From contig NZ_CP063311.1 in the NCBI RefSeq assembly GCF_015245355.1, forward strand, positions 3,367,179 to 3,431,178: 64,000 nt of DNA. Reading direction: 5' to 3'. This DNA is from Anabaenopsis elenkinii CCIBt3563 (GTDB taxonomy: Bacteria > Cyanobacteriota > Cyanobacteriia > Cyanobacteriales > Nostocaceae). The notes beneath the pieces are model-generated. The model saw only the letters and a program-made list of their open reading frames with translations. It was not told where the DNA came from and ran no database searches. Made by a program: the position numbers and the translations under genes. Each line of letters begins with the position of its first letter. Within the stretch, counting starts at the first letter, position 1. Below are positions 1 through 64,000 of this stretch, in pieces.

Positions 1-321
1 GGAGCAGCAGAAGCAGATTGGTATGACGCTATTTACATCTCAGATGATGAGATTTTTGATGGGTCTGATACTTTTATTACATCGCAATCTATTTCTGAGC
101 AAACACCCTTAGCAGCAGATGGTAGCTACACTATTACTAGTAATATTACTTTACCCAATAGGATTACAAGTGTAGGCAATCGTTACCTGTTATTCCGTAC
201 TGACCATGAGAACAATCAGCTCGAAACAGATGAGACTAATAATACCTTCCCTCAGTCCTGGGGAATCAACCCAAGTCTCCCTGTTATTGCAACCATCAGC
301 CACCGAAGAATTAACAGTTTA
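1..321 (+). pseudogene. 5' part of the large exoprotein, in another frame
   Basis: The first 321 bases are open in frame 1 and enter from outside the window. The translation includes [20 protein letters not shown], typical of the end of a CARDB-like extracellular domain. Frame 1 stops with TAA at 319-321. From about 240 the protein-like reading moves to frame 2, which then stays open to 8380. Frame 2 has stops at about 107 and 176, so it is not coding upstream. The two parts therefore look like one gene broken by a small indel or a larger out-of-frame deletion near 240-260. A sequencing error cannot be excluded from one read of the sequence. Confidence 0.6.
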
Positions 322-3300
322 TAACGGAGATATAGTCATTGCTGGGGATGAAGCATCATTACAACTCCCCTTTAGCTTCCGCGCCATATCAGAAGCTACA
401 GGTAACTTAAATATTAGTGTCGTCAATGAACTATTTTTCTTTGCCGAAGGTTCACCCAGGTTAGAAAATGCCACAATCACCCTTGTTGATCCCTTTACTG
501 GTAGAGTAATTTTCTCAGAAACCGATGCCGACGGACTGTTATTAAAGAATGACTTAACAGAAGGGTATTATAAACTCAGAGTTACAGCCGACAGCCATGA
601 TACCTATGAGCGCAATATCTACATAGGCGCAGGAGAAACCAACAACGTTCAAGCTTTCCTTTCCCGTCAGACAGTTAAATATACCTGGACTGTAGTCCCC
701 ACGGAAATCGAAGACAGATATACAATCACCATCGAAAGCGTTTTTGAAACTGATGTCCCCATTCCCACAGTAGTCATCGAACCGACATTTATTGACTTGG
801 AACGGTTGCAAGTCGTCGGTCAAGTCATGCAGATTGATATTACAGCCACTAATCATGGTTTAATTGCGGCTGAAGATATTAACCTATTTTTCGGTACACA
901 TCCTTTCTATACAATTGAGCCGCTAATTAATAACATCGATACACTAGCCGCCAAGAGTTCCATTACAGTACCAGTTCGTATTACTCGCATTGCCGACTTT
1001 GACAGTTTAAGCACCTCTGGGGGAGAATTAGCCTTACAATCCACCCCCTCGGTTCCTTGTAGTATTTCAGCCGGTTTAGATTACTACTATGAATGTGCAG
1101 GGGAACCAATTAAACGAGCCATCCCCATTCCTTTCTTCAATGTTCAAGGTAATTGTGTTAGTGGAGGTGGCGGTGGATTTGGTGGCGGCGGATTTGGTGG
1201 CGGTGGATTTGGTGGCGGTGGATTTGGCGGTGGCGGTGGACGTATCACCCCTGTGACAGTTAATATACAGTCTAGCGACTGCGATCCTTGCAAGGAAAAG
1301 AATAGACAGGCACTTGGTTGTTTATCCCTGGCTACCCTTGGTTGTGTTCCTAACCCCCTGAGTACTGCTGCTACCGTGATTGCTTGTACTATTGCCTTGG
1401 GAGATGGGGAACTTACTTTTGGTGATGGAGGTTGCATTCCTGGTCCAATTGGTTGTACTTCTTCCATTATTGATTGTCTGAAAAGTATTTGTTATGGCTT
1501 TCTATCCAATGACATCACTACAGCTAATGCCTCCGGTACAATTAATGCTGGACTGGCTCAATTAACGAGTTATTTGGAATACTGGCAAACACTGCAAGAT
1601 TTTTATTTACTGTACTATGGGGATTCCGCTTGGTTAGAAGCAAGCTCTCAAAACCAGGAGCTACTTAATACCTGGATGACAGCCTTTAGTAACAATACTC
1701 AAGGTTCAACATCAGCAGAAGTAAAAATCTCAGATACAGAAAGGGCAGAATTACTTACCTTAGCACTTCCCAATGTATTAACCGGTGCCAACGTTAATAA
1801 GTTTATAGACCGTTGGAATAGAACCATTGACTACTACAGCCAAGGTATTTACAGTGTCCAAGATGTTCCAGCAGGGGAAAATACTGACTTTTTAGCCCAG
1901 GATCAACTCCGAGCAATTGGTACTAATATAGACTCCATCCTCAGTGAGTTGGAAACAGCAGGTTATGAGGACTTAACCCAAGCAACATTAGATGTAGTCA
2001 ACGAATTGCAGAAAGCCCTAGAAGGAGGCGGGGGAGTATGCGCCACAGTCAGACTCCGCATCGACCAAGAAGCAGTAATGACTCGTGCAGCCTTCCTGGG
2101 AACCCTAGAAATAGAAAATGGTAATCCCACCAACATAGAAAACCTCTCAGTTATCCTGGAAGTTAAAGACGCTCAAGGAAACATAGTTAACGAACTCTTT
2201 GGCATCACCGCCCCCATTCTCAGGAACATCAGCGCTGTAGATGGTACTGGTATCCTCACAGGAAACAACCCCAATACCCCCCAAAATGAAGGCATTGGTA
2301 CCGCCCATTGGACATTTATCCCTACTAACCTCGCCGCACTGGAAGTACCCACACAATACAGTATCGGTGGAGTTCTCTCCTACCTGGAAAATGGCGCTAA
2401 CATCACCGTACCCCTCCTTTCTGCCCCCATCACCGTTTTCCCCCAAGCTGAATTATATTTAGACTATTTCCATCAAAGAGATGTTTTCGCCGATGATCCC
2501 TTCACTGATAAAATAGAAATCTCAGTACCCTACTCCCTCGGTGTTCTAGTTCGTAACGAAGGGAAAGGCGAAGCTAAAAACCTAAAAATCACCTCCGGTC
2601 AGCCCAAAATCATCGAAAATGAGAAGGGATTATTAATTGACTTCCAAATCATCGGCTCAGAAGTCAATGGTAGAGGAGTTAATCCCTCCCTCACTGTAGA
2701 CTTTGGTAACATCCCCGCTGGGGATACCGCCGTGGCTAACTGGCTGCTCAAGTCTTCCTTACAAGGGAAATTCATCGAGTACAGCGCCACCTTTGAACAC
2801 ATTAACAGCTTGGGTAAACCAGAACTATCCTTAATCAAAGAAGTCACCATACATGAACTCATCCGCATAGTTCAAGTTGACCATCCTCAACCAGATAACT
2901 TACCAGACTTCCTCGTTAACGGTACCTTTGACGCGGAATTTACCCCCGATATTCTTTACTTTAGTAGCGGTGGTACCGCCCCAGTAAAGGCTGTTAAAAA
3001 TGCCACCATTGACGCTGCTCCCACCATCAATGATTTAACCGTACAAATTAGCGCCACAGTAGAAGACGGGTGGACATATTTCCGCCTTCCTGAACCCAGT
3101 GATAGTCAATTTGATATTGTGCAAATCCTCCGGGGTGACGGTACACAAATTAACCCGGAAAATATTTGGACAACAGATCGCACCTTCCCCAGTACAGGAC
3201 GCCCCACTTACGAAAACATTCTGCACTTCCTGGATGATACCACTGCGGGCAATACTAACTACACCGTTATTTATACTCCCGGCGGTCCTAGGGTCACTAA

Positions 3301-6300
3301 CATTAGTAATATTGGTTCCGAGGCGATCGCCACCGCCGTCAATGCAATTACAGTGGAATTTTCCGAACCCATTCAAGGCCATACCTTTGACTACACCGAC
3401 TTAAGCCTGACTCTCAATGGTGGTAGTAACCTGATTAATAACACTGTTACCACCATTGCTTTATCTCCCACCCGCTACCAAATCACGGGATTAAACAACC
3501 TCACCAGAGAAGATGGGGAATATACTCTCACAGTCAACGCCAATGGCATCCAAGATACCACAGGTAAAGTAGGCATTGACTCCCTGAGTGAAACCTGGGT
3601 AAAAAGTCCCACCGGCAACGCAGACACCACTGCACCGGAAATAGTGGATGTTGTTAATCTGCTGATTAACCCCCGTAACCAACCAGTATCCGGTATTAAT
3701 GTCATCTTTTCCGAAAAGATTGACCTCAGTACCTTCACCTCCTCAGATATTACCCTTACCCGCGATAGTGGTACTAACTTAATTAATAGTTCCGTCACCA
3801 TCGCTGCTATTGATGATACCACCTACCGGATTAATGGACTCAGTGGGTTAACGGCAATTGACGGAAGATATACCCTGACAGTCAGTGCTGCAAATATTCA
3901 AGACCTAGCAGGGAACCTAGGAATCGGTATACAATCGGAAACCTGGGTAATGGATACCATTGCTCCGGCTTTACCCACTAATATTACCGTCACCAATCCT
4001 TTCCTCCCAGCAGGTTTGAGTTTAGCATCCTTACAACCTTTAACAGTATCGGGACAGCAGCGCATTAACACCACTACCCCTACCATTAGTGGTGAATTAG
4101 GAGAAACCGGGTTAAAAGTCTTCTTCTATGATCAAGTTACTAACCAACTCTTACAACAAGCAACGGTTACGGGAACTGAATTTACTGGTAATGTTCAATT
4201 ACCCGCTCCCGGAGCTAGAGAATTAGGCATTAGACTAGAAGATGCAGCCGGAAATACTACAAACACGACTTTAAGCCTGTTTGCCGATGTAATTCCCCCG
4301 GTTATCACTCAATTTCTCAATGTTCCTACTTCTAGCCCCAACTCATTGCCATTCATTGATGTTCAATTCTCTGAACTCATTGATATTAACACCTTTGACA
4401 GGGCTGATATTACTCTCACCCGTGATGGTGTTCTCCTTACCATTCCGGAAACCGTGACTGTTAGTTATATATCTGATACTACCTACCGAATTAACGGATT
4501 AGAAAACTTAACAGCAACGCCGGGAACTTACAGCTTACGGGTTGATGCTACCACGATCCAAGACAACGCTGGTAATAGTGGGGGTGAAGCAAAAACCACT
4601 ATGTTCACAGTTACACCACCCCCGACACTGGGAATTAGTTTAATTCAAACTGGTGGTAGTACCATGGTGACAGAAGGTGGAAATACTGACACTTATACTA
4701 TTTCCTTAAAAACCCAGCCTAGTGCTGACGTTACCATTACCTTGAGTCCAGGGAATCAAATCACTACTAATACCAATACTCTCATTTTTACCCCTGCTAA
4801 TTGGAACATTGCCCAGGTGGTGACGGTGACGGCGGTGGATGATGTGGTTACCGAAGGAACACACAATGATAGTATTACCCACAGTATTAGTAGTGCGGAC
4901 TCTGAATACAATAGCTTAACTCTGCCCACGGTGAATGTCACCATCATAGATAATGATGCAGAAATTAGAGGTAGGGTTTGGCATGATGTCAATGGTAATG
5001 CCGCTAGAGATGAAAATGAGCCTAGCCTGGAAAATTGGACGGTTTATTTAGATGGCAATAATAATAGTCAACTAGATGAGGGTGAGGTTTTTACTACTAC
5101 AGATGCAGATGGTAATTATACTTTTAATGATCTGCGTCCTGGTACTTATCGGGTGGCTCAAGTTCTCCCAGAGGGTTGGCAACAAACTTACCCCATTGTG
5201 AATGTTAGTACCACTGCTGCGGATATTCCCCTATTTATTCCTACTTTGCCTGTAACTACAAGTGATACGGCGCAACTTAACTTTAGTTCTCCCGATTACA
5301 TTGTTACAGAAGATGGCATCGCCTTGACGGAAATTGTGGTCACCCGCAGTGGTAATCTTGCTGGTGTGGTGGGTGCAACAATTACTTTTATGGATGGGAC
5401 GGCTCAAGGCTGTGGTTGTGGTCCTAGTTCGGTTAATAATGATTTCCATAACACTCCCATTACTATTACCTTCGCCGAAAACGAAACTACCAAAGTTATC
5501 GCTGTAGAAAATGCTGTGCTAGGTAATCCCAAGGCCATCCGCATCCGTAATGATAGTCAGGTTGAAGGGAATGAATACTTTACTATTAAGTTGACCAATC
5601 CCACGGGGGGCGCATCAATTGGGAGTCAAGGTATAGCTACAGTGACAATTATTGATGATGAATCTCCTAGTGATATTGTCATCACTCCTAATACACAACT
5701 TGTCTCTTGGGATAATACTCAACCATTAAGTTTAATTAACCTCGATGAATTCTGGGCAGATACCCGCTTTACTAACATCAAGGGTCAGGGTTACAGCACC
5801 GTGATCATTGACACGGGTATTGATTTAAATCATCCCTTCTTTGGTGCTGATGATGATAATGATGGCATTGCCGACCGAATTGTTTACCAGTATGATTTTG
5901 CTGATAGGGATGATAACGCCAGCGATAAAAATAACCACGGTTCCCACGTCGCTAGTATCGTCGCCTCCGTCGCCCCAGATAGTAATCTGATTATCCTCAA
6001 AGTCTTTAGAGATAACGGTTCTGGTTACTTCTCAGACTTAGAAGCAGCTTTACAATGGGTCAACAGCAACGCTGATACATATAATATTGCATCTGTCAAC
6101 CTTTCCCTAGGAGATAATCAAAACTGGACTACCCCTGTGGGGCGTTATGGTATTGCGGATGAACTAGCCGCCATAGCTAACCAAAATATCATCATTTCTG
6201 CTGCTGCGGGCAATAGTTTCTACACCTTCAACAGCCAACCCGGACTCGCTTACCCCGCCATTGACCCCAATGTGATTTCTGTGGGTGCGGTGTGGGTAGA

Positions 6301-8380
6301 TGATTTTGGCGCTCACACCTTCGGTAATGGAGCGATCAACTACAGCACCGGATCTGACCACATTGCTAGTTTCTCCCAACGTCACCCATTGATAGATGTA
6401 TTTGCCCCTGGTATTTTTATCACAGGTGCCAACGCTAGCGGCGGTACTATCACCATGGGGGGAACATCTCAAGCCACCCCCTACATTACCGGAATTGCTA
6501 CCCTAGCCCAAGAAATCGCCCAAACCTATTTAGATAGGGAATTAACATTAACGGAATTCCGCACATTATTAAGCACCACCAGTGATTTAATTATTGACGG
6601 TGATGTGGAAAACGATAATGTCAATAATACAGGCATTGCCTATCCTCGGATTAATATGTTAGGTCTAGCTGAAGCTATTCTCAACCTCGGCGATACTACT
6701 CCTAATTCAGGTGCGGTGAATCCTGGTAACAGTAATCATGATAATTCTGGGGTAACTACCAATAACGTCAGCCTCGTTCACACCGTCACCCTGACATCAG
6801 GACAAGTTGCTACAAATATTGATTTTGGTAATCAACTTATTCCCGATTTCCCCCCTGTCAACAATGCACCCATACTGACTAACCCCATTCTTGATCAGAT
6901 CGTTCTATCCAGTTCTAATTTCACATTTACTCTACCTACTGATACCTTCTCAGATGTAGATGTAATTAACCCCTTTAAAAATTTAGTAATCTTCGGTGAT
7001 AGTCTCTCTGATACTGGTAAATTGTACACTGCTACAGGTAACCTGTTCCCTCCATCGCCAAATTACCAGGGACGTTTTTCTAACGGTTTAATTTGGGTTG
7101 ATTATTTCGCCGGTGAGTTAGAATTTACCCCGGAAACTGTGAAAAACTTTGCCTTTGGCGGTGCTACAACCGGTGAATTTAGCAGTAATCCTTTATTACC
7201 CTTTGCTATACCAGGATTACTCACCCAGGTTGAGGAATTTATTGATTTAACTGCTACTAATCCTATTGGCGCAGATGGATTGTATGTGATTTGGGCTGGT
7301 GCTAATGATTTTCTATCGATTCCAGCAGATGTTAACCAAGCTATCACTGATGCTGTAAATAATATCAGTAGTGCCATCGGCATCTTAGCACAGTCAGGCG
7401 CTCAAGAGATTTTGGTAGCTAATTTGCCAGACTTGGGATTTATTCCCGCTTTGAGAAATACTCCTAATGCTCCAGGGGCTACAGCTATTACTACAGGCTT
7501 TAATACTGCTTTAAGTGCGGCATTAAACAACTTAGCACCCAGTTTGAATGTCAATTTATCTTTGATAGATAACTTTGCTTTACTGCAGGAAGATAACAGT
7601 GTCCTCCAGGAGTACGGATTTACTAATTATACAACTCCTCTGATTAATATAACTGACCCTGTATCTGCGGATGAATATTTCTTTTGGGATGAAAGACATC
7701 CTACTACTAAAGGTCATCAATTGATTGCGGAAAACTTGAGAAATCAACTGCTCAATCAGCAACTGATTCCAGATTTCCTCACCTACTCAGCCACATTAGA
7801 AAATGGTGAACCCTTACCTTCATGGTTAACTTTTAATCCTGTTACTCGCACCTTTAGCGGTACACCGGGTAATGAAGATGTCGGTACTTTTGATATTACC
7901 GTCACTGCTAGAGATACAGCGGGTACAAGTGTGGGTGATACCTTCGCCTTGACAGTAGTAGACCGACCTCCCAACGTCCTCAATCCCGCAGATATTGACG
8001 GTAACGGTAGGGTAACGGGTGCGGATTTACTATTCATTGACCAATATCTACTTTTACGCAATAATCCTAATGTTGATGCGATTTTACAAAGCTCTTTTAA
8101 TCTCTTTAGCACTGAAACTGTGGGAGCCACAAACACCACAGGTTCTGCTTTGAGGAGTGCGATCGCGAATGGGGTCAACAACTTAGCTTTTGATGTTGAT
8201 GGTAATGGTCAAGTCACAGGGGGGGATATTTTCTTAATTCGTCAAGGACTGTTACTCAAGAATAATCCTAACGTCAATGCCATTCTAGAAACCACCTTTA
8301 ATCTGTTTACCAGTGAACTCACAGGACCGAGAAACACAGGAGCCGAAATTAATGCTTTTACCTCCGGGTTGCTGGGGTAG
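206..8380 (+). CDS. Giant mosaic exoprotein: Ig-like, Calx-beta, S8 protease, GDSL esterase, dockerin-like
   Basis: The open frame encodes 2724 residues, but the ATG at 206 lies inside the overlapping frame-1 fragment and has no support as a start. Residue positions below count from it. Order: a SPGEST Ig-like segment (13-65), a carboxypeptidase-regulatory-like region (65-155), a Gly-rich linker (320-346), a Cys-rich segment (350-440), three Ig-like repeats with SETWV ends (about 1026-1470), a Calx-beta-like domain (1475-1582), an SdrD-B-like domain starting with [19 protein letters not shown] (1586-1665), a Calx-beta domain (1685-1820), and a subtilisin domain with Asp1869 (DTGID), His1911 (NHGSHV) and Ser2088 (GGTSQATP). 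A GDSL hydrolase follows with Ser2266 (GDSLSD) and Asp2495/His2498 (DERHP). Two DxDGNGxVTGxD dockerin-like repeats end the protein (about 2595-2718). It is probably a secreted or surface hydrolase; with its 5' end out of frame it may not be produced. Confidence 0.8.
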
Positions 8381-8663
8381 TTTTCTGGTCAGATGGGGGG
8401 CTTGCCACTGCAATCATTTCTGTGAGAAGGGAATTACAATTTTGATGATCTATCCCTGTGGCTAGGGATTAATCTGGCGATCGCTGTACACAAATATACG
8501 GAACTGCGATCGCTTCCCTAGTTAATCTTCTTGGCCGTGTTAGCTCTTGCTGGGGATTTACCGCACGTAAACCACAATAGCTCTAATGCAATTAAGGGCC
8601 AACTACCCATAGCCAAAGATTCCTCTATGGCTTTAAATCTGTGAATTTACCCGGATGAATGAC
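8381..8663. other. Convergent intergenic region with HIP1 sites
   Basis: This spacer separates the convergent exoprotein and type IIG genes. It holds HIP1-type GCGATCGC cores near 8477 and 8506 and no open frame that looks coding. I see no clear terminator with a T-run. Confidence 0.4.
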
Positions 8664-11600
8664 TTAGCCTTCCATAATAGCTATTTCCTCATCAGTTAAT
8701 TCATAGAGTTCATACACCAACTGATTAATCTGTCTATCTGTAGCATTAATTTGTTGTTGAATTCTTCTTTTAGCTGGGGGTGTTTGGGCTTGATTTAGCT
8801 GTTCATGTAAAAACAACATTTGTTCAACCAATTGAATCATACGATTATGAATTAAGTTATCAGTAGACTTCGACAAGTCCAATAATTTAATAGGTATTCT
8901 TTGAATAAATTGTTTATTTAAAGCAATATAGCCTCCTCTAAACGGGGTACTAATTAACCTTAAGAATTTATTGATTAATTGAGAATTAAGAACTCCTAAT
9001 AAATACAAATAAGATATATGAGTATTCTCTAATAGAGAAATACCATATCCTCCTCCACCACCCCCTCCGCTACCAACAAAATAATAATCACCGTTTAAAT
9101 CAGCAGCGAAACAACTACCAGTAGCAATTGCAGGGACTAGTAACTTTGGTGAATTAAACCGGGTATGATTTTTCTTGTATACATAACCATACCAAGATTC
9201 ACCCATGTTACCCTTATTTCTGGCTGCTAAACGCTCTTGGTTCTCTTGAATGTAATCCCATGTGAGAGGAAATTTATTTTGATATTCACTGACTGATAAT
9301 AAAACAGATTTTTTATTCATGGTTACATAGGGGAAAATGAGACGTTTATTAACATTTTTTAAACAATACCTATGAATATTCACAGAACCTTTTAACAAGT
9401 ATTTTAGAAAATCATTTTCTAGCCAATGTAATTGACCAGTTGCTTGAGATTTACACAAAACTTGCCGATTTTCTATATTTACCTGTTCAAGAATAAATAT
9501 ATCATCTGCATCAGTTTGTAACCCTACGAATAAATGGCAAATATCACCTAACTTTGTCGGTAATAAATTAAGTTTATTAAACCATTGTTCATTTTTTACC
9601 ATAACAAAGTTCCACTCATTATTAGAAATATATGAGCTAGGAAACATTTGACTCATGATATTTTCATTTTCCTGGTTACTCCAATCAATTAAACTATCGA
9701 CTTGACAAACCTCAAAACTTTGATTTTTCTGCTTACTTAAAAATAACAAACAAGTGTATGTAGTTGCTGTGGTAAAAACTTGTTGATGACCAAAATAGAT
9801 TATTTGATTTAATGATTTACTTTTTGCTATTAAACCCCTGAGAATTTCTCCATATTGAGCATTAAAAAACTTATGGGGTAAGATAAAACCCAAACGCCCA
9901 TCCTTTCTTAACAGATTTAGTCCTTTTTCTACAAAAACAACATAAATATCATAATTTCCCTTACTTGCAGAAACATATTGTTCCTTATAAAATTTTACTT
10001 CCAAAGCAGCCCATTCCTTTAAAGCTTGAATGCGAATGTAGGGAGGGTTACCAATCACTACATCAAACCCCCCTTGCTTCATAATTACTGGGAAAGCTAT
10101 TTCCCAATCAAACACATTAACTCGATCAGCTGTATCTTCATCTAATAAATTAAGCTGATTATTATGATAAAATTTTCCATCTATTAAAGAGTTACCACAC
10201 TGAATATTATCATCTAAATCTGGTAAAGCCCTTTCTTTTAAAAATTCTAACTGTTTGGTGATGGTTTCTCCAGACTCACCTTCTAAGACCTTTAACAACA
10301 AAGATAACTTAGTTGTTTCTACTGCTTGTTGGTCAATATCTACACCATAAATGTGAGTTAATAAAATGCGTTTTCTCTCAGTTGCAGTTAAGCGCCAAGT
10401 ATTACTGCTAACTTGATAAATTTTATTTTTGTACTTCTTGGGGTTGTGCAAATATTGCTGTAAATACCAATCTAATAAGAACTGATAAGCAACAATTAAA
10501 AAAGAACCTGACCCACACGCAGGGTCAATAACTGTCATGTCTTGGACTTTTTCCGGTTTCTTATCCTCTAATGCTTTACCAATGGTATGTTTAACAATAT
10601 AATCCACAATATAACTAGGAGTATAATAAACACCCCCAGCTTTTCTCACTTCTGGTTTATCTTCTATTACTACTTGGCGACTTGCGGATAAAGTAATCAC
10701 TTTACCTAGAAACTGCTCATAAACTTGTCCTAAAATTTCTACAGGAATTACAGAAAATTCATAGGGAGTTTCTGGGGGATACAATTTTTTAATGATAGCC
10801 CTCAAGGGATAATCTTCTATTACCAAATTGAGAGTAAAATCATCTGGTGCTTCCCTTCCTTTCTCCTGTTGAAAATGAAATAAACCAGAATTATAACGAT
10901 AGTCAGCATTAATAAATAAACGCCCTAACTCTTGATAAATATTATTAAATTTTAATAAGTTAAATAACTGCTGATAATTTTCTATTTCCCTATCTTCGCA
11001 AATCCGCAGAAAGACAATTCTATTAATGGTGATTTGGACGGCAAAGTTTAACTCTCGTTGCTCAATTTCCGGGTTGCGCCAAGCAATATTAGCGCCTAAA
11101 TTTTCTCGCCAAGTTTCAATTTCCTGTAAAAAAGCTTTATCAACAGTGATACCGGCTTTTACTTGAGTTTCAGCAAATTTTTCTAAAGCACCATTTAATA
11201 CTGCTTCTTTAGAAAATAGTTGATAAATTTCTGCCCATTTTTCTACATATTCTGTATAATGAAAATGTTTAACTCTGCCTTGAGATGCTGAATCATTTTT
11301 ATTGGGCATCAGGCGACAATCATAAACGGAAAATTCCTCAAAATCTGTGAGAATGCTGAGAGGTAATTTAGCTGACCATCCATAACGCCTGAGTTGAAAC
11401 GCAGCACTAATATTTGTCCCTACATTTACAGCAGGTTTTTTCGCTTCTACAAAAAACTTTCTGACTCCCCCTACCCGAAAACTATAATCTGGTGCTTTGG
11501 CTTTTTCAGTACGAGTAGTTTTTAAACTATGTTCATGAACAACATCTTGGTAAATGTCAGCTGTTTGTTGTTCATTGCTCATGTCCCATCCCAAGGACGC

Positions 11601-11720
11601 AAAAAATGGATCAATAAATTGAATCCGAGTTTGTGTTTCGTTTAACCCACCTGCTTTATATAAATCTATTTGCTGGTGAAAATGCTCAACAAGTCGAATG
11701 ATATTTACAGGTACATTCAT
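8664..11720 (-). CDS. Type IIG restriction-modification protein (Eco57I-like)
   Basis: This 1018-residue single-chain enzyme would methylate adenine at N6 and cut DNA. The N-terminal part has a PD-(D/E)xK-like arrangement, with DYSFRVGG followed by FFVEAKKP at about residues 75-105, consistent with a nuclease domain. The methylase follows, with the AdoMet motif DPACGSGSF at about residue 400 and the catalytic NPPYIR at about 558, an order typical of gamma-class N6-adenine methylases. The last 400 residues should hold the target-recognition domain and include a long glycine run (nt about 9050-9075). The end is the usual helical tail with YELYELTDEE. No separate R or S gene is nearby, which fits type IIG. 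Specificity cannot be read from the sequence. The gene is convergent with the exoprotein and upstream of the end of the LpxB-like gene. Confidence 0.9.
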   Translation of the reverse strand: MNVPVNIIRLVEHFHQQIDLYKAGGLNETQTRIQFIDPFFASLGWDMSNEQQTADIYQDVVHEHSLKTTRTEKAKAPDYSFRVGGVRKFFVEAKKPAVNVGTNISAAFQLRRYGWSAKLPLSILTDFEEFSVYDCRLMPNKNDSASQGRVKHFHYTEYVEKWAEIYQLFSKEAVLNGALEKFAETQVKAGITVDKAFLQEIETWRENLGANIAWRNPEIEQRELNFAVQITINRIVFLRICEDREIENYQQLFNLLKFNNIYQELGRLFINADYRYNSGLFHFQQEKGREAPDDFTLNLVIEDYPLRAIIKKLYPPETPYEFSVIPVEILGQVYEQFLGKVITLSASRQVVIEDKPEVRKAGGVYYTPSYIVDYIVKHTIGKALEDKKPEKVQDMTVIDPACGSGSFLIVAYQFLLDWYLQQYLHNPKKYKNKIYQVSSNTWRLTATERKRILLTHIYGVDIDQQAVETTKLSLLLKVLEGESGETITKQLEFLKERALPDLDDNIQCGNSLIDGKFYHNNQLNLLDEDTADRVNVFDWEIAFPVIMKQGGFDVVIGNPPYIRIQALKEWAALEVKFYKEQYVSASKGNYDIYVVFVEKGLNLLRKDGRLGFILPHKFFNAQYGEILRGLIAKSKSLNQIIYFGHQQVFTTATTYTCLLFLSKQKNQSFEVCQVDSLIDWSNQENENIMSQMFPSSYISNNEWNFVMVKNEQWFNKLNLLPTKLGDICHLFVGLQTDADDIFILEQVNIENRQVLCKSQATGQLHWLENDFLKYLLKGSVNIHRYCLKNVNKRLIFPYVTMNKKSVLLSVSEYQNKFPLTWDYIQENQERLAARNKGNMGESWYGYVYKKNHTRFNSPKLLVPAIATGSCFAADLNGDYYFVGSGGGGGGGYGISLLENTHISYLYLLGVLNSQLINKFLRLISTPFRGGYIALNKQFIQRIPIKLLDLSKSTDNLIHNRMIQLVEQMLFLHEQLNQAQTPPAKRRIQQQINATDRQINQLVYELYELTDEEIAIMEG

Positions 11721-11773
11721 GTTTGGTGTTAATAAGTAGTGTTATTTTGGGTATATGCATGAATTTTCTATCT

Positions 11774-13033
11774 CTATGGCTGACGCCACGCTACGCTATC
11801 AGTGACAATTTGTGCTAGTTTATCCGCAGCACCACTTTCCCCCCTAACATTGCGTAGTTTATCCCGAATTGCTGCTAGTTTTTCTGGATGAGTCAAAAAA
11901 TCTAAAACCATTTCTCCTACTTCTGGGGGCTGGAGTTTACCCACCAGTTCTGGTACAATCTCCTCTTGTGCCCAGATGTTGGGCCATGCTAATAAACCTT
12001 TGCGACTCAATACCAGCCAGTTAATCACCTTAGCAAAGGTGGAACCCAACCCTGGTAAATTAGCTAATAATCCCGGTAAGCCATCCCAAGAACGCATAGC
12101 ATCAAGTTGTTGTGTGGGTATCAAAACAATCATGGGTACTGCTAAAGCCCCCAGTTCGGCTGTGTTTGCCCCGACGGTGGTTAGGCAGATGCTACAGTGC
12201 GATAATAATTCATAGGCGGGATTTTCTCTGCACAGTTCCACAGATAAGCCTTTGTCTGTTTTGAGGATAGGATGCTCTGATTCCACTAAAACAGCGGGGG
12301 AACTACCAAATACCTTGACAAAAGGATTTTGTTGTGCATCAGCAAAACTCGCTAAAGTTTGTAAATCTAATGTCGGCGCTAGGGGAATTATAAATCTGGT
12401 GTGGGGTCTTCTGGTGTGAATATATTCAGCGATCGCCAAGCATAATGGGACACCTTGAGCTAATTTAGCGGCCTTGGAACCGGGAAGTAAACCAATTATT
12501 TCTGTGTTTGGGGAAGAGTTGGGAGTTAAAACTTGCTCGAGTCTCTGCGCTTCTACCATTAAGTCTCCCACAACTGTAAATTTATGGGCATATTTTGGGG
12601 GAACTTTTTGGGCAACTTTTGCTTGCATGACTCCAAACCGGTCAATCCAATCATACCAACGTGCATCCCATTCAGCATACACTACTGTGCGATATCCCAG
12701 TTTTTTGCCAATGACCACGGGAAAAATTTGATCGCCACCGAGGAAAACCACCACACCGCGATCGCGCCAGTCCCAATTTTGTGCAGTTTGACCCCACAGC
12801 AAGAACCGCCAAAAATGTTCTGGTGCTTGTACTCTATCCACTTCTGGATAGGAAAGGGCGATCGCTGCTTCTTTACCACTAGCATTTGGACAAGGTGACA
12901 AAACTACAGAAATCCTCACCACACAAGGATCATCCCCTAATTTTTCCCGCAAAGACTTGACAAATGGACGCACCCATGTAGTTACTTCCCCTGGTCCGTT
13001 GGAGAGAACTAATATATCAACTGGTTTAGTCAT
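11774..13033 (-). CDS. LpxB-related glycosyltransferase-like protein
   Basis: The 419-residue product resembles the cyanobacterial lipid-A-disaccharide-synthase-related family. It begins with LVLSNGPGEVTTWVRP, a GT-B-type N-terminus, and contains GLLPGSKAAKL and CLTTVGANTAELGALAVPM, matching the LpxB donor-site region. The true substrate of this branch is not known; many cyanobacteria lack standard Kdo-type lipid A, so it should not be called lpxB. The last residues (SVAWRQP) come from an interspersed repeat of the GCCACGCTACGCTATC type (see 11776-11806), so the C-terminus may have been rewritten. A heptad repeat TTGGTGA overlaps the start codon. It is divergent from chlH. Confidence 0.8.
   Translation of the reverse strand: MTKPVDILVLSNGPGEVTTWVRPFVKSLREKLGDDPCVVRISVVLSPCPNASGKEAAIALSYPEVDRVQAPEHFWRFLLWGQTAQNWDWRDRGVVVFLGGDQIFPVVIGKKLGYRTVVYAEWDARWYDWIDRFGVMQAKVAQKVPPKYAHKFTVVGDLMVEAQRLEQVLTPNSSPNTEIIGLLPGSKAAKLAQGVPLCLAIAEYIHTRRPHTRFIIPLAPTLDLQTLASFADAQQNPFVKVFGSSPAVLVESEHPILKTDKGLSVELCRENPAYELLSHCSICLTTVGANTAELGALAVPMIVLIPTQQLDAMRSWDGLPGLLANLPGLGSTFAKVINWLVLSRKGLLAWPNIWAQEEIVPELVGKLQPPEVGEMVLDFLTHPEKLAAIRDKLRNVRGESGAADKLAQIVTDSVAWRQP
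11776..11806. repeat. Short interspersed GC-rich repeat at gene end
   Basis: The stretch contains GGCTGACGCCACGCTACGCT. A close relative, GGCTAACGCCACGCTATCGC, lies inside the element at 17352-17589. It is a short dispersed repeat, here forming the last codons of the LpxB-like gene. Confidence 0.6.
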
Positions 13034-13050
13034 TGGTGATTGGTGATTGG
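13033..13050. repeat. Short heptad repeat TTGGTGA
   Basis: Two and a half copies of TTGGTGA run from the start codon of the minus-strand LpxB-like gene into its upstream region. They are of the short tandem heptad kind common in filamentous cyanobacteria. Confidence 0.6.
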
Positions 13051-13319
13051 TCTCTAGCCATTCTAGTTCTGAGTCGCCAATCGGTAAATATTACGATTTC
13101 GTTACAAAAATGTGAGTAAACACTTTTGTGATTTGTCAAGATTTATAAATAAATATTTATTTTTTTATATCGATTTGTGTCATAAAGCCCAAAAAATGCT
13201 CAAAGGTAAAGGTTTTTCTGATAAAAAATTAATATTGCCGAAAAAAAAGAAGTAACTCTGGCGGCAGATGTCGCTGAGAACTTCAGTTAGAGAACACGCA
13301 TCACAAGGAGCCTATCTGC

Positions 13320-16300
13320 ATGTTCACCCACGTCAAGTCCACCATTAGACATATTGCGCCTGATAACTTACGCGGACGTAATTTAATCAAGGTGGTCTAT
13401 GTCGTGCTTGAGTCCCAGTATCAAAGTGCATTGTCGCAAGCTGTTAGCACGATTAACTCGAACAACCCCAACCTAGCCATTGAGATCAGTGGGTATTTGA
13501 TCGAGGAACTCCGAGACCCAGAGAACTATGAAGAGTTCAAACGGGACATGGAAACTGCTAATATCTTTATCGCTTCACTTATTTTCATAGAAGACTTAGC
13601 ACAAAAAGTAATTACCGCCGTTGAACCATACCGCGATCGCCTGGATGTGGCGGTAGTGTTCCCATCGATGCCAGAAGTAATGCGCCTGAATAAAATGGGC
13701 AGCTTTTCTTTAGCACAGTTGGGACAATCCAAGAGTGCGATCGCTCAATTCATGCGCAAACGCAAGGAGAAATCAGGGGCGGGTTTCCAAGACGGAATGT
13801 TAAAGCTGTTGCGGACTCTACCCCAAGTATTAAAGTTCCTCCCGATGGAAAAAGCGCAGGACGCGCGGAACTTCATGCTCAGTTTTCAGTATTGGCTGGG
13901 AGGTTCACCAGAAAACCTGGAAAACTTCTTGCTAATGCTAGCTGATAAATATGTATTAAAAGATGTAGACAAAAAAAACTTTCCATCTCCTCAATATGAA
14001 GCGCCAGTTGTCTACCCGGATATGGGTATTTGGCATCCTTTGTCCACGACTATGTTTGAGGATGTCAAAGAATACCTAAATTGGTATACAGCCCGCAAGG
14101 ACATTTCTAGCGATCTCAAAGATCCCTTAGCTCCTTGTGTGGGATTAGTATTACAACGCACCCACCTAGTTACTGGTGATGATGCTCATTATGTAGCCAT
14201 AGTTCAGGAATTAGAATCACTCGGCGCTAAAGTAATTCCTGTATTTGCTGGTGGGTTGGACTTCTCTAAACCCGTAGATGCTTACTTCTATGAACCAACT
14301 ACCAAAAACGCCTTAGTAGATGCAGTCGTCTCTCTGACTGGTTTTGCTTTGGTAGGTGGCCCAGCCAGACAAGACCATCCCAAGGCCATTGAAGCCCTAA
14401 AACGCCTCAATCGTCCTTACATGGTGGCATTGCCCTTAGTATTCCAAACTACCGAAGAATGGTTAGATAGTGATTTAGGCTTACATCCCATACAAGTAGC
14501 CTTACAAATTGCCATCCCCGAATTAGATGGAGCCATTGAGCCGATCATTCTCTCAGGTAGAGATGGAGCTACAGGTAAAGCGATCGCCCTCCAAGACAGA
14601 GTAGAAGCAGTAGCACAACGGGCATTAAAATGGGCTAACCTGCGGCGCAAGCCCAAACTAGAAAAAAAAGTTGCCATCACCGTTTTCAGCTTCCCCCCTG
14701 ATAAAGGTAACGTCGGTACCGCCGCCTACCTAGATGTATTCGGCTCCATCTACGAAGCATTAAAAGGGCTAAGAAACAACGGCTACGATGTGCAAAACAT
14801 CCCCGAAAGCGCCCAAGCATTGATGGAAGAAGTCATCCACGATGCTCAAGCCCAGTATGCTAGCCCAGAACTGAACATCGCCTACAAGATGTCAGTACCA
14901 GAATATGAAGCACTTACCCCCTACTCCCAACGCCTAGAAGAAAACTGGGGACCACCCCCCGGAAACCTCAACAGCGATGGGCAAAACCTGCTAATTTACG
15001 GTAAACAATTTGGTAACGTCTTCATCGGCGTACAACCCACCTTTGGTTACGAAGGTGACCCCATGCGCCTATTGTTCTCCCGTTCCGCCAGCCCACACCA
15101 TGGCTTTGCTGCTTATTACACTTACCTAGAAAGGATTTGGGGCGCAGATGCAGTGCTGCACTTTGGTACTCACGGCTCCTTGGAATTTATGCCAGGTAAG
15201 CAAATGGGGATGTCTGGAGACTGTTACCCAGATAACTTAATTGGCACAATACCTAATCTGTATTATTACGCAGCTAATAACCCCAGTGAAGCCACCATCG
15301 CCAAGCGGCGTAGTTACGCTGAAACAATTTCCTACCTCACCCCACCCGCAGAAAACGCCGGTTTATACAAAGGTTTGAAAGAACTCAGCGAGTTAATAGC
15401 TTCCTACCAAACCTTAAAAGACAGTGGTCGCGGTATTCCCATTGTCAACACCATCATGGATAAATGCCGCATCGTCAACCTGGATAAAGACATTAACTTA
15501 CCAGAAACCGACGCTAAAGAGATGACCGCCGATGAGCGAGATCAAATCGTTGGTAGGGTCTACCGCAAGTTAATGGAAATTGAATCTAGGTTGTTACCTT
15601 GTGGCTTACACATCATTGGTAAACCACCCACCGCCGAAGAAGCAGTAGCTACCCTGGTAAACATCGCCAGTTTAGACCGTCAAGAAGAAGAAATTCTCAG
15701 CTTACCCCGGATCATTGCTAACAGCATCGGGCGGAACATCGACGATATTTACCAAAACAGCGACCTAGGGGTTTTAGAAGATGTGCAACTACTGCAAGAC
15801 ATCACCCTAGCTACCCGGGGCGCTGTAGGCGCACTGGTGAAAGCACAAACCGACGCCCAAGGGCGAGTTTCCCTAGTTTCCCGGTTGAACTTCTTCAACA
15901 TGGGTAAAAAACAACCTTGGGTAGAAGCATTACATGAAGCAGGTTATCCCCAAGTTGACGCTGCTGCTTTAAAACCACTATTTGAGTATTTGGAATTCTG
16001 CTTACAACAAGTTTGTGCAGATAACGAACTCGGCGCATTACTCCAAGGTTTAGAAGGTGAGTATATCCTACCCGGCCCTGGTGGTGACCCCATCCGTAAC
16101 CCGGATGTACTACCCACAGGTAAGAATATCCACGCCCTAGACCCCCAATCTATCCCCACCACCGCCGCTGTGCAATCAGCCAAAATCGTGGTAGATAGGC
16201 TGTTGATACGCAATAAGGCAGAAAATGAGGGTAAATGGCCAGAAACCATCGCCTGTGTCCTCTGGGGAACCGATAACATTAAAACCTACGGTGAATCCCT

Positions 16301-17306
16301 AGCACAGATTATGTGGATGATTGGTGTGCGTCCGGTTCCCGATGCTTTAGGACGGGTGAATAAATTAGAATTAATACCTTTAGAAGAGTTGGGACGACCC
16401 AGAATTGATGTAGTCATCAACTGTTCCGGTGTGTTCCGCGACTTGTTCATTAACCAAATGAACCTCCTAGACCAAGGGGTAAAAATGGCTGCGGAAGCTG
16501 ACGAACCTTTAGAAATGAACTTTGTCCGCAAACACGCTCTACAACAAGCTGAGGAAATGGGAATTAACCTCAGACAAGCAGCAACCCGCGTTTTCTCTAA
16601 CGCTTCTGGTTCCTACTCCTCAAATATTAACTTGGCGGTAGAAAACAGCACTTGGGATAGTGAGGCCGAGTTGCAGGAAATGTACTTGAGACGGAAATCA
16701 TTCTCTTTCAACTCCGATAACCCCGGTGTGATGGATGAATCCCGGCAGATTTTTGAAACCACTTTAAAAACTGCTGATGCAACTTTCCAAAATCTCGACT
16801 CTTCGGAGATTAGCTTAACTGATGTTTCCCACTACTTTGATTCCGATCCCACAAAGTTAGTCGCCAGTCTGCGCAGTGATGGTAAAAAGCCAGCATCTTA
16901 CATTGCAGATACCACCACAGCTAATGCACAGGTGCGGACATTATCGGAAACTGTACGTTTAGATGCGCGGACTAAGTTGTTAAACCCCAAATGGTATGAG
17001 GGGATGTTATCCCACGGTTACGAAGGTGTGCGCGAACTCTCTAAGCGGTTGGTAAATACCACCGGTTGGAGTGCGACCGCTGGCGCTGTGGATAACTGGA
17101 TTTATGAAGATACCAATGAAACCTTCATCAAAGATGAAGAAATGCAAAAACGGTTGATGAATCTCAACCCCCATTCTTTCCGCAAGATTGTCTCAACTTT
17201 GTTGGAGGTGAATGGTCGGGGTTATTGGGAAACTAGCGAGGAGAATTTAGACCGCCTCCGCGAGTTGTACCAAGAAGTCGAAGACCGCATCGAAGGAATA
17301 GAATAA
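13320..17306 (+). CDS. chlH: Magnesium chelatase subunit H
   Basis: The 1328-residue protein is the full-length large, porphyrin-binding subunit of the ATP-dependent Mg chelatase. With ChlI and ChlD it inserts Mg into protoporphyrin IX, the first step committed to chlorophyll. Recognisable family sequences are [14 protein letters not shown], at about residues 615-630, and [21 protein letters not shown]. Length matches cyanobacterial ChlH. The ATG at 13320 is preceded by AAGGAG at about 13304-13309, a good ribosome binding site. The 286-base upstream region is shared with the divergent LpxB-like gene. chlI and chlD are not adjacent. The coding sequence ends just before a terminator-like hairpin. 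Confidence 0.98.
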
Positions 17307-17316
17307 TCTTGAGGAT

Positions 17317-17340
17317 AGAGGCGCTCTTGAGAGCGTCTCT
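17317..17340 (+). terminator. Hairpin after chlH
   Basis: A 10-bp stem with one mismatch (AGAGGCGCTC / GAGCGTCTCT, loop TTGA) begins 10 bases after the chlH stop. It lacks a strong T-run. Similar GCG-containing hairpins are dispersed in Nostoc-type genomes, so it may be a repeat acting as a terminator. Confidence 0.5.
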
Positions 17341-17351
17341 ACTCGTTTCTA

Positions 17352-17589
17352 AGAGGTTGTTTGATAAGTTTTCAACAGGTAATTTTTATCTTAGGGAACA
17401 CCGGAACAGGGATTGGGATTGGGAAGGATTGGGGAACACGGTATGGCTAACGCCACGCTATCGCTATCGACTTCGCTCACCGACCACACAAAAAACAATA
17501 AAATCCAGTCCCCTCCCCTTACAAGGGGAGGGTTAGGGTGGGGTAAAACAATAGTTGATACACTAATCATGACTTTCCAAACATCCTCT
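17352..17589 (+). mobile_element. MITE-like element, copy A
   Basis: A 238-bp non-coding element flanked by TA on both sides (17350-17351 and 17590-17591). The terminal inverted repeats are AGAGGTTGTTT and AAACATCCTCT, one mismatch. Shared internal parts are the subterminal CAGGTAATTTTTATCTTAGG, a hairpin CCCTCCCCTTACAAGGGGAG and ATAGTTGATACACTAATCAT near the right end. Copies B, C and D lie elsewhere in the window. It contains an extra ACGCCACGCTATCGC repeat and ends 12 bases before the cytosine methylase start codon. The TA flanks suggest mobilisation by an IS630/Tc1-type transposase, which is not encoded here. Confidence 0.85.
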
Positions 17590-17601
17590 TAGAATTGCTA
17601 T

Positions 17602-18975
17602 ATGAAAAATCAGGGTTATGCTCAACAACTTGAATTATTTCAATTATTGCAACCTCTAAAAATTATTAAACATCAAACAAAATTTACATTTTTAGACCTT
17701 TTTTCTGGTATAGGTGGCTTTAGAATCCCTCTCGAAGAGTTGGGCGGTTTTTGTTTAGGATATTCAGAAATTGATAAAGAAGCTCTTAAAGTCTATAACA
17801 ATAATTTTATTCATAAAACTAATAATACTGAAAAATATTTAGGAGATATTACTAATTTAAACAAGCTACCTTTTGATATAGATATCATGGTTGGTGGTGT
17901 CCCTTGTCAACCGTGGTCTATAGCAGGTAAATTACAAGGACTGGAAGACCCAAGAGGTAAATTATGGCTTGATGTTTTTAGAATTGTCCAAATTAACCAG
18001 CCCAAAGCATTTATATTTGAAAATGTTAAGGGTTTAACGGAGCCTAGAAATAGAAAAAGTTTAGAATATATCATTGATAATTTGTCAGCATCAGGTTATG
18101 TAGTCAAATATCAAGTCCTTAATTCCTATGATTTTGGTTTACCACAAGATAGGGATAGGGTATTTATTGTTGGTATTAATAATAATATCCATAACTCCTG
18201 GGGTTTTACATTTCCTCAACCTTTAAATCAACACCCCAAAATTTATGATATTATCCCTGGAGTGGAACGTACTCAATGTACTAAGAGTAAATTTCCCCCA
18301 GAAGTTTTATTTCCAGAGGGTAAAATCCCAGCTTCTAGAGGAAGATTTCAAAAGATAGATGAGTTGAATGATTTTTTTACCTTTGCCGATATTAGAGATG
18401 GACATAGTACAATTCATTCTTGGGATATCATACCAACCACTACAAGAGAAAAGTTAATTTGTAAAACTCTATTGAGAAATAGAAGAAAAAAAATTTATGG
18501 ACCTAAAGACGGTAACCCTTTAGAATTTGAAGTATTACAATCTTTGATTTCTAATTTATATATAGAAGAAATTAATACTTTAGTAGATAAGGGTATCCTC
18601 CGCGTTGTTGAAGGTAAAGGCTATGAGTTTGTAAATTCTAAGATTTCTTCAGGGATTAATGGTATTTCTAAAATATATTTACCTCATGCTGATGCAATTG
18701 GAACTTTAACGGCTACGGGAACAAGAGACTATATATCTATAATATCTATAAAATGTCAGGAACCAGAATTATATAAGCAAAACTTTATTCAGCAAGTTTA
18801 TTTCAAGAATCAGTATAAACCTTTAACCTCCCAAGATTATGCAAGATTACAAGGATTTCCAGATAATTTCCAAATTGCAGATAATGAAACTACAGCCAAG
18901 CATCAATTAGGTAATGCTGTTTCTATTCCTGTCATTTACCATTTAGCCCAACCTTTGTTAAAAATAATTTTGTAA
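17602..18975 (+). CDS. DNA cytosine-C5 methyltransferase (type II modification)
   Basis: The 457-residue protein carries the ordered C5-methylase motifs. These are FLDLFSGIGGFR (AdoMet binding, about residues 30-41), GGVPCQPWSIAG with the catalytic Cys (about 97-109), ENVKGL, a variable target-recognition segment from about 210 to 390, then LQGFPDNF and HQLGNAVSIPV at the end. It should protect the site cut by the nuclease encoded 15 bases downstream. The ATG at 17602 lacks a clear Shine-Dalgarno and lies 12 bases after a MITE-like element, so the natural promoter and leader may have been displaced or supplied by that element. Codon use is more AT-rich than chlH or glyS, consistent with horizontal acquisition. 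Confidence 0.95.
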   Translation: MKNQGYAQQLELFQLLQPLKIIKHQTKFTFLDLFSGIGGFRIPLEELGGFCLGYSEIDKEALKVYNNNFIHKTNNTEKYLGDITNLNKLPFDIDIMVGGVPCQPWSIAGKLQGLEDPRGKLWLDVFRIVQINQPKAFIFENVKGLTEPRNRKSLEYIIDNLSASGYVVKYQVLNSYDFGLPQDRDRVFIVGINNNIHNSWGFTFPQPLNQHPKIYDIIPGVERTQCTKSKFPPEVLFPEGKIPASRGRFQKIDELNDFFTFADIRDGHSTIHSWDIIPTTTREKLICKTLLRNRRKKIYGPKDGNPLEFEVLQSLISNLYIEEINTLVDKGILRVVEGKGYEFVNSKISSGINGISKIYLPHADAIGTLTATGTRDYISIISIKCQEPELYKQNFIQQVYFKNQYKPLTSQDYARLQGFPDNFQIADNETTAKHQLGNAVSIPVIYHLAQPLLKIIL

Positions 18976-18990
18976 TAAGATGTTTTAAAT

Positions 18991-19830
18991 ATGGTAGCTA
19001 TTAATTCAAAAACTCGCGCTGCAATAAAAGGTTATTTAGAAGGTTTTATTAAGGGTCTGATAGATGAGTATAAAGGGCGAGAAATTTTAAAACCTGTTAG
19101 CGCTACGGAATATTTATCAAGATATTCATCTAATGGGGAGTTAAAGCCATTTCAAGCCGCAATTATCCCTCCAGAGCTAATCAGGATAAATCAATTTGAA
19201 CGTGGTTTGAGTACCAGGTTAGGAAATTCCCTTGAAGAATGCGCGCGCCTAATTGCATTGGAACATCATCAAGATGTGCGCCGAGGTTATGATATTGAAG
19301 CCAAAGTTAGTAATTCCGCCTTTGCAGAAGTAGAAATTCAAAAACAAAATTATGAATCTGCTGTTAACAAAAAACAAGAAAAACCAAATCTTAGACAGAT
19401 GATCACAGCGGTTCTTAATGCTAGGCGCAGCGATGATTTAGAAAAAAAAGTAGTTCGTGCTGATCTTTATATTTTGGCTAAGGATAGCAGAAAACTCTTA
19501 TTTGAAATTAAAGCCCCCAAACCGAATAAAGGAGAATGTTTAGAGGTTTTACAACGCCTACTTAGATTTCATTTACTTCTTGATGGCAATCAGCCTCAAA
19601 TACAAGCTTATTATGCAATGCCTTATAATCCTTATGGTGTAAATACCAATGATTATAAATGGACACATGCAAAGAAATATTTACCTTTTGATGAAGCTGT
19701 AGTTATAGGAAATGATTTTTGGAAGATTATCGGTGGAGCAACTACTTATGAAGAACTGCTAGAGATTTATCTAGAAGTGGGAAGAGAAAAAAGTAAATAT
19801 ATGCTTGATGCTTTAGCTTTTGGATTTTAA
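18991..19830 (+). CDS. Probable TdeIII-family type II restriction endonuclease
   Basis: The 279-residue product follows the C5 methylase by 15 bases in the same direction, the classic M-R order. It resembles the TdeIII-type endonuclease family, characterised members of which recognise GGNCC. The likely catalytic region is ADLYILAKDSRKLLFEIKAP (about residues 162-181), where Asp and the E-x-K pair fit a PD-(D/E)xK nuclease. The GGNCC specificity is inferred only from family resemblance and is uncertain. The frame is intact, so the pair looks functional. AT-rich composition matches its partner. Confidence 0.75.
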   Translation: MVAINSKTRAAIKGYLEGFIKGLIDEYKGREILKPVSATEYLSRYSSNGELKPFQAAIIPPELIRINQFERGLSTRLGNSLEECARLIALEHHQDVRRGYDIEAKVSNSAFAEVEIQKQNYESAVNKKQEKPNLRQMITAVLNARRSDDLEKKVVRADLYILAKDSRKLLFEIKAPKPNKGECLEVLQRLLRFHLLLDGNQPQIQAYYAMPYNPYGVNTNDYKWTHAKKYLPFDEAVVIGNDFWKIIGGATTYEELLEIYLEVGREKSKYMLDALAFGF

Positions 19831-19943
19831 TAAAGCGATCGCCTGGTAAATGCACCCCCTCCCATATCCCGTCAGAGCGATCGCCTTTAACAGCAGCGCT
19901 TCCGTATCACATCCCGTCAAGATAATCAAATAGATGATCTTCT

Positions 19944-19992
19944 AGTCAGATTTATCTGACTTTAGCTTTGAGACGGGGGTTTCTAACCCCCG
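19944..19992 (+). terminator. Two hairpins after the R-M pair
   Basis: Hairpin 1 is AGTCAGA / TCTGACT at 19944-19961. Hairpin 2 is CGGGGGTT / AACCCCCG with loop TCT at 19974-19992. Neither has a long T-run. They lie between the nuclease and glyS and could end R-M transcription. Confidence 0.45.
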
Positions 19993-20088
19993 GTTCCTTG
20001 AATTGGTGGGTTTGTATTTGCTGGGTGAGCAAAATTAGGCTACTCACGGGTAAACTGGGAGAATTGACACCAGTTAGAAGATTTTCCT

Positions 20089-22239
20089 ATGGCTGTATTT
20101 TTATTGGAAGTTGGTACAGAAGAACTACCCGCCAGTTTTCTAGGTGATGCCATATTACAATGGCGATCGCGCATTCCCCAAAGTTTAGAAGCCCAGAGTC
20201 TCACCAGCGCCACCGTAGAAGTTTACGGTACTCCGCGGCGGTTGGCGGTGCTAATTACAGGTCTACCATCCCAACAACCAGACCGAGAAGAGGAAATCAA
20301 AGGACCCCCCGCCCAAGCTGCTTTTAAAGATGGTAAACCCACACCAGCAGCAACTGGATTTGCCAAAAAGCAAGGTGTAGATATAGCCGCTTTATCCATT
20401 CGTCCCACAGACAAGGGGGATTTTGTCTTTGTTAAGAAAAGCATTGCTGGTCGTCCCGTAGCGGAAATCTTGACAGAACTATTTCCCCAGTGGATTTCTG
20501 GTTTAGAAGGTAAGCGGTTAATGCGTTGGGGTGATGGGGATATGCGGTTTTCTCGCCCCATTCGTTGGCTAGTGGCGCTGTTAGATAATGTAGTTTTACC
20601 TATAGAGTTGGTGAATGGTCACCAAAAAATTACCAGCGATCGCATTTCCCGGGGTCATCGTGTTTTACATCCCCAACCTGTGAGCATTCCCCAGGCCACA
20701 GATTACGTCAACACCCTACGCAATGCTGCTGTCATTGTTGACCCCACAGAACGAGCCGAGATAATTCACACCGAAGTAGAAGCAGCAGCCCACAAAGCCG
20801 GGGGGTCTACCGTATTTTACCCCGACTTGTTGGCAGAGGTCACCAACCTAGTAGAATACCCTTCCGCCGTAGTGGGTAAATTTGAACCAGAATTTTTGCA
20901 GTTACCCACAGAGGTAATTACAGAAGTGATGGTCACACACCAGCGTTACTTCCCCGTATTTACAGATACTCAAAGTAAAGAACTATTACCCAACTTTATC
21001 ACCGTTGCCAATGGCGACCCCCATAAATCAGATATAATCGCCGTCGGCAATGAGAGGGTAATTCGTGCTAGACTAGCAGATGGCAAATTTTTCTACCAAG
21101 CTGATTTAGCAAAACCCTTAGAAAGCTATTTACCTCAGTTAGAAAAAGTCACTTTTCAGGAAGAACTAGGTTCAGTCCGGGACAAAGTAGATAGAATAGT
21201 CACAATTGCTAATTACATCAGCAGCCAATTACAACTAGAAGTACAGCAAAGCCAAAAAATCCAACGAGCAGCTTTATTGTGTAAAGCTGACCTAGTTAGT
21301 CAAATGGTCTATGAATTCCCAGAACTCCAAGGAATTATGGGGGAAAAATACGCCTTAGCTAGTGGTGAAGATGTGGAAGTAGCTAACGCCATTGTCGAAC
21401 ATTACCTACCCACAGGCGCAGGGGACACTTTACCCACAACCCTCACCTCCCAAATTGTCGGTTTAGCAGATAGACTAGATACCTTAGTGAGTATCTTTGG
21501 CTTGGGTTTAATTCCCACCGGTTCCTCAGACCCCTTTGCTTTACGTCGGGCGGCGAATGCAGTAATTAATATTACTTGGGCTGCTAATTTGCCCATCAAT
21601 TTAGCAAATTTATTAACCCAAATTACAGCAGACTTTGCCGCGAAATACCATAAAGACCCGCAGACATTAACCGCAGCTTTAGCAGAATTTTTCTTACAAC
21701 GGATTCGCACCTTACTACAAGACGAGAAGCAAATAGACTATGACCTAGTAAACGCCGTTCTGGGAGAAAATGACCCAGAATATACAGAACGAGCGTTACA
21801 GGATTTACTAGATGTGCGCGATCGCGCCTTATATTTACAACAAATCCGCAATGATGGTACACTAGATAAAATATACGAAACCGTCAACCGTTCCACCAGA
21901 CTAGCAGCCCAAGGGGACTTAGACCAACAGCAGTTAGAACCCACCAACTTAATTCAAACGCAACTATTCCAAAAGTCATCAGAGGAATCATTCTACAACG
22001 CCCTAGTAGAATTAGTACCATCAACTCAAAAGGCAAAGGAAACCCGCAATTACCAATTGTTAATAGCAGCAATTGCAGAAATTGCGCCTACCGTGGCCAG
22101 ATTCTTTGATGGTGAAGATAGTGTTTTAGTCATGGACCCCAATCCCGACATCAAACGCAATCGCCTATACCTCCTAGGACTACTGCGGAACCACGCGCGG
22201 GTACTCGCCGACTTTGGAGCCATAGTTAAAAATCTCTAG
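20089..22239 (+). CDS. glyS: Glycyl-tRNA synthetase beta subunit
   Basis: The 716-residue protein opens with [14 protein letters not shown], the signature start of bacterial GlyS. The beta subunit pairs with the catalytic alpha subunit GlyQ to form the (alpha-beta)2 enzyme that charges tRNA-Gly. Further family blocks include [20 protein letters not shown] (about 140-160) and [20 protein letters not shown] (about 463-482). The C-terminal 120 residues fit the anticodon-binding region. Length is usual. glyQ is not adjacent in this window. The start is the first ATG and matches the family N-terminus exactly. Confidence 0.98.
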
Positions 22240-22412
22240 CTTCCTGACTTTCCCCATTTAGGTTAATAAATTTCACTAAAAATCGGTTCAGATACAGTGA
22301 AATTACTGATAAATAAGCAGAATTTTCCCTGGACAAAGCGGTTAATCAAAACCTATCCCCGGAAGCAACAAAAAATTTGTGTAATTCCTGCCAAGAAGCG
22401 TTACCATAATTA

Positions 22413-23816
22413 ATGCTTAACCAGGGAAATCTGCCACAGTCTATGCCTAAAGCCTCAGTGATTGGGTTGGGAAAGTCCGGTATTGCTACCGCTAGATTAT
22501 TAAAACGGGAAGGTTGGGAGGTAGTGTTAACTGATAGTCACACCTCTACCAACCTCCTCCAACAACAACAACAACTTGCAGCCGAGGGAATTACCGTAAA
22601 ATTGGGGTATTCCCTTGATTTAAAGAGTACGGATTTATCTGATTTAATTGTTGTCAGTCCCGGTGTACCTTGGGATATTCCCGTATTAGTGGAAGCTCGA
22701 GCATTAGGTATTGAAACCATCGGTGAAATGGAACTCGCTTGGCGACATTTGCAATCTTCGCCCTGGGTAGGCATTACCGGTACTAATGGTAAAACCACCA
22801 CTACAGCTTTGATTGCGGCCATATTTCAAACCGCTGGACTAAATGCCCCCGCCTGTGGTAATATTGGTTATGCTGCCTGTGAAGTAGCTTTATCAGAAAA
22901 ACAGCCTGACTGGGTAATCGCAGAAGTTAGCAGTTATCAAATAGAGTCCTCAGTCACCCTTGCACCCCGCATCGGCATTTGGACAACCTTTACACCAGAC
23001 CATCTGGCACGCCACAAAAGTTTAGAAAATTACTACAATATTAAAGCTAAGTTATTACTTAATTCTCATTTTCAAGTATTTAATGGTGATGACCCCTATT
23101 TAAATAAAATGGGTCTTAGTCATTGGCCTGATGCCTATTGGACAAGTGTCAAAGGTGAAGATTTTTTACTGGGAAAACAAGGCTTTTATATTCAAGATGG
23201 TTGGGTAGTGGAAAAATTAGAGCCTATTTCCACACCCAAAAAAATTCTCTCAGCCTCTGCTTTGCGAATGGTGGGAGAACATAATCACCAAAATCTCTTA
23301 ATGGCGGTAGCAGCAGCTAGGTTAGCGGGAATTGAACCCGATGCGATTGATACTGCAATTCGCAAATTCTCCGGGGTTCCCCATCGGTTAGAACATATTT
23401 GTACTTGGGAAGGTATTGACTTTATTAATGATAGTAAAGCTACTAATTATGATGCAGCTTTAGTTGGACTAGTATCTGTTAATAGTCCTGCAATTTTAAT
23501 TGCAGGTGGCGAAGCTAAACCAGGGGATGATACCGCCTGGTTAAATCAAATTCAAGCTAAAGCGGCGGCGGTTTTATTAATTGGGAACGCAGCACCAGCA
23601 TTTGCTCAACGTCTCCAAGAAGTGGGTTATAGTAATTACGAAATTGTCGAGACCATGGACAAGGCGGTTCCTCGGTCAGCAGAATTAGCCAAACAATATC
23701 AAGCCTCCGTGGTGCTGTTATCTCCCGCTTGTGCGAGTTTCGACCAGTACCCCAATTTTGAAGTGCGCGGTGACGATTTTCGTAATTTGTGTTTGGCTTG
23801 GTGCGCTGCACATTAA
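22413..23816 (+). CDS. murD: UDP-N-acetylmuramoylalanine--D-glutamate ligase
   Basis: MurD adds D-glutamate to UDP-MurNAc-L-Ala in the cytoplasmic steps of peptidoglycan synthesis. The 467-residue sequence has the N-terminal Rossmann part ([16 protein letters not shown]), the ATP-binding loop [14 protein letters not shown] at about residues 117-130, and the Mur-ligase C-terminal block [18 protein letters not shown]. The true start may be the second ATG at 22443 ([10 protein letters not shown]), as the first 10 residues are not conserved in the family. It lies 173 bases after glyS in the same direction. Confidence 0.97.
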
Positions 23817-23830
23817 TCTCAAATATAGTT

Positions 23831-23879
23831 GACTATAGACTATGAACTATGGACTAATGACTAATGACTAATGACTAAT
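23831..23879. repeat. Heptad tandem repeat before purM
   Basis: Seven 7-bp units: GACTATA, GACTATG, AACTATG, then four identical GACTAAT. The array ends 2 bases before the first purM ATG and occupies its ribosome binding region. This is a short tandemly repeated repetitive (STRR) array of the type known from filamentous cyanobacteria. Confidence 0.85.
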
Positions 23880-23881
23880 GA

Positions 23882-24925
23882 ATGACTTTTATGGATTATC
23901 GGGATGCTGGGGTTGATGTTGAAGCGGGTAGAGCCTTTGTAGATCAAATTCGCAATTTAGTTCACAGCACTTTTAGACCGGAAGTCATCGGCGGTTTAGG
24001 TGGTTTTGGCGGTTGCTTCCAACTACCAACTGGTTTTAAAGAACCAGTCTTGGTTTCCGGGACTGATGGTGTGGGTACAAAGTTGAAAATCGCCCAAGTT
24101 CTCAACCGCCATGATACAGTGGGGATTGATTTAGTGGCTATGTGTGTTAATGACGTTTTGACCTCAGGTGCACAACCACTGTTTTTTCTAGATTATGTGG
24201 CTACAGGTAAGTTAGAACCCCAGCAGCTGACGGAAGTGGTAGCAGGTATCGCCGCTGGGTGTAGATCGGCTGGTTGCGCTTTATTAGGCGGTGAAACCGC
24301 GGAAATGCCTGGTTTTTACCAAGTCGGTGAGTACGACTTGGCTGGGTTCTGTGTGGGAATTGTGGAAAAAAGCCAGATGTTAGATGGTTCCCAAGTAAAA
24401 GTTGGGGATGTAGCGATCGCACTTCCTAGCGCTGGTGTACACAGTAATGGCTTAAGTTTAGTCCGCAAAATTGTTGACACCACCCCTTTAGATTGGGATG
24501 AACGCCCACAGTTATTAGGTGGCCAAACCATAGGGGAAGCTTTCCTTAAACCTACACAAATTTACGTTAAGCCTGTTTTGGGAGCTCTTCAAGCTGAGTT
24601 AGAAATTCATGGTATGGCTCATATTACCGGTGGAGGCTTACCAGAGAATTTACCCAGATGTTTAGGTAAAAATCAAAGTATTCATCTGCAACCTGATAGT
24701 TGGACTATTCCCCCTATATTCCAATGGCTGGCTGAGGTTGGCTCAGTTAGTGCCGAGGCAATGTACAATACTTTTAACATGGGCATTGGTTTTGTACTGT
24801 TAGTACCACCCCATCAAGCAGAACAGACAATTAATTTCTTTCAATCACAGGATATCTGCGCTGTGGTAATTGGTGAGGTGATCAATGGTTCTGGTACATT
24901 GACCGGTTTACCGTTCTCCACATGA
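23882..24925 (+). CDS. purM: Phosphoribosylformylglycinamidine cyclo-ligase (AIR synthetase)
   Basis: PurM closes the imidazole ring of 5-aminoimidazole ribotide in purine synthesis, using ATP. The 347-residue protein starts [17 protein letters not shown]; the family usually begins at the internal MDYRDAGVD, so the start may be 23891. Family motifs are [13 protein letters not shown] (about 60-72), [13 protein letters not shown] and the glycine-rich [12 protein letters not shown]. Length is normal. The heptad array abutting the start leaves no clear Shine-Dalgarno. Confidence 0.97.
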
Positions 24926-25010
24926 TCAGTTATCACGAAGGCGGGATGAAAACCCTTTAGGCTTCTGTGATGCTATCTTTTCGTATTTAAACACATTAAG
25001 AGAGGATCAG

Positions 25011-25742
25011 ATGAAACAGCTCCTTAACCCCATATTTAGTCTGAAAAAATATATAGCTCCCCTAATTGTCGTCTTGTTGACGCTCGTGCTGGGTTCTTCT
25101 GTATTTGCAACCCCGGTATTGGCTACAGGTGTATATCAAATCCCCAACCTCACCGCCAATAACTGGGTTTTAGATCAGGGTGAGATTCTCAGTCGCATCA
25201 ACGAAGGTAAAATCAGCAACGCCTTTGGGGATTTAGCTAAAAAAACAGGTAACCAAGTCAGATTTGTCACCATTCGTCGCCTCGATTATGGGGAAACACC
25301 AGAAAGTTTTACCCAAGCACTCTTTGAAAAATGGTTTCCCACTCCAGTAGAACAGGCTCATCAAATCTTATTGGTACTAGATACCGTTACCAATGGTACT
25401 GCTATTGTCACAGGTGAGTCAGTTAAGTCTTTATTGACTGATGCTATTGCCGAAAGTGTAGTTACAGAAACTTTAGCTATACCAATAAGAGACGGTAACA
25501 AATACAACCAGGCATTTTTAGATGCAAGCGATCGCCTAGTTACCGTCCTCTCTGGTGAACCTGATCCCGGTCCACCGCAAGTTATGGAAACCGTACAGGT
25601 AGACAGCACCTTTACCAAAGCCGAAGACACCAATCAAGGTAACGCCACTGCTTGGGTAGTGGGACTTTTAATTGCTGCTACCATTATTCCCATGGCTACT
25701 TACTTTGTTTATCAAGTCAACCAACCATCATCCGATGGCTAA
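25011..25742 (+). CDS. psb32: TPM-domain membrane protein, Psb32-like
   Basis: The 243-residue protein has an N-terminal hydrophobic signal or anchor (about residues 15-38), a TPM domain (about 48-185; NNWVLDQGEILSRI, VRFVTIRRLDYGET, ILLVLDTVTNGTAIVTG), and one C-terminal membrane helix (WVVGLLIAATIIPMATYFVY). This matches the cyanobacterial and plastid Psb32 family, linked to photosystem II repair and protection, facing the thylakoid lumen. A GAGAGGA ribosome site precedes the ATG. The symbol is by family resemblance; other TPM proteins exist. Confidence 0.8.
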   Translation: MKQLLNPIFSLKKYIAPLIVVLLTLVLGSSVFATPVLATGVYQIPNLTANNWVLDQGEILSRINEGKISNAFGDLAKKTGNQVRFVTIRRLDYGETPESFTQALFEKWFPTPVEQAHQILLVLDTVTNGTAIVTGESVKSLLTDAIAESVVTETLAIPIRDGNKYNQAFLDASDRLVTVLSGEPDPGPPQVMETVQVDSTFTKAEDTNQGNATAWVVGLLIAATIIPMATYFVYQVNQPSSDG

Positions 25743-25744
25743 GT

Positions 25745-26128
25745 TTAATCCTGAATATACTCTTTCCCTGTCACCAAAGCTATCTCAGCCCGGACAAATT
25801 CCCTCCCCAAATAAGACGCATGGTCTAACTTAGTCACTGGACAGGGGTGAGTTCCTTCAAAAATATTTACACAAAGTTCCTTAGCCGTCCGCCCGCTAAA
25901 CACCGTTGCATGAGTTCGTTCTACTTTCCCCTTAGCAGGAATGACCTTTCCGGTTTCAGGATCGACGGCTAAACCTTGGTCGTTAATCACATTTGTAAAA
26001 TGCTTGGCGTAAATTAACCCCGCAGATCGATCTAAATAGATAATAAAATACCCCCTAGGGTCAAGCTCAATGTAACGTTGCGAAAGTTTATTATCAATTG
26101 CAGCTAAATCTTCCAGTATTAAATCCAT
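25745..26128 (-). CDS. DUF4346-like small protein
   Basis: A 127-residue soluble protein resembling cyanobacterial proteins with a DUF4346 domain. Visible conserved blocks are DPRGYFIIYLDR, ERTHATVFSGRTAKELCVNIF and HASYLGREFVRAEIAL. No function can be assigned. It is convergent with psb32 with only 2 bases between the two genes. Confidence 0.75.
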   Translation of the reverse strand: MDLILEDLAAIDNKLSQRYIELDPRGYFIIYLDRSAGLIYAKHFTNVINDQGLAVDPETGKVIPAKGKVERTHATVFSGRTAKELCVNIFEGTHPCPVTKLDHASYLGREFVRAEIALVTGKEYIQD

Positions 26129-26209
26129 AACAATTCTAAAAAGGCAAACTTCTATCTCCAGGTTTTTACACCCATATTAAGTGTAATTCCTATCTTCAAC
26201 TTATCTGAT

Positions 26210-26905
26210 TTAAATTGGCAAGCGATTAATATCTTTGTTATGACCAATGACTACCATTGCTGTACCACGCTCTAATCGCTTAGTAGGTTCAGGATTGATT
26301 TGAAATTTACCATCCTGACTAACTGCTAATAAGTTTAAGCCGTAACGGTTGCGCAGTTGTAGCTCCGAGATAGTTTTACCGTGAAATTCATCGGGAACAA
26401 TCATCTCCACAATACTATTTTCTGGGTCAAGGTCAAATCGATCTAAAATAGATGGTTTAGTTAGTGACCGTGCTAGGGCGCAACCTGCTTCATATTCCGG
26501 GAACACTACATGATCTGCACCCACTCGTTTTAACAGCTTACGGTGAACTTCACTAGAAGCTTTAGCCACTACATGAGGAACACCGCCCTCCTTCACATTC
26601 AAGGTAGTAATGATACTTTCTTGAATGTAGTTACCAATAGCTATGATTACCGTATCAAACTCAAACATTCCCGCTTCTTTGAGTGCTGCAGGTTCGGTTG
26701 AGTCTAGCTGTAAAGCATGACCAACTATCTCCTCATGCAATGCATCTGAGACTAGCTTTTCATCCACATCTGTGGCTAGTACTTGGTAACCCAACTTATG
26801 TAATGTTGAACATACAGACCTACCAAAACGACCTAACCCAATGACCGCAAATTGGTGGTTATCTCGACGCAAACTGCGAAAAAAGCCTATAGATGACAGA
26901 TTCAC
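26210..26905 (-). CDS. ktrA: Potassium uptake regulatory subunit (KtrA/TrkA family)
   Basis: The 231-residue cytoplasmic protein has an N-terminal RCK/TrkA-N domain with the nucleotide-binding loop VIGLGRFGRS (about residues 20-29) and acidic strand end ATDVDEKL, and a C-terminal TrkA-C domain (about 150-228). Such subunits form a ring that gates a KtrB/TrkH channel in response to nucleotide. It follows the channel gene on the same strand after 127 bases, supporting an operon. Confidence 0.92.
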   Translation of the reverse strand: MNLSSIGFFRSLRRDNHQFAVIGLGRFGRSVCSTLHKLGYQVLATDVDEKLVSDALHEEIVGHALQLDSTEPAALKEAGMFEFDTVIIAIGNYIQESIITTLNVKEGGVPHVVAKASSEVHRKLLKRVGADHVVFPEYEAGCALARSLTKPSILDRFDLDPENSIVEMIVPDEFHGKTISELQLRNRYGLNLLAVSQDGKFQINPEPTKRLERGTAMVVIGHNKDINRLPI

Positions 26906-27032
26906 ATTTGTTATCCTTATTTTTACGCCCTGACAATCGGCTAAGATTGAGCATAGAAAAATCAGTGCAAAGTTTTAGTTTTTTGCCTACTCACTCCTAT
27001 TTTATCAGGTGAGGTTCCTGGTATCGCCGCCC

Positions 27033-28367
27033 TTATCCTACTAGGAGATTTTCTTCAGGATAGTGTATCCTACTGGGGCGCGGGTCTCCCAATATAGCAG
27101 CCATCAGCAATAACACACCCACTCGTCCTACGTACATTGTGACAATTAGAATCAGCTTTGCTGGTACTGACACGGTACTAGTGATACCTGTAGACAGCCC
27201 CACAGTGGCAAAGGCTGATACAACCTCAAACAAAAGTTCAATAAAACTTAATGTGGGGTCTGTTAGAGAAATTAAGGTGGTGGATAACACCAGCATACCT
27301 ACAGAACCAACTAAAACACCAACAGCTTTTAAAATTAAAGATATTGCTATTTTACGTTCATATAATAAAACCTCTTCCTTGCCTTGAAGAATTGATTTAG
27401 TGCAGCTGGTGAGAACCCTCAAAGTTGTAGTTTTGATACCGCCTCCTGTCCCGCCAGGACTAGCACCAATTAACATCAATGCAATGGTAATAAACAAACC
27501 AGCCGATGTCATTTGGCTAATCTCAATCGTATTAAAACCAGCCGTTCTAGTAGTGACAGATTGGAACCAAGCTGATAGTAACTGCGCCGGTAAATTAACT
27601 GAACCTAATGTTGCTGTATTTTTTATTTCTATGGCAAAAAAGCCAATTGTTCCCAGGAATAAAAGAATTACAGTTGTGCTAGAAGCTACTTTAAAATCTA
27701 GAGAAAATATTAAGTTGGTTGGTTTTCTTAGCAGGCGATCGCGTACCCAAAGATACATTTCTAAAATGACCTGATAACCAATCCCGCCAAAAATTACCAA
27801 CATTGTAATTGTAAACACTACTAACAAAGATGACTGATATCCCACTAAGCTGTCCGGGAATAAACTAAAACCCGCATTATTCCAAGCCGAAATACTATGA
27901 AAAACAGCCAGCCAAATTCCCTGATTCCAACCATAATCGGGAACAAATGCCGGTATAAGTAAGAAAATGCCTGTGATTTCAAAAATCATCGTTGTGGCAA
28001 TAATTGAGCGGATAACTTGGGCGCTACCACTCATCCCCGGTCGATCTAAAGTCCGTTGGATGGCGATTTTTTGCCGCAGGTTAAATTTCCGCCCCACCAA
28101 CATAATTAAAAAGGTGGTAGTTGTCATATACCCCAACCCACCAATTTGGGCTAACAGCAGAATACACAACTGACCCCAAAAAGAAAAATCCCTACCAGTA
28201 TCAACTACAGCCAAACCGGTGACGCAAACGGCGGAAGTCGCAGTAAATAGCGCCACAATCGGGTCATTCCAAGTACCACTGCTAGTAGAAAAAGGCATCA
28301 TCAGCAGGATAGTCCCGACGATGATAACAGCTAAAAATCCTAAGCAAACTGTGCGAGAAACCGTCAT
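27033..28367 (-). CDS. ktrB: Potassium uptake channel subunit (KtrB/TrkH family)
   Basis: The 444-residue membrane protein has the fourfold M1-P-M2 layout of the Trk/Ktr/HKT superfamily. Selectivity-loop sequences include ATSAVCVTGLAVVDTG, SISAWNNAGFSLF, TRTAGFNT and FATVGLSTGIT, each with the conserved pore glycine. It should carry Na-dependent K uptake in the plasma membrane with the KtrA-like protein encoded next. It is divergent from the tocopherol genes, with a 146-base shared upstream region. Confidence 0.93.
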   Translation of the reverse strand: MTVSRTVCLGFLAVIIVGTILLMMPFSTSSGTWNDPIVALFTATSAVCVTGLAVVDTGRDFSFWGQLCILLLAQIGGLGYMTTTTFLIMLVGRKFNLRQKIAIQRTLDRPGMSGSAQVIRSIIATTMIFEITGIFLLIPAFVPDYGWNQGIWLAVFHSISAWNNAGFSLFPDSLVGYQSSLLVVFTITMLVIFGGIGYQVILEMYLWVRDRLLRKPTNLIFSLDFKVASSTTVILLFLGTIGFFAIEIKNTATLGSVNLPAQLLSAWFQSVTTRTAGFNTIEISQMTSAGLFITIALMLIGASPGGTGGGIKTTTLRVLTSCTKSILQGKEEVLLYERKIAISLILKAVGVLVGSVGMLVLSTTLISLTDPTLSFIELLFEVVSAFATVGLSTGITSTVSVPAKLILIVTMYVGRVGVLLLMAAILGDPRPSRIHYPEENLLVG

Positions 28368-28513
28368 AAAAACATAAATACCTTCTAATTCTTCTGGAGA
28401 CTAGACATCAATTAACAGCCCCCCAGAAAAAACCAACAAACTAACCCAAATCAAAACACACATGGTAGCCTACCAGTATACTTATCTAAATTCGGCATTG
28501 TTGTCACACTGCT

Positions 28514-29362
28514 TTGATCATGAGTGAAACTCTTTACCACAAAATACAGCAATTTTATGATGCTTCCTCTGGTCTGTGGGAACAGATTTGGGGCGAACAT
28601 ATGCACCATGGCTACTACGGGGTAGATGGTAAGCAACAAAAAAACCGCCGACAAGCTCAAATTGATTTAATCGAAGAAGTCCTCAACTGGTCCCGGGTGC
28701 AAACCGCAGAAAATATTCTCGATGTAGGTTGTGGTATTGGCGGTAGTTCTCTTTACTTAGCAGGGAAGTTTAATGCCCAAGCTACGGGAATTACATTAAG
28801 TCCCGTACAAGCCGCTAGAGCCAAGGAACGCGCCCAAGATGCCGGTTTGAGTGGGAGAACCCAATTTCAAGTCGCAGACGCCCAAGCAATGCCTTTTCCC
28901 GACGATTCTTTTGACTTGGTATGGTCATTAGAAAGTGGTGAACATATGCCGGATAAAACTCAGTTTTTGCAAGAGTGCTACCGCGTTTTGAAACCTGGTG
29001 GTAAGCTGATTCTAGTCACTTGGTGTCATCGTCCCACCCAGAATGCACCATTGACAGCAGATGAACAAAAGCATTTACAAGATATTTATCGCGTCTATTG
29101 TCTACCTTACGTGATTTCTTTACCAGAATATGAGGCGATCGCCCGTCAACTACCATTAAACCATGTTCACACAGCTGATTGGTCAACCGCCGTGGCTCCA
29201 TTTTGGAATATGGTCATTGATTCGGCCTTCACCCCCCAGGCCATTTTTGGCTTACTTACTTCTGGTTGGACAACTATTCAAGGCGCATTATCACTGGGAT
29301 TAATGCGTGATGGTTATCAGCGTGGCTTGATTCGCTTTGGCTTGTTATCCGGTAATAAGTAA
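28514..29362 (+). CDS. Gamma-tocopherol methyltransferase
   Basis: The 282-residue AdoMet methyltransferase has motif I ILDVGCGIGGSS (about 67-79) and later blocks AMPFPDDSFDLVWSLESGEH and CYRVLKPGGKLILVTWC, matching the tocopherol C-methyltransferase family (plant VTE4; cyanobacterial Slr0089 type). It would convert gamma- to alpha-tocopherol. The gene directly after it encodes a homogentisate prenyltransferase of the same pathway, which strengthens the call. A translation start at 28520 (second ATG) is equally possible. MPBQ methyltransferase is the main alternative, but that family usually carries a C-terminal membrane segment not obvious here. Confidence 0.87.
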   Translation: MIMSETLYHKIQQFYDASSGLWEQIWGEHMHHGYYGVDGKQQKNRRQAQIDLIEEVLNWSRVQTAENILDVGCGIGGSSLYLAGKFNAQATGITLSPVQAARAKERAQDAGLSGRTQFQVADAQAMPFPDDSFDLVWSLESGEHMPDKTQFLQECYRVLKPGGKLILVTWCHRPTQNAPLTADEQKHLQDIYRVYCLPYVISLPEYEAIARQLPLNHVHTADWSTAVAPFWNMVIDSAFTPQAIFGLLTSGWTTIQGALSLGLMRDGYQRGLIRFGLLSGNK

Positions 29363-29403
29363 GGGGAAAATTCTCATTTCCCATTCCTTTATCTATAACT
29401 TTC

Positions 29404-30342
29404 ATGAGTCAAATTTCTACTAATTCTGCTAATTTTACCCATAACTGGGCTTATTCCTTTTGGAAGTTTTCCCGCCCACACACAATTATTGGCACAAGTT
29501 TGAGTGTGTGGGGCTTGTATTTGATTGCGGTTGCTATCTCCTCTGTGGGTTTTTCTTTGGTGCAACTTATTTCTGTTCTGGGTGCGTGGATTGCCTGTTT
29601 ATGTGGCAATGTTTATATTGTGGGTTTGAATCAACTCCAAGATGTGGAAATTGACAAGATTAATAAACCTGATTTACCCCTAGCATCTGGGGAATTCTCT
29701 CGCCAGCAAGGTCAAACAATTGTCATCATTATGGGCATTTTGTCCCTAGTTATAGCTTGGCTCACTGGTCCGTTTTTATTGGGAATGGTGGCTCTGAGTT
29801 TGGTAATTGGTACGGCTTATTCTTTACCACCAATTCGCTTGAAGCGTTTCCCCTTCTGGGCAGCACTATGTATTTTTTCAGTGCGGGGAACTATTGTCAA
29901 TTTGGGGCTATTTTTGCATTTTAATGCAGCATTAGAACAAAAACCAGGGATTCCCTGGACAGTTTGGCTGCTGACAATCTTTATTTTGGTGTTTACCTTT
30001 GCCATCGCTATCTTTAAAGATATCCCTGATATAGAAGGCGATCGCCTTTACAATATCACTACTTTTACTATTGCACTCGGTTCACAAGCAGTATTTAATT
30101 TGGCACTATGGGTGCTAACTTTTTGCTATTTGGGTGTGATTTTAGTTGGTGTCATGGGTTTTACCCCCATTAACCCAGTATTTTTAGTGGTTAGTCATCT
30201 AGTAGTCCTGGTGGTAATGTGGATGCGCAGTTTAGCCGTAGACTTACAAGATCAAACTGCGATCGCCCAATTCTACCAATTCATCTGGAAACTATTTTAT
30301 CTGGAATATATCATGTTCCCGGTTGCCTGTCTTTTAGGATAA
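29404..30342 (+). CDS. Homogentisate phytyltransferase
   Basis: A 312-residue UbiA-superfamily membrane prenyltransferase with about nine hydrophobic segments. The first Asp-rich motif is NQLQDVEIDKINKP (about 76-89) and the second is KDIPDIEGDR (about 200-209), as in the VTE2/Slr1736 family. It joins phytyl diphosphate to homogentisate in the tocopherol pathway. It lies 41 bases downstream of the tocopherol methyltransferase gene and 4 bases upstream of a TPR gene, so the three are probably co-transcribed. Confidence 0.92.
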   Translation: MSQISTNSANFTHNWAYSFWKFSRPHTIIGTSLSVWGLYLIAVAISSVGFSLVQLISVLGAWIACLCGNVYIVGLNQLQDVEIDKINKPDLPLASGEFSRQQGQTIVIIMGILSLVIAWLTGPFLLGMVALSLVIGTAYSLPPIRLKRFPFWAALCIFSVRGTIVNLGLFLHFNAALEQKPGIPWTVWLLTIFILVFTFAIAIFKDIPDIEGDRLYNITTFTIALGSQAVFNLALWVLTFCYLGVILVGVMGFTPINPVFLVVSHLVVLVVMWMRSLAVDLQDQTAIAQFYQFIWKLFYLEYIMFPVACLLG

Positions 30343-30346
30343 ACCT

Positions 30347-30823
30347 ATGTTAGAAACTTTCACCATACCTGATATCCTGGCGATCGCCTCAGTTGTTGTG
30401 GCTATCCTCATCCTCACTTATTTCTCTGGTAAAACCTTAATTACTGCTAATGCTTTCCAAAAAGGGGTAAATCTTTATCAACAACAAGACTATGAGGGCG
30501 CAAAAGCCGCTTTTGAGCGGGTGATTTCTCTCAACTCTACTAATGATGTGGTGCGCTTACTCTTGGGAGATATTTTCAAGCAGCAAGGCAATATCCAACA
30601 AGCAACAGAATTATATCAAGAGGTGATTCGTAGCAGTCCTAAAAATCCAGATGCCTATTTGCGTTTAGCAAATGTTTTCATGGATGCAAATCAGCCAGAG
30701 TCCGCAAAAATCAATTTACAACAAGCACAAGCTTTATTACAAAAGCAACGTCAACCCCAAAGAGCACAACAAATTAGTCATCTATTAGAGAAAATTACCG
30801 CTAAATCCGGTAATCAACTCTAG
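30347..30823 (+). CDS. Membrane-anchored TPR protein
   Basis: A 158-residue protein with one N-terminal membrane helix (about 10-27) and tetratricopeptide repeats over about 34-145 (YEGAKAAFERVISLN, IQQATELYQEVIRSSP, NPDAYLRLANVFMDANQPE). TPR units usually mediate protein binding; the partner is unknown. The start is 4 bases after the phytyltransferase stop, so translational coupling is likely. Confidence 0.85.
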   Translation: MLETFTIPDILAIASVVVAILILTYFSGKTLITANAFQKGVNLYQQQDYEGAKAAFERVISLNSTNDVVRLLLGDIFKQQGNIQQATELYQEVIRSSPKNPDAYLRLANVFMDANQPESAKINLQQAQALLQKQRQPQRAQQISHLLEKITAKSGNQL

Positions 30824-31009
30824 TTTGATCAAACATTGCTCCCCCCTACCCTGGGTAAACCATCGCGGCGCTAATATCTCGGTGATTTGTTTGACCAGTA
30901 AGTTTTCTGTATTTAAGGTAGTGTGGTGAGTTGCAAAAAGTATGTAATAATTAAGCCCATCTGCTTGCAGCAGCCCTTCGCTATCGCATACACTAGTTAC
31001 CTATCAACT

Positions 31010-32041
31010 GTGCAAAATACCGAATCTATCAACGACCTAGCTGCGGCTTTGCAACAACCAGCCGACCTCAGCTTTCAACTACCTGACCCAGAAGATGAAG
31101 AAATATTAGACTCAGAATTTCAACAACAGCTAGATGTAGCTTGGCAGGTATGCGATCGCTTTGACCTGCAAACAGAAATCTGGCGGGGGCGAATTTTACG
31201 GGCTATCCGTGACCGAGAGAAAAAAGGTGGGGACGGACGAGGTACGGGATTTCTCAAATGGCTCAAAGAACGGGAAATTAGTAAAAGTCAAGCATACGCC
31301 TGGATTCAGCTGGCTAACAGTGCTGATACTCTCCTGGAAGAGGGAAAATTAGACCCTAAATCAGTGAATAACTTTAGCAAACGCGCATTTATCGAAACCT
31401 CTAAGGCTGTCCCAGAAGTTCAGCAGATGGTGAGTCAAGCGGCGCAAAAAGGTGACCAAATCACCAGGCGAGAAGTGCGCCAACTCACAGACGAATGGAC
31501 CTCCATGTCCTCAGAATTACTACCAGAACCAGTGAAGGTAAAAGCAGCCGAAAACTCCCTTCCGGCGCGCTACATTGCCCCCCTGGTCAAGGAAATGGAA
31601 AAATTACCAGAATCACACCAGCGGGTTATTCAAGCAGAAATTGCCACTAACCCAGATGTTGATACCCTCAAACAGGTAACTTCAGAAGCCCGTCACCTGG
31701 CTAAGTATCTTAAAGGAGCCGCCCAAGTTCAAGCACTTACCCAGGCAGATATTGACATTGAAACCGCCCTGGAAGAAGCCCAAAGAATCGGCTGTTTAAG
31801 TATAGCCGCGGATTTGGTTAATCAAGCATCACAAATAGAACAAACCATCGCCAAGTTATACATGACCTGGAAACGCATCGCTAACTTGGCAGACCGGTTA
31901 TATGTAGATACTGGTGCTAGTACACCCCATCTGCGATCGCTCCTGACTTCCATCGAACCTCTGGGTGGTGAAGTGATGGAACTGCAACTGAGTGGTGCTA
32001 CTCAACACACTATCCGCCTGCAAATCCAGGAAACTAATTAG
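31010..32041 (+). CDS. Unknown helical protein, conserved cyanobacterial type
   Basis: The open frame extends back to 30923, but the first 29 residues look non-coding. The GTG at 31010 (VQNTESINDL) gives a 343-residue protein that begins like a normal soluble protein, so I choose it. The sequence is almost wholly helical and charged. A segment KWLKEREISKSQAYAWIQLA (about residues 80-99 from the GTG) looks like a helix-turn-helix of ParB/KorB style, which is only a suggestion. No enzymatic motif is visible. It is convergent with the ABC permease gene. Confidence 0.7.
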   Translation: MQNTESINDLAAALQQPADLSFQLPDPEDEEILDSEFQQQLDVAWQVCDRFDLQTEIWRGRILRAIRDREKKGGDGRGTGFLKWLKEREISKSQAYAWIQLANSADTLLEEGKLDPKSVNNFSKRAFIETSKAVPEVQQMVSQAAQKGDQITRREVRQLTDEWTSMSSELLPEPVKVKAAENSLPARYIAPLVKEMEKLPESHQRVIQAEIATNPDVDTLKQVTSEARHLAKYLKGAAQVQALTQADIDIETALEEAQRIGCLSIAADLVNQASQIEQTIAKLYMTWKRIANLADRLYVDTGASTPHLRSLLTSIEPLGGEVMELQLSGATQHTIRLQIQETN

Positions 32042-32053
32042 AACTCCCCGGAC

Positions 32054-32881
32054 TTAATTCTTAATCCCTGTGGTGGCTATACCGCGGATGAATTGACGCT
32101 GACCAATGAGGAATAAGACCATTACCGGTACAGTGGCTATAGTCACCGCAGCCATCATCAAAGGCCAATTATTTGTGTATTGTTCTTGAAACTCTGCTAA
32201 GGCTAATTGCACTGTTCTCAATTCCGGCCTGGTTGTAAATACCAAGGGTTTAAACAAATCGTTCCATTCCGCAATAAAAGTAAACAGAAATAGGGTCACT
32301 AAGGCTGGACGGGCTAAAGGTAACATGACTCGCCACAAAATTTGCAGTCGGTTGGCTCCGTCTATGCTTGCTGCTTCTTCCAACTCTAGGGGAATTGTTT
32401 GGAAATACTGACGTAATAGGAAAATCCCAAAGCCATTAACAGCAGTTGGTAAAATCAGCGCCCCGTAAGTGTTAATCAGGTGTCCCCACTTTAAAACTAA
32501 GAAGATGGGAATCACCAATAATTGAAACGGAATTACCAAAGTGGCCAAAACAACCAGTAACAGCGCTTGTTTACCGCGAAATTTTAATCTCGCCAAGGCG
32601 TAACCCGCTAAGGCAGAAGTTACCATCTGAAAGGCTGTCACAGCGATCGCTACTAAGGTAGAATTAGCAAATGCTAGTAAAAATTGGCCTCGCTGCCAGG
32701 CATCGCGGTAATTATCCAAAGACCAGTTAGTTTGGGCTGAAACTTCTACAGTAGCTCCTGGAGGTGCGAAAGACGTGAGGAACACCACGAGCAAGGGTAA
32801 TAGGACAATCAAGGCCCCCAATAGCAGCACTCCTAGGCGCAAAAAATTGCCAGATTTGAGGTTCCAGTTTGGTTTAGGCAT
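32054..32881 (-). CDS. Carbohydrate ABC transporter permease (MalG type)
   Basis: A 275-residue inner-membrane protein with six hydrophobic helices. The cytoplasmic EAA loop is clear: LELEEAASIDGANRLQILWR at about residues 180-199, followed by the invariant glycine context and LPLARP. This is the MalG/CUT1 permease type for sugar or polyol uptake. The other permease, ATPase and binding protein are not adjacent, so the substrate cannot be assigned; such orphan arrangement is common in cyanobacteria. Confidence 0.92.
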   Translation of the reverse strand: MPKPNWNLKSGNFLRLGVLLLGALIVLLPLLVVFLTSFAPPGATVEVSAQTNWSLDNYRDAWQRGQFLLAFANSTLVAIAVTAFQMVTSALAGYALARLKFRGKQALLLVVLATLVIPFQLLVIPIFLVLKWGHLINTYGALILPTAVNGFGIFLLRQYFQTIPLELEEAASIDGANRLQILWRVMLPLARPALVTLFLFTFIAEWNDLFKPLVFTTRPELRTVQLALAEFQEQYTNNWPLMMAAVTIATVPVMVLFLIGQRQFIRGIATTGIKN

Positions 32882-33057
32882 CAGTTATGCATCCCAGCTT
32901 TGTTTTCTAGTATTAGAGCATCGTCCCCAGTAAGAGTTAATCTATAACATAGTGACTTGTTAAGTTAAATTAAAGCATAGCTATGATTACCCTAAATTTA
33001 TCAGGGAAAATCAAATTTTTGTATCAAATGATTCAATTTTACCGGAGTAAACACACC

Positions 33058-33753
33058 ATGCAACAACTGACAGCCGAGTTAGAGATTGATTTCCACAGCG
33101 AAGAATACAAAGATGCTTACAGTCGCATCAATGCTATTGTCATTGAGGGGGAACAAGAAGCTTATGAAAATTACATCACATTGGCTCAAATGCTCCCAGA
33201 CTTTAAAGATGAACTCATTCGTTTATCTAAAATGGAAAATCGCCACAAAAAGGGTTTTGAAGCTTGTGGGCGGAATCTAAAAGTTACACCAAATATGCAG
33301 TTTGCTCGGGAGTTCTTCGCTCAACTCCATGGGAATTTCCAAGCAGCCGCAGCGGAGGGTAAAGTGGTGACTTGCTTGCTGATTCAGTCTTTGATTATTG
33401 AATGCTTTGCGATCGCAGCATACAACATCTACATTCCCGTAGCTGATGACTTTGCCCGTAAAATCACTGAGGGTGTAGTAAAAGATGAGTATAGTCATCT
33501 CAACTTTGGAGAGGTGTGGTTGAAAGAAAACTTTACTGAATCTAAAGCGGAATTAGAAGCAGCTAACCGGCAAAATCTACCCCTGGTTTGGAAAATGCTC
33601 AACCAAGTAGAAGATGATGCCCAGGTTTTAGCAATGGAAAAAGAAGCGTTAGTAGAAGACTTCATGATTCAGTACGGTGAAGCATTGAGTAACATTGGCT
33701 TCACAACTAGAGACATCATGCGTATGTCTGCCTATGGACTCACAGCCGCTTAA
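33058..33753 (+). CDS. ado: Aldehyde-deformylating oxygenase
   Basis: ADO turns fatty aldehydes into alkanes plus formate at a ferritin-like di-iron site. The open frame reaches back to 32983, but the ATG at 33058 ([17 protein letters not shown]) matches the family start and has GGAG 12 bases upstream. In this 231-residue protein all expected iron ligands are present: Glu32, Glu60, His63, Glu115, Glu144 and His147. Cys70, conserved in the family, is also present. The downstream gene encodes the acyl-ACP reductase that makes its substrate. Confidence 0.97.
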
Positions 33754-34094
33754 TAACTGTCAACGGGCAGCCAAAATTCTCGATTGAAAATACCCGCGGG
33801 AATTGACCACTGCCTAGTTTTGCCATCCAGGATCTTACGCTTTGTTCCCCCTGTCTAAGAGTTATATCAATTTGAAACCAGAATCCTACCACGGCTTACC
33901 GGGAAACCAAAATAGAGTAAGATTTTCTTAATTAAGAATTATCTTCCCCTGGTATTTTAGTAGGCTGAGTATTTACGTTAGCCTAGGGTTTCCGCAGGAA
34001 AAAACCAAAAGGTAATATTACAAATTGCTTGGTATTTAGTTCTTGCCCACTTATTCAACGCTTTCGACAAAGCATACGCCTAATACATCAATAC
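33754..34094 (+). promoter_or_regulatory. ado-aar intergenic region
   Basis: This 341-base gap holds no credible gene. An inverted repeat TAGGCT / AGCCTA lies at 33961-33985, and an AT-rich TAATATTA follows near 34013, about 80 bases before the aar start. The gap length suggests aar has its own promoter, but no promoter element is certain. Confidence 0.35.
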
Positions 34095-35132
34095 ATGTTT
34101 GGTCTAATTGGACATTTGACTAGTTTAGAACACGCCCAAGCGGTAGCCAAAGAATTGGGTTACCCAGAATATGCCGATCAAGGGCTAGATTTTTGGTGCA
34201 GCGCCCCACCCCAAATTGTGGATGAAATCACAGTTACCAGTGTGACTGGGCAGACAATTCAAGGAAGGTATGTAGAATCTTGTTTTTTGCCGGAAATGCT
34301 GGCTAATCGCCGCATCAAGGCAGCAACACGCAAAATTCTCAACGCCATGGCTCATGCTCAGAAGCATGGCATAAATATTACTGCCTTGGGGGGATTTTCC
34401 TCAATTATTTTTGAAAACTTTAAATTGGAGCAGTTTAGGCAAGTCCGCAACATCAAACTAGAGTTTGAACGCTTCACCACCGGGAATACTCACACCGCCT
34501 ATGTCATTTGTCGCCAGGTGGAACAAGCCTCAAAACAAATAGGAATTGATTTGTCGAAAGCCACTGTTGCTATATGTGGCGCCACTGGAGATATTGGGAG
34601 CGCGGTGACACGCTGGCTCAATCTCAAAACAGATGTCAAGGAACTGTTGCTCATCGCCCGTAATCATGAACGCCTGACAGGGTTACAAGAGGAAGTGGGG
34701 CGAGGGAAAATTATGGCTTTGGATGAAGCCCTCCCCCAAGCTGATATTGTTGTTTGGGTCGCCAGTATGCCCAAAGGTCTGGAAATTGATTTTCAAGTCT
34801 TAAAGCGCCCTTGTTTACTCATTGACGGTGGCTACCCGAAAAATTTAGCGACTAAAATTCAGCAGCCAGGGGTACATGTACTCAACGGTGGCATTGTGGA
34901 ACATTCTCTTGATATTGACTGGAAAATCATGAAAATAGTCAATATGGATGTTCCAGCACGGCAATTGTTCGCTTGCTTTGCTGAATCAATGCTGCTTGAA
35001 TTTGAGAAGTTGTACACGAACTTTTCTTGGGGGCGTAATCAGATTACCGTAGACAAAATGGAGCAGATTGGTCAAGCATCTATCAAACACGGATTTAGAC
35101 CCCTGCTAGTTGAGTCACTAGTCGTTAACTAG
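34095..35132 (+). CDS. aar: Long-chain acyl-ACP reductase
   Basis: AAR reduces acyl-ACP to fatty aldehyde with NADPH through a thioester on a cysteine. The frame is open from 34029, but [20 protein letters not shown] at 34095 is the classical family start, giving 345 residues. The nucleotide-binding loop is [10 protein letters not shown] (161-170). The catalytic Cys is at 294 in [10 protein letters not shown], the same number as in the studied Synechococcus enzyme. It sits between ado and accA, the usual cyanobacterial order. Confidence 0.97.
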
Positions 35133-35184
35133 TGATTTGGAATAAATGCCTATAGTCATTCCCCTACATCCCCCCAGCTTATGC

Positions 35185-35206
35185 TCCGCCCTGAAGGACG
35201 GGGAGA
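35185..35206. other. GC-rich hairpin between aar and accA
   Basis: CCGCCCTGAAGGACGGGG forms a short stem with an imperfect pair. It resembles the hairpins often found at ends of IS200/IS605-type elements, but no tnpA or tnpB is near, so it may be only a processing or attenuation hairpin. Confidence 0.3.
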
Positions 35207-35235
35207 ATTAACACTCTAAACTCTTAATTTGTAAG

Positions 35236-36216
35236 ATGCCAACTACCGATCGCAAACCACTACTGTTAGATTTTGAAAAGCCACTAGCAGAACTGGCAAA
35301 CCGAATTGATCAGATTCGGCAACTGGCAGCAGAAAATGGCGTTGATGTTTCTGGTGAAATTCGCAAATTAGAAACACGGGCTATGCAACTACGGGAAGAA
35401 ATTTTTAGTAATTTATCACCTTCCCAACGTCTGCAAGTTGCTCGTCATCCTCGTCGCCCTAGTACACTTGACTATATCCAGTCCATCAGTGATGAGTGGA
35501 TGGAGTTACATGGCGATCGCTGCGGTGGTGACGATCCGGCTTTAGTTGGTGGTGTAGGTCGTTTGGGCGGACAACCAGTGGTGATGTTAGGTCATCAAAA
35601 AGGCCGCGATACTAAGGATAATGTGGCCAGGAATTTCGGTATGGCTTCCCCCGGTGGTTACCGCAAAGCCCTGCGCTTGATGGAACACGCTCACAAGTTC
35701 GGGATGCCAATTATAACTTTTATTGACACCCCGGGGGCTTGGGCAGGTATCGAAGCCGAACATCAAGGTCAAGGAGAAGCGATCGCCTATAATTTACGGG
35801 AAATGTTTTGCTTTGATGTGCCCATTATCTGCACAGTTATCGGCGAAGGCGGATCTGGTGGTGCTCTAGGTATTGGCGTGGGCGATCGCCTGATGATGTT
35901 TGAACACGCTGTTTATACCGTTGCTACCCCAGAAGCCTGCGCCGCGATTCTGTGGAAGGATGCTGGTAAATCCCCCCAAGCAGCTGTGGCTTTGAAAATC
36001 ACTTCTCACGACCTGAAAAACTTGGGGATCATCGACGAGATATTACCTGAACCCATTGGTGGCGCTCATTCCGATCCCCTGGAAGCAGCCAGAACTCTGA
36101 AGCAAAGCTTATTAGATAATTTGGACGATCTCAACCGCTTAACATCTCAAGAACGCCGACAACTGCGCTATGAAAAATTCCGCAAAATTGGTGTTTTTAC
36201 TGAATCTGTCCACTGA
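35236..36216 (+). CDS. accA: Acetyl-CoA carboxylase carboxyltransferase subunit alpha
   Basis: The 326-residue AccA pairs with AccD to move the carboxyl group from biotin to acetyl-CoA, giving malonyl-CoA for fatty acid synthesis. Signature regions are [13 protein letters not shown] (about 75-87), [38 protein letters not shown] (about 161-180) and [16 protein letters not shown]. Length is standard. It follows aar by 103 bases, a linkage that places alkane formation beside fatty acid initiation. A strong stem-loop lies after its stop. Confidence 0.98.
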
Positions 36217-36259
36217 TACCACCAGAAAATCACCCCATTGCTCATAGCAATGCTATAAT

Positions 36260-36315
36260 ACCTATGGCTACCTAAAGATGGTTAAAAATCTCAACAGCCA
36301 TAGGTTTTTGTATTT
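36260..36315 (+). terminator. Stem-loop terminator after accA
   Basis: A perfect 10-bp stem, ACCTATGGCT (36260-36269) and AGCCATAGGT (36296-36305), has a 26-base loop and is followed by TTTTGTATTTTT. A smaller palindrome ATAGCAATGCTAT lies just before it at 36244-36256. Confidence 0.7.
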
Positions 36316-36472
36316 TTAGCAAATCAAATGGATTTGGCTGTGAGTTTGTCTGTCACTGAGTCATCACGTTTTGCTGGGAAAGGACTAGACGGGCAAAAAT
36401 ATACCCTCTGAGGGCGACAATTAGCAGTTAGTTATATTTCCAGAGTTGGCTGGGTAAAAATTTGGAGAAACC

Positions 36473-37195
36473 ATGAGTCTGGAAAAACGACGCGCCCTGA
36501 TTACTGGGGCCAGCAGTGGAATTGGCAAAGCAACGGCATTAGCCTTTGCCCAGGCGGGAATTGATGTCGCCTTAGTCAGCCGTTCTTTAGACAAGTTGGA
36601 GATAGTAGCAGCAGCAGCTAGGGATACAGGAGTAGCAGCCAAGGCTTACCCTGTGGATTTGGCTAATGTGTCTCAAGTCAAAGCAGCAATTCAAGACATC
36701 GCCCTTGATTTTGGCGGCATAGATATCTTAGTCAACAATGCCGGTATAGCATACACAGGTAACTTAAGTCAAACTCCCTTAGCAGATTGGCAGCAAGTCA
36801 TTAACTTGAACCTCACCAGTGTATTTGAATGCTGTATGGCTATCTTGCCAGGGATGAGACAAACAAAACAAGGTATAATTATTAACGTCGCTTCCATCGC
36901 CGGAAAGCAAGCTTTTCCCGGTTGGGGAGCTTATAGCGTTAGTAAGGCTGGCTTACTAGCCTTGAGTCAAACCCTAGGACAAGAAGAACGCAGCCATGGT
37001 ATTCGGGTCACTGCTATTTGCCCCGGTGCTGTGAATACGGAATTGTGGGATACAGACACCGTTCAGTCTGATTTTGACCGGACAAAAATGTTAACGCCAG
37101 AAATTGTTGCCCAGTCAATTTTGTACACAGCCTTACTACCACAGCACGCTGTTATTGAAGAGTTAACTGTGATGCCTAGTGCTGGGACTCTTTAA
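36473..37195 (+). CDS. Short-chain dehydrogenase/reductase (FabG-like)
   Basis: A 240-residue classical SDR with the cofactor loop [10 protein letters not shown] (about 11-20), NNAGIAYTG (about 88-96), the catalytic Ser in [10 protein letters not shown] and the Tyr-x-x-x-Lys in YSVSKAG (about 155-161). Arg in the early loop suggests NADP preference. Cyanobacterial ado-aar-accA clusters often include an SDR downstream, so a role in fatty acyl or aldehyde metabolism is plausible but unproven. Its 3' end overlaps the convergent trpF by 33 bases. Confidence 0.9.
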
Positions 37196-37831
37196 AGTCC
37201 CCAATTTCTCAAATAGCAGCCCTACTTTGTTTAAATCTTTATCTCCTGGTTTAATTTCTACACCGCTAGATAAATCTATACCATCGGGTTGGAGTTGATT
37301 TAAGGCGGCTAGTATATTATCTGGGGTTAATCCCCCAGCTAATAACCAAGGACAACTAGGACGAAATTTTTTTAACATTTCCCAGTCTAAGGTTTTTCCA
37401 GTCCCTCCTAATTGCTGGGGATGATAGGCATCTAGTAGTAATGTGTCTACATAGTCTGTAAGTTTAATTTTTTGCGGGGCTGTTACTATCAGGTTCTCTA
37501 GGGTGCGAACTCTAAGGGCTTTGATGATTTCTATCTTGGGCAAACTTTGACGTAAGACACAGCAAAATTCTGGGGTTTCATCTCCGTGTAATTGTACACC
37601 AGTCAATCCAGAACTGTTGACTATCTCCATAATTTCGGTAATGCTGGCGTTGGCAAAAACCCCAATTTTGTCAATATTGGCCGGTAATTCCGCCACCGCC
37701 GCCTGAATTTCTTTTGAAGTAACGTAGCGGGGGGATGTGGGTACACAGATAAATCCTAGTGCGGTTGCACCTAGGGAAGCGATCGCTACAGACTGTTGTG
37801 GTTGAGTAATGCCACAAATTTTGACGCGCAT
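37163..37831 (-). CDS. trpF: Phosphoribosylanthranilate isomerase
   Basis: TrpF performs the Amadori rearrangement in tryptophan synthesis. The 222-residue TIM barrel begins [11 protein letters not shown] with the catalytic Cys at about residue 5-7, and includes GVQLHGDE (about 79-86), LLLDAY (about 132-137), [10 protein letters not shown] (about 165-174) and [16 protein letters not shown] with the phosphate-binding Ser-Gly. Length is usual. Its C-terminus overlaps the convergent SDR gene. Confidence 0.97.
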
Positions 37832-37864
37832 ATGAATTTGAGCTAAAGGATCAATACTAATCTA

Positions 37865-38043
37865 AGGGGTTGTTTGATCAGTTTTTAACAGGTAATTTTT
37901 ATCTTAGGGAGCAGGGAACAGGGAGCAGGGAATGGGGGACACACAAAAAACAATAAAATCAAGTCCCCTCCCCTTACAAGGGGAGGGTTAGGGTGGGGTC
38001 AAACAATATTTGATAGATTAATCATAACTTTTAAAACATCCTC
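37865..38043 (+). mobile_element. MITE-like element, copy B
   Basis: A 179-bp copy of the family, flanked by TA (37863-37864 and 38044-38045). The left end is AGGGGTTGTTT and the right end AAAACATCCTC. It has the shared CAGGTAATTTTTATCTTAGG, a few GGAACAG-type heptads and the CCCTCCCCTTACAAGGGGAG hairpin. It is the shortest copy in the window and lies 78 bases upstream of psaK, where it could affect the promoter. Confidence 0.85.
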
Positions 38044-38120
38044 TAACCTTTGAGGGAGGATGGAGAAACTTCTTCAGGTGGACTATAGCTACATCAGTTT
38101 GTTCATTCCTGAGAAAAAAC

Positions 38121-38408
38121 ATGATCTCATCAATGTTATTCACGTTATTAACAGTTCAAGTGACGGTTCCCAACACTGGTACTACATGGAATTGGATTGG
38201 TACTGCTATTATTATTGGCAGTTGTCTATTATGTCTTTTAATTATTCCCCGTACTATTAGTTACCCACAGGTGGGTCAGAAAATGCCTTTACCTTTATCA
38301 GGACTCTTCAATAATCCCAGTATTGGCTGCTTCTTGGCGGCTATGAGTGCTGGTCATATCATCGGTGTGGCTGCGGTTTTGGGATTGACTAATCTGGGTA
38401 TTATTTAA
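38121..38408 (+). CDS. psaK: Photosystem I subunit PsaK-like
   Basis: A 95-residue protein with two membrane helices (about 24-43 and 71-92), the size and topology of PsaK, a peripheral PSI subunit near antenna contacts. The end, [21 protein letters not shown], fits the PsaK signature with SxGHxxGxxxVLGL. The first half is more divergent from typical PsaK, so it may be a paralogue such as a stress-type PsaK. A MITE-like element lies just upstream, and the stop codon is inside a tandem duplication. Confidence 0.85.
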
Positions 38409-38425
38409 TTGGGTATTATTTAATT
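38395..38425. repeat. 15-bp tandem duplication at psaK stop
   Basis: TGGGTATTATTTAAT is present twice in direct tandem. The first copy supplies the last codons and stop of psaK; the second lies just after it and repeats the stop context. Confidence 0.75.
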
Positions 38426-38493
38426 TTGTTTCTGTCCACATTATCCCCAAGTATTGGCAATCTAGATCAATCGGATATCACACTGCGGAAATC

Positions 38494-38524
38494 CCTACCC
38501 CCAGTAGCAATAACTGGGGGTAGG
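38494..38524 (+). terminator. Strong hairpin after psaK
   Basis: A perfect 12-bp stem CCTACCCCCAGT / ACTGGGGGTAGG with loop AGCAATA, followed by TTATATG. It probably ends psaK transcription although the T-run is weak. Confidence 0.7.
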
Positions 38525-38641
38525 TTATATGTCAACCTAGAAGTAGGGTGTCTGGTTGTCGCTCATCACACAGACAAATATGTTGACGGTTAACTGCTGG
38601 CGGTTGACGGTCATCAGTGAACACTCAACTAGGACAAGATC

Positions 38642-39835
38642 ATGCAAGGTTGGAAAATCGGCTCTTTATTTGGCATTCCCTTATTTTTAGATCCACTCTG
38701 GTTTATAATTTTGGGGTTAGCTACCCTTAACTTTAGTCTTGCTTACCAGCAATGGGGTACTACCATTGCTTGGAGTGCGGGGATAGTGATGGCACTATTG
38801 CTGTTTGCTTCAGTATTGTTACATGAGTTGGGTCACAGCTTGGCAGCCAGATCGCAAGGTATTAAAGTTAATTCTATTACTCTATTTCTCTTTGGCGGTA
38901 TTGCCTCCATAGAAGAGGAATCAAAAACCCCCGCTGAGGCGTTTCAGGTGGCGATCGCTGGACCGTTGGTAAGTATCTCCCTATTTTTACTGTTTAGTCT
39001 AGCTACAAATATCACACCTGCAACCGGAGCGGTGTCAGCTATGGTTAGAGATTTGGCGAGGATTAATTTAGTTGTCGCCCTATTTAACCTGATTCCCGGT
39101 TTACCTCTGGATGGGGGACAGGTCTTAAAGGCCGCACTGTGGCAAATTACAGGGAACCGCTTTCAAGCTGTACACTGGGCTGCAAAGGCTGGGCAAATTT
39201 TAGGTTACAGTGCGATCGCCTTGGGATTTGCTGTGGACTTTTTTACTAGGGAGTTAATTACTGGCTTGTGGATTGTTTTAATTGGTTGGTTTGCTGTTCG
39301 TAATGCTAACAGCTATGATCGTGTAACTACCTTACAAGAAACTTTGCTGAATTTAGTAGCCAGGGATGCTATGACTCGTGATTTTCGCGTAGTTAATGCT
39401 GACCAAAGTTTACGTAATTTTGCTGATGCTTACTTGTTGGATAGCAACGCCCCCAATATCTACTTTGCTGTGGCTGATGGGCGTTATCGGGGTATGGTTA
39501 GTATTGATGACTTACGTCTAGTAGAAAGAAGTGAGTGGGAAAACCGAACCCTAGAGAGTATAGTTCATCCCTTAACAGAAATACCCACCGTGGCTGAATC
39601 CACTTTTTTAGCTCAGACAATTAACCAGCTAGAAAATCAGCAGTTACCGCGAATTACTGTGCTTTCCCCAGCTGGTACAGTAGCAGGTATCATTGACCGG
39701 GGAGATATTGTGCGAGAGTTAGCACAAAAGTTAAATTTACCCATTCCCGAAGCGGAAATTAAGCGTATTAAGCAAGATGGTAGCTATCCCCCTGGTTTGC
39801 AACTAGGAACAATTGCTAAGTCAATCACAAATTAA
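38642..39835 (+). CDS. Site-2 protease family membrane metalloprotease with CBS domains
   Basis: A 397-residue M50-type protease. Zinc ligands are in HELGHSLAA (about residues 61-69, HExxH) and in NLIPGLPLDGGQVL (about 151-164, with the third-ligand Asp). About six hydrophobic segments fill the first 220 residues. The C-terminal half (about 235-370) holds two CBS-like domains (RDAMTRDFRVVNADQSLR), which usually bind adenosine nucleotides. Such proteins cut membrane-anchored regulators such as anti-sigma factors; the substrate here is unknown. Confidence 0.92.
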   Translation: MQGWKIGSLFGIPLFLDPLWFIILGLATLNFSLAYQQWGTTIAWSAGIVMALLLFASVLLHELGHSLAARSQGIKVNSITLFLFGGIASIEEESKTPAEAFQVAIAGPLVSISLFLLFSLATNITPATGAVSAMVRDLARINLVVALFNLIPGLPLDGGQVLKAALWQITGNRFQAVHWAAKAGQILGYSAIALGFAVDFFTRELITGLWIVLIGWFAVRNANSYDRVTTLQETLLNLVARDAMTRDFRVVNADQSLRNFADAYLLDSNAPNIYFAVADGRYRGMVSIDDLRLVERSEWENRTLESIVHPLTEIPTVAESTFLAQTINQLENQQLPRITVLSPAGTVAGIIDRGDIVRELAQKLNLPIPEAEIKRIKQDGSYPPGLQLGTIAKSITN

Positions 39836-39867
39836 ATTTCAGGTTTCTCGTAACTATCTGTTGAGAT

Positions 39868-39897
39868 TCGGGAAAATTCTATGTAGAATTTTCCCGA
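39868..39897. terminator. Bidirectional terminator
   Basis: A perfect 13-bp stem TCGGGAAAATTCT / AGAATTTTCCCGA with loop ATGT lies between the convergent site-2 protease gene and the small minus-strand gene. Confidence 0.75.
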
Positions 39898-39907
39898 CCA
39901 GTAAATT

Positions 39908-40180
39908 TTACATAAAAACAGGTGATTCTTCTAAAGGAGCGTTAGCAATTGCTATTGCTTCTTCCCCTTGTGCCTTGATTTGAGATTCCGGTTGTGTTTC
40001 CCCCGATATAGTTTCTAATTGGTCATCGGGTACTTGTAGATTAATCATAGTATTGGGTGCATTTTTGAGAAACTCAACTCCAGCTGCTACCTCGCGATAT
40101 GGACGATTTAACAGATAGTTGAGTAAGGCATCACGCTGCTCTTGAGTAATTAAGTATACTTTCTTTTGAATCTGTGGCAT
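39908..40180 (-). CDS. Small unknown protein
   Basis: A 90-residue protein not assigned to a family. The N-terminal half (MPQIQKKVYLITQEQRDALL, then LLNRPYREVAAGVEFLKNAP) looks like a compact helical fold; the C-terminal half is acidic, Gln- and Glu-rich and probably disordered. It has a strong terminator at its 3' end and is divergent from the kinase-WD40 gene, which supports a real gene. Confidence 0.6.
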   Translation of the reverse strand: MPQIQKKVYLITQEQRDALLNYLLNRPYREVAAGVEFLKNAPNTMINLQVPDDQLETISGETQPESQIKAQGEEAIAIANAPLEESPVFM

Positions 40181-40358
40181 AAATTACTTTTTCCTTCCGT
40201 ACTTAAAACTAAATTTTGACTTACACAGAGTGACCGAAAGTGACAAAAAAAAGCCAGTGTATGTCGGTTTGATAACCAGATATATCATAGCAAAGATGAT
40301 GTATATTTTTTTGTATAATTTTTCTGAGCCATAAATAACCAGCCCATGGTGTGAATCT

Positions 40359-42167
40359 ATGCGTCAATGTCTTAACCCGGAGTGTCTCCACCTTAACCTG
40401 GATACCTGCCAATATTGCCAAAAGTGTGGTAACAAGTTACTCCTGCGAGAAAGGTATAGCCCCCACTCAGTTTTAGGACAAGGGGGTTTTGGTCGGACAT
40501 TTCTAGCCATTGACGAAGATAAACCCTCAAAACCCTATTGTGTCATTAAGCAATTCCTCCCCCAAGCCCAGGGGACAGACAGTATAGAAAAGGCTTCCCA
40601 ATTATTTGCACAAGAAGCAGAACGTTTAGAACAACTGGGTAAACATCCCCAAATTCCCGAATTAATGGCTTATTTCACCGCCGATCATCGTCAATATTTG
40701 GTTCAGGAGTTTGTCAAAGGGGAAACCCTACAAGGTGAATTAGATCAAACCGGGGTGTTTTCAGAACAGCAAATAAGAGGATTGTTAATAGAACTGTTGC
40801 AGATATTCAAGTTTGTCCACAGTCAGCAGGTAATTCACAGAGATATTAAACCAGAGAATATCATTCGCCGCAGTAGTGACAACAAGTTATTTTTAGTAGA
40901 CTTTGGCGCTGCGAAGGTGGTACAACCCAAACAACGCACAGCTACAGGGACAATTATCGGGTCAGCGGAATATTGCGCCCCTGAGCAGTCTATGGGGAGA
41001 GCCATATTTATCAGTGATTTATATAGTTTAGGTGTCACCTGTCTGCATTTATTAACAGGAGTTAGCCCCTTTCATTTATATGATCCGATGAATGCACAAT
41101 GGGTGTGGCGAGATTTCTTGAATGGGAATGTTGTTAGTGATGAGTTGGGTCAGATTTTGGAAAAGTTAGCAAATCCTGTACCCAAGCTGCGTTATCAGTC
41201 TGTGGAAGAGGTGATGAATGTTTTGAGTCCTGTTTTTTCCCCTGTCCCTTCCAGGGAAGAGGGAAGAACTCCAGCACCTCATACCCCCTGTCTACACACA
41301 ACCCTCACCGGTCATTCTCACTGGGTTTTGTCTGTAGCATTTAGCCCGGATGGTCAAACCCTAGCTAGTGGGAGTTGGGACAAGACTATCAAACTGTGGG
41401 ATGTGAAGACAGGTAAGCTCCGTTACACCCTCAGAGGACATTCTGGCTCGGTTTTGTCTGTAGCATTTAGCCCGGATGGTCAAACCCTAGCTAGTGGAAG
41501 TGGGGACAAGACTATTAAACTGTGGGATGTAAAGACGGGTAAGGTTCGCCACACCCTCACTGGACATTCTGGCTCGGTTTATTCTGTAGCATTTAGCCCC
41601 GATGGTCAAACCCTAGCTAGTGGGAGTTATGACAAGACTATCAAACTGTGGGATGTGAAGACAGGTAAGGTTCGCCACACCCTCACCGGTCATTCTGACT
41701 GGGTTTTGTCTGTAGCATTTAGCCCGGATCGTCAAACCCTAGCTAGTGGGAGTCGGGACAAGACTATCAAACTGTGGGATGTGAGGACAGGTAAGGTTCG
41801 CCGCACCCTCACCGGACATTCTAACTCGGTTTGGTCTGTAGCATTTAGCCCGGATGGTCAAACCCTAGCTAGTGGGAGTTGGGACAACACTATCAAACTG
41901 TGGGATCTGAGGACAGGTAAGGTTCGCCGCACCCTCACCGGACATTCTAACTCGGTTTGGTCTGTAGCATTTAGCCCGGATGGTCAAACCCTAGCTAGTG
42001 GGAGTTGGGACAACACTATCAAACTGTGGGATCTGAGGACAGGTAAGGTTCGCCAGACCCTCACCGGACATTCTGACTGGGTGAGGTCTGTAGGATTCAG
42101 CCCCGATGGTCAAACCCTAGCTAGTGGGAGTTATGACAAGACTATCAAAATTTGGCGGTTAAGGTAA
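40359..42167 (+). CDS. Ser/Thr protein kinase with C-terminal WD40 propeller
   Basis: A 602-residue signalling protein. An N-terminal Cys cluster (Cys4, 9, 17, 20, 23) looks like a zinc ribbon. The Hanks-type kinase follows (about 36-290), with LGQGGFGRTFLA, Lys in CVIKQF, HRDIKPENII at about 160 and VDFGAAK. After a short linker, seven WD40 units of 42 residues (about 316-602) should close one beta-propeller for partner binding. The units are almost identical in DNA and protein (GHSxSVxSVAFSPDGQTLAS, then GSxDKTIKLWDVKTGK). Cyanobacteria commonly fuse such kinases to WD40 repeats. The partner and substrate are unknown. Confidence 0.95.
   Translation: MRQCLNPECLHLNLDTCQYCQKCGNKLLLRERYSPHSVLGQGGFGRTFLAIDEDKPSKPYCVIKQFLPQAQGTDSIEKASQLFAQEAERLEQLGKHPQIPELMAYFTADHRQYLVQEFVKGETLQGELDQTGVFSEQQIRGLLIELLQIFKFVHSQQVIHRDIKPENIIRRSSDNKLFLVDFGAAKVVQPKQRTATGTIIGSAEYCAPEQSMGRAIFISDLYSLGVTCLHLLTGVSPFHLYDPMNAQWVWRDFLNGNVVSDELGQILEKLANPVPKLRYQSVEEVMNVLSPVFSPVPSREEGRTPAPHTPCLHTTLTGHSHWVLSVAFSPDGQTLASGSWDKTIKLWDVKTGKLRYTLRGHSGSVLSVAFSPDGQTLASGSGDKTIKLWDVKTGKVRHTLTGHSGSVYSVAFSPDGQTLASGSYDKTIKLWDVKTGKVRHTLTGHSDWVLSVAFSPDRQTLASGSRDKTIKLWDVRTGKVRRTLTGHSNSVWSVAFSPDGQTLASGSWDNTIKLWDLRTGKVRRTLTGHSNSVWSVAFSPDGQTLASGSWDNTIKLWDLRTGKVRQTLTGHSDWVRSVGFSPDGQTLASGSYDKTIKIWRLR
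41299..42165 (+). repeat. Seven near-identical 126-bp WD40-coding repeats
   Basis: Each 126-bp unit codes for one WD40 blade. Units 5 and 6 differ by only a few bases, and TCAAACCCTAGCTAGTGG recurs in all seven. The last unit is shortened. This points to recent expansion or gene conversion. Confidence 0.9.
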
Positions 42168-42268
42168 TATTGACATCTCCAAAAAATAAATATGCGTTGT
42201 CAAACATTATTTTGCGCAGATATCTATTACATTTTAGGAGGAGCAACATTTCTTAAGTTAAACACCTT

Positions 42269-44428
42269 ATGCTGAATATTCCTCAACTACTGGCGACTGA
42301 ATTAAACCTCAAACCTGAACAAATCCAAAACGCCTTGGAACTGTTAGCCGAAGGTGCTACTGTTCCTTTTATCGCACGTTACCGCAAGGAGCGCACTGGG
42401 GAAATGAATGAGGTGCAACTGCGGGACTTGTTTGAGCGCTATGCTTATTTAACAGAGTTAGCAGAACGTAAGGGGGTAATTCTCCATGCGATCGCCCAAC
42501 AAGGTAAACTCACAGAAGAACTCAAAGCCAAAATTACATCCTGCTTACAAAAAACCGAATTAGAGGATTTATACCTACCCTATCGACCAAAAAGGCGCAC
42601 CCGTGCTACCATTGCCAGGGAAAAGGGTTTAGAACCTTTAGCGGAGTTGATTAAATCTCTCAATCTCCCTCAAAGTCCCACTACATCACTAGAAACAGCA
42701 GCAATGCAGTATGTTTCTCAGACTCAGGAGGTGAAAACACCACAGGAAGCACTCAAGGGCGCGGCTGACATTTTAGCGGAAGAGGTGGCAGAAAAAGCGG
42801 AATTAAGGGCATATCTGCGTGATTATTTTCTGGACAAAGGGGTATTTATCTCTCAGATCAAGAAAGATTATCCCGAAGGTACAACCAAGTTTGAGATGTA
42901 CCGCAACTATCAGATGGGGGTAAAAAATATTGCCCCCCATAACCTCCTGGCTTTGTGTCGCGGTGAGGCGGAGGGAATCTTAAATTATGAAATTGCTTTT
43001 GATGAAGATATTGTACTCAAGTATCTAGAAGTAAGGGAAATTAAAACCAAAAATCCCATAATTCGGGAATTTTATCAAGCCATGGTCAAAGACGCATTTA
43101 ATCGGCTGATGAAAACCTCCATTATGGGTGAGGTGATTTCCCAGAAAAAAACCTACGCAGATATAGAATCAATTAAAACCTTTGAAGCCAACCTGCGAGA
43201 GTTGCTGTTATCAGCACCTGCGGGAATGAAACCCACACTGGCCATTGACCCAGGTTTTAGAACCGGGTGTAAAGTTGTGGTACTTGACGAAACGGGAAAA
43301 TTTTTAGCATACCAGGCGGTGTTTCCTCACCAAGGGTCAGCACAACGGGATAAAGCTGTACAAACTCTCAAAAATTTAATTACACAATATCAAATCAAGT
43401 TAATTGCGATCGGTAACGGTACAGCTTCCCGGGAAACAGATGAGTTTGTGAACCAGGTTTTACAAGATATAGACCCCAAACCCATTAAAGTTATGGTTAA
43501 TGAATCGGGAGCATCAATATATTCTGCCAGTAAAGTGGCATTAGAAGAGTTTCCCGATTTAGATATTACCGTGCGCGGTGCTATTAGTATCGGTCGCCGG
43601 TTACAGGACCCCCTGGCGGAACTCGTAAAAATTGACCCTAAATCTATCGGTGTGGGACAATATCAACATGATGTTGATCAAAAGTTGCTGAAAAAGAAAC
43701 TTGATGAAACTGTGGAAAGTTGCGTTAATTATGTGGGGGTGGACTTAAACACCGCGTCTAAGGAACTGTTAACTTTTGTTTCGGGAATTACAGCCACAGT
43801 AGCCAATAACATTGTCACCTATCGCAACGAGCATGGAGCCTTTAAGAACCGCAGACAATTATTAAAGGTGGCGAAGTTGGGACCCAAGGCGTTTGAACAA
43901 GCTGCGGGTTTTCTGCGGATTCGTGGCGGTGATAACCCTTTAGATAATACCGCAGTCCATCCCGAAAGTTACCCTGTGGTGCTGGCGATCGCCGCTGATT
44001 TGGATATACCCTTAAATCAGATTACAGAAATTGCAGCAAAGCTGAAAAAAACCAACCTGAAGAAATACGTCACCGACGGCATTGGGGAACCTACACTCAG
44101 GGATATAATCAGGGAACTAGAGAAGCCAGGTAGAGACCCCCGCGCCGAATTTAAATACGCCACCTTTAGAGAAGGAATTACAGAAATTAGTCATTTACAG
44201 GTAGGGATGGAATTAGAAGGAATAGTCACCAATGTGGCTAACTTTGGCGCTTTTGTGGATATTGGCGTACATCAAGATGGTTTAGTGCATATTTCCCAAC
44301 TAGCTGATAGATTTGTCGATGATATCCAGAAAGTGGTTAAAGTGGGACAAGTTGTAAAGGTGCGGGTATTGGAAGTTAACGAAAAGTTGCACCGTATTAG
44401 TTTATCGATGAAAGCTGTTAAGCAATAA
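42269..44428 (+). CDS. tex: Tex-family transcription accessory protein (S1 domain)
   Basis: The 719-residue protein matches Tex/YhgF. It opens with the helical N-terminal domain (ATVPFIARYRKERTGEMNE at about 30-48), followed by a YqgF/RNase H-like domain (LAIDPGFRTGCKVVVLD, about 326-342), helix-hairpin-helix motifs (FVSGITATVANNIV and LLKVAKLGPKAFEQAAGFLR), and a C-terminal S1 RNA-binding domain (LEGIVTNVANFGAFVDIGVH, about 648-667). Tex binds nucleic acids and is linked to transcription and stress tolerance. Length is slightly below the usual 720-780. It is intact. Confidence 0.95.
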   Translation: MLNIPQLLATELNLKPEQIQNALELLAEGATVPFIARYRKERTGEMNEVQLRDLFERYAYLTELAERKGVILHAIAQQGKLTEELKAKITSCLQKTELEDLYLPYRPKRRTRATIAREKGLEPLAELIKSLNLPQSPTTSLETAAMQYVSQTQEVKTPQEALKGAADILAEEVAEKAELRAYLRDYFLDKGVFISQIKKDYPEGTTKFEMYRNYQMGVKNIAPHNLLALCRGEAEGILNYEIAFDEDIVLKYLEVREIKTKNPIIREFYQAMVKDAFNRLMKTSIMGEVISQKKTYADIESIKTFEANLRELLLSAPAGMKPTLAIDPGFRTGCKVVVLDETGKFLAYQAVFPHQGSAQRDKAVQTLKNLITQYQIKLIAIGNGTASRETDEFVNQVLQDIDPKPIKVMVNESGASIYSASKVALEEFPDLDITVRGAISIGRRLQDPLAELVKIDPKSIGVGQYQHDVDQKLLKKKLDETVESCVNYVGVDLNTASKELLTFVSGITATVANNIVTYRNEHGAFKNRRQLLKVAKLGPKAFEQAAGFLRIRGGDNPLDNTAVHPESYPVVLAIAADLDIPLNQITEIAAKLKKTNLKKYVTDGIGEPTLRDIIRELEKPGRDPRAEFKYATFREGITEISHLQVGMELEGIVTNVANFGAFVDIGVHQDGLVHISQLADRFVDDIQKVVKVGQVVKVRVLEVNEKLHRISLSMKAVKQ

Positions 44429-44580
44429 AGCTCTGTTAGTGTCTTTGTCGTCAACAAAGACACTCTCAACCTAATGGTAGAAACATAATCCGTCTTATTC
44501 AAGATGGAAAATATCAGTATTTATCTGAAAATAATACCAGGAATCGTCAAGAATCCATCTGTTATTTTTAGGTAAAAACA

Positions 44581-44979
44581 ATGTGGGGAACACTTTTAAC
44601 GGTCATAGCCACAGCCTTGAGCTTGTTAATTGTCGATTTAGTTGTACCCGGTGTAAATATTGCTAATTTTCCAGCAGCTATGATTGCTGGTGTAGTCATT
44701 GGTTTGATCAACAGTTCCATTAAACCAATCCTTGCTGCTTTATCTTTACCCCTGAACTTCCTCACCTTCGGAGCATTTTCCCTAGTAGTTAACGGTTTTT
44801 GTTTCTTATTAGCTGGGGTAATAGTTCCAGGGTTCGCAGTCCGGGGAGTTCTCGCCTTTTTTCTGGGTCCTGTAATTTTATCTTTTGCTAATACCTTCAT
44901 TAATAAATATTTAGCTGAAAGATATCCTGTGTTAAACAGTACTGGTGTTAGTAGGGAAGGGGAATTACCCTCAAGATGA
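44581..44979 (+). CDS. Phage holin family (4-TM) membrane protein
   Basis: A 132-residue protein with four hydrophobic helices, similar to the chromosomal 'phage holin family protein' group found in many bacteria. No phage genes are nearby, so a lytic role is not implied; these proteins are of unknown function. LIVDLVVPGVNIANFPAAMI and NFLTFGAFSLVVNGFCFLLA are the most typical stretches. Confidence 0.8.
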   Translation: MWGTLLTVIATALSLLIVDLVVPGVNIANFPAAMIAGVVIGLINSSIKPILAALSLPLNFLTFGAFSLVVNGFCFLLAGVIVPGFAVRGVLAFFLGPVILSFANTFINKYLAERYPVLNSTGVSREGELPSR

Positions 44980-45034
44980 GTACCATACACCATTTCCTCA
45001 AAAACCTGATTAAATAAAATAAGATTGCCAAATC

Positions 45035-45226
45035 ATGAAAATCAGTCGCTTACTTTTAGGTTTATTCCTTCCTCCTGTGGGTGTGTTTCTCACAGTTGGC
45101 GCTGGTCCAACTTTGTTAATTAACATTTTACTCACACTTTTAGGCTGGCTTCCCGGTAGCATCCATGCAGTTTGGGTAATTGCTAAACATGAACAACAAA
45201 TAAATGAACAAAGACGTAGTTATTAA
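45035..45226 (+). CDS. YqaE/Pmp3-family small membrane protein
   Basis: A 63-residue protein with two membrane helices and the pattern LFLPPVGVFLTVG followed by LLTLLGWLPGSIHAVWVI, typical of the YqaE/Pmp3 (stress-induced hydrophobic peptide) family. These affect membrane potential in salt or cold stress in other organisms. The gene follows the holin-like gene in the same direction and ends at a strong terminator. Confidence 0.9.
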   Translation: MKISRLLLGLFLPPVGVFLTVGAGPTLLINILLTLLGWLPGSIHAVWVIAKHEQQINEQRRSY

Positions 45227-45246
45227 GATGAACGTCTGTCGTAAAT

Positions 45247-45280
45247 AGGGTGGTTACTGTCAGTAACCACCCTAATTTTT
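45247..45280. terminator. Strong terminator after the yqaE-like gene
   Basis: A perfect 11-bp stem AGGGTGGTTAC / GTAACCACCCT with loop TGTCA is followed by AATTTTTT. It lies between convergent genes and may serve both. Confidence 0.85.
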
Positions 45281-45333
45281 TGCTGATAAATAAATTTATT
45301 TCTGTTAACATTGGTCAAGACTACTGGTCAAGG

Positions 45334-46134
45334 CTACTTACGAGTTAGTTCCTGGCGTTGCTCAGTAGGTGTCTCATCTTTAAAAATATCAGCAGCTGAT
45401 AGCAACAACTCCCGTAAAGTTTGTTTAATTTGATGCTCCTTTTTGGCGATCGCCGCACCAGCTTGACCTAATTGATCTTCTAGGTGCGATCGCTTTTCTT
45501 CCACTTGTGTCGCCATAGCCTCAGCTTGGGGACGAGCCTGATCGTACCACTGTTTTGCCTCATCTAGATAATCCTTAACCTCACCATCCCGTCCGCCATA
45601 ACGCGCAGCTAAATTCGCCCGGACAATAGCTAATTGAGCTTGCAATTGCGCATAACGTTTCTTGAGTAAAGCTACCTCCTCACTATCTTTAATGGTATTA
45701 ATAGCAGAAGCGATCGCATTTTTAGTATCCTCAGTTTTATCCTGGCTAGTTTCGGCAATTTCCGTTAAAATACCGTCAACTTCTTGCTGAATTTGTTCCT
45801 CTTCACTATCCAATTGTGCTTGTAGCTTCTTGACTTCTCCCTGAGTTTTGACAATCGCCTCATGTCGTTTGCTATTAACCCCTTCCAACGCCCCCTCAAT
45901 GCAAGCTGTGACATCTTCCTTAATTTCCGCCCCCCTGTGTTGAAAGTTTTCCACCACAGCAGAAACCGCATCTTTTACCAGATAACGAATATCACTAGAA
46001 CCTGCTTTTAATTCCGAACTTAGCTGAGAAACAGCAGATTTGACAATTTCGCGAATCCGCTGAGTTCTTAACTGTCCAGTTTCTTTCACCTGTTGCAAAT
46101 CGATGGTAATTTGCTCCTTAACATTCTTCGACAT
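45334..46134 (-). CDS. Coiled-coil, apolipoprotein-like unknown protein
   Basis: A 266-residue soluble, almost fully helical protein rich in Glu, Gln, Lys and Ala. It shows long amphipathic stretches and coiled-coil character (about 85-135 and 150-245). It has no signal peptide or enzymatic motif. Similar helical proteins occur in cyanobacteria with no known job; membrane-surface or stress-protective roles would be speculation. It is convergent with the yqaE-like gene. Confidence 0.75.
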   Translation of the reverse strand: MSKNVKEQITIDLQQVKETGQLRTQRIREIVKSAVSQLSSELKAGSSDIRYLVKDAVSAVVENFQHRGAEIKEDVTACIEGALEGVNSKRHEAIVKTQGEVKKLQAQLDSEEEQIQQEVDGILTEIAETSQDKTEDTKNAIASAINTIKDSEEVALLKKRYAQLQAQLAIVRANLAARYGGRDGEVKDYLDEAKQWYDQARPQAEAMATQVEEKRSHLEDQLGQAGAAIAKKEHQIKQTLRELLLSAADIFKDETPTEQRQELTRK

Positions 46135-46276
46135 TTTTAACCTTTCCTATTTAAATCACAAAGATGAATGACACAAACAACATCCTCTATGTGCATTGTG
46201 GAAGATAGTTATAAAAATAAACACATCCCAAAGATAGAAAATCCTGATAATTTACGACTAAAGCATCTCATACCTA

Positions 46277-46667
46277 AGAGGATGTTTGGAAATTATCAAA
46301 CAGGTAATTTTTATATTAGGGAACAGGGAACAGGGAACAGGGAACACACCGAAGGATTGGTAAGCATTGGTAAGCATTGGGGAACACACCGAAATAATAA
46401 AATCCAGTTCCCTCCCCTTACAAGGACAAGACAAGGTGGACAAGGTGGACAAGGTGACAAGGGAGAAAAACAGTACAAAGTCTGTATTTTTAGTAAGAAA
46501 AATAGCCCCTTAAAAGACCATTGTCCGTATAAAATCTTCCTTGTCCACTTTCCTTCCTTGTCTTCCTAGTCTTGCCTTCACAGATCATATTAAAAACCTA
46601 CCCTTGCAAGGAGAGGGTGGGGTGAAACAATAGTTGATACACTAATCATGACTTATCAAACATCCTC
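46277..46667 (+). mobile_element. MITE-like element, copy C, with internal insertion
   Basis: A 391-bp copy flanked by TA (46275-46276 and 46668-46669), with ends AGAGGATGTTTGG and CAAACATCCTC. It has several GGGAACA heptads near 46319-46350 and a tandem TTGGTAAGCA pair. The element is interrupted inside its central CCCTCCCCTTACAAGG hairpin by about 186 bp of foreign DNA (46424-46609). After this the usual right part resumes with GAGAGGGTGGGGTGAAACAA. It lies between the coiled-coil gene and a small unknown gene, in non-coding DNA. Confidence 0.85.
46424..46609. mobile_element. Second small inverted-repeat element nested in MITE copy C
   Basis: The insert starts with AAGACAAGGTGGACAAGG-type repeats and ends with the complementary CCTTGTCCACTTTCCTTCC and CTTGTCTTCC, forming imperfect terminal inverted repeats around an AT-rich core. 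It has no gene. Exact borders are uncertain by about ten bases. Confidence 0.6.
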
Positions 46668-46770
46668 TAATAGATACCCCTAGAATCAAATCTGCGTAAC
46701 GGTAAACCTCAAAAATATGTGCCGCCCATGTGAGATAATAAGTATTAATAGCTAGTAAATGAGAGAAATT

Positions 46771-46995
46771 ATGTGGCGGGTAAATGTAACTTGTTCCGGT
46801 GACGCTTGGAAACAACACGGCGCGAACTTCAAAACCATATCAGATAAATATCAAGGGGAGTGTATTTCTTCCAAAAAAATGCCAGATGGGACAAGAATCA
46901 TGGCATATAAAATAGAAGATGTCAGCGATGCCGAAGCTTTTCAAGAAGAGTGTACCACCTTTGCCGGGTTTACAGCTGATTTTGAATCCCTGTAA
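46771..46995 (+). CDS. Small unknown protein
   Basis: A protein of 74 residues from the ATG at 46771 (MWRVNVTCSGDAW); the ATG at 46759 would add four residues. No family is recognised. It shows an alternating pattern suggesting a small alpha/beta fold, ending DVSDAEAFQEECTTFAGFTADFE. It sits between MITE copy C and leuS and has normal codon use. Confidence 0.65.
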   Translation: MWRVNVTCSGDAWKQHGANFKTISDKYQGECISSKKMPDGTRIMAYKIEDVSDAEAFQEECTTFAGFTADFESL

Positions 46996-47055
46996 CATTG
47001 CCTAGCATCTATAATATTGAAGCAAACACGATTATAGTCCCGTAGGAGAATTTTG

Positions 47056-49677
47056 GTGGATTCCCGATATAACCCAGCAGACATTGAGGAAAAATGGCAA
47101 CAAACATGGGCAGAACTTGGCTTAGATCAGACACCTGCAAATACTAAAGTGCCAAAATTCTATGCTCTTTCCATGTTCCCCTATCCATCGGGCAGCCTCC
47201 ACATGGGTCATGTCCGTAATTATACTATAACAGATGTAATTGCACGCCTCAAGCGAATGCAAGGATATAGGGTACTGCACCCCATGGGTTGGGACGCCTT
47301 TGGTTTACCAGCAGAAAACGCCGCCATTGACAGGGGAGTACCACCAGCCAAGTGGACTTATCAAAACATTGCTCAAATGCGACAGCAATTAAAGCGTTTG
47401 GGTTTGTCTATCGACTGGGACAGGGAAGTTGCTACCTGTTCACCAGATTATTACAAGTGGACGCAGTGGATTTTCTTGCAATTCTGGCAAGCTGGGTTAG
47501 CATATCAAAAAGAAGCAGCAGTAAACTGGGACCCCGTAGACCAAACTGTGGTAGCTAACGAGCAAGTTGATAGCGAAGGTCGTTCTTGGCGCAGTGGGGC
47601 AAAAGTTGAGCGAAAACTATTGCGCCAGTGGTTTTTAAAGATTACCGACTATGCCGAAGAATTACTCAACGATTTAGATAAGTTAACAGGTTGGCCAGAA
47701 CGGGTCAAGTTAATGCAAGCTAATTGGATTGGTAAGTCTACAGGCGCTTATTTAGAATTTCCCGTGGTGGGAAAGGATGAAAAGGTGGCTGTCTACACCA
47801 CACGCCCAGATACAGTTTATGGTGTCAGCTATGTAGTATTAGCGCCAGAACACCCTTTAACCCAGGTAGTCACAACCCCGGAGCAAAAACCAGCTGTAGA
47901 AGCATTTATTCAAGAAGTTTCCCAGCAAAGCGAGTTAGAACGGACTGCTGAAGACAAACCCAAGCGGGGTATCCCCACTGGTGGCCAAGTCATCAACCCC
48001 TTTACTGGGGAACAAGTACCCATTTGGATCGCAGATTACGTACTGTATGAATATGGTACCGGGGCAGTTATGGGTGTACCTGCTCATGATGTGCGAGATT
48101 TTAAATTTGCCCGTGTTTATAATTTACCCATTGAGTTTGTCATTGCTTCCCCCGATGATGTGGCAGATTTTGACTTAACCCCCACATCACCCACAGATGA
48201 AATCACCAAAGTTATTAATATTGAATACAATCAGGCATATACTGAGCCAGGAATTTTAATTAATTCCGGGTCTTTCACCGGTATGAGTTCCACAGATGCC
48301 AAAGAGGCAATCATTAAATATGCTGAGTCAGAAAATTTTGGTAAACTGCGAATACAATACCGCCTGCGAGATTGGTTAATTTCCCGACAACGCTACTGGG
48401 GCGCACCTATACCAGTTATTCACTGTCCCAATTGTGGCATAGTACCAGTCCCCGATGAGGATTTACCAGTCAGGTTACCAGAAGAGGTAGAATTAACCGG
48501 GCGTGGGGGTTCACCTTTGACTCAGTTGGAAAGCTGGGTCAATGTTCCCTGTCCTAGTTGCGGTACTCCCGCTCGGCGAGAAACCGATACCATGGATACC
48601 TTTATTGATTCTTCTTGGTATTTCCTACGCTATCCCGATGCTCAGAATACAGAACAAGTTTTTGACCCCGCTAAAACTAATGACTGGATGCCTGTAGATC
48701 AGTATGTGGGTGGTATTGAACACGCTATTTTACACTTGTTATATTCCCGTTTCTTTACTAAGGTGCTGCGGGATAGAGGTTTACTTAACTTTGATGAACC
48801 CTTCGCCCGGTTGTTGACTCAGGGTATGGTACAGGGTTTAACTTATATGAACCCCAATAAAAGCGGTAAAGATAAATGGGTATCTTCTCATCTGGTCAAC
48901 CCAGCAGACCCCCGCGACCCCCAAACAGGTGAACCATTACAACGCCTCTATGCCACTATGTCTAAGTCTAAGGGTAATGGTGTAGCACCGGAAGATGTGA
49001 TTAGTAAGTATGGTGTGGATACGGCGCGGATGTTTATCCTGTTCAAAGCACCCCCAGAAAAGGATTTGGAGTGGGACGAAGCGGATGTAGAAGGACAATT
49101 TCGCTTTTTAAATCGGGTATGGCGCTTGGTCACAGATTATGCTACCGCTGGGGTATCCCGCAAAAAGGCAGAACTTTCTAATTTAACTAAGCCAGAAAAG
49201 GAATTACGGCGCGCTATTCACACCGCTATTCAAGGGGTGACGGAAGATTTAGAAGATGAATATCAATTCAATACCGCTGTTTCGGAATTGATGAAGTTAA
49301 GTAATGCTCTCACTGATGCTGAGTGCAAAAATTCCCCTATTTATGCTGAGGGAGTTCAAACTTTAGTGATCATGTTAGCTCCTTTTGCCCCCCACATTGC
49401 TGAGGAATTGTGGCAGTCCTTGGGTAATAGTGGTTCTATCCACACTCAAACTTGGCCATCTTGTGACCCTGGGGCTTTGGTAGCTGAGGAAATTACTTTG
49501 GTAATTCAGATTAACGGTAAAAAACGTGCAGATATTCCCGTCCCCGCACAAGCTGATAAGGCGGAGTTAGAAAGATACGCCCGTGAGTCGGAAGTTGTGC
49601 AGCGTTACACTGAGGGTAAGGAAATTAAAAAGGTGATTGTGGTTCCCGGAAAGTTGGTTAATTTTGTAGTTGTTTAA
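47056..49677 (+). CDS. leuS: Leucyl-tRNA synthetase
   Basis: The class I synthetase charging tRNA-Leu, 873 residues from the GTG at 47056; the frame also allows TTG at 47053. AGGAG at 47044-47048 is well spaced for the GTG. The HIGH-type motif is in [14 protein letters not shown] (about 37-50), the editing domain includes [20 protein letters not shown] and [12 protein letters not shown], and the KMSKS loop is [13 protein letters not shown] (about 635-647). The C-terminal domain is complete. A terminator follows. Confidence 0.98.
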
Positions 49678-49693
49678 TAATCTAGTCTGTTAG

Positions 49694-49718
49694 GTGGGTT
49701 AGGGTTGACTTAACCCAC
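49694..49718 (+). terminator. Hairpin after leuS
   Basis: An 8-bp stem GTGGGTTA / TAACCCAC, loop GGGTTGACT, is followed by the weakly T-rich TATTTATCTCTTT. It begins 16 bases after the leuS stop. Confidence 0.6.
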
Positions 49719-50131
49719 TATTTATCTCTTTATACCTGAAATTGTAACAGCTTCTCGTTAGTCTCCCGCTAGTCACCACCACATCGGGATAAAAGTATTT
49801 TTTCCCTGGTTATATCTGTAGCTTGATATCTACAATATACACTTCACAAGAGCCACCAGTTAGAGCATTATCTACGGGCTTGAAGAAGTTGAGAAATGTG
49901 ATAATGGTTGCGTGTACCATCACTTATGGAATTTACCCACCCTCATCCTCTTAGCCTTTCTATTGACAGGGTTACCCAATTTTAACCTGAAAAATTCATA
50001 ATATTTAAATGTTGCACATCCTCTAAAGTTGTGCCATATTCAATCTAATTCAACAAAGGAAACAATGAAAAGAATCCTTCAAATGACCTTTTTGAACAAG
50101 ACATATTTTGATTAGAGATACTTATCTAAAA
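49719..50131. other. Gene-free stretch before the GMC gene
   Basis: I see no credible gene, tRNA or mobile element here. Near its end lies a 16-codon open frame (50065-50115) starting MKRILQMTF, with AAAGGA before it, which overlaps the start region of the GMC gene and could be a leader peptide or chance. Confidence 0.35.
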
Positions 50132-51781
50132 ATGTTAATTGATGCACGCAAATTACCCCAAGATGAAACTCTGGAAACTGAAGTTTGTATTGTTGGATCT
50201 GGTCCAGCAGGTATTACTTTAGCGCGTGAATTAGCTGGAACAGATTTTCGGGTTATTTTATTAGAAACTGGTGGATTAAATTTTGATCGTAATACTCAAT
50301 CACTTACTTTAGGTGAAAGTGTTAATAATCATTTTGAAACCTTAGAAAGTCAGCGTTGTTTTCAGTTCGGCGGTACGGCTAACTTTTGGAAAATTCGCCT
50401 AGGTAATAATGTCATTGGTGTTAGGTATGCACCATTAGATAAAATAGACTTTGAAAAGCGTGATTGGCTACCTTACAGTGGTTGGCCTTTTGATAAATCT
50501 CATCTTGATCCTTTTTATAAACGCGCTCATCAACTTTGCCAACTGGGAACTTTTAGTTATGATGCTCAGGACTGGGAAGAGGCTCAAACTCCTTGTTTGC
50601 CATTTTCTGGGAATGTAACTACTAATATGTTTCAGTTTGGGCCTCGTGCTGTATTTACCCATGATTCCCGTGAAGTAATTCAGCAAGCCAGAAATATTAC
50701 CACATATCTCAATGCTAGCCTAGTGGAAATTGAGACAGATGAAACAGCCACAAATGTAACTCGTTTAAGGGTGGCTTGTTTATCTGGAAAAGAATTCTGG
50801 GTACGTGCCAAATTTACTATACTAGCAACAGGTGGTATAGAAGCGGCACGTTTATTATTACTATCAAATAAAGTGCAAACAACTGGTTTAGGTAATCAAA
50901 ATGATCTAGTAGGGAGATTCTTTATGGATCATTCTTTAGTTCATGGGGGTAAATTAATTCCTAATAATCCACAGATTTTTCACAAAACAGCTTTATATGA
51001 TTTACGGCGGGTTAATAACATTCCAGTCATGGGTAAGTTAACTTTGACAGAAGAATGTATGCGGCATCAAAAATTACTAAATGTTAGTACATTAATGTTT
51101 CCTATTCCCAAACTACATCAGTTAAAAGCAGCAAATTCCCTGAAAACATTGCTGTTATCAATACATAAACCACAAGTACGTCAAGATATTCTCAAACACT
51201 TAAAAAATATTGTTTTTGGTCTTGACTATATTTTACCTGCTGCTTACGGAGCAATTATCAAGCAGGAACCCTTTATTCCTAGTTTGGCTTGGAGTGGTTG
51301 GTCTTATATTCCAGATAAAGAAAGACGATTTGCCGGTTTTACCCTTCTACAAATAGCTGAACAGGTACCCGACCCTGAGAATCGTATAACACTCACTGGC
51401 GATCGCGATCGCCTCGGTCGTCAACGAGTAAAGTTACACTGGCGTTGGAATGAAATTGATATTGAGCACATCAATAGAACCCAAGATATTTTACGACAAG
51501 AAATTGCTCTGGCTGGCATTGGTGAGTTACTTGAACGAGATGGCAATTTACCAAAATTAATCCATCCTGGTTTACATCATCACATGGGAACAACAAGGAT
51601 GCATGATGACCCGAAACAGGGTGTTGTTGATAGAAATTGCCAAGTCCATGGTATTTCTAACCTATTCATCGCCAGTAGCTCTGTGTTTCCTACAGGAGGT
51701 TTTGCTAATCCTACACTCACCATTGTTGCTTTAGCCATGAGGTTAGCTGACCATATCAAGAATATTATGGCAGTAAATTAA
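50132..51781 (+). CDS. GMC-family flavin oxidoreductase
   Basis: About 549 residues from the ATG at 50132 (MLIDARKLPQDETLE), the usual start of this subgroup; the frame is open from a TTG at 50108. The FAD dinucleotide-binding motif is CIVGSGPAGITLARELA (about 19-35). The GMC C-terminal active-site region has HHHMGTTRMHDDPKQGVVD and then FIASSSVFPTGGFANPTLT. The substrate (sugar, alcohol or sterol-like) cannot be told. The gene stands alone with long flanking gaps. Confidence 0.92.
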   Translation: MLIDARKLPQDETLETEVCIVGSGPAGITLARELAGTDFRVILLETGGLNFDRNTQSLTLGESVNNHFETLESQRCFQFGGTANFWKIRLGNNVIGVRYAPLDKIDFEKRDWLPYSGWPFDKSHLDPFYKRAHQLCQLGTFSYDAQDWEEAQTPCLPFSGNVTTNMFQFGPRAVFTHDSREVIQQARNITTYLNASLVEIETDETATNVTRLRVACLSGKEFWVRAKFTILATGGIEAARLLLLSNKVQTTGLGNQNDLVGRFFMDHSLVHGGKLIPNNPQIFHKTALYDLRRVNNIPVMGKLTLTEECMRHQKLLNVSTLMFPIPKLHQLKAANSLKTLLLSIHKPQVRQDILKHLKNIVFGLDYILPAAYGAIIKQEPFIPSLAWSGWSYIPDKERRFAGFTLLQIAEQVPDPENRITLTGDRDRLGRQRVKLHWRWNEIDIEHINRTQDILRQEIALAGIGELLERDGNLPKLIHPGLHHHMGTTRMHDDPKQGVVDRNCQVHGISNLFIASSSVFPTGGFANPTLTIVALAMRLADHIKNIMAVN

Positions 51782-51785
51782 TTCC

Positions 51786-51823
51786 TTCCCAGCATTTTAT
51801 CTCGTAAATGTTTAATGCGATAC
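51786..51823 (-). repeat. Duplicated 3' end of uvrB (direct repeat 1)
   Basis: This 38-bp stretch matches the real 3' end of uvrB at 52370-52407 at 36 of 38 positions until the HIP1 site. Read on the minus strand it encodes RIKHLRDKMLG, against [11 protein letters not shown] in UvrB. The two copies flank hicAB. Confidence 0.8.
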
Positions 51824-51849
51824 ATAAAATTTATCCTTGGTGATTATTG

Positions 51850-52059
51850 TTACTCCAAATCTTCCTCACTAATTCCAGCATCCTTCAAAATGCTTTTTAA
51901 AGTTCCTTTTGGCAAATCACGATTACTATGAACTGGAATGGAAAGGATGACTTCAACATCCTTTTTTCCATAAATGTAATGGCTACCGGTAATTCGTTTT
52001 AGCTCCCAGCCATATCGTTCCACAACCTGGCAAAGTTTCTTACCTGAAACAGATTTCAT
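51850..52059 (-). CDS. hicA: HicA-type mRNA interferase toxin
   Basis: A 69-residue protein of the HicA family, a double-stranded RNA-binding-like fold that cuts mRNA during stress. The catalytic His lies in RITGSHYIYGK (about residues 22-32), with the family pattern VPVHSNRDLPKGTLKSILKDAGIS-like towards the end. The start overlaps the end of hicB by 4 bases, as expected for translational coupling. The frame is intact. Confidence 0.93.
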   Translation of the reverse strand: MKSVSGKKLCQVVERYGWELKRITGSHYIYGKKDVEVILSIPVHSNRDLPKGTLKSILKDAGISEEDLE

Positions 52060-52256
52060 AGAGATAGCTCAACCAATTGCTTTTCTGCTTCAGTCGCCTC
52101 TCGGTCACTAGCAACATCTAACCAACCTTGAACAGCATCTTCAAGCATTTCTAGTAGATGTTCGTAGCTGTCCCCCCAAGTGTGACAACCAGGTAAAGCA
52201 GGTACAGAACCGCACCAAACACCATCTTCCTGCCAAATTAATACTTTAATTTTCAT
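52056..52256 (-). CDS. hicB: HicB-type antitoxin
   Basis: A 66-residue HicB N-terminal-type domain, with the partial RNase H fold signature WCGSVPALPGCHTWGDSYE and a following helix LLEMLEDAVQGWLDVA. It is the short form without a clear DNA-binding domain. Being upstream of the toxin gene, it is made first and should neutralise HicA. Regulation by the complex is typical but no operator is evident. Confidence 0.93.
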   Translation of the reverse strand: MKIKVLIWQEDGVWCGSVPALPGCHTWGDSYEHLLEMLEDAVQGWLDVASDREATEAEKQLVELSL

Positions 52257-52364
52257 AACCAGTACTCAAAATCTTGTCATGCCTACATTTTAGGATTACG
52301 GGCGGGTTTACTAGTATGATACTTAATCATCAATAGGGGTCATGCCTTCACCCATAAGCAAAAC

Positions 52365-54362
52365 TTAACTTCCCAGCATTTTATCCCGTAAATTTTTAAT
52401 GCGATCGCGAAATTTTGCCGCCTCTTCAAATTCCAATTTCTTGGCTGCTGCTTTCATCTGTTCTTCTAACTTCCCAATCAACTCTGGAATCTGTTCTAAG
52501 GGTAATTCATCTATATGTTCATCTACCACTTTTAAATCATTACCATTCAACCGGCGAGAAACTTCTAAAAATGATAAAATGGCATTACTTGACTTTTTAA
52601 CAATGGATTGGGGTGTAATACCGTGCATCCGGTTATATGCAATTTGAATACCCCGCCTTCTGTCTGTTTCTTCCATAGCCTTAACCATACTATCTGTGAG
52701 ACGGTCGGCGTATAAAATCGCCTGTCCCCTGACGTGACGCGCTGCTCTCCCAATGGTTTGAATTAAGGAACGTTCAGCTCGTAAAAAGCCCTCTTTATCA
52801 GCATCCATAATTGCAACTAAGGAGACCTCCGGTAAATCCAAACCTTCCCGCAGCAAGTTTACCCCCACCAAAACATCAAAATTACCCCCGCGCAAATCTT
52901 GTAAAATCTCTATACGCTCAATAGAATTAATCTCTGAATGCAAATAGCGCACCCGGATACTTTGCTCCTGGAGATACTCGGTCAAATCCTCCGCCATTTT
53001 TTTAGTTAAGGTGGTAATCAACACCCTTTCTTGGCGTTCTACTCTGTCTTTAATTTCCCCTAATAAATCATCAACTTGTCCTGCTGTGGGGCGTACAAAA
53101 ATTTCCGGGTCAACTACCCCAGTCGGTCTAATTACTTGTTCAGCAATATGACCCTGAGATACTTCTAACTCCCAATTTCCTGGGGTGGCGGAAACAAAAA
53201 TACATTGATTCACTTTTTGCCAAAATTCTTCTGCTTGTAAGGGTCGGTTATCAGCAGCACTAGGAAGACGAAACCCATGGTCAATTAATACTTTTTTCCT
53301 AGCTTGGTCGCCGTTATACATACCGCGAATTTGTGGTACGGTAACGTGTGATTCATCTATGACTAATAACCAATCTTTGGGAAAATAATCGATTAAACAT
53401 TCTGGGGGTTCTCCCGCCTTTCTCCCTGCTAAGTGACGCGAATAGTTCTCAACCCCGTTACAATAACCTACTTGTTGCAACATTTCCAGGTCGTAGCGTG
53501 TGCGCTGGTCTATGCGTTGTGCTTCTAAGAGTTTCCCCCCTTGTTCTAATTGGTCTTTGTGCTGCTTTAACTCCGCTGCAATATCATCACAAGCTGCTTC
53601 TAGGCGTTCTTCTGGGGTGACAAAGTGACGCGCTGGGTAGATATTCACGGTTTCTAAACTGCGGATAATTTCACCGGTCACCGGGTCAATATATCTAATG
53701 GCGTCGATTTCGTCCCCAAAGAATTCTACCCGAATAATTCTGTCTTCATAGGCTGGGCCAATTTCTAAGACATCTCCCCGGACGCGAAAACGTCCCCGAC
53801 CCATTTCTACATCATTGCGACTATACTGTACTGTTGCTAAATCGCGTAAAATGTGCCGCTGGTTTACTTCCATACCTATGCGCAAGGGGATGGCGGCTTT
53901 GAGATATTCTGCGGGAATACCTAAACCGTAGATACAGCTAATGGACGCAACTACAATTACATCACGCCTTTCAAAGAGCGATCGCGTGGCGGAGTGGCGC
54001 AACATATCGATTTCATCATTAATCGAGGATGTTTTTTCAATATAGGTATCAGTAACGGGAATATAGGCCTCTGGTTGATAATAATCGTAGTAGCTGACAA
54101 AATACTCCACTGCGTTATCAGGAAAGAATTCTCGCAATTCATTACACAGTTGTGCCGCCAGGGTTTTATTATGTGCCATTACTAAGGTAGGCTTACCCAC
54201 TTTTTCAATCACTGCGGCTATGGAAAATGTTTTACCTGTACCTGTGGCTCCTAGTAAGGTTTGGTAACGGTTATCAGCAGCGATACTGGCGCTCAGTTGG
54301 GCGATCGCTTGGGGTTGGTCTCCTGTGGGAATAAAAGGAGCTTGCAGAGAAAATCCTGTCAT
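52365..54362 (-). CDS. uvrB: UvrABC system protein B
   Basis: The 665-residue DNA damage-verification helicase of nucleotide excision repair. Walker A is [14 protein letters not shown] (about 36-49), followed by the [12 protein letters not shown] beta-hairpin (about 92-103), helicase motifs DESHVT (about 341) and [20 protein letters not shown], and the C-terminal UVR domain (about 625-660). Length is normal. Its 3' end is repeated beyond hicAB. A perfect palindrome lies 5 bases upstream of the start. Confidence 0.98.
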
Positions 54363-54367
54363 AAAAT

Positions 54368-54379
54368 ATGATATATCAT
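54368..54379. promoter_or_regulatory. Palindrome ATGATATATCAT before uvrB
   Basis: A perfect 12-bp palindrome lies 5-17 bases upstream of the uvrB ATG, where an operator or translation block could act. It does not match the reported cyanobacterial LexA box, and chance in AT-rich DNA is possible. Confidence 0.3.
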
Positions 54380-54613
54380 GTTAACCATACTGTTGCTCCC
54401 TTGCTCAACTCAGGAGATCATCAAATTACTAAATAGCAATACTATTTTACAAAAATTTACACTTCCCTCACAATTTAAATTTACTTATGTAACACTGTCA
54501 AACATACTAATATCATGACTAGGTTATTTCAGGTTACACTCTTGATGAGGAGGGAAAAATCATTTTTCCTTAATTATTGTAAAATTCAGTTAATAAACTA
54601 GACGTATCCGTTT

Positions 54614-55081
54614 ATGAGTATTAGTAGCACTGAGGGAGAAACCGATGCTCAACACCAGGATACCAAGCTGAAGGGAGAAAAGACAGTGGCAGTTGAAAAT
54701 AAACAGGATACTAATTTGAGTACCGAAAAAGTCGAAAAAGACTCGGATTTACCAGTACAGAAAGAGGAAGGGAAACTAGCTATTGCGGGAGTCCGTCCCA
54801 TAGGAAGCAGTGATTTACAAATTGCTGGAACAGTTAAAATTTCTGGAATCCGTCCCATTGGCATCAGTACATTGGCTGTTGCTGATACAGTGAATATTAT
54901 GGGAATTCGTCCCATCGCTGCTCAGACATTTGAAGTTGTTGACACCATCAACCTATCTGGTATTCGTCCCATTGCTGCGAGTACATTAGTAATTGCCAAT
55001 AATTACAGTTCTTTTGGTAATCGTCCAACAGCGTCAAATCTTATTGATGACTCACCTGTGCTCATGGGTTTTCTAGATTAG
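54614..55081 (+). CDS. Unknown protein with 19-residue G-x-R-P-I repeats
   Basis: A 155-residue protein. The first 55 residues are charged and probably disordered (many Glu, Lys, Thr, Gln). The rest (about 56-150) is built of four clear 19-residue repeats and a degenerate fifth, of the form VxIxGIRPIGxSTLxVADT; examples are VKISGIRPIGISTLAVADT and INLSGIRPIAASTLVIANN. It ends SPVLMGFLD. The regular alternation of hydrophobic residues suggests a beta-solenoid or beta-strand stack. There is no signal peptide. The start has no strong Shine-Dalgarno; a strong terminator follows. I know of similar GNRP-type proteins in cyanobacteria but no function. Confidence 0.85.
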   Translation: MSISSTEGETDAQHQDTKLKGEKTVAVENKQDTNLSTEKVEKDSDLPVQKEEGKLAIAGVRPIGSSDLQIAGTVKISGIRPIGISTLAVADTVNIMGIRPIAAQTFEVVDTINLSGIRPIAASTLVIANNYSSFGNRPTASNLIDDSPVLMGFLD

Positions 55082-55113
55082 TTCTGAAAGTAATTCTAAT
55101 TAATAGCATTATC

Positions 55114-55142
55114 CGGTTATCTCAAATAACCGTTTTTTTTTA
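55114..55142 (+). terminator. Rho-independent terminator
   Basis: A 7-bp stem CGGTTAT / ATAACCG with loop CTCAA is followed by a T-run of about nine. It ends the 19-residue-repeat gene. Confidence 0.9.
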
Positions 55143-55408
55143 TCTACGAAAATCTTAAGGGATAAACTTACTTTTGTACTCACTCTTTTTATACAGATAT
55201 TTAATATAACCTATGGCAGAAGATGGTAGTCAAAGCCAGCGCCTAGATTATAGAGGTAATTAAAAATATTTGGCAATCTCATGGTCAAGTCCAATTATTT
55301 TTAGTTTAATTTGGAGAAAATTTATATCAATTTTGATGAGTGACAATTATACCTGAGAGTTAATTAACTACAGTTGCGTTGTCAATATTTGACTATGAGA
55401 GGTAAACA
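55143..55408. other. Gene-free stretch
   Basis: AT-rich DNA without a supported gene. Around 55217-55315 a broken frame reads KMVVKASA, stop, then IIEVIKNIWQSHGQVQLFLV, which might be the relic of a gene, but this is too short to judge. Confidence 0.3.
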
Positions 55409-55846
55409 ATGAATCTGCTGGAGCAGGGGCGCAAAATTGCGATCGCTTTCATATTAGTTTTAGTGTTAACAATAACTAGTGCTTGTGGTAGTCCTACCGT
55501 CACAGAAGCTGACCGCACTACTACCCCATCAATAGGTAGTGACCTAACTTATGCACAGCTAGAAAGAGGTAATACCCCAACTGGACAAAGTTTTGGTGAC
55601 TGGGTTGTAGAAACATCTCAGGGATTAATTGAGGATGCTTATGTCAGAGACAATAATCAGCTGGGTGTGGTCATTTCCCCTCAGGTAAAACCCCAGGAAG
55701 TACAACCTTTAGCAAAATCTTTAGTTCAAGGTTTTCGGAAAAACTTCCCCGCTCAAAACTTAACTATTTTTGTCTATGGCCCAGATAAACGGTTAATTCT
55801 GACGACTAAATATGATAGAGCGACTAATCAAATCCAGTACAGCTAA
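55409..55846 (+). CDS. Putative lipoprotein, unknown function
   Basis: A 145-residue protein with a lipoprotein signal (hydrophobic residues 9-24, lipobox ITSAC with Cys26). The mature part is Thr-rich and then compact (SFGDWVVETSQGLIEDAYVR, QVKPQEVQPLAKSLVQGFRK, NLTIFVYGPDKRLILTTKYD). No family function is recognised. A GAGAGG ribosome site lies 8 bases before the start. It is 20 bases upstream of another unknown gene, likely co-transcribed. Confidence 0.82.
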   Translation: MNLLEQGRKIAIAFILVLVLTITSACGSPTVTEADRTTTPSIGSDLTYAQLERGNTPTGQSFGDWVVETSQGLIEDAYVRDNNQLGVVISPQVKPQEVQPLAKSLVQGFRKNFPAQNLTIFVYGPDKRLILTTKYDRATNQIQYS

Positions 55847-55866
55847 TTAAATCAGGAGTAAGTCAG

Positions 55867-56370
55867 GTGACCAGTAGCGAAGAGTACAGAAAACAAATTC
55901 TCAGAGATTTGTCTGAGGGGAATGTAGAATCTCTTGATGATGTTTCCTATGATAACTTTGATGATTTTGCCCAGCGGACTACACCTAACCAACGTCGTCA
56001 GCTGTTGGGTAGATCTGTCAATACCCAAACAATCCCTTCTAGCCAAATGGAGCCAGAATTACAACAGGCGATCGCCCAAATCAAACCCAATGAACGGGAT
56101 GATGTCGCTAGGGAGTTTTTTAAAGAATTTAAATCTAGAGGTTTAGACGAAAGACGTTTAGAACAACAATTAAATCTTTCCACTCGTAACCCTAACCGCA
56201 TGACTGCTGATGATGTGAGTAAAATTGCATCCTTCGCCTATCATAGTCATCCCGATATTTTCCGCGATGTCTTAGCAGAACAACCAGCCATTATGAAATT
56301 TCTCAGTAATCCCATTGTCGCCGGACTGATTGGGATTGCAGCGGCTAAATGGTTAGGTAGTCGCAAATAA
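55867..56370 (+). CDS. Conserved unknown protein
   Basis: A 167-residue protein starting at GTG, preceded by AGGAG (55855-55859). It is helical and charged with one hydrophobic C-terminal segment (PIVAGLIGIAAAKWLG, about 147-162). Repeated DD and RR pairs and the segment HSHPDIFRDVLAEQPAIMKF are notable. No family is known to me. It ends at a clear bidirectional terminator. Confidence 0.75.
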   Translation: MTSSEEYRKQILRDLSEGNVESLDDVSYDNFDDFAQRTTPNQRRQLLGRSVNTQTIPSSQMEPELQQAIAQIKPNERDDVAREFFKEFKSRGLDERRLEQQLNLSTRNPNRMTADDVSKIASFAYHSHPDIFRDVLAEQPAIMKFLSNPIVAGLIGIAAAKWLGSRK

Positions 56371-56371
56371 A

Positions 56372-56396
56372 ATCTCCCGAATTAAATTCGGGAGAT
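56372..56396. terminator. Bidirectional terminator
   Basis: A perfect 10-bp stem ATCTCCCGAA / TTCGGGAGAT with loop TTAAA lies between convergent genes. Confidence 0.8.
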
Positions 56397-56417
56397 AGTT
56401 ATATTGATCACATCTAA

Positions 56418-57125
56418 TTAAACTGTTGCCAATTGTGGCTCAGGACGCTTACTGTTACGAATAGATGACACAGCTTCGGCGTAATCACTGGCTTTAAATA
56501 CAGCTGAACCAGCAACAATAGCATTGGCTCCCGCTTCTAAAACTTGCCAAGTATTATTAGCCTTAAGTCCGCCATCTACCTCAATCCAGGGGTCAAGACC
56601 ACGTTCATCACACATTTGGCGCAATTTGCGAATTTTAGGTAATACAGTGGGGATAAAGCTTTGACCACCAAAGCCAGGGTTAACGCTCATGATTAGCACC
56701 AAATCACACAGGTCTAGAACATTTTCAATCAGTTCTAAAGGGGTTCCTGGGTTGAGTACAACTCCTGCTTGCTTTCCTAGTTCTCTGATTTGTCCCAAAG
56801 TTCTGTGCAGGTGGGGTGAAGCATTATGCTCACAATGCACAGAAATAATATCAGCCCCTGCTTTGGCAAAATCTTCTACATATTTCTCTGGTTCCACAAT
56901 CATCAAGTGGACATCCAGGGGTTTGGTTGTTACTGGGCGAATCGCCTCCACAACCAGAGGACCTATGGTAATGTTAGGTACAAAACGGCCGTCCATTACG
57001 TCAACATGAATCCAATCAGCGCCAGCAGCATCCACAGCCCTAATTTCGTCGCCCAGACGACTAAAATCGGCTGATAAGATGGACGGAGATATCACAATAG
57101 GCTTTTGAGATGGTTTTTTGGTCAT
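56418..57125 (-). CDS. rpe: Ribulose-phosphate 3-epimerase
   Basis: Rpe interconverts ribulose 5-phosphate and xylulose 5-phosphate in the Calvin cycle and pentose phosphate pathway. The frame opens at 57170, but [20 protein letters not shown] at 57125 (235 residues) is the natural cyanobacterial start. Signatures are [20 protein letters not shown] (about 35-54), HLMIVEP, and [14 protein letters not shown] (about 145-158), with metal-ligand His and Asp residues present. The extra upstream codons look non-coding. Confidence 0.97.
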
Positions 57126-57328
57126 GGTTCGTGGGTTTTTAAGCGTTCTCTTCTGTAAGCATTTTAACAAAATTTGTTAAAATGCTGATAAATTAATTTC
57201 CTGCCATGCTGCCAATTCTGGAATATAAAATATATATTACTCGAGAATTATTCAACAGGGATGCTCAGAAAAGTTTCTTGGAATAGTTACAAACAGTTAA
57301 TCAGCATTAAGTTAATTAGCATTAAACA

Positions 57329-58936
57329 ATGGGCAGAAAACTAAGGTGGATGATTTGGGGACTGAGTGCTTCTTTTGTGGGTGCGCCCGTACTGGCTTCA
57401 GCTTTACAAAGCAGTTTAGGCTCTCATGGCATTGATGCTCTAAAATTACATCAACCACCTTATAACTTACTGGGGCGCAAGATTGCTATTGGTCAGGTGG
57501 AAATTGGCCGCCCTGGTATATTTGGTTGGGATAAAGCTGTATCTGAAAATTCTCCCATATCATTGGCCGGAGTCTTTTTACGGGACTCTCCCGCTAAATC
57601 TAACAGTGGTGTTGACTCCCACGCTTACAATGTAGCTGGAATCATGGTGAGTCGAGATAAGGCTCTACCAGGAGTCGCACCACGGGCGCGATTATATTCT
57701 TCTGCTGTGGGTTCGACTAGACATATGGCACAACCAGAACAGTGTTTAACGGCGCAACATATCGCCCTCCAAAATGGTCGCGATGTCCGCGCTATTAATT
57801 TTAGTTTTGGCGAACCTCTAGCCCGCGATCCCCGTGCTAATCCTGTGTTAGATGGTAATGCTTTACTAACTTTATGTCTTGACTGGTCTAGTCGTGTTCA
57901 TAATGTTTTGTATACCATCGCCGGTAATCAAGGCAAAGGAGGAATTTCTATTCCTACTGATAACTTTAATGGTATCAACGTTGCTTTTTCATCTATCAGG
58001 GGACGTATTTTTGATAAGGTAGATGTTTCTAATCTGGCTGGTAGTAAGGAGGTTAATGCTCGGTTAGCTGGTAGGGAATTTAATATTGATGGTCGTGCTT
58101 CTATCGGTTTGGTAGCTCCGGGAAGCAATATTCCTATTTTAAATCCAGATGGTAGCTTAAATAAGGTTACAGGTACAAGTTTTGCCGCTCCTAAGGTAAC
58201 CGCAAGTGTAGCTCTGTTACAGGAATTCGGTGACCGACAAATACTCAACAGAAAACCTAATTGGACTATTGATGCTCGCCGTCATGAAGTGATGAAAGCT
58301 GTTTTGTTAAATTCAGCCGATAAAATTCAAGATCAGGGTAATGGCTTACATCTGGGTATGACTCGGACTCTGATTGATAAACAAAATCAAGATTGGCTGG
58401 ATTCCGATGCGTATCATGACTCTCAAATTCCTTTAGATCCTCAAATGGGAACTGGTCATTTAAATACTTTTCGCGCTTATCAGCAGTTTAGCGCCGGTCA
58501 ATGGAGACCATCCCAGAGAGTACCGGCGATTGGTTGGAATTATGGCTCTGTGGATGGGGGAAATACTGTTGATTATCGACTGGGAAAACCTTTAAAACAA
58601 GGTAGCTTTGTGAGTATTACTCTGAGTTGGAATCGCTTGGTAGAACTAAATGATACTAATAAGAACAATCAATATGATCTGGGTGAAACTTTCAGCGATC
58701 GCGGTTTGAATAACCTTGACCTCTATTTAATCTCGGAGGATGATCAAAAAAATCCCAATGCTGGGGTTATTTGTGCCTCAGTCAGTGAAATCGACAGTGT
58801 AGAGCATATTTTTTGCCCAGTTCCCACCACTGGTAATTATAAAATCCGTGTCCACTTTCGTCAACAGTCCCATCAAGCCACCCAACCCTATGCTTTAGCT
58901 TGGTGGACCGTTCCCACATCTCACCCCCGGAAATAG
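57329..58936 (+). CDS. Secreted subtilisin-like (S8) protein with Glu at the Asp position
   Basis: A 535-residue protein with an N-terminal signal (about 5-27). The S8 fold is recognisable: the strand normally carrying the catalytic Asp reads IAIGQVEIGRPG, with Glu58 in its place. The His block is SHAYNVAGIM (His98), the oxyanion Asn is in IAGNQGKGG (Asn200) and Ser is in GTSFAAPK (Ser284). The C-terminal part (about 400-530) forms a beta-rich P-like domain that includes the putative Ca-binding DTNKNNQYDLGE. The family is likely active or at least folded. The partner or substrate is unknown. Confidence 0.85.
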   Translation: MGRKLRWMIWGLSASFVGAPVLASALQSSLGSHGIDALKLHQPPYNLLGRKIAIGQVEIGRPGIFGWDKAVSENSPISLAGVFLRDSPAKSNSGVDSHAYNVAGIMVSRDKALPGVAPRARLYSSAVGSTRHMAQPEQCLTAQHIALQNGRDVRAINFSFGEPLARDPRANPVLDGNALLTLCLDWSSRVHNVLYTIAGNQGKGGISIPTDNFNGINVAFSSIRGRIFDKVDVSNLAGSKEVNARLAGREFNIDGRASIGLVAPGSNIPILNPDGSLNKVTGTSFAAPKVTASVALLQEFGDRQILNRKPNWTIDARRHEVMKAVLLNSADKIQDQGNGLHLGMTRTLIDKQNQDWLDSDAYHDSQIPLDPQMGTGHLNTFRAYQQFSAGQWRPSQRVPAIGWNYGSVDGGNTVDYRLGKPLKQGSFVSITLSWNRLVELNDTNKNNQYDLGETFSDRGLNNLDLYLISEDDQKNPNAGVICASVSEIDSVEHIFCPVPTTGNYKIRVHFRQQSHQATQPYALAWWTVPTSHPRK

Positions 58937-59110
58937 GGAAACTAGTAATTTTAGTAATTTTCTGCGATCGCCCTGAGCAGCGCTGGCGCGATCGCGAGTA
59001 AGGTTATGTATTTGATTATCTTAACAATTAGGCAGATCCCTAGCTTGGAACGAAATTAATCAACTCACACCCCAACCCGTGGCTTATAAAAGCCTAACTC
59101 CTCCTCCTCC

Positions 59111-59464
59111 TCAAGTGGTAGCAAATTCTGTCAAACCCCGTTTACTAGGATGATGAAAGCCTAAAACAATATCACTTTGGGGTATTCCCGCTGATAATAA
59201 GTCGTCAACAACACATAAATTTGTTGCGTCTTCTTCTACCCAAATTTTGTCATTTTTAATACATAAATACATGATGATATGCTGGACTAGCTTTTTATCA
59301 TCCCAGCCAAACCGAAACCAAAGATATTGATCCCTTGCTTCATCAAAAGCCAAGCGATCGCTTGCTTCAATTTCCCTATTTTCTCTATCTTGATTCTTAG
59401 TCATTTCATAATATTCAGTCAATACTTTCTGAATCGCCTCACGGTATTTTTCTAGCTTATCCAC
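59111..59464 (-). CDS. xisI: XisI-like fdxN element excision controlling factor
   Basis: A 117-residue XisI family protein, beginning LEKYREAIQKVLTEYYEM and including DQYLWFRFGWDDKKLVQH, EDATNLCVVDDLL and SDIVLGFHHPSKRGLTEFA. In Anabaena XisH and XisI are needed with recombinase XisF for excision of the fdxN element in heterocysts; xisHI pairs are also widespread in cyanobacteria without that element. It overlaps the last codons of the interrupted xisH upstream. No recombinase gene is here. Confidence 0.92.
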   Translation of the reverse strand: MDKLEKYREAIQKVLTEYYEMTKNQDRENREIEASDRLAFDEARDQYLWFRFGWDDKKLVQHIIMYLCIKNDKIWVEEDATNLCVVDDLLSAGIPQSDIVLGFHHPSKRGLTEFATT

Positions 59465-60126
59465 TGCTGAATTTCCTCCTTTTCCATATCTACAACTATT
59501 AACATCAGGTGATTTTCATTACTTACTGCTTGTACAGATTTTCGTTGAAAAAACTCTCCATAAACAACATCATCAACGGCCAAATATAGTTTATATTCTG
59601 GTTCAGTTAGTTGAATAAGTTTACGATAAACCATGTATTGACCTAAGAGGATGTTTTAAAAGGTATGATTAGTGTACCAACTATTGTTTCACCCCACCCT
59701 AACCCTCCCCTTGTAAGGGGAGGGAACTGGATTTTATTGTTTTTTGTGCGTTCCCCATTCCCCATTCCCCATTCCCCATTCCCTATTCCCTATCCCCCAT
59801 TCCCTGCTCCCTCCTCCCTATTCCCTATTCCCTATTCCCTGTTCCCTGTTCCCTGTTCCCTAATATAAAAATTACCTGTTTAACACTTTCCAAACATCCT
59901 CTAAAGCACTATGAAAATCGTACATCAGCGACTTACCCACAAAACTCTTGATTTCTACAACAATCTTTTGTCCTTGACGTTCTGCGGACAGAGGTTTTTC
60001 CGCTGCTAAATCGGCGTAGAGTTCAGCATCCTCATATTTAATAAAGTACGGATCATCCGTAATAGTCCAACCGTCTTTTATTAATGCGGTTTTTACCCTA
60101 TCATGGTATAAATCTTTCGCTGGCAT
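59452..60126 (-). pseudogene. xisH: xisH interrupted by MITE copy D
   Basis: The N-terminal half (from 60126) reads MPAKDLYHDRVKTALIKDGW to DFHSAL; the C-terminal half reads GQYMVYRKLIQLTEPEYKLY to EEIQQWIS and stops at 59452. Both match XisH, including the nuclease-like VVEIKSFVGKS. Between them lies a 256-bp MITE-like element. Removing it with one TA restores SALGQYMVYRKL in one frame and about 135 residues, the family length. As it stands, the N-terminal piece ends after a few element-encoded residues (DVWKVLNR). The disruption looks recent because neither half has other lesions. Confidence 0.93.
59646..59901 (-). mobile_element. MITE-like element, copy D, inside xisH
   Basis: A 256-bp copy in reverse orientation, with TA duplications at 59644-59645 and 59902-59903. 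Its ends are AGAGGATGTTTT and CAAACATCCTC. It has the shared CCTCCCCTTGTAAGGGGAGG hairpin and the subterminal AAAAATTACCTG. Its core is expanded by about fifteen heptads of TTCCCNN type (about 59751-59860: CCCCATT, CCCTATT, CCCTGTT). It carries no gene. Confidence 0.92.
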
Positions 60127-60127
60127 A

Positions 60128-60145
60128 GTTAATTAAGTAATTAAC
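60128..60145. promoter_or_regulatory. Palindrome before xisH
   Basis: GTTAATTA-AG-TAATTAAC is a perfect inverted repeat directly upstream of the xisH start, a possible operator. A second one, ATCTATCT-AA-AGATAGAT, lies at 60224-60241. Confidence 0.35.
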
Positions 60146-60544
60146 ACTTTCATTCTAAAAAATTTTAAATACCAGTCACAACTTTATTCTTATCATAAAC
60201 TCCCCCTGGCCTCTCACCCCTAAATCTATCTAAAGATAGATGCAAAGGTTTTTAAAGTAAACATTATTGCCAGAGTGCAAAGACGTTAGTATAATACAGA
60301 AGTTGAAATTACGGCAGAAAATCTCAAAATATCTGAAAATTACTCACTTTTTGAATTACCGGCATTACGTATAAAATAGCACCAAATATAATTTACTCAT
60401 ATCCAAGGAATAGATGTTCACCTATATCATTTAGGCTTGATGACGGTAAATGATATGGGCGGTAAGCGGTAAAGATTTATTAAATAAGTAACTGAAGCAG
60501 TAGTGACAGTTACTATAATAACATATTGGCTCTCAGTATTTATT
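60146..60544. other. AT-rich intergenic region between xisH and mod
   Basis: No gene seen. It holds the palindrome at 60224-60241 and must include the promoters of both divergent units, but I cannot place them with confidence. Confidence 0.35.
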
Positions 60545-63280
60545 ATGTCCAAACAGCAACAAAGCGGGAAATCAAAGGAAGCTAAAACTTACGCTCACTC
60601 TCATGAGCATCCTTTAAGGCCAGATATTGGTACTGAGTCTCACTTTCAGAAGAAAAAGCCCCCAGTAACCTATCGCTATGATTCCTCTTTGTCACCTTCT
60701 TTGGAATGGGATGATAACCCCTCTAGGGAACAAGCAGAAGCGGAAATAAATACTATTAGTAATTACTTAACTGAACTTTCAGTACAGTTAGAGAAGTTAA
60801 ATCATATTGAATCTAGTTTAGATCCTGAAGGTAAGAAAACAGTCAAGGAAATCAAAGAACAGCTGACACAACAAGTATATAAGGCTCAAGAGTCATTGGA
60901 TAAACTCAAATCCATGAGTCAACCTTTCCTCAACTGGACTGGTAAAGCTGAACGGTTATCTTTTGATGTACCAACATTACCTTTATTTATCCATGAACGT
61001 ATATCAACCAGAGCAATTATTGAAACCCTGAGAAGTCATAAAATAGGTACTAACAATTTACCTTTATTTGATTTATTCAGTGACCCCCAATGGTCTATTA
61101 CTGACCAAATCCTCAAAGCCTACGAATATCAGGGGGACTGGGTAAACCGGATGATTTTAGGTGACTCCCTAATAGTAATGAACTCACTATTACAGTATGA
61201 GGGTTTGGGGGGTCAAGTGCAGATGATTTATATGGACCCGCCCTATGGTGTCAAGTTTGGTAGCAATTTTCAGCCTTTTGTCAGAAAGCGGGATGTTAAA
61301 CATAATGATGATGATGACCTCACCCGTGAACCGGAAATGGTTCAAGCTTATCGCGATACCTGGGAATTAGGGTTACATAGTTACTTGACTTATTTAAGAG
61401 ATAGGTTGTTATTGGCTAGGGAGTTATTAACTGATAGCGGTAGTATTTTTGTCCAGATTAGTGATGAGAATGTCCATCATGTGAGGGAATTGATGGATGA
61501 GGTTTTTGGTTCAGATAATTTTTCAGGGATGATTAATTTCGTCACAACTATTGGAGGGACTCATCCTAGAAAATTACCGGGAAATAAAAATTATCTACTG
61601 TGGTATGCAAAAGAAATTAACAAACAAAAATATTATAGAATTTTTGAACCCAGGTCTTTAAAAAATGAAGAATTAAAAGTATACTATAGGGTGGAAATGG
61701 CTGATGGAACTAAACGCCGTTTAACAAAACCAGAATTAGAAGGATATCAGCCTATACCAGAATCTTGGAAACGTTATCGACATTTTGATATAACTAAACC
61801 TGGTCCTGGTAGTAAATATGATTTTGAATTTGAAGGCAGAATTTATAATTCTGGGAAAAGATGGTGGGGTACAAATAGAGAAGGGTTGCAAAATTTATTA
61901 AAAGCAAAAAGATTAGAAAGTACAGGACAAACTTTATGGTTTATTAATTACTGGACAGATTTTCCTTGTACAACAATTACTGATACATGGAATGATACTA
62001 TTTCTAGTTTTTCAACAGAAAAAATATACGTAGTTCAAACAGATACAAAAGTAATACAACGCTGTCTCCTCATGACCACCGACCCCGGCGACCTTGTACT
62101 AGATCCCACCTGCGGAAGCGGTACTACTGCTTATGTTGCTGAACAATGGGGACGACGGTGGATCACCTGCGACGTGAGTCGAGTCCCTTTAGCCCTAGCT
62201 CGTCAACGTCTCCTAACTGCAACCTTCCCCTGGTATCAACTCCAAGATGGTAATTCACCCGCAGGGGGGTTTATCTACAAACGTAAACGGAACAGTAAAG
62301 GCGAAGAAATTGGGGGAATTGTCCCACATATCACCCTCAAGAGTATTGCTAATAATGAACCACCTCAAGAAGAAATTTTAGTTGACCGTCCCGAAGAAGA
62401 TAAAAACACCGTGCGGGTCTCCAGTCCCTTTACCCTGGAGGGAACTATTCCCCCACCAGCGGATATGGAAGATCAGGGAGTACCAGCAACAGAAGCAGTG
62501 GAAATTAATACTACAGCTTCTTTTACCGACCGGATGTTAGAGGTGTTGCGTAGGTCTCCAAAACTGCATTTACCAGATAATAAAACTGTTACCTTTACCA
62601 GTGTTAGACAACCAGCTAGAAGTCAAAATCTCTCTGGTGAAGCAATGGTAGATGATAAACCAGTAGCTTTTTTGTTTGGACCGGAAAACGGCGCAATTTC
62701 AGAAAGAGCGGTATTTGAATCAGCAAAAGAAGCACAACTCAAGAATTACAGTCATTTTTATGTAATTGGGTTTGCTATCACTCCCAACGCTCGTCAATTA
62801 GTAGAAAATTGTCAAGCAGCAATAGGTATACCCGCCACCTATATTCAAGCTACACCAGATTTACTGATGGGTGACCTACTCAAAAATATGAGAAGTTCCC
62901 AAATATTTAGCGTCTGCGGTTTACCAGAAATTGAAATTACACAAAATCAGGAGGGTAAATACCAAGTTGAATTATTAGGGTTAGATGTCTTTGATCCCGT
63001 AACAATGGATGTTAACCACCAGCAAGGTAAGAATGTACCTGCGTGGTTTTTAGATACAAATTACAACGGTTTATGTTTCTATGTCCGTCAGGGATTTTTC
63101 CCCCGGACAAGTGCGTGGGATAGCATTAAGAAGGGCTTAAAAGGTAGTTATGAAGATACTGTTTGGGAACACCTAGCAGGAACTACCAGCGCACCTTTTG
63201 CAGCTGGAGAACATAAACAAATTGCGGTTAAGGTGATTGATGACCGTGGTAATGAGTTATTGGTAGTTAAGAGTTTGTAA
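60545..63280 (+). CDS. Type III-like DNA methyltransferase (Mod)
   Basis: A 911-residue protein from the ATG at 60545 (MSKQQQSGKSKE); the frame is open from 60503. The catalytic motif MIYMDPPYGVKFGS is at about residue 226-239 and the AdoMet motif LVLDPTCGSGTTAYVAEQWG at about 516-535, an order of beta-class N6-adenine or N4-cytosine methylases and type III Mod subunits. A helical N-terminal region (1-150) and a long C-terminal part (600-911) are unlike simple methylases and should hold recognition or partner-binding parts. A helicase-nuclease gene follows two positions later. Specificity is unknown. Confidence 0.9.
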   Translation: MSKQQQSGKSKEAKTYAHSHEHPLRPDIGTESHFQKKKPPVTYRYDSSLSPSLEWDDNPSREQAEAEINTISNYLTELSVQLEKLNHIESSLDPEGKKTVKEIKEQLTQQVYKAQESLDKLKSMSQPFLNWTGKAERLSFDVPTLPLFIHERISTRAIIETLRSHKIGTNNLPLFDLFSDPQWSITDQILKAYEYQGDWVNRMILGDSLIVMNSLLQYEGLGGQVQMIYMDPPYGVKFGSNFQPFVRKRDVKHNDDDDLTREPEMVQAYRDTWELGLHSYLTYLRDRLLLARELLTDSGSIFVQISDENVHHVRELMDEVFGSDNFSGMINFVTTIGGTHPRKLPGNKNYLLWYAKEINKQKYYRIFEPRSLKNEELKVYYRVEMADGTKRRLTKPELEGYQPIPESWKRYRHFDITKPGPGSKYDFEFEGRIYNSGKRWWGTNREGLQNLLKAKRLESTGQTLWFINYWTDFPCTTITDTWNDTISSFSTEKIYVVQTDTKVIQRCLLMTTDPGDLVLDPTCGSGTTAYVAEQWGRRWITCDVSRVPLALARQRLLTATFPWYQLQDGNSPAGGFIYKRKRNSKGEEIGGIVPHITLKSIANNEPPQEEILVDRPEEDKNTVRVSSPFTLEGTIPPPADMEDQGVPATEAVEINTTASFTDRMLEVLRRSPKLHLPDNKTVTFTSVRQPARSQNLSGEAMVDDKPVAFLFGPENGAISERAVFESAKEAQLKNYSHFYVIGFAITPNARQLVENCQAAIGIPATYIQATPDLLMGDLLKNMRSSQIFSVCGLPEIEITQNQEGKYQVELLGLDVFDPVTMDVNHQQGKNVPAWFLDTNYNGLCFYVRQGFFPRTSAWDSIKKGLKGSYEDTVWEHLAGTTSAPFAAGEHKQIAVKVIDDRGNELLVVKSL

Positions 63281-63291
63281 AGGTAAATAAT

Positions 63292-63843
63292 ATGACTGGA
63301 TTACATAGTCACTGCTTAATTTGTGAAAACATAATTTCTATCCCTGACACAGAAAAAATAAACTGGGAAATGCCACAATATCAGTTAGAAGGCGGGTTAA
63401 TTGGACTATTGGGATATATCGATGACACAATACAGTACCCATCAATCCGAAAAAGTACCCACGAAATTGAGAACAACCGTAGAAAAATAGGTAATGTTAT
63501 CACTATTATTACACATGATTCTGGAGAGGGAGAAGAAAGATATTCTCGTGAAAATGTATATAAAGTTTTAAATGGTTTTGGTAAGATTGGATGGGAGGTA
63601 GTGAGTACAAACACAGATTATTATTACAATGATGAAAAGCATTATGATCTTGAGAAAAGATATTTTATGACGGAAATATTAAGATATGGAAACACTAGTG
63701 ACAATGAAGATATCATAGGTAAAATATCCTTAACCAGAACAAAATATTTAATGAAGAAAACAAAAGACATTTCAGAGTTGACAGCTATAGAAATACAAAA
63801 AATAAGAAATGCGGAAAATAAGAAAAGATCATCTTGGTTTTAA
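63292..63843 (+). CDS. Unknown protein inside the type III-like R-M operon
   Basis: A 183-residue protein starting 11 bases after mod and ending 24 bases before res, so clearly in the same transcript. No family is recognised. The N-terminus has HSHCLICENII, perhaps a metal-binding Cys-His pair. A middle part, ENVYKVLNGFGKIGWEVVST, resembles short proteins that begin with a 'GWEVVS' loop seen in DUF4177-like folds, though this is only a loose impression. It ends in a basic helix. Base composition is more AT-rich than its neighbours, suggesting independent acquisition. Confidence 0.75.
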   Translation: MTGLHSHCLICENIISIPDTEKINWEMPQYQLEGGLIGLLGYIDDTIQYPSIRKSTHEIENNRRKIGNVITIITHDSGEGEERYSRENVYKVLNGFGKIGWEVVSTNTDYYYNDEKHYDLEKRYFMTEILRYGNTSDNEDIIGKISLTRTKYLMKKTKDISELTAIEIQKIRNAENKKRSSWF

Positions 63844-63867
63844 AATCTATTAAAACATTTATAATTC

Positions 63868-64000
63868 ATGTCCTCTGAAGTCAACGAACCCATCCTAAAT
63901 TCTCCCTTTGATGAACCATTACGCTACTGGTTTATCAGAGAAGGTGAAGAACCCCAGTTAAAACAAGGCCGTCGCCCTGCTATTGTTTACCCCCCACTTG
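63868..64000 (+). CDS. Type III-like restriction helicase subunit (Res), 5' part only
   Basis: The gene starts at ATG 63868 (MSSEVNEPILNSPFDEPLRY) and runs off the window after 44 codons. The visible piece, with RYWFIREGEEPQLKQGRRPA and IVYPP, matches the N-terminus of DEAD/DEAH-type restriction helicases that follow Mod-like methylases in bacterial R-M operons. Helicase and nuclease motifs lie outside the window, so the assignment rests on this start and on context. Confidence 0.75.
   Translation, partial: MSSEVNEPILNSPFDEPLRYWFIREGEEPQLKQGRRPAIVYPPL

Follow-up and report, generated by a model that had tools for sequence, protein, structure and literature searches.

One CADG/He_PIG dystroglycan-type domain in a large surface-type protein of Anabaenopsis elenkinii CCIBt3563 carries a whole GDSL/SGNH esterase domain within one of its loops. 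Our analysis of the window (the entire 64,000-nucleotide stretch of DNA studied here) and of related genomes confirms that this insertion is real. The single cadherin-like domain is very probably a split bracket that holds the complete enzyme and has been copied together with it as a cassette. The split itself, homologues lacking the insert, the single clade of the nested enzymes, the copying of the unit, the retention of catalytic and acidic residues, and the purifying selection between species were all computed in this study.

The host open reading frame (ORF) occupies positions 206–8380 of the forward strand, on which all window features given below also lie, and encodes a multidomain protein of 2724 residues with Big_5, Calx-beta, SdrD_B-like, subtilase, split CADG with GDSL, and dockerin-like regions. 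Pfam places the subtilase domain (Peptidase_S8) at residues 1864–2132 (5795–6601; E = 9e-32). The N-terminal half of the split CADG/He_PIG domain comprises residues 2219–2253 (6860–6964) and contains the DxD motif, while the C-terminal half comprises residues 2522–2585 (7769–7960) and opens with the returning Asp2523. Between them, residues 2254–2521 (6965–7768) form the complete GDSL/SGNH hydrolase with its linkers. The original prediction had described an enzyme of 260 residues nested in this stretch; the nested stretch stands, whereas the net insert amounts to 268 residues. The borders it had read from the protein letters were right to within a few bases, with SDVDV ending at 6964 and LTYSATL starting at 7778. 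Dockerin-type, EF-hand-like repeats make up the C-terminus (7988–8377), where PF00404 matches two stretches, the better at residues 2595–2616, and the end of the region was read from the sequence. No signal peptide was identified in the ORF at 206–8380; the protein is presumably secreted. An upstream frame (window positions 1–320), which looks CARDB-like by eye, runs into the beginning of the host ORF in a different frame. The ortholog (L037/L053) runs on upstream in a single frame, unlike the window copy. Judging from these frames, the 5′ part of the window gene may be frame-disrupted, or a separate start may be used. RTX repeats (PF00353) score above the Pfam cut-off in four of the ten nested host proteins scanned (L005, L041, L043, and L046) and below it in L042; the other five, including the window protein, have no PF00353 listing.

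The division of one domain into two flanks is evident from a CADG profile of 101 positions, built from the uninterrupted domains of relatives (12 hits, 11 distinct sequences). A profile search had been proposed as a check for a single hit across the enzyme, and one CADG profile indeed spans it: positions 1–35 match residues 2219–2253 of the window protein, and positions 36–99 match residues 2522–2585. The Pfam He_PIG model (PF05345) matches only after the enzyme (residues 2522–2584, positions 34–95 of 96, E = 3e-14); the missing front third sits across the enzyme, on its other side. Both halves are recognized in 13 of 15 nested copies, in which the N-terminal halves end at profile positions 35–36 and the C-terminal halves start at 27–36, those of several copies overlapping the profile split by up to nine positions. 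L044 shows the C-terminal half alone, both halves of L006 fall below significance, and the N-terminal half of L087 is absent as read. Uninterrupted 101-residue CADG domains abut the nested domain directly in three relatives (two in L036, five in L039, and one in L040). A search of the window's own genome with the joined flanks returned no uninterrupted CADG domain at E ≤ 0.01, only the halves of two nested copies. The insert is approximately 2.7 times the size of its CADG host domain.

The predicted structures lead to the same division. The AlphaFold2 model of the nested module (pLDDT 86, pTM 0.80) was computed from 32 alignment rows, at most 15 of which cover the flanks, and its pLDDT is 69–70 near both junctions; the other four models have mean values of 73.6–82.9. 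It contains strands at model residues 5–7, 14–17, 22–25, and 31–33 before the enzyme, and at 309–314, 324–327, 332–335, 343–352, and 358–368 after it. The model of an uninterrupted relative (11 rows, pLDDT 95) contains nine strands, at residues 5–6, 13–16, 21–24, 30–31, 40–45, 55–58, 63–66, 74–83, and 89–99, the two of only two residues being read from the DSSP line. Relative to the uninterrupted domain, the starts of strands 1–4 are shifted by 0 to +1 residues and those of strands 5–9 by exactly +269, so that the four and five strands of the nested module pair one to one with the nine of the relative, and the enzyme lies between strands 4 and 5. The claim that the enzyme splits one Ig-type fold is therefore upheld, with profile, strands, and insert-free homologues in agreement. 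The strand correspondence of the models further suggests that the two CADG halves are in contact. Among the 50 matches listed, fold searches with the nested model gave GDSL relatives only and no solved Ig fold, and the uninterrupted model was therefore used to test the Ig part separately. The best match of this uninterrupted model was dystroglycan (8uf4), with a Z score of 14.7, a deviation of 1.6 Å over 99 residues, and 29% identity.

The insertion point is the DxDxGD loop. In uninterrupted CADG domains, this loop reads D32-x-D34-A-G36-D37-x-L-x-Y, and D32, D34, G36, D37, L39, and Y41 are invariant in all 11 sequences. Nested copies carry D-x-D before the insert and D-x-x-x-Y after it; D2250, D2252, and D2523, the three loop aspartates, are retained together with Y2527 in 15 of 15 copies, in an alignment that leaves out the broken copy L087. 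The DxDxGD loop binds calcium in cadherins, and by analogy the three aspartates may bind calcium here. Insertion through recombination at the letters GDSL, present in the enzyme and, as GDSL or GDVL, in uninterrupted CADG loops, was considered and dropped: ahead of GDS the enzyme still has a strand belonging to it, and the chain is split before the last aspartate of the loop.

Homologues without the insert were sought and found, and they include an ortholog of the window protein. In this ortholog (L037 of genome G044), residues 357–2306 align with window residues 347–2252 at 63% identity, and residues 2309–2381 then align with window residues 2523–2593, leaving two residues at the site where the window protein has 270. 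The subtilase region is matched in 30 of 208 family genomes (E ≤ 1e-40), and 12 subtilase loci were taken, 11 of them besides the window's own, with the sequence covered to approximately 1.5 kb past the match. Within this distance, none of the 11 other loci contains a GDSL match. An uninterrupted CADG domain comes straight after the subtilase in six of the 11 (L211, L212, L213, L215, L216, and L218). Other repeats come first in L208–L210; an uninterrupted CADG domain follows later in both L208 and L210, and L209 has only weak or cut CADG matches. L214 and L217 have no CADG match in the approximately 1.5 kb covered past the subtilase match.

The inserted domain is matched by Lipase_GDSL (PF00657) at residues 2260–2510 (6983–7735), over positions 1–207 of 208 (E = 6.1e-26), with 92.3 bits against a curated cut-off of 23.6. 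Ser2266, Asp2495, and His2498 had been named correctly at the outset, and Gly2319 and Asn2367 complete the SGNH set; these five residues, which we take to be catalytic, are present in all 15 nested copies and all 32 aligned relatives. Ser2266 (codon 7001–7003), the nucleophile, belongs to the FGDSLSD motif of block I, and Asp2495 to His2498 form the DxxH motif of block V (7688–7699). By sequence, the enzyme matches PDB entry 8a24 (E = 1.6e-32). In the predicted model, the enzyme part (model residues approximately 37–307) superimposes on PlaA (8a24) with a Z score of 32.1 (258 residues, 2.4 Å), followed by ChoE (Z 31.6), thermolabile haemolysin, and EstA (Z 25.9). The NCBIfam PlaA model gives an E value of 1.9e-43, but its 148.8 bits compare with a cut-off of 450. 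The nearest solved relatives are named lysophospholipase, cholinesterase, haemolysin, and esterase. The enzyme may hydrolyze esters, with (lyso)phospholipid-like or other substrates, at the cell surface. In L046 and L047, GNSL replaces GDSL, and the serine is retained.

Nested copies were detected in 13 of 217 family genomes (12 besides the window's), the match in G043 beginning only at query residue 30. The order sample gave near full-length matches in 11 of 388 genomes, all of the same family among the matches listed, and an additional broken copy in G167 (L087). In the phylum sample, searched with a cut-off of 1e-60, full-length matches were obtained in 7 of 377 genomes, all of the same family; the family, order, and phylum samples overlap. 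At least seven carriers are named, each with one of the 80 loci retained from 118: Dolichospermum planctonicum NIES-80, D. sp. LEGE 00240, D. circinale AWQC310F, D. sp. UHCC 0259, Trichormus sp. NMC-1, Anabaena sp. FACHB-1237, and Anabaena lutea FACHB-196. To judge from the nested carriers, the window's genome falls in the same family as Dolichospermum. In a quick tree, all 15 CADG-nested GDSL domains fall into a single clade (SH-aLRT 94), and the three copies of the window's genome cluster together (SH-aLRT 99). For this tree, 121 ungrouped GDSL domains were reduced at 62% identity to a set of 53, and several rows, including L191, have an odd letter make-up. Across seven pairs, dN/dS ranges from 0.11 to 0.32 for the whole module, from 0.15 to 0.48 for the split halves, and from 0.20 to 0.38 for the GDSL part. 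These computed ratios indicate purifying selection on the nested module between species. For two copies in the window's genome, dN is 0.046 and dS 0.073 overall, and 0.050 and 0.069 in the enzyme part, so that the constraint signal is weak.

L005 is a second copy of the unit within the window's genome. Window positions 6850–7944 share 94.6% DNA identity with L005 over 1.1 kb, and the identity falls to background within 10–16 bases of the split-domain borders. Since the shared unit ends near the domain borders, the nested unit has been copied as a cassette. The hosts differ, being a subtilase protein in the window and a protein with choice-of-anchor I, phytase-like, CHRD, and 5′-nucleotidase domains in L005. 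Elsewhere, the host proteins carry RHS and VWD (L036), a Lipase domain with the five uninterrupted CADG domains (L039), Exo_endo_phos and choice-of-anchor I (L040), or CHRD (L043), and those of L041 and L046 are shorter proteins with PF00353. Recombination between CADG repeats probably spread the cassette into these unrelated proteins. The third GDSL module of the window's genome, L006, is a 387-residue ORF on the minus strand with truncated and degenerate CADG flanks, which appears to have escaped from nesting. The sister genome G001 matches L006 only over a fragment of 125 residues, located between similar neighbor genes. Near the complete nested gene of L046, an ORF of 241 residues at 13440 is a partial duplicate that contains only the CADG C-terminal half and the repeats following it.

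The original prediction had called such nesting rare for enzymes in exoproteins; this statement needs qualifying, as cyanobacterial GDSL domains occur inside three host domains that are unrelated to one another. A phytase-like domain (PF13449) is split by GDSL in L084 (positions 3–109 and 106–230) and L085 (3–110 and 105–284), and it is uninterrupted in L005 (28–284). Around the nested domains of L005, L084, and L085, choice-of-anchor I is matched in several stretches, and L040 has a single stretch of it (14–489). L084 and L085 exhibit three nesting levels, with GDSL inside the phytase-like domain and the latter inside choice-of-anchor I. A search with the PF13449 nest of G240 matched it in full in 1 of 386 phylum genomes (G219). 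The beta-propeller phytase domain PF02333 is split by GDSL in L191 (46–243 and 249–370) and matched in two stretches in L190, the better (249–371) after the GDSL domain. Nearly full matches to this nest occur in 5 of 378 order genomes, counting that of the query, three of the five being judged from alignment and flanking sequence alone. The PF02333-nested GDSL domains (L190, L191, and L195–L199) come from five genomes of four families.

Clade tests on the quick tree rejected a single clade for all nested sets (p = 1.8e-44) and for the CADG and PF02333 sets together (p = 9e-11), and the PF02333-nested rows are intermixed with ungrouped rows. A clade of the CADG and PF13449 sets is compatible with the tree (p = 0.38); one GDSL lineage may therefore have supplied both hosts. 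The chances are about even that GDSL has been a serial intruder of three unrelated cyanobacterial domains, whose CADG version is a mobile cassette that can be swapped among CADG-repeat proteins. In that reading, one origin in many unrelated hosts would be explained by cassette ends that are an ordinary CADG repeat and could be exchanged by homologous recombination. L194 and L193 represent another GDSL class of approximately 600 residues, whose C-terminal half resembles an autotransporter-type beta-barrel by eye, and the tree places L019 and L186 with L194.

Several alternatives to the split bracket were weighed. An enzyme placed between two separate, complete Ig-type domains, like beads on a string, is highly improbable. 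Pfam does give one He_PIG stretch, after the enzyme, and a divergent domain before it could escape; however, the flanks correspond to successive portions of the same profile (1–35, then 36–99), the strands divide into four and five, and full-length 101-residue domains adjoin the nested one directly in L036, L039, and L040. Neither the structure prediction nor the profile search showed two complete Ig domains, and this arrangement was rejected on the profile halves and the strand division. Alternatively, the flanks could be degenerating leftovers of a disrupted cadherin-like domain, beside which the GDSL enzyme works alone. This possibility suits L006, which retains degenerate flanks only, and it draws further on L044 and L087, both without an N-terminal half as read, and on the weak constraint that the window's genome shows between its two copies. 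It fails for the copies in which both halves are conserved, given their recognition in 13 of 15 copies, the dN/dS of 0.15–0.48 for the halves in seven pairs, and the three loop aspartates retained throughout, and we regard it as quite unlikely.

An insert with a GDSL fold could also be a ligand-binding module rather than an enzyme, as the projected part of known split domains binds ligands according to the accessible text of two reports (PMC12077191, PMC10865825), and L046 and L047 have GNSL in place of GDSL. The Ser, Gly, Asn, Asp, and His residues do not vary among the 15 nested copies or the 32 aligned relatives, which makes this explanation unlikely. There is a negligible chance that the nested arrangement arose as an artefact of assembly or fusion in the window's genome: the host gene does seem frame-disrupted in its 5′ part, but the arrangement recurs in 13 of 217 genomes, including several assembled in few contigs, and in the seven named public records, and the artefact was rejected on this recurrence.

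Considering the split-bracket reading as a whole, we propose that four CADG strands fold and the chain exits via the DxDxGD loop into the enzyme, then re-enters at the third aspartate and completes the other five strands. The enzyme, anchored by two linkers at one end, would project sideways and outward from the protein, presumably with its active site facing away from it. Bracket and enzyme have been copied whole into unrelated proteins, probably via recombination between cadherin-like repeats. The DxDxGD loop would be a natural insertion site for displaying an enzyme larger than the host domain, and a nested domain framed by a repeat unit could travel wherever that repeat occurs. Insert-free homologues, a single clade, and the dispersal of the unit are all visible for this one system, and domain annotation overlooks the front half of such split domains.

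The window enzyme shares its fold, sequence, and catalytic residues with the PlaA, ChoE, thermolabile haemolysin, and EstA group (PF00657), whose GDSL domains are, as far as is known, free-standing or located at one protein end. In contrast to that group, the window GDSL domain sits inside another domain. The bracket has the profile, strands, and dystroglycan fold in common with CADG/He_PIG domains (PF05345), while that of the window is broken in the DxDxGD loop. A survey of domain insertion found it in 20% of multidomain proteins, with inserts smaller than their hosts (median 115 versus 199 residues) in its accessible text, whereas 268 residues are inserted here in a host of approximately 100 (PMC13114784). 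The words SGNH, GDSL, and cadherin are absent from the main text of that survey. None of the literature matches listed, from a search that most subscription journals lay outside, describes a GDSL enzyme in a cadherin-like or phytase domain, and the accessible parts of PMC2824669 and PMC6650083 contain nothing on such nesting. The closest likeness in architecture is to the split Ig-like domains that RTX adhesins contain (Aeromonas hydrophila AhLap, Vibrio cholerae FrhA, and MpIBP), in which, according to the accessible text, the inserted domain has its two ends next to each other and projects off the axis of a long exported protein with its binding site distal, and the nesting can stack (PMC12077191, PMC10865825). 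In both systems, a sequence-discontinuous Ig-like beta-sandwich carries an inserted domain. The RTX inserts described there (a carbohydrate-binding module, PA14, peptide-binding, and RTX-like domains) bind ligands or putatively do so, and none is called an enzyme (PMC12077191, PMC10865825). The insert of the window module, in contrast, is a complete cyanobacterial GDSL hydrolase in a dystroglycan-type CADG domain, with uninterrupted CADG domains adjoining it in three relatives. By analogy, the split-bracket principle of the RTX adhesins is the likeliest reading of how the module would work. If true, this principle would extend from ligand binding to catalysis, with the enzyme displayed by two linkers from an Ig-type stalk.
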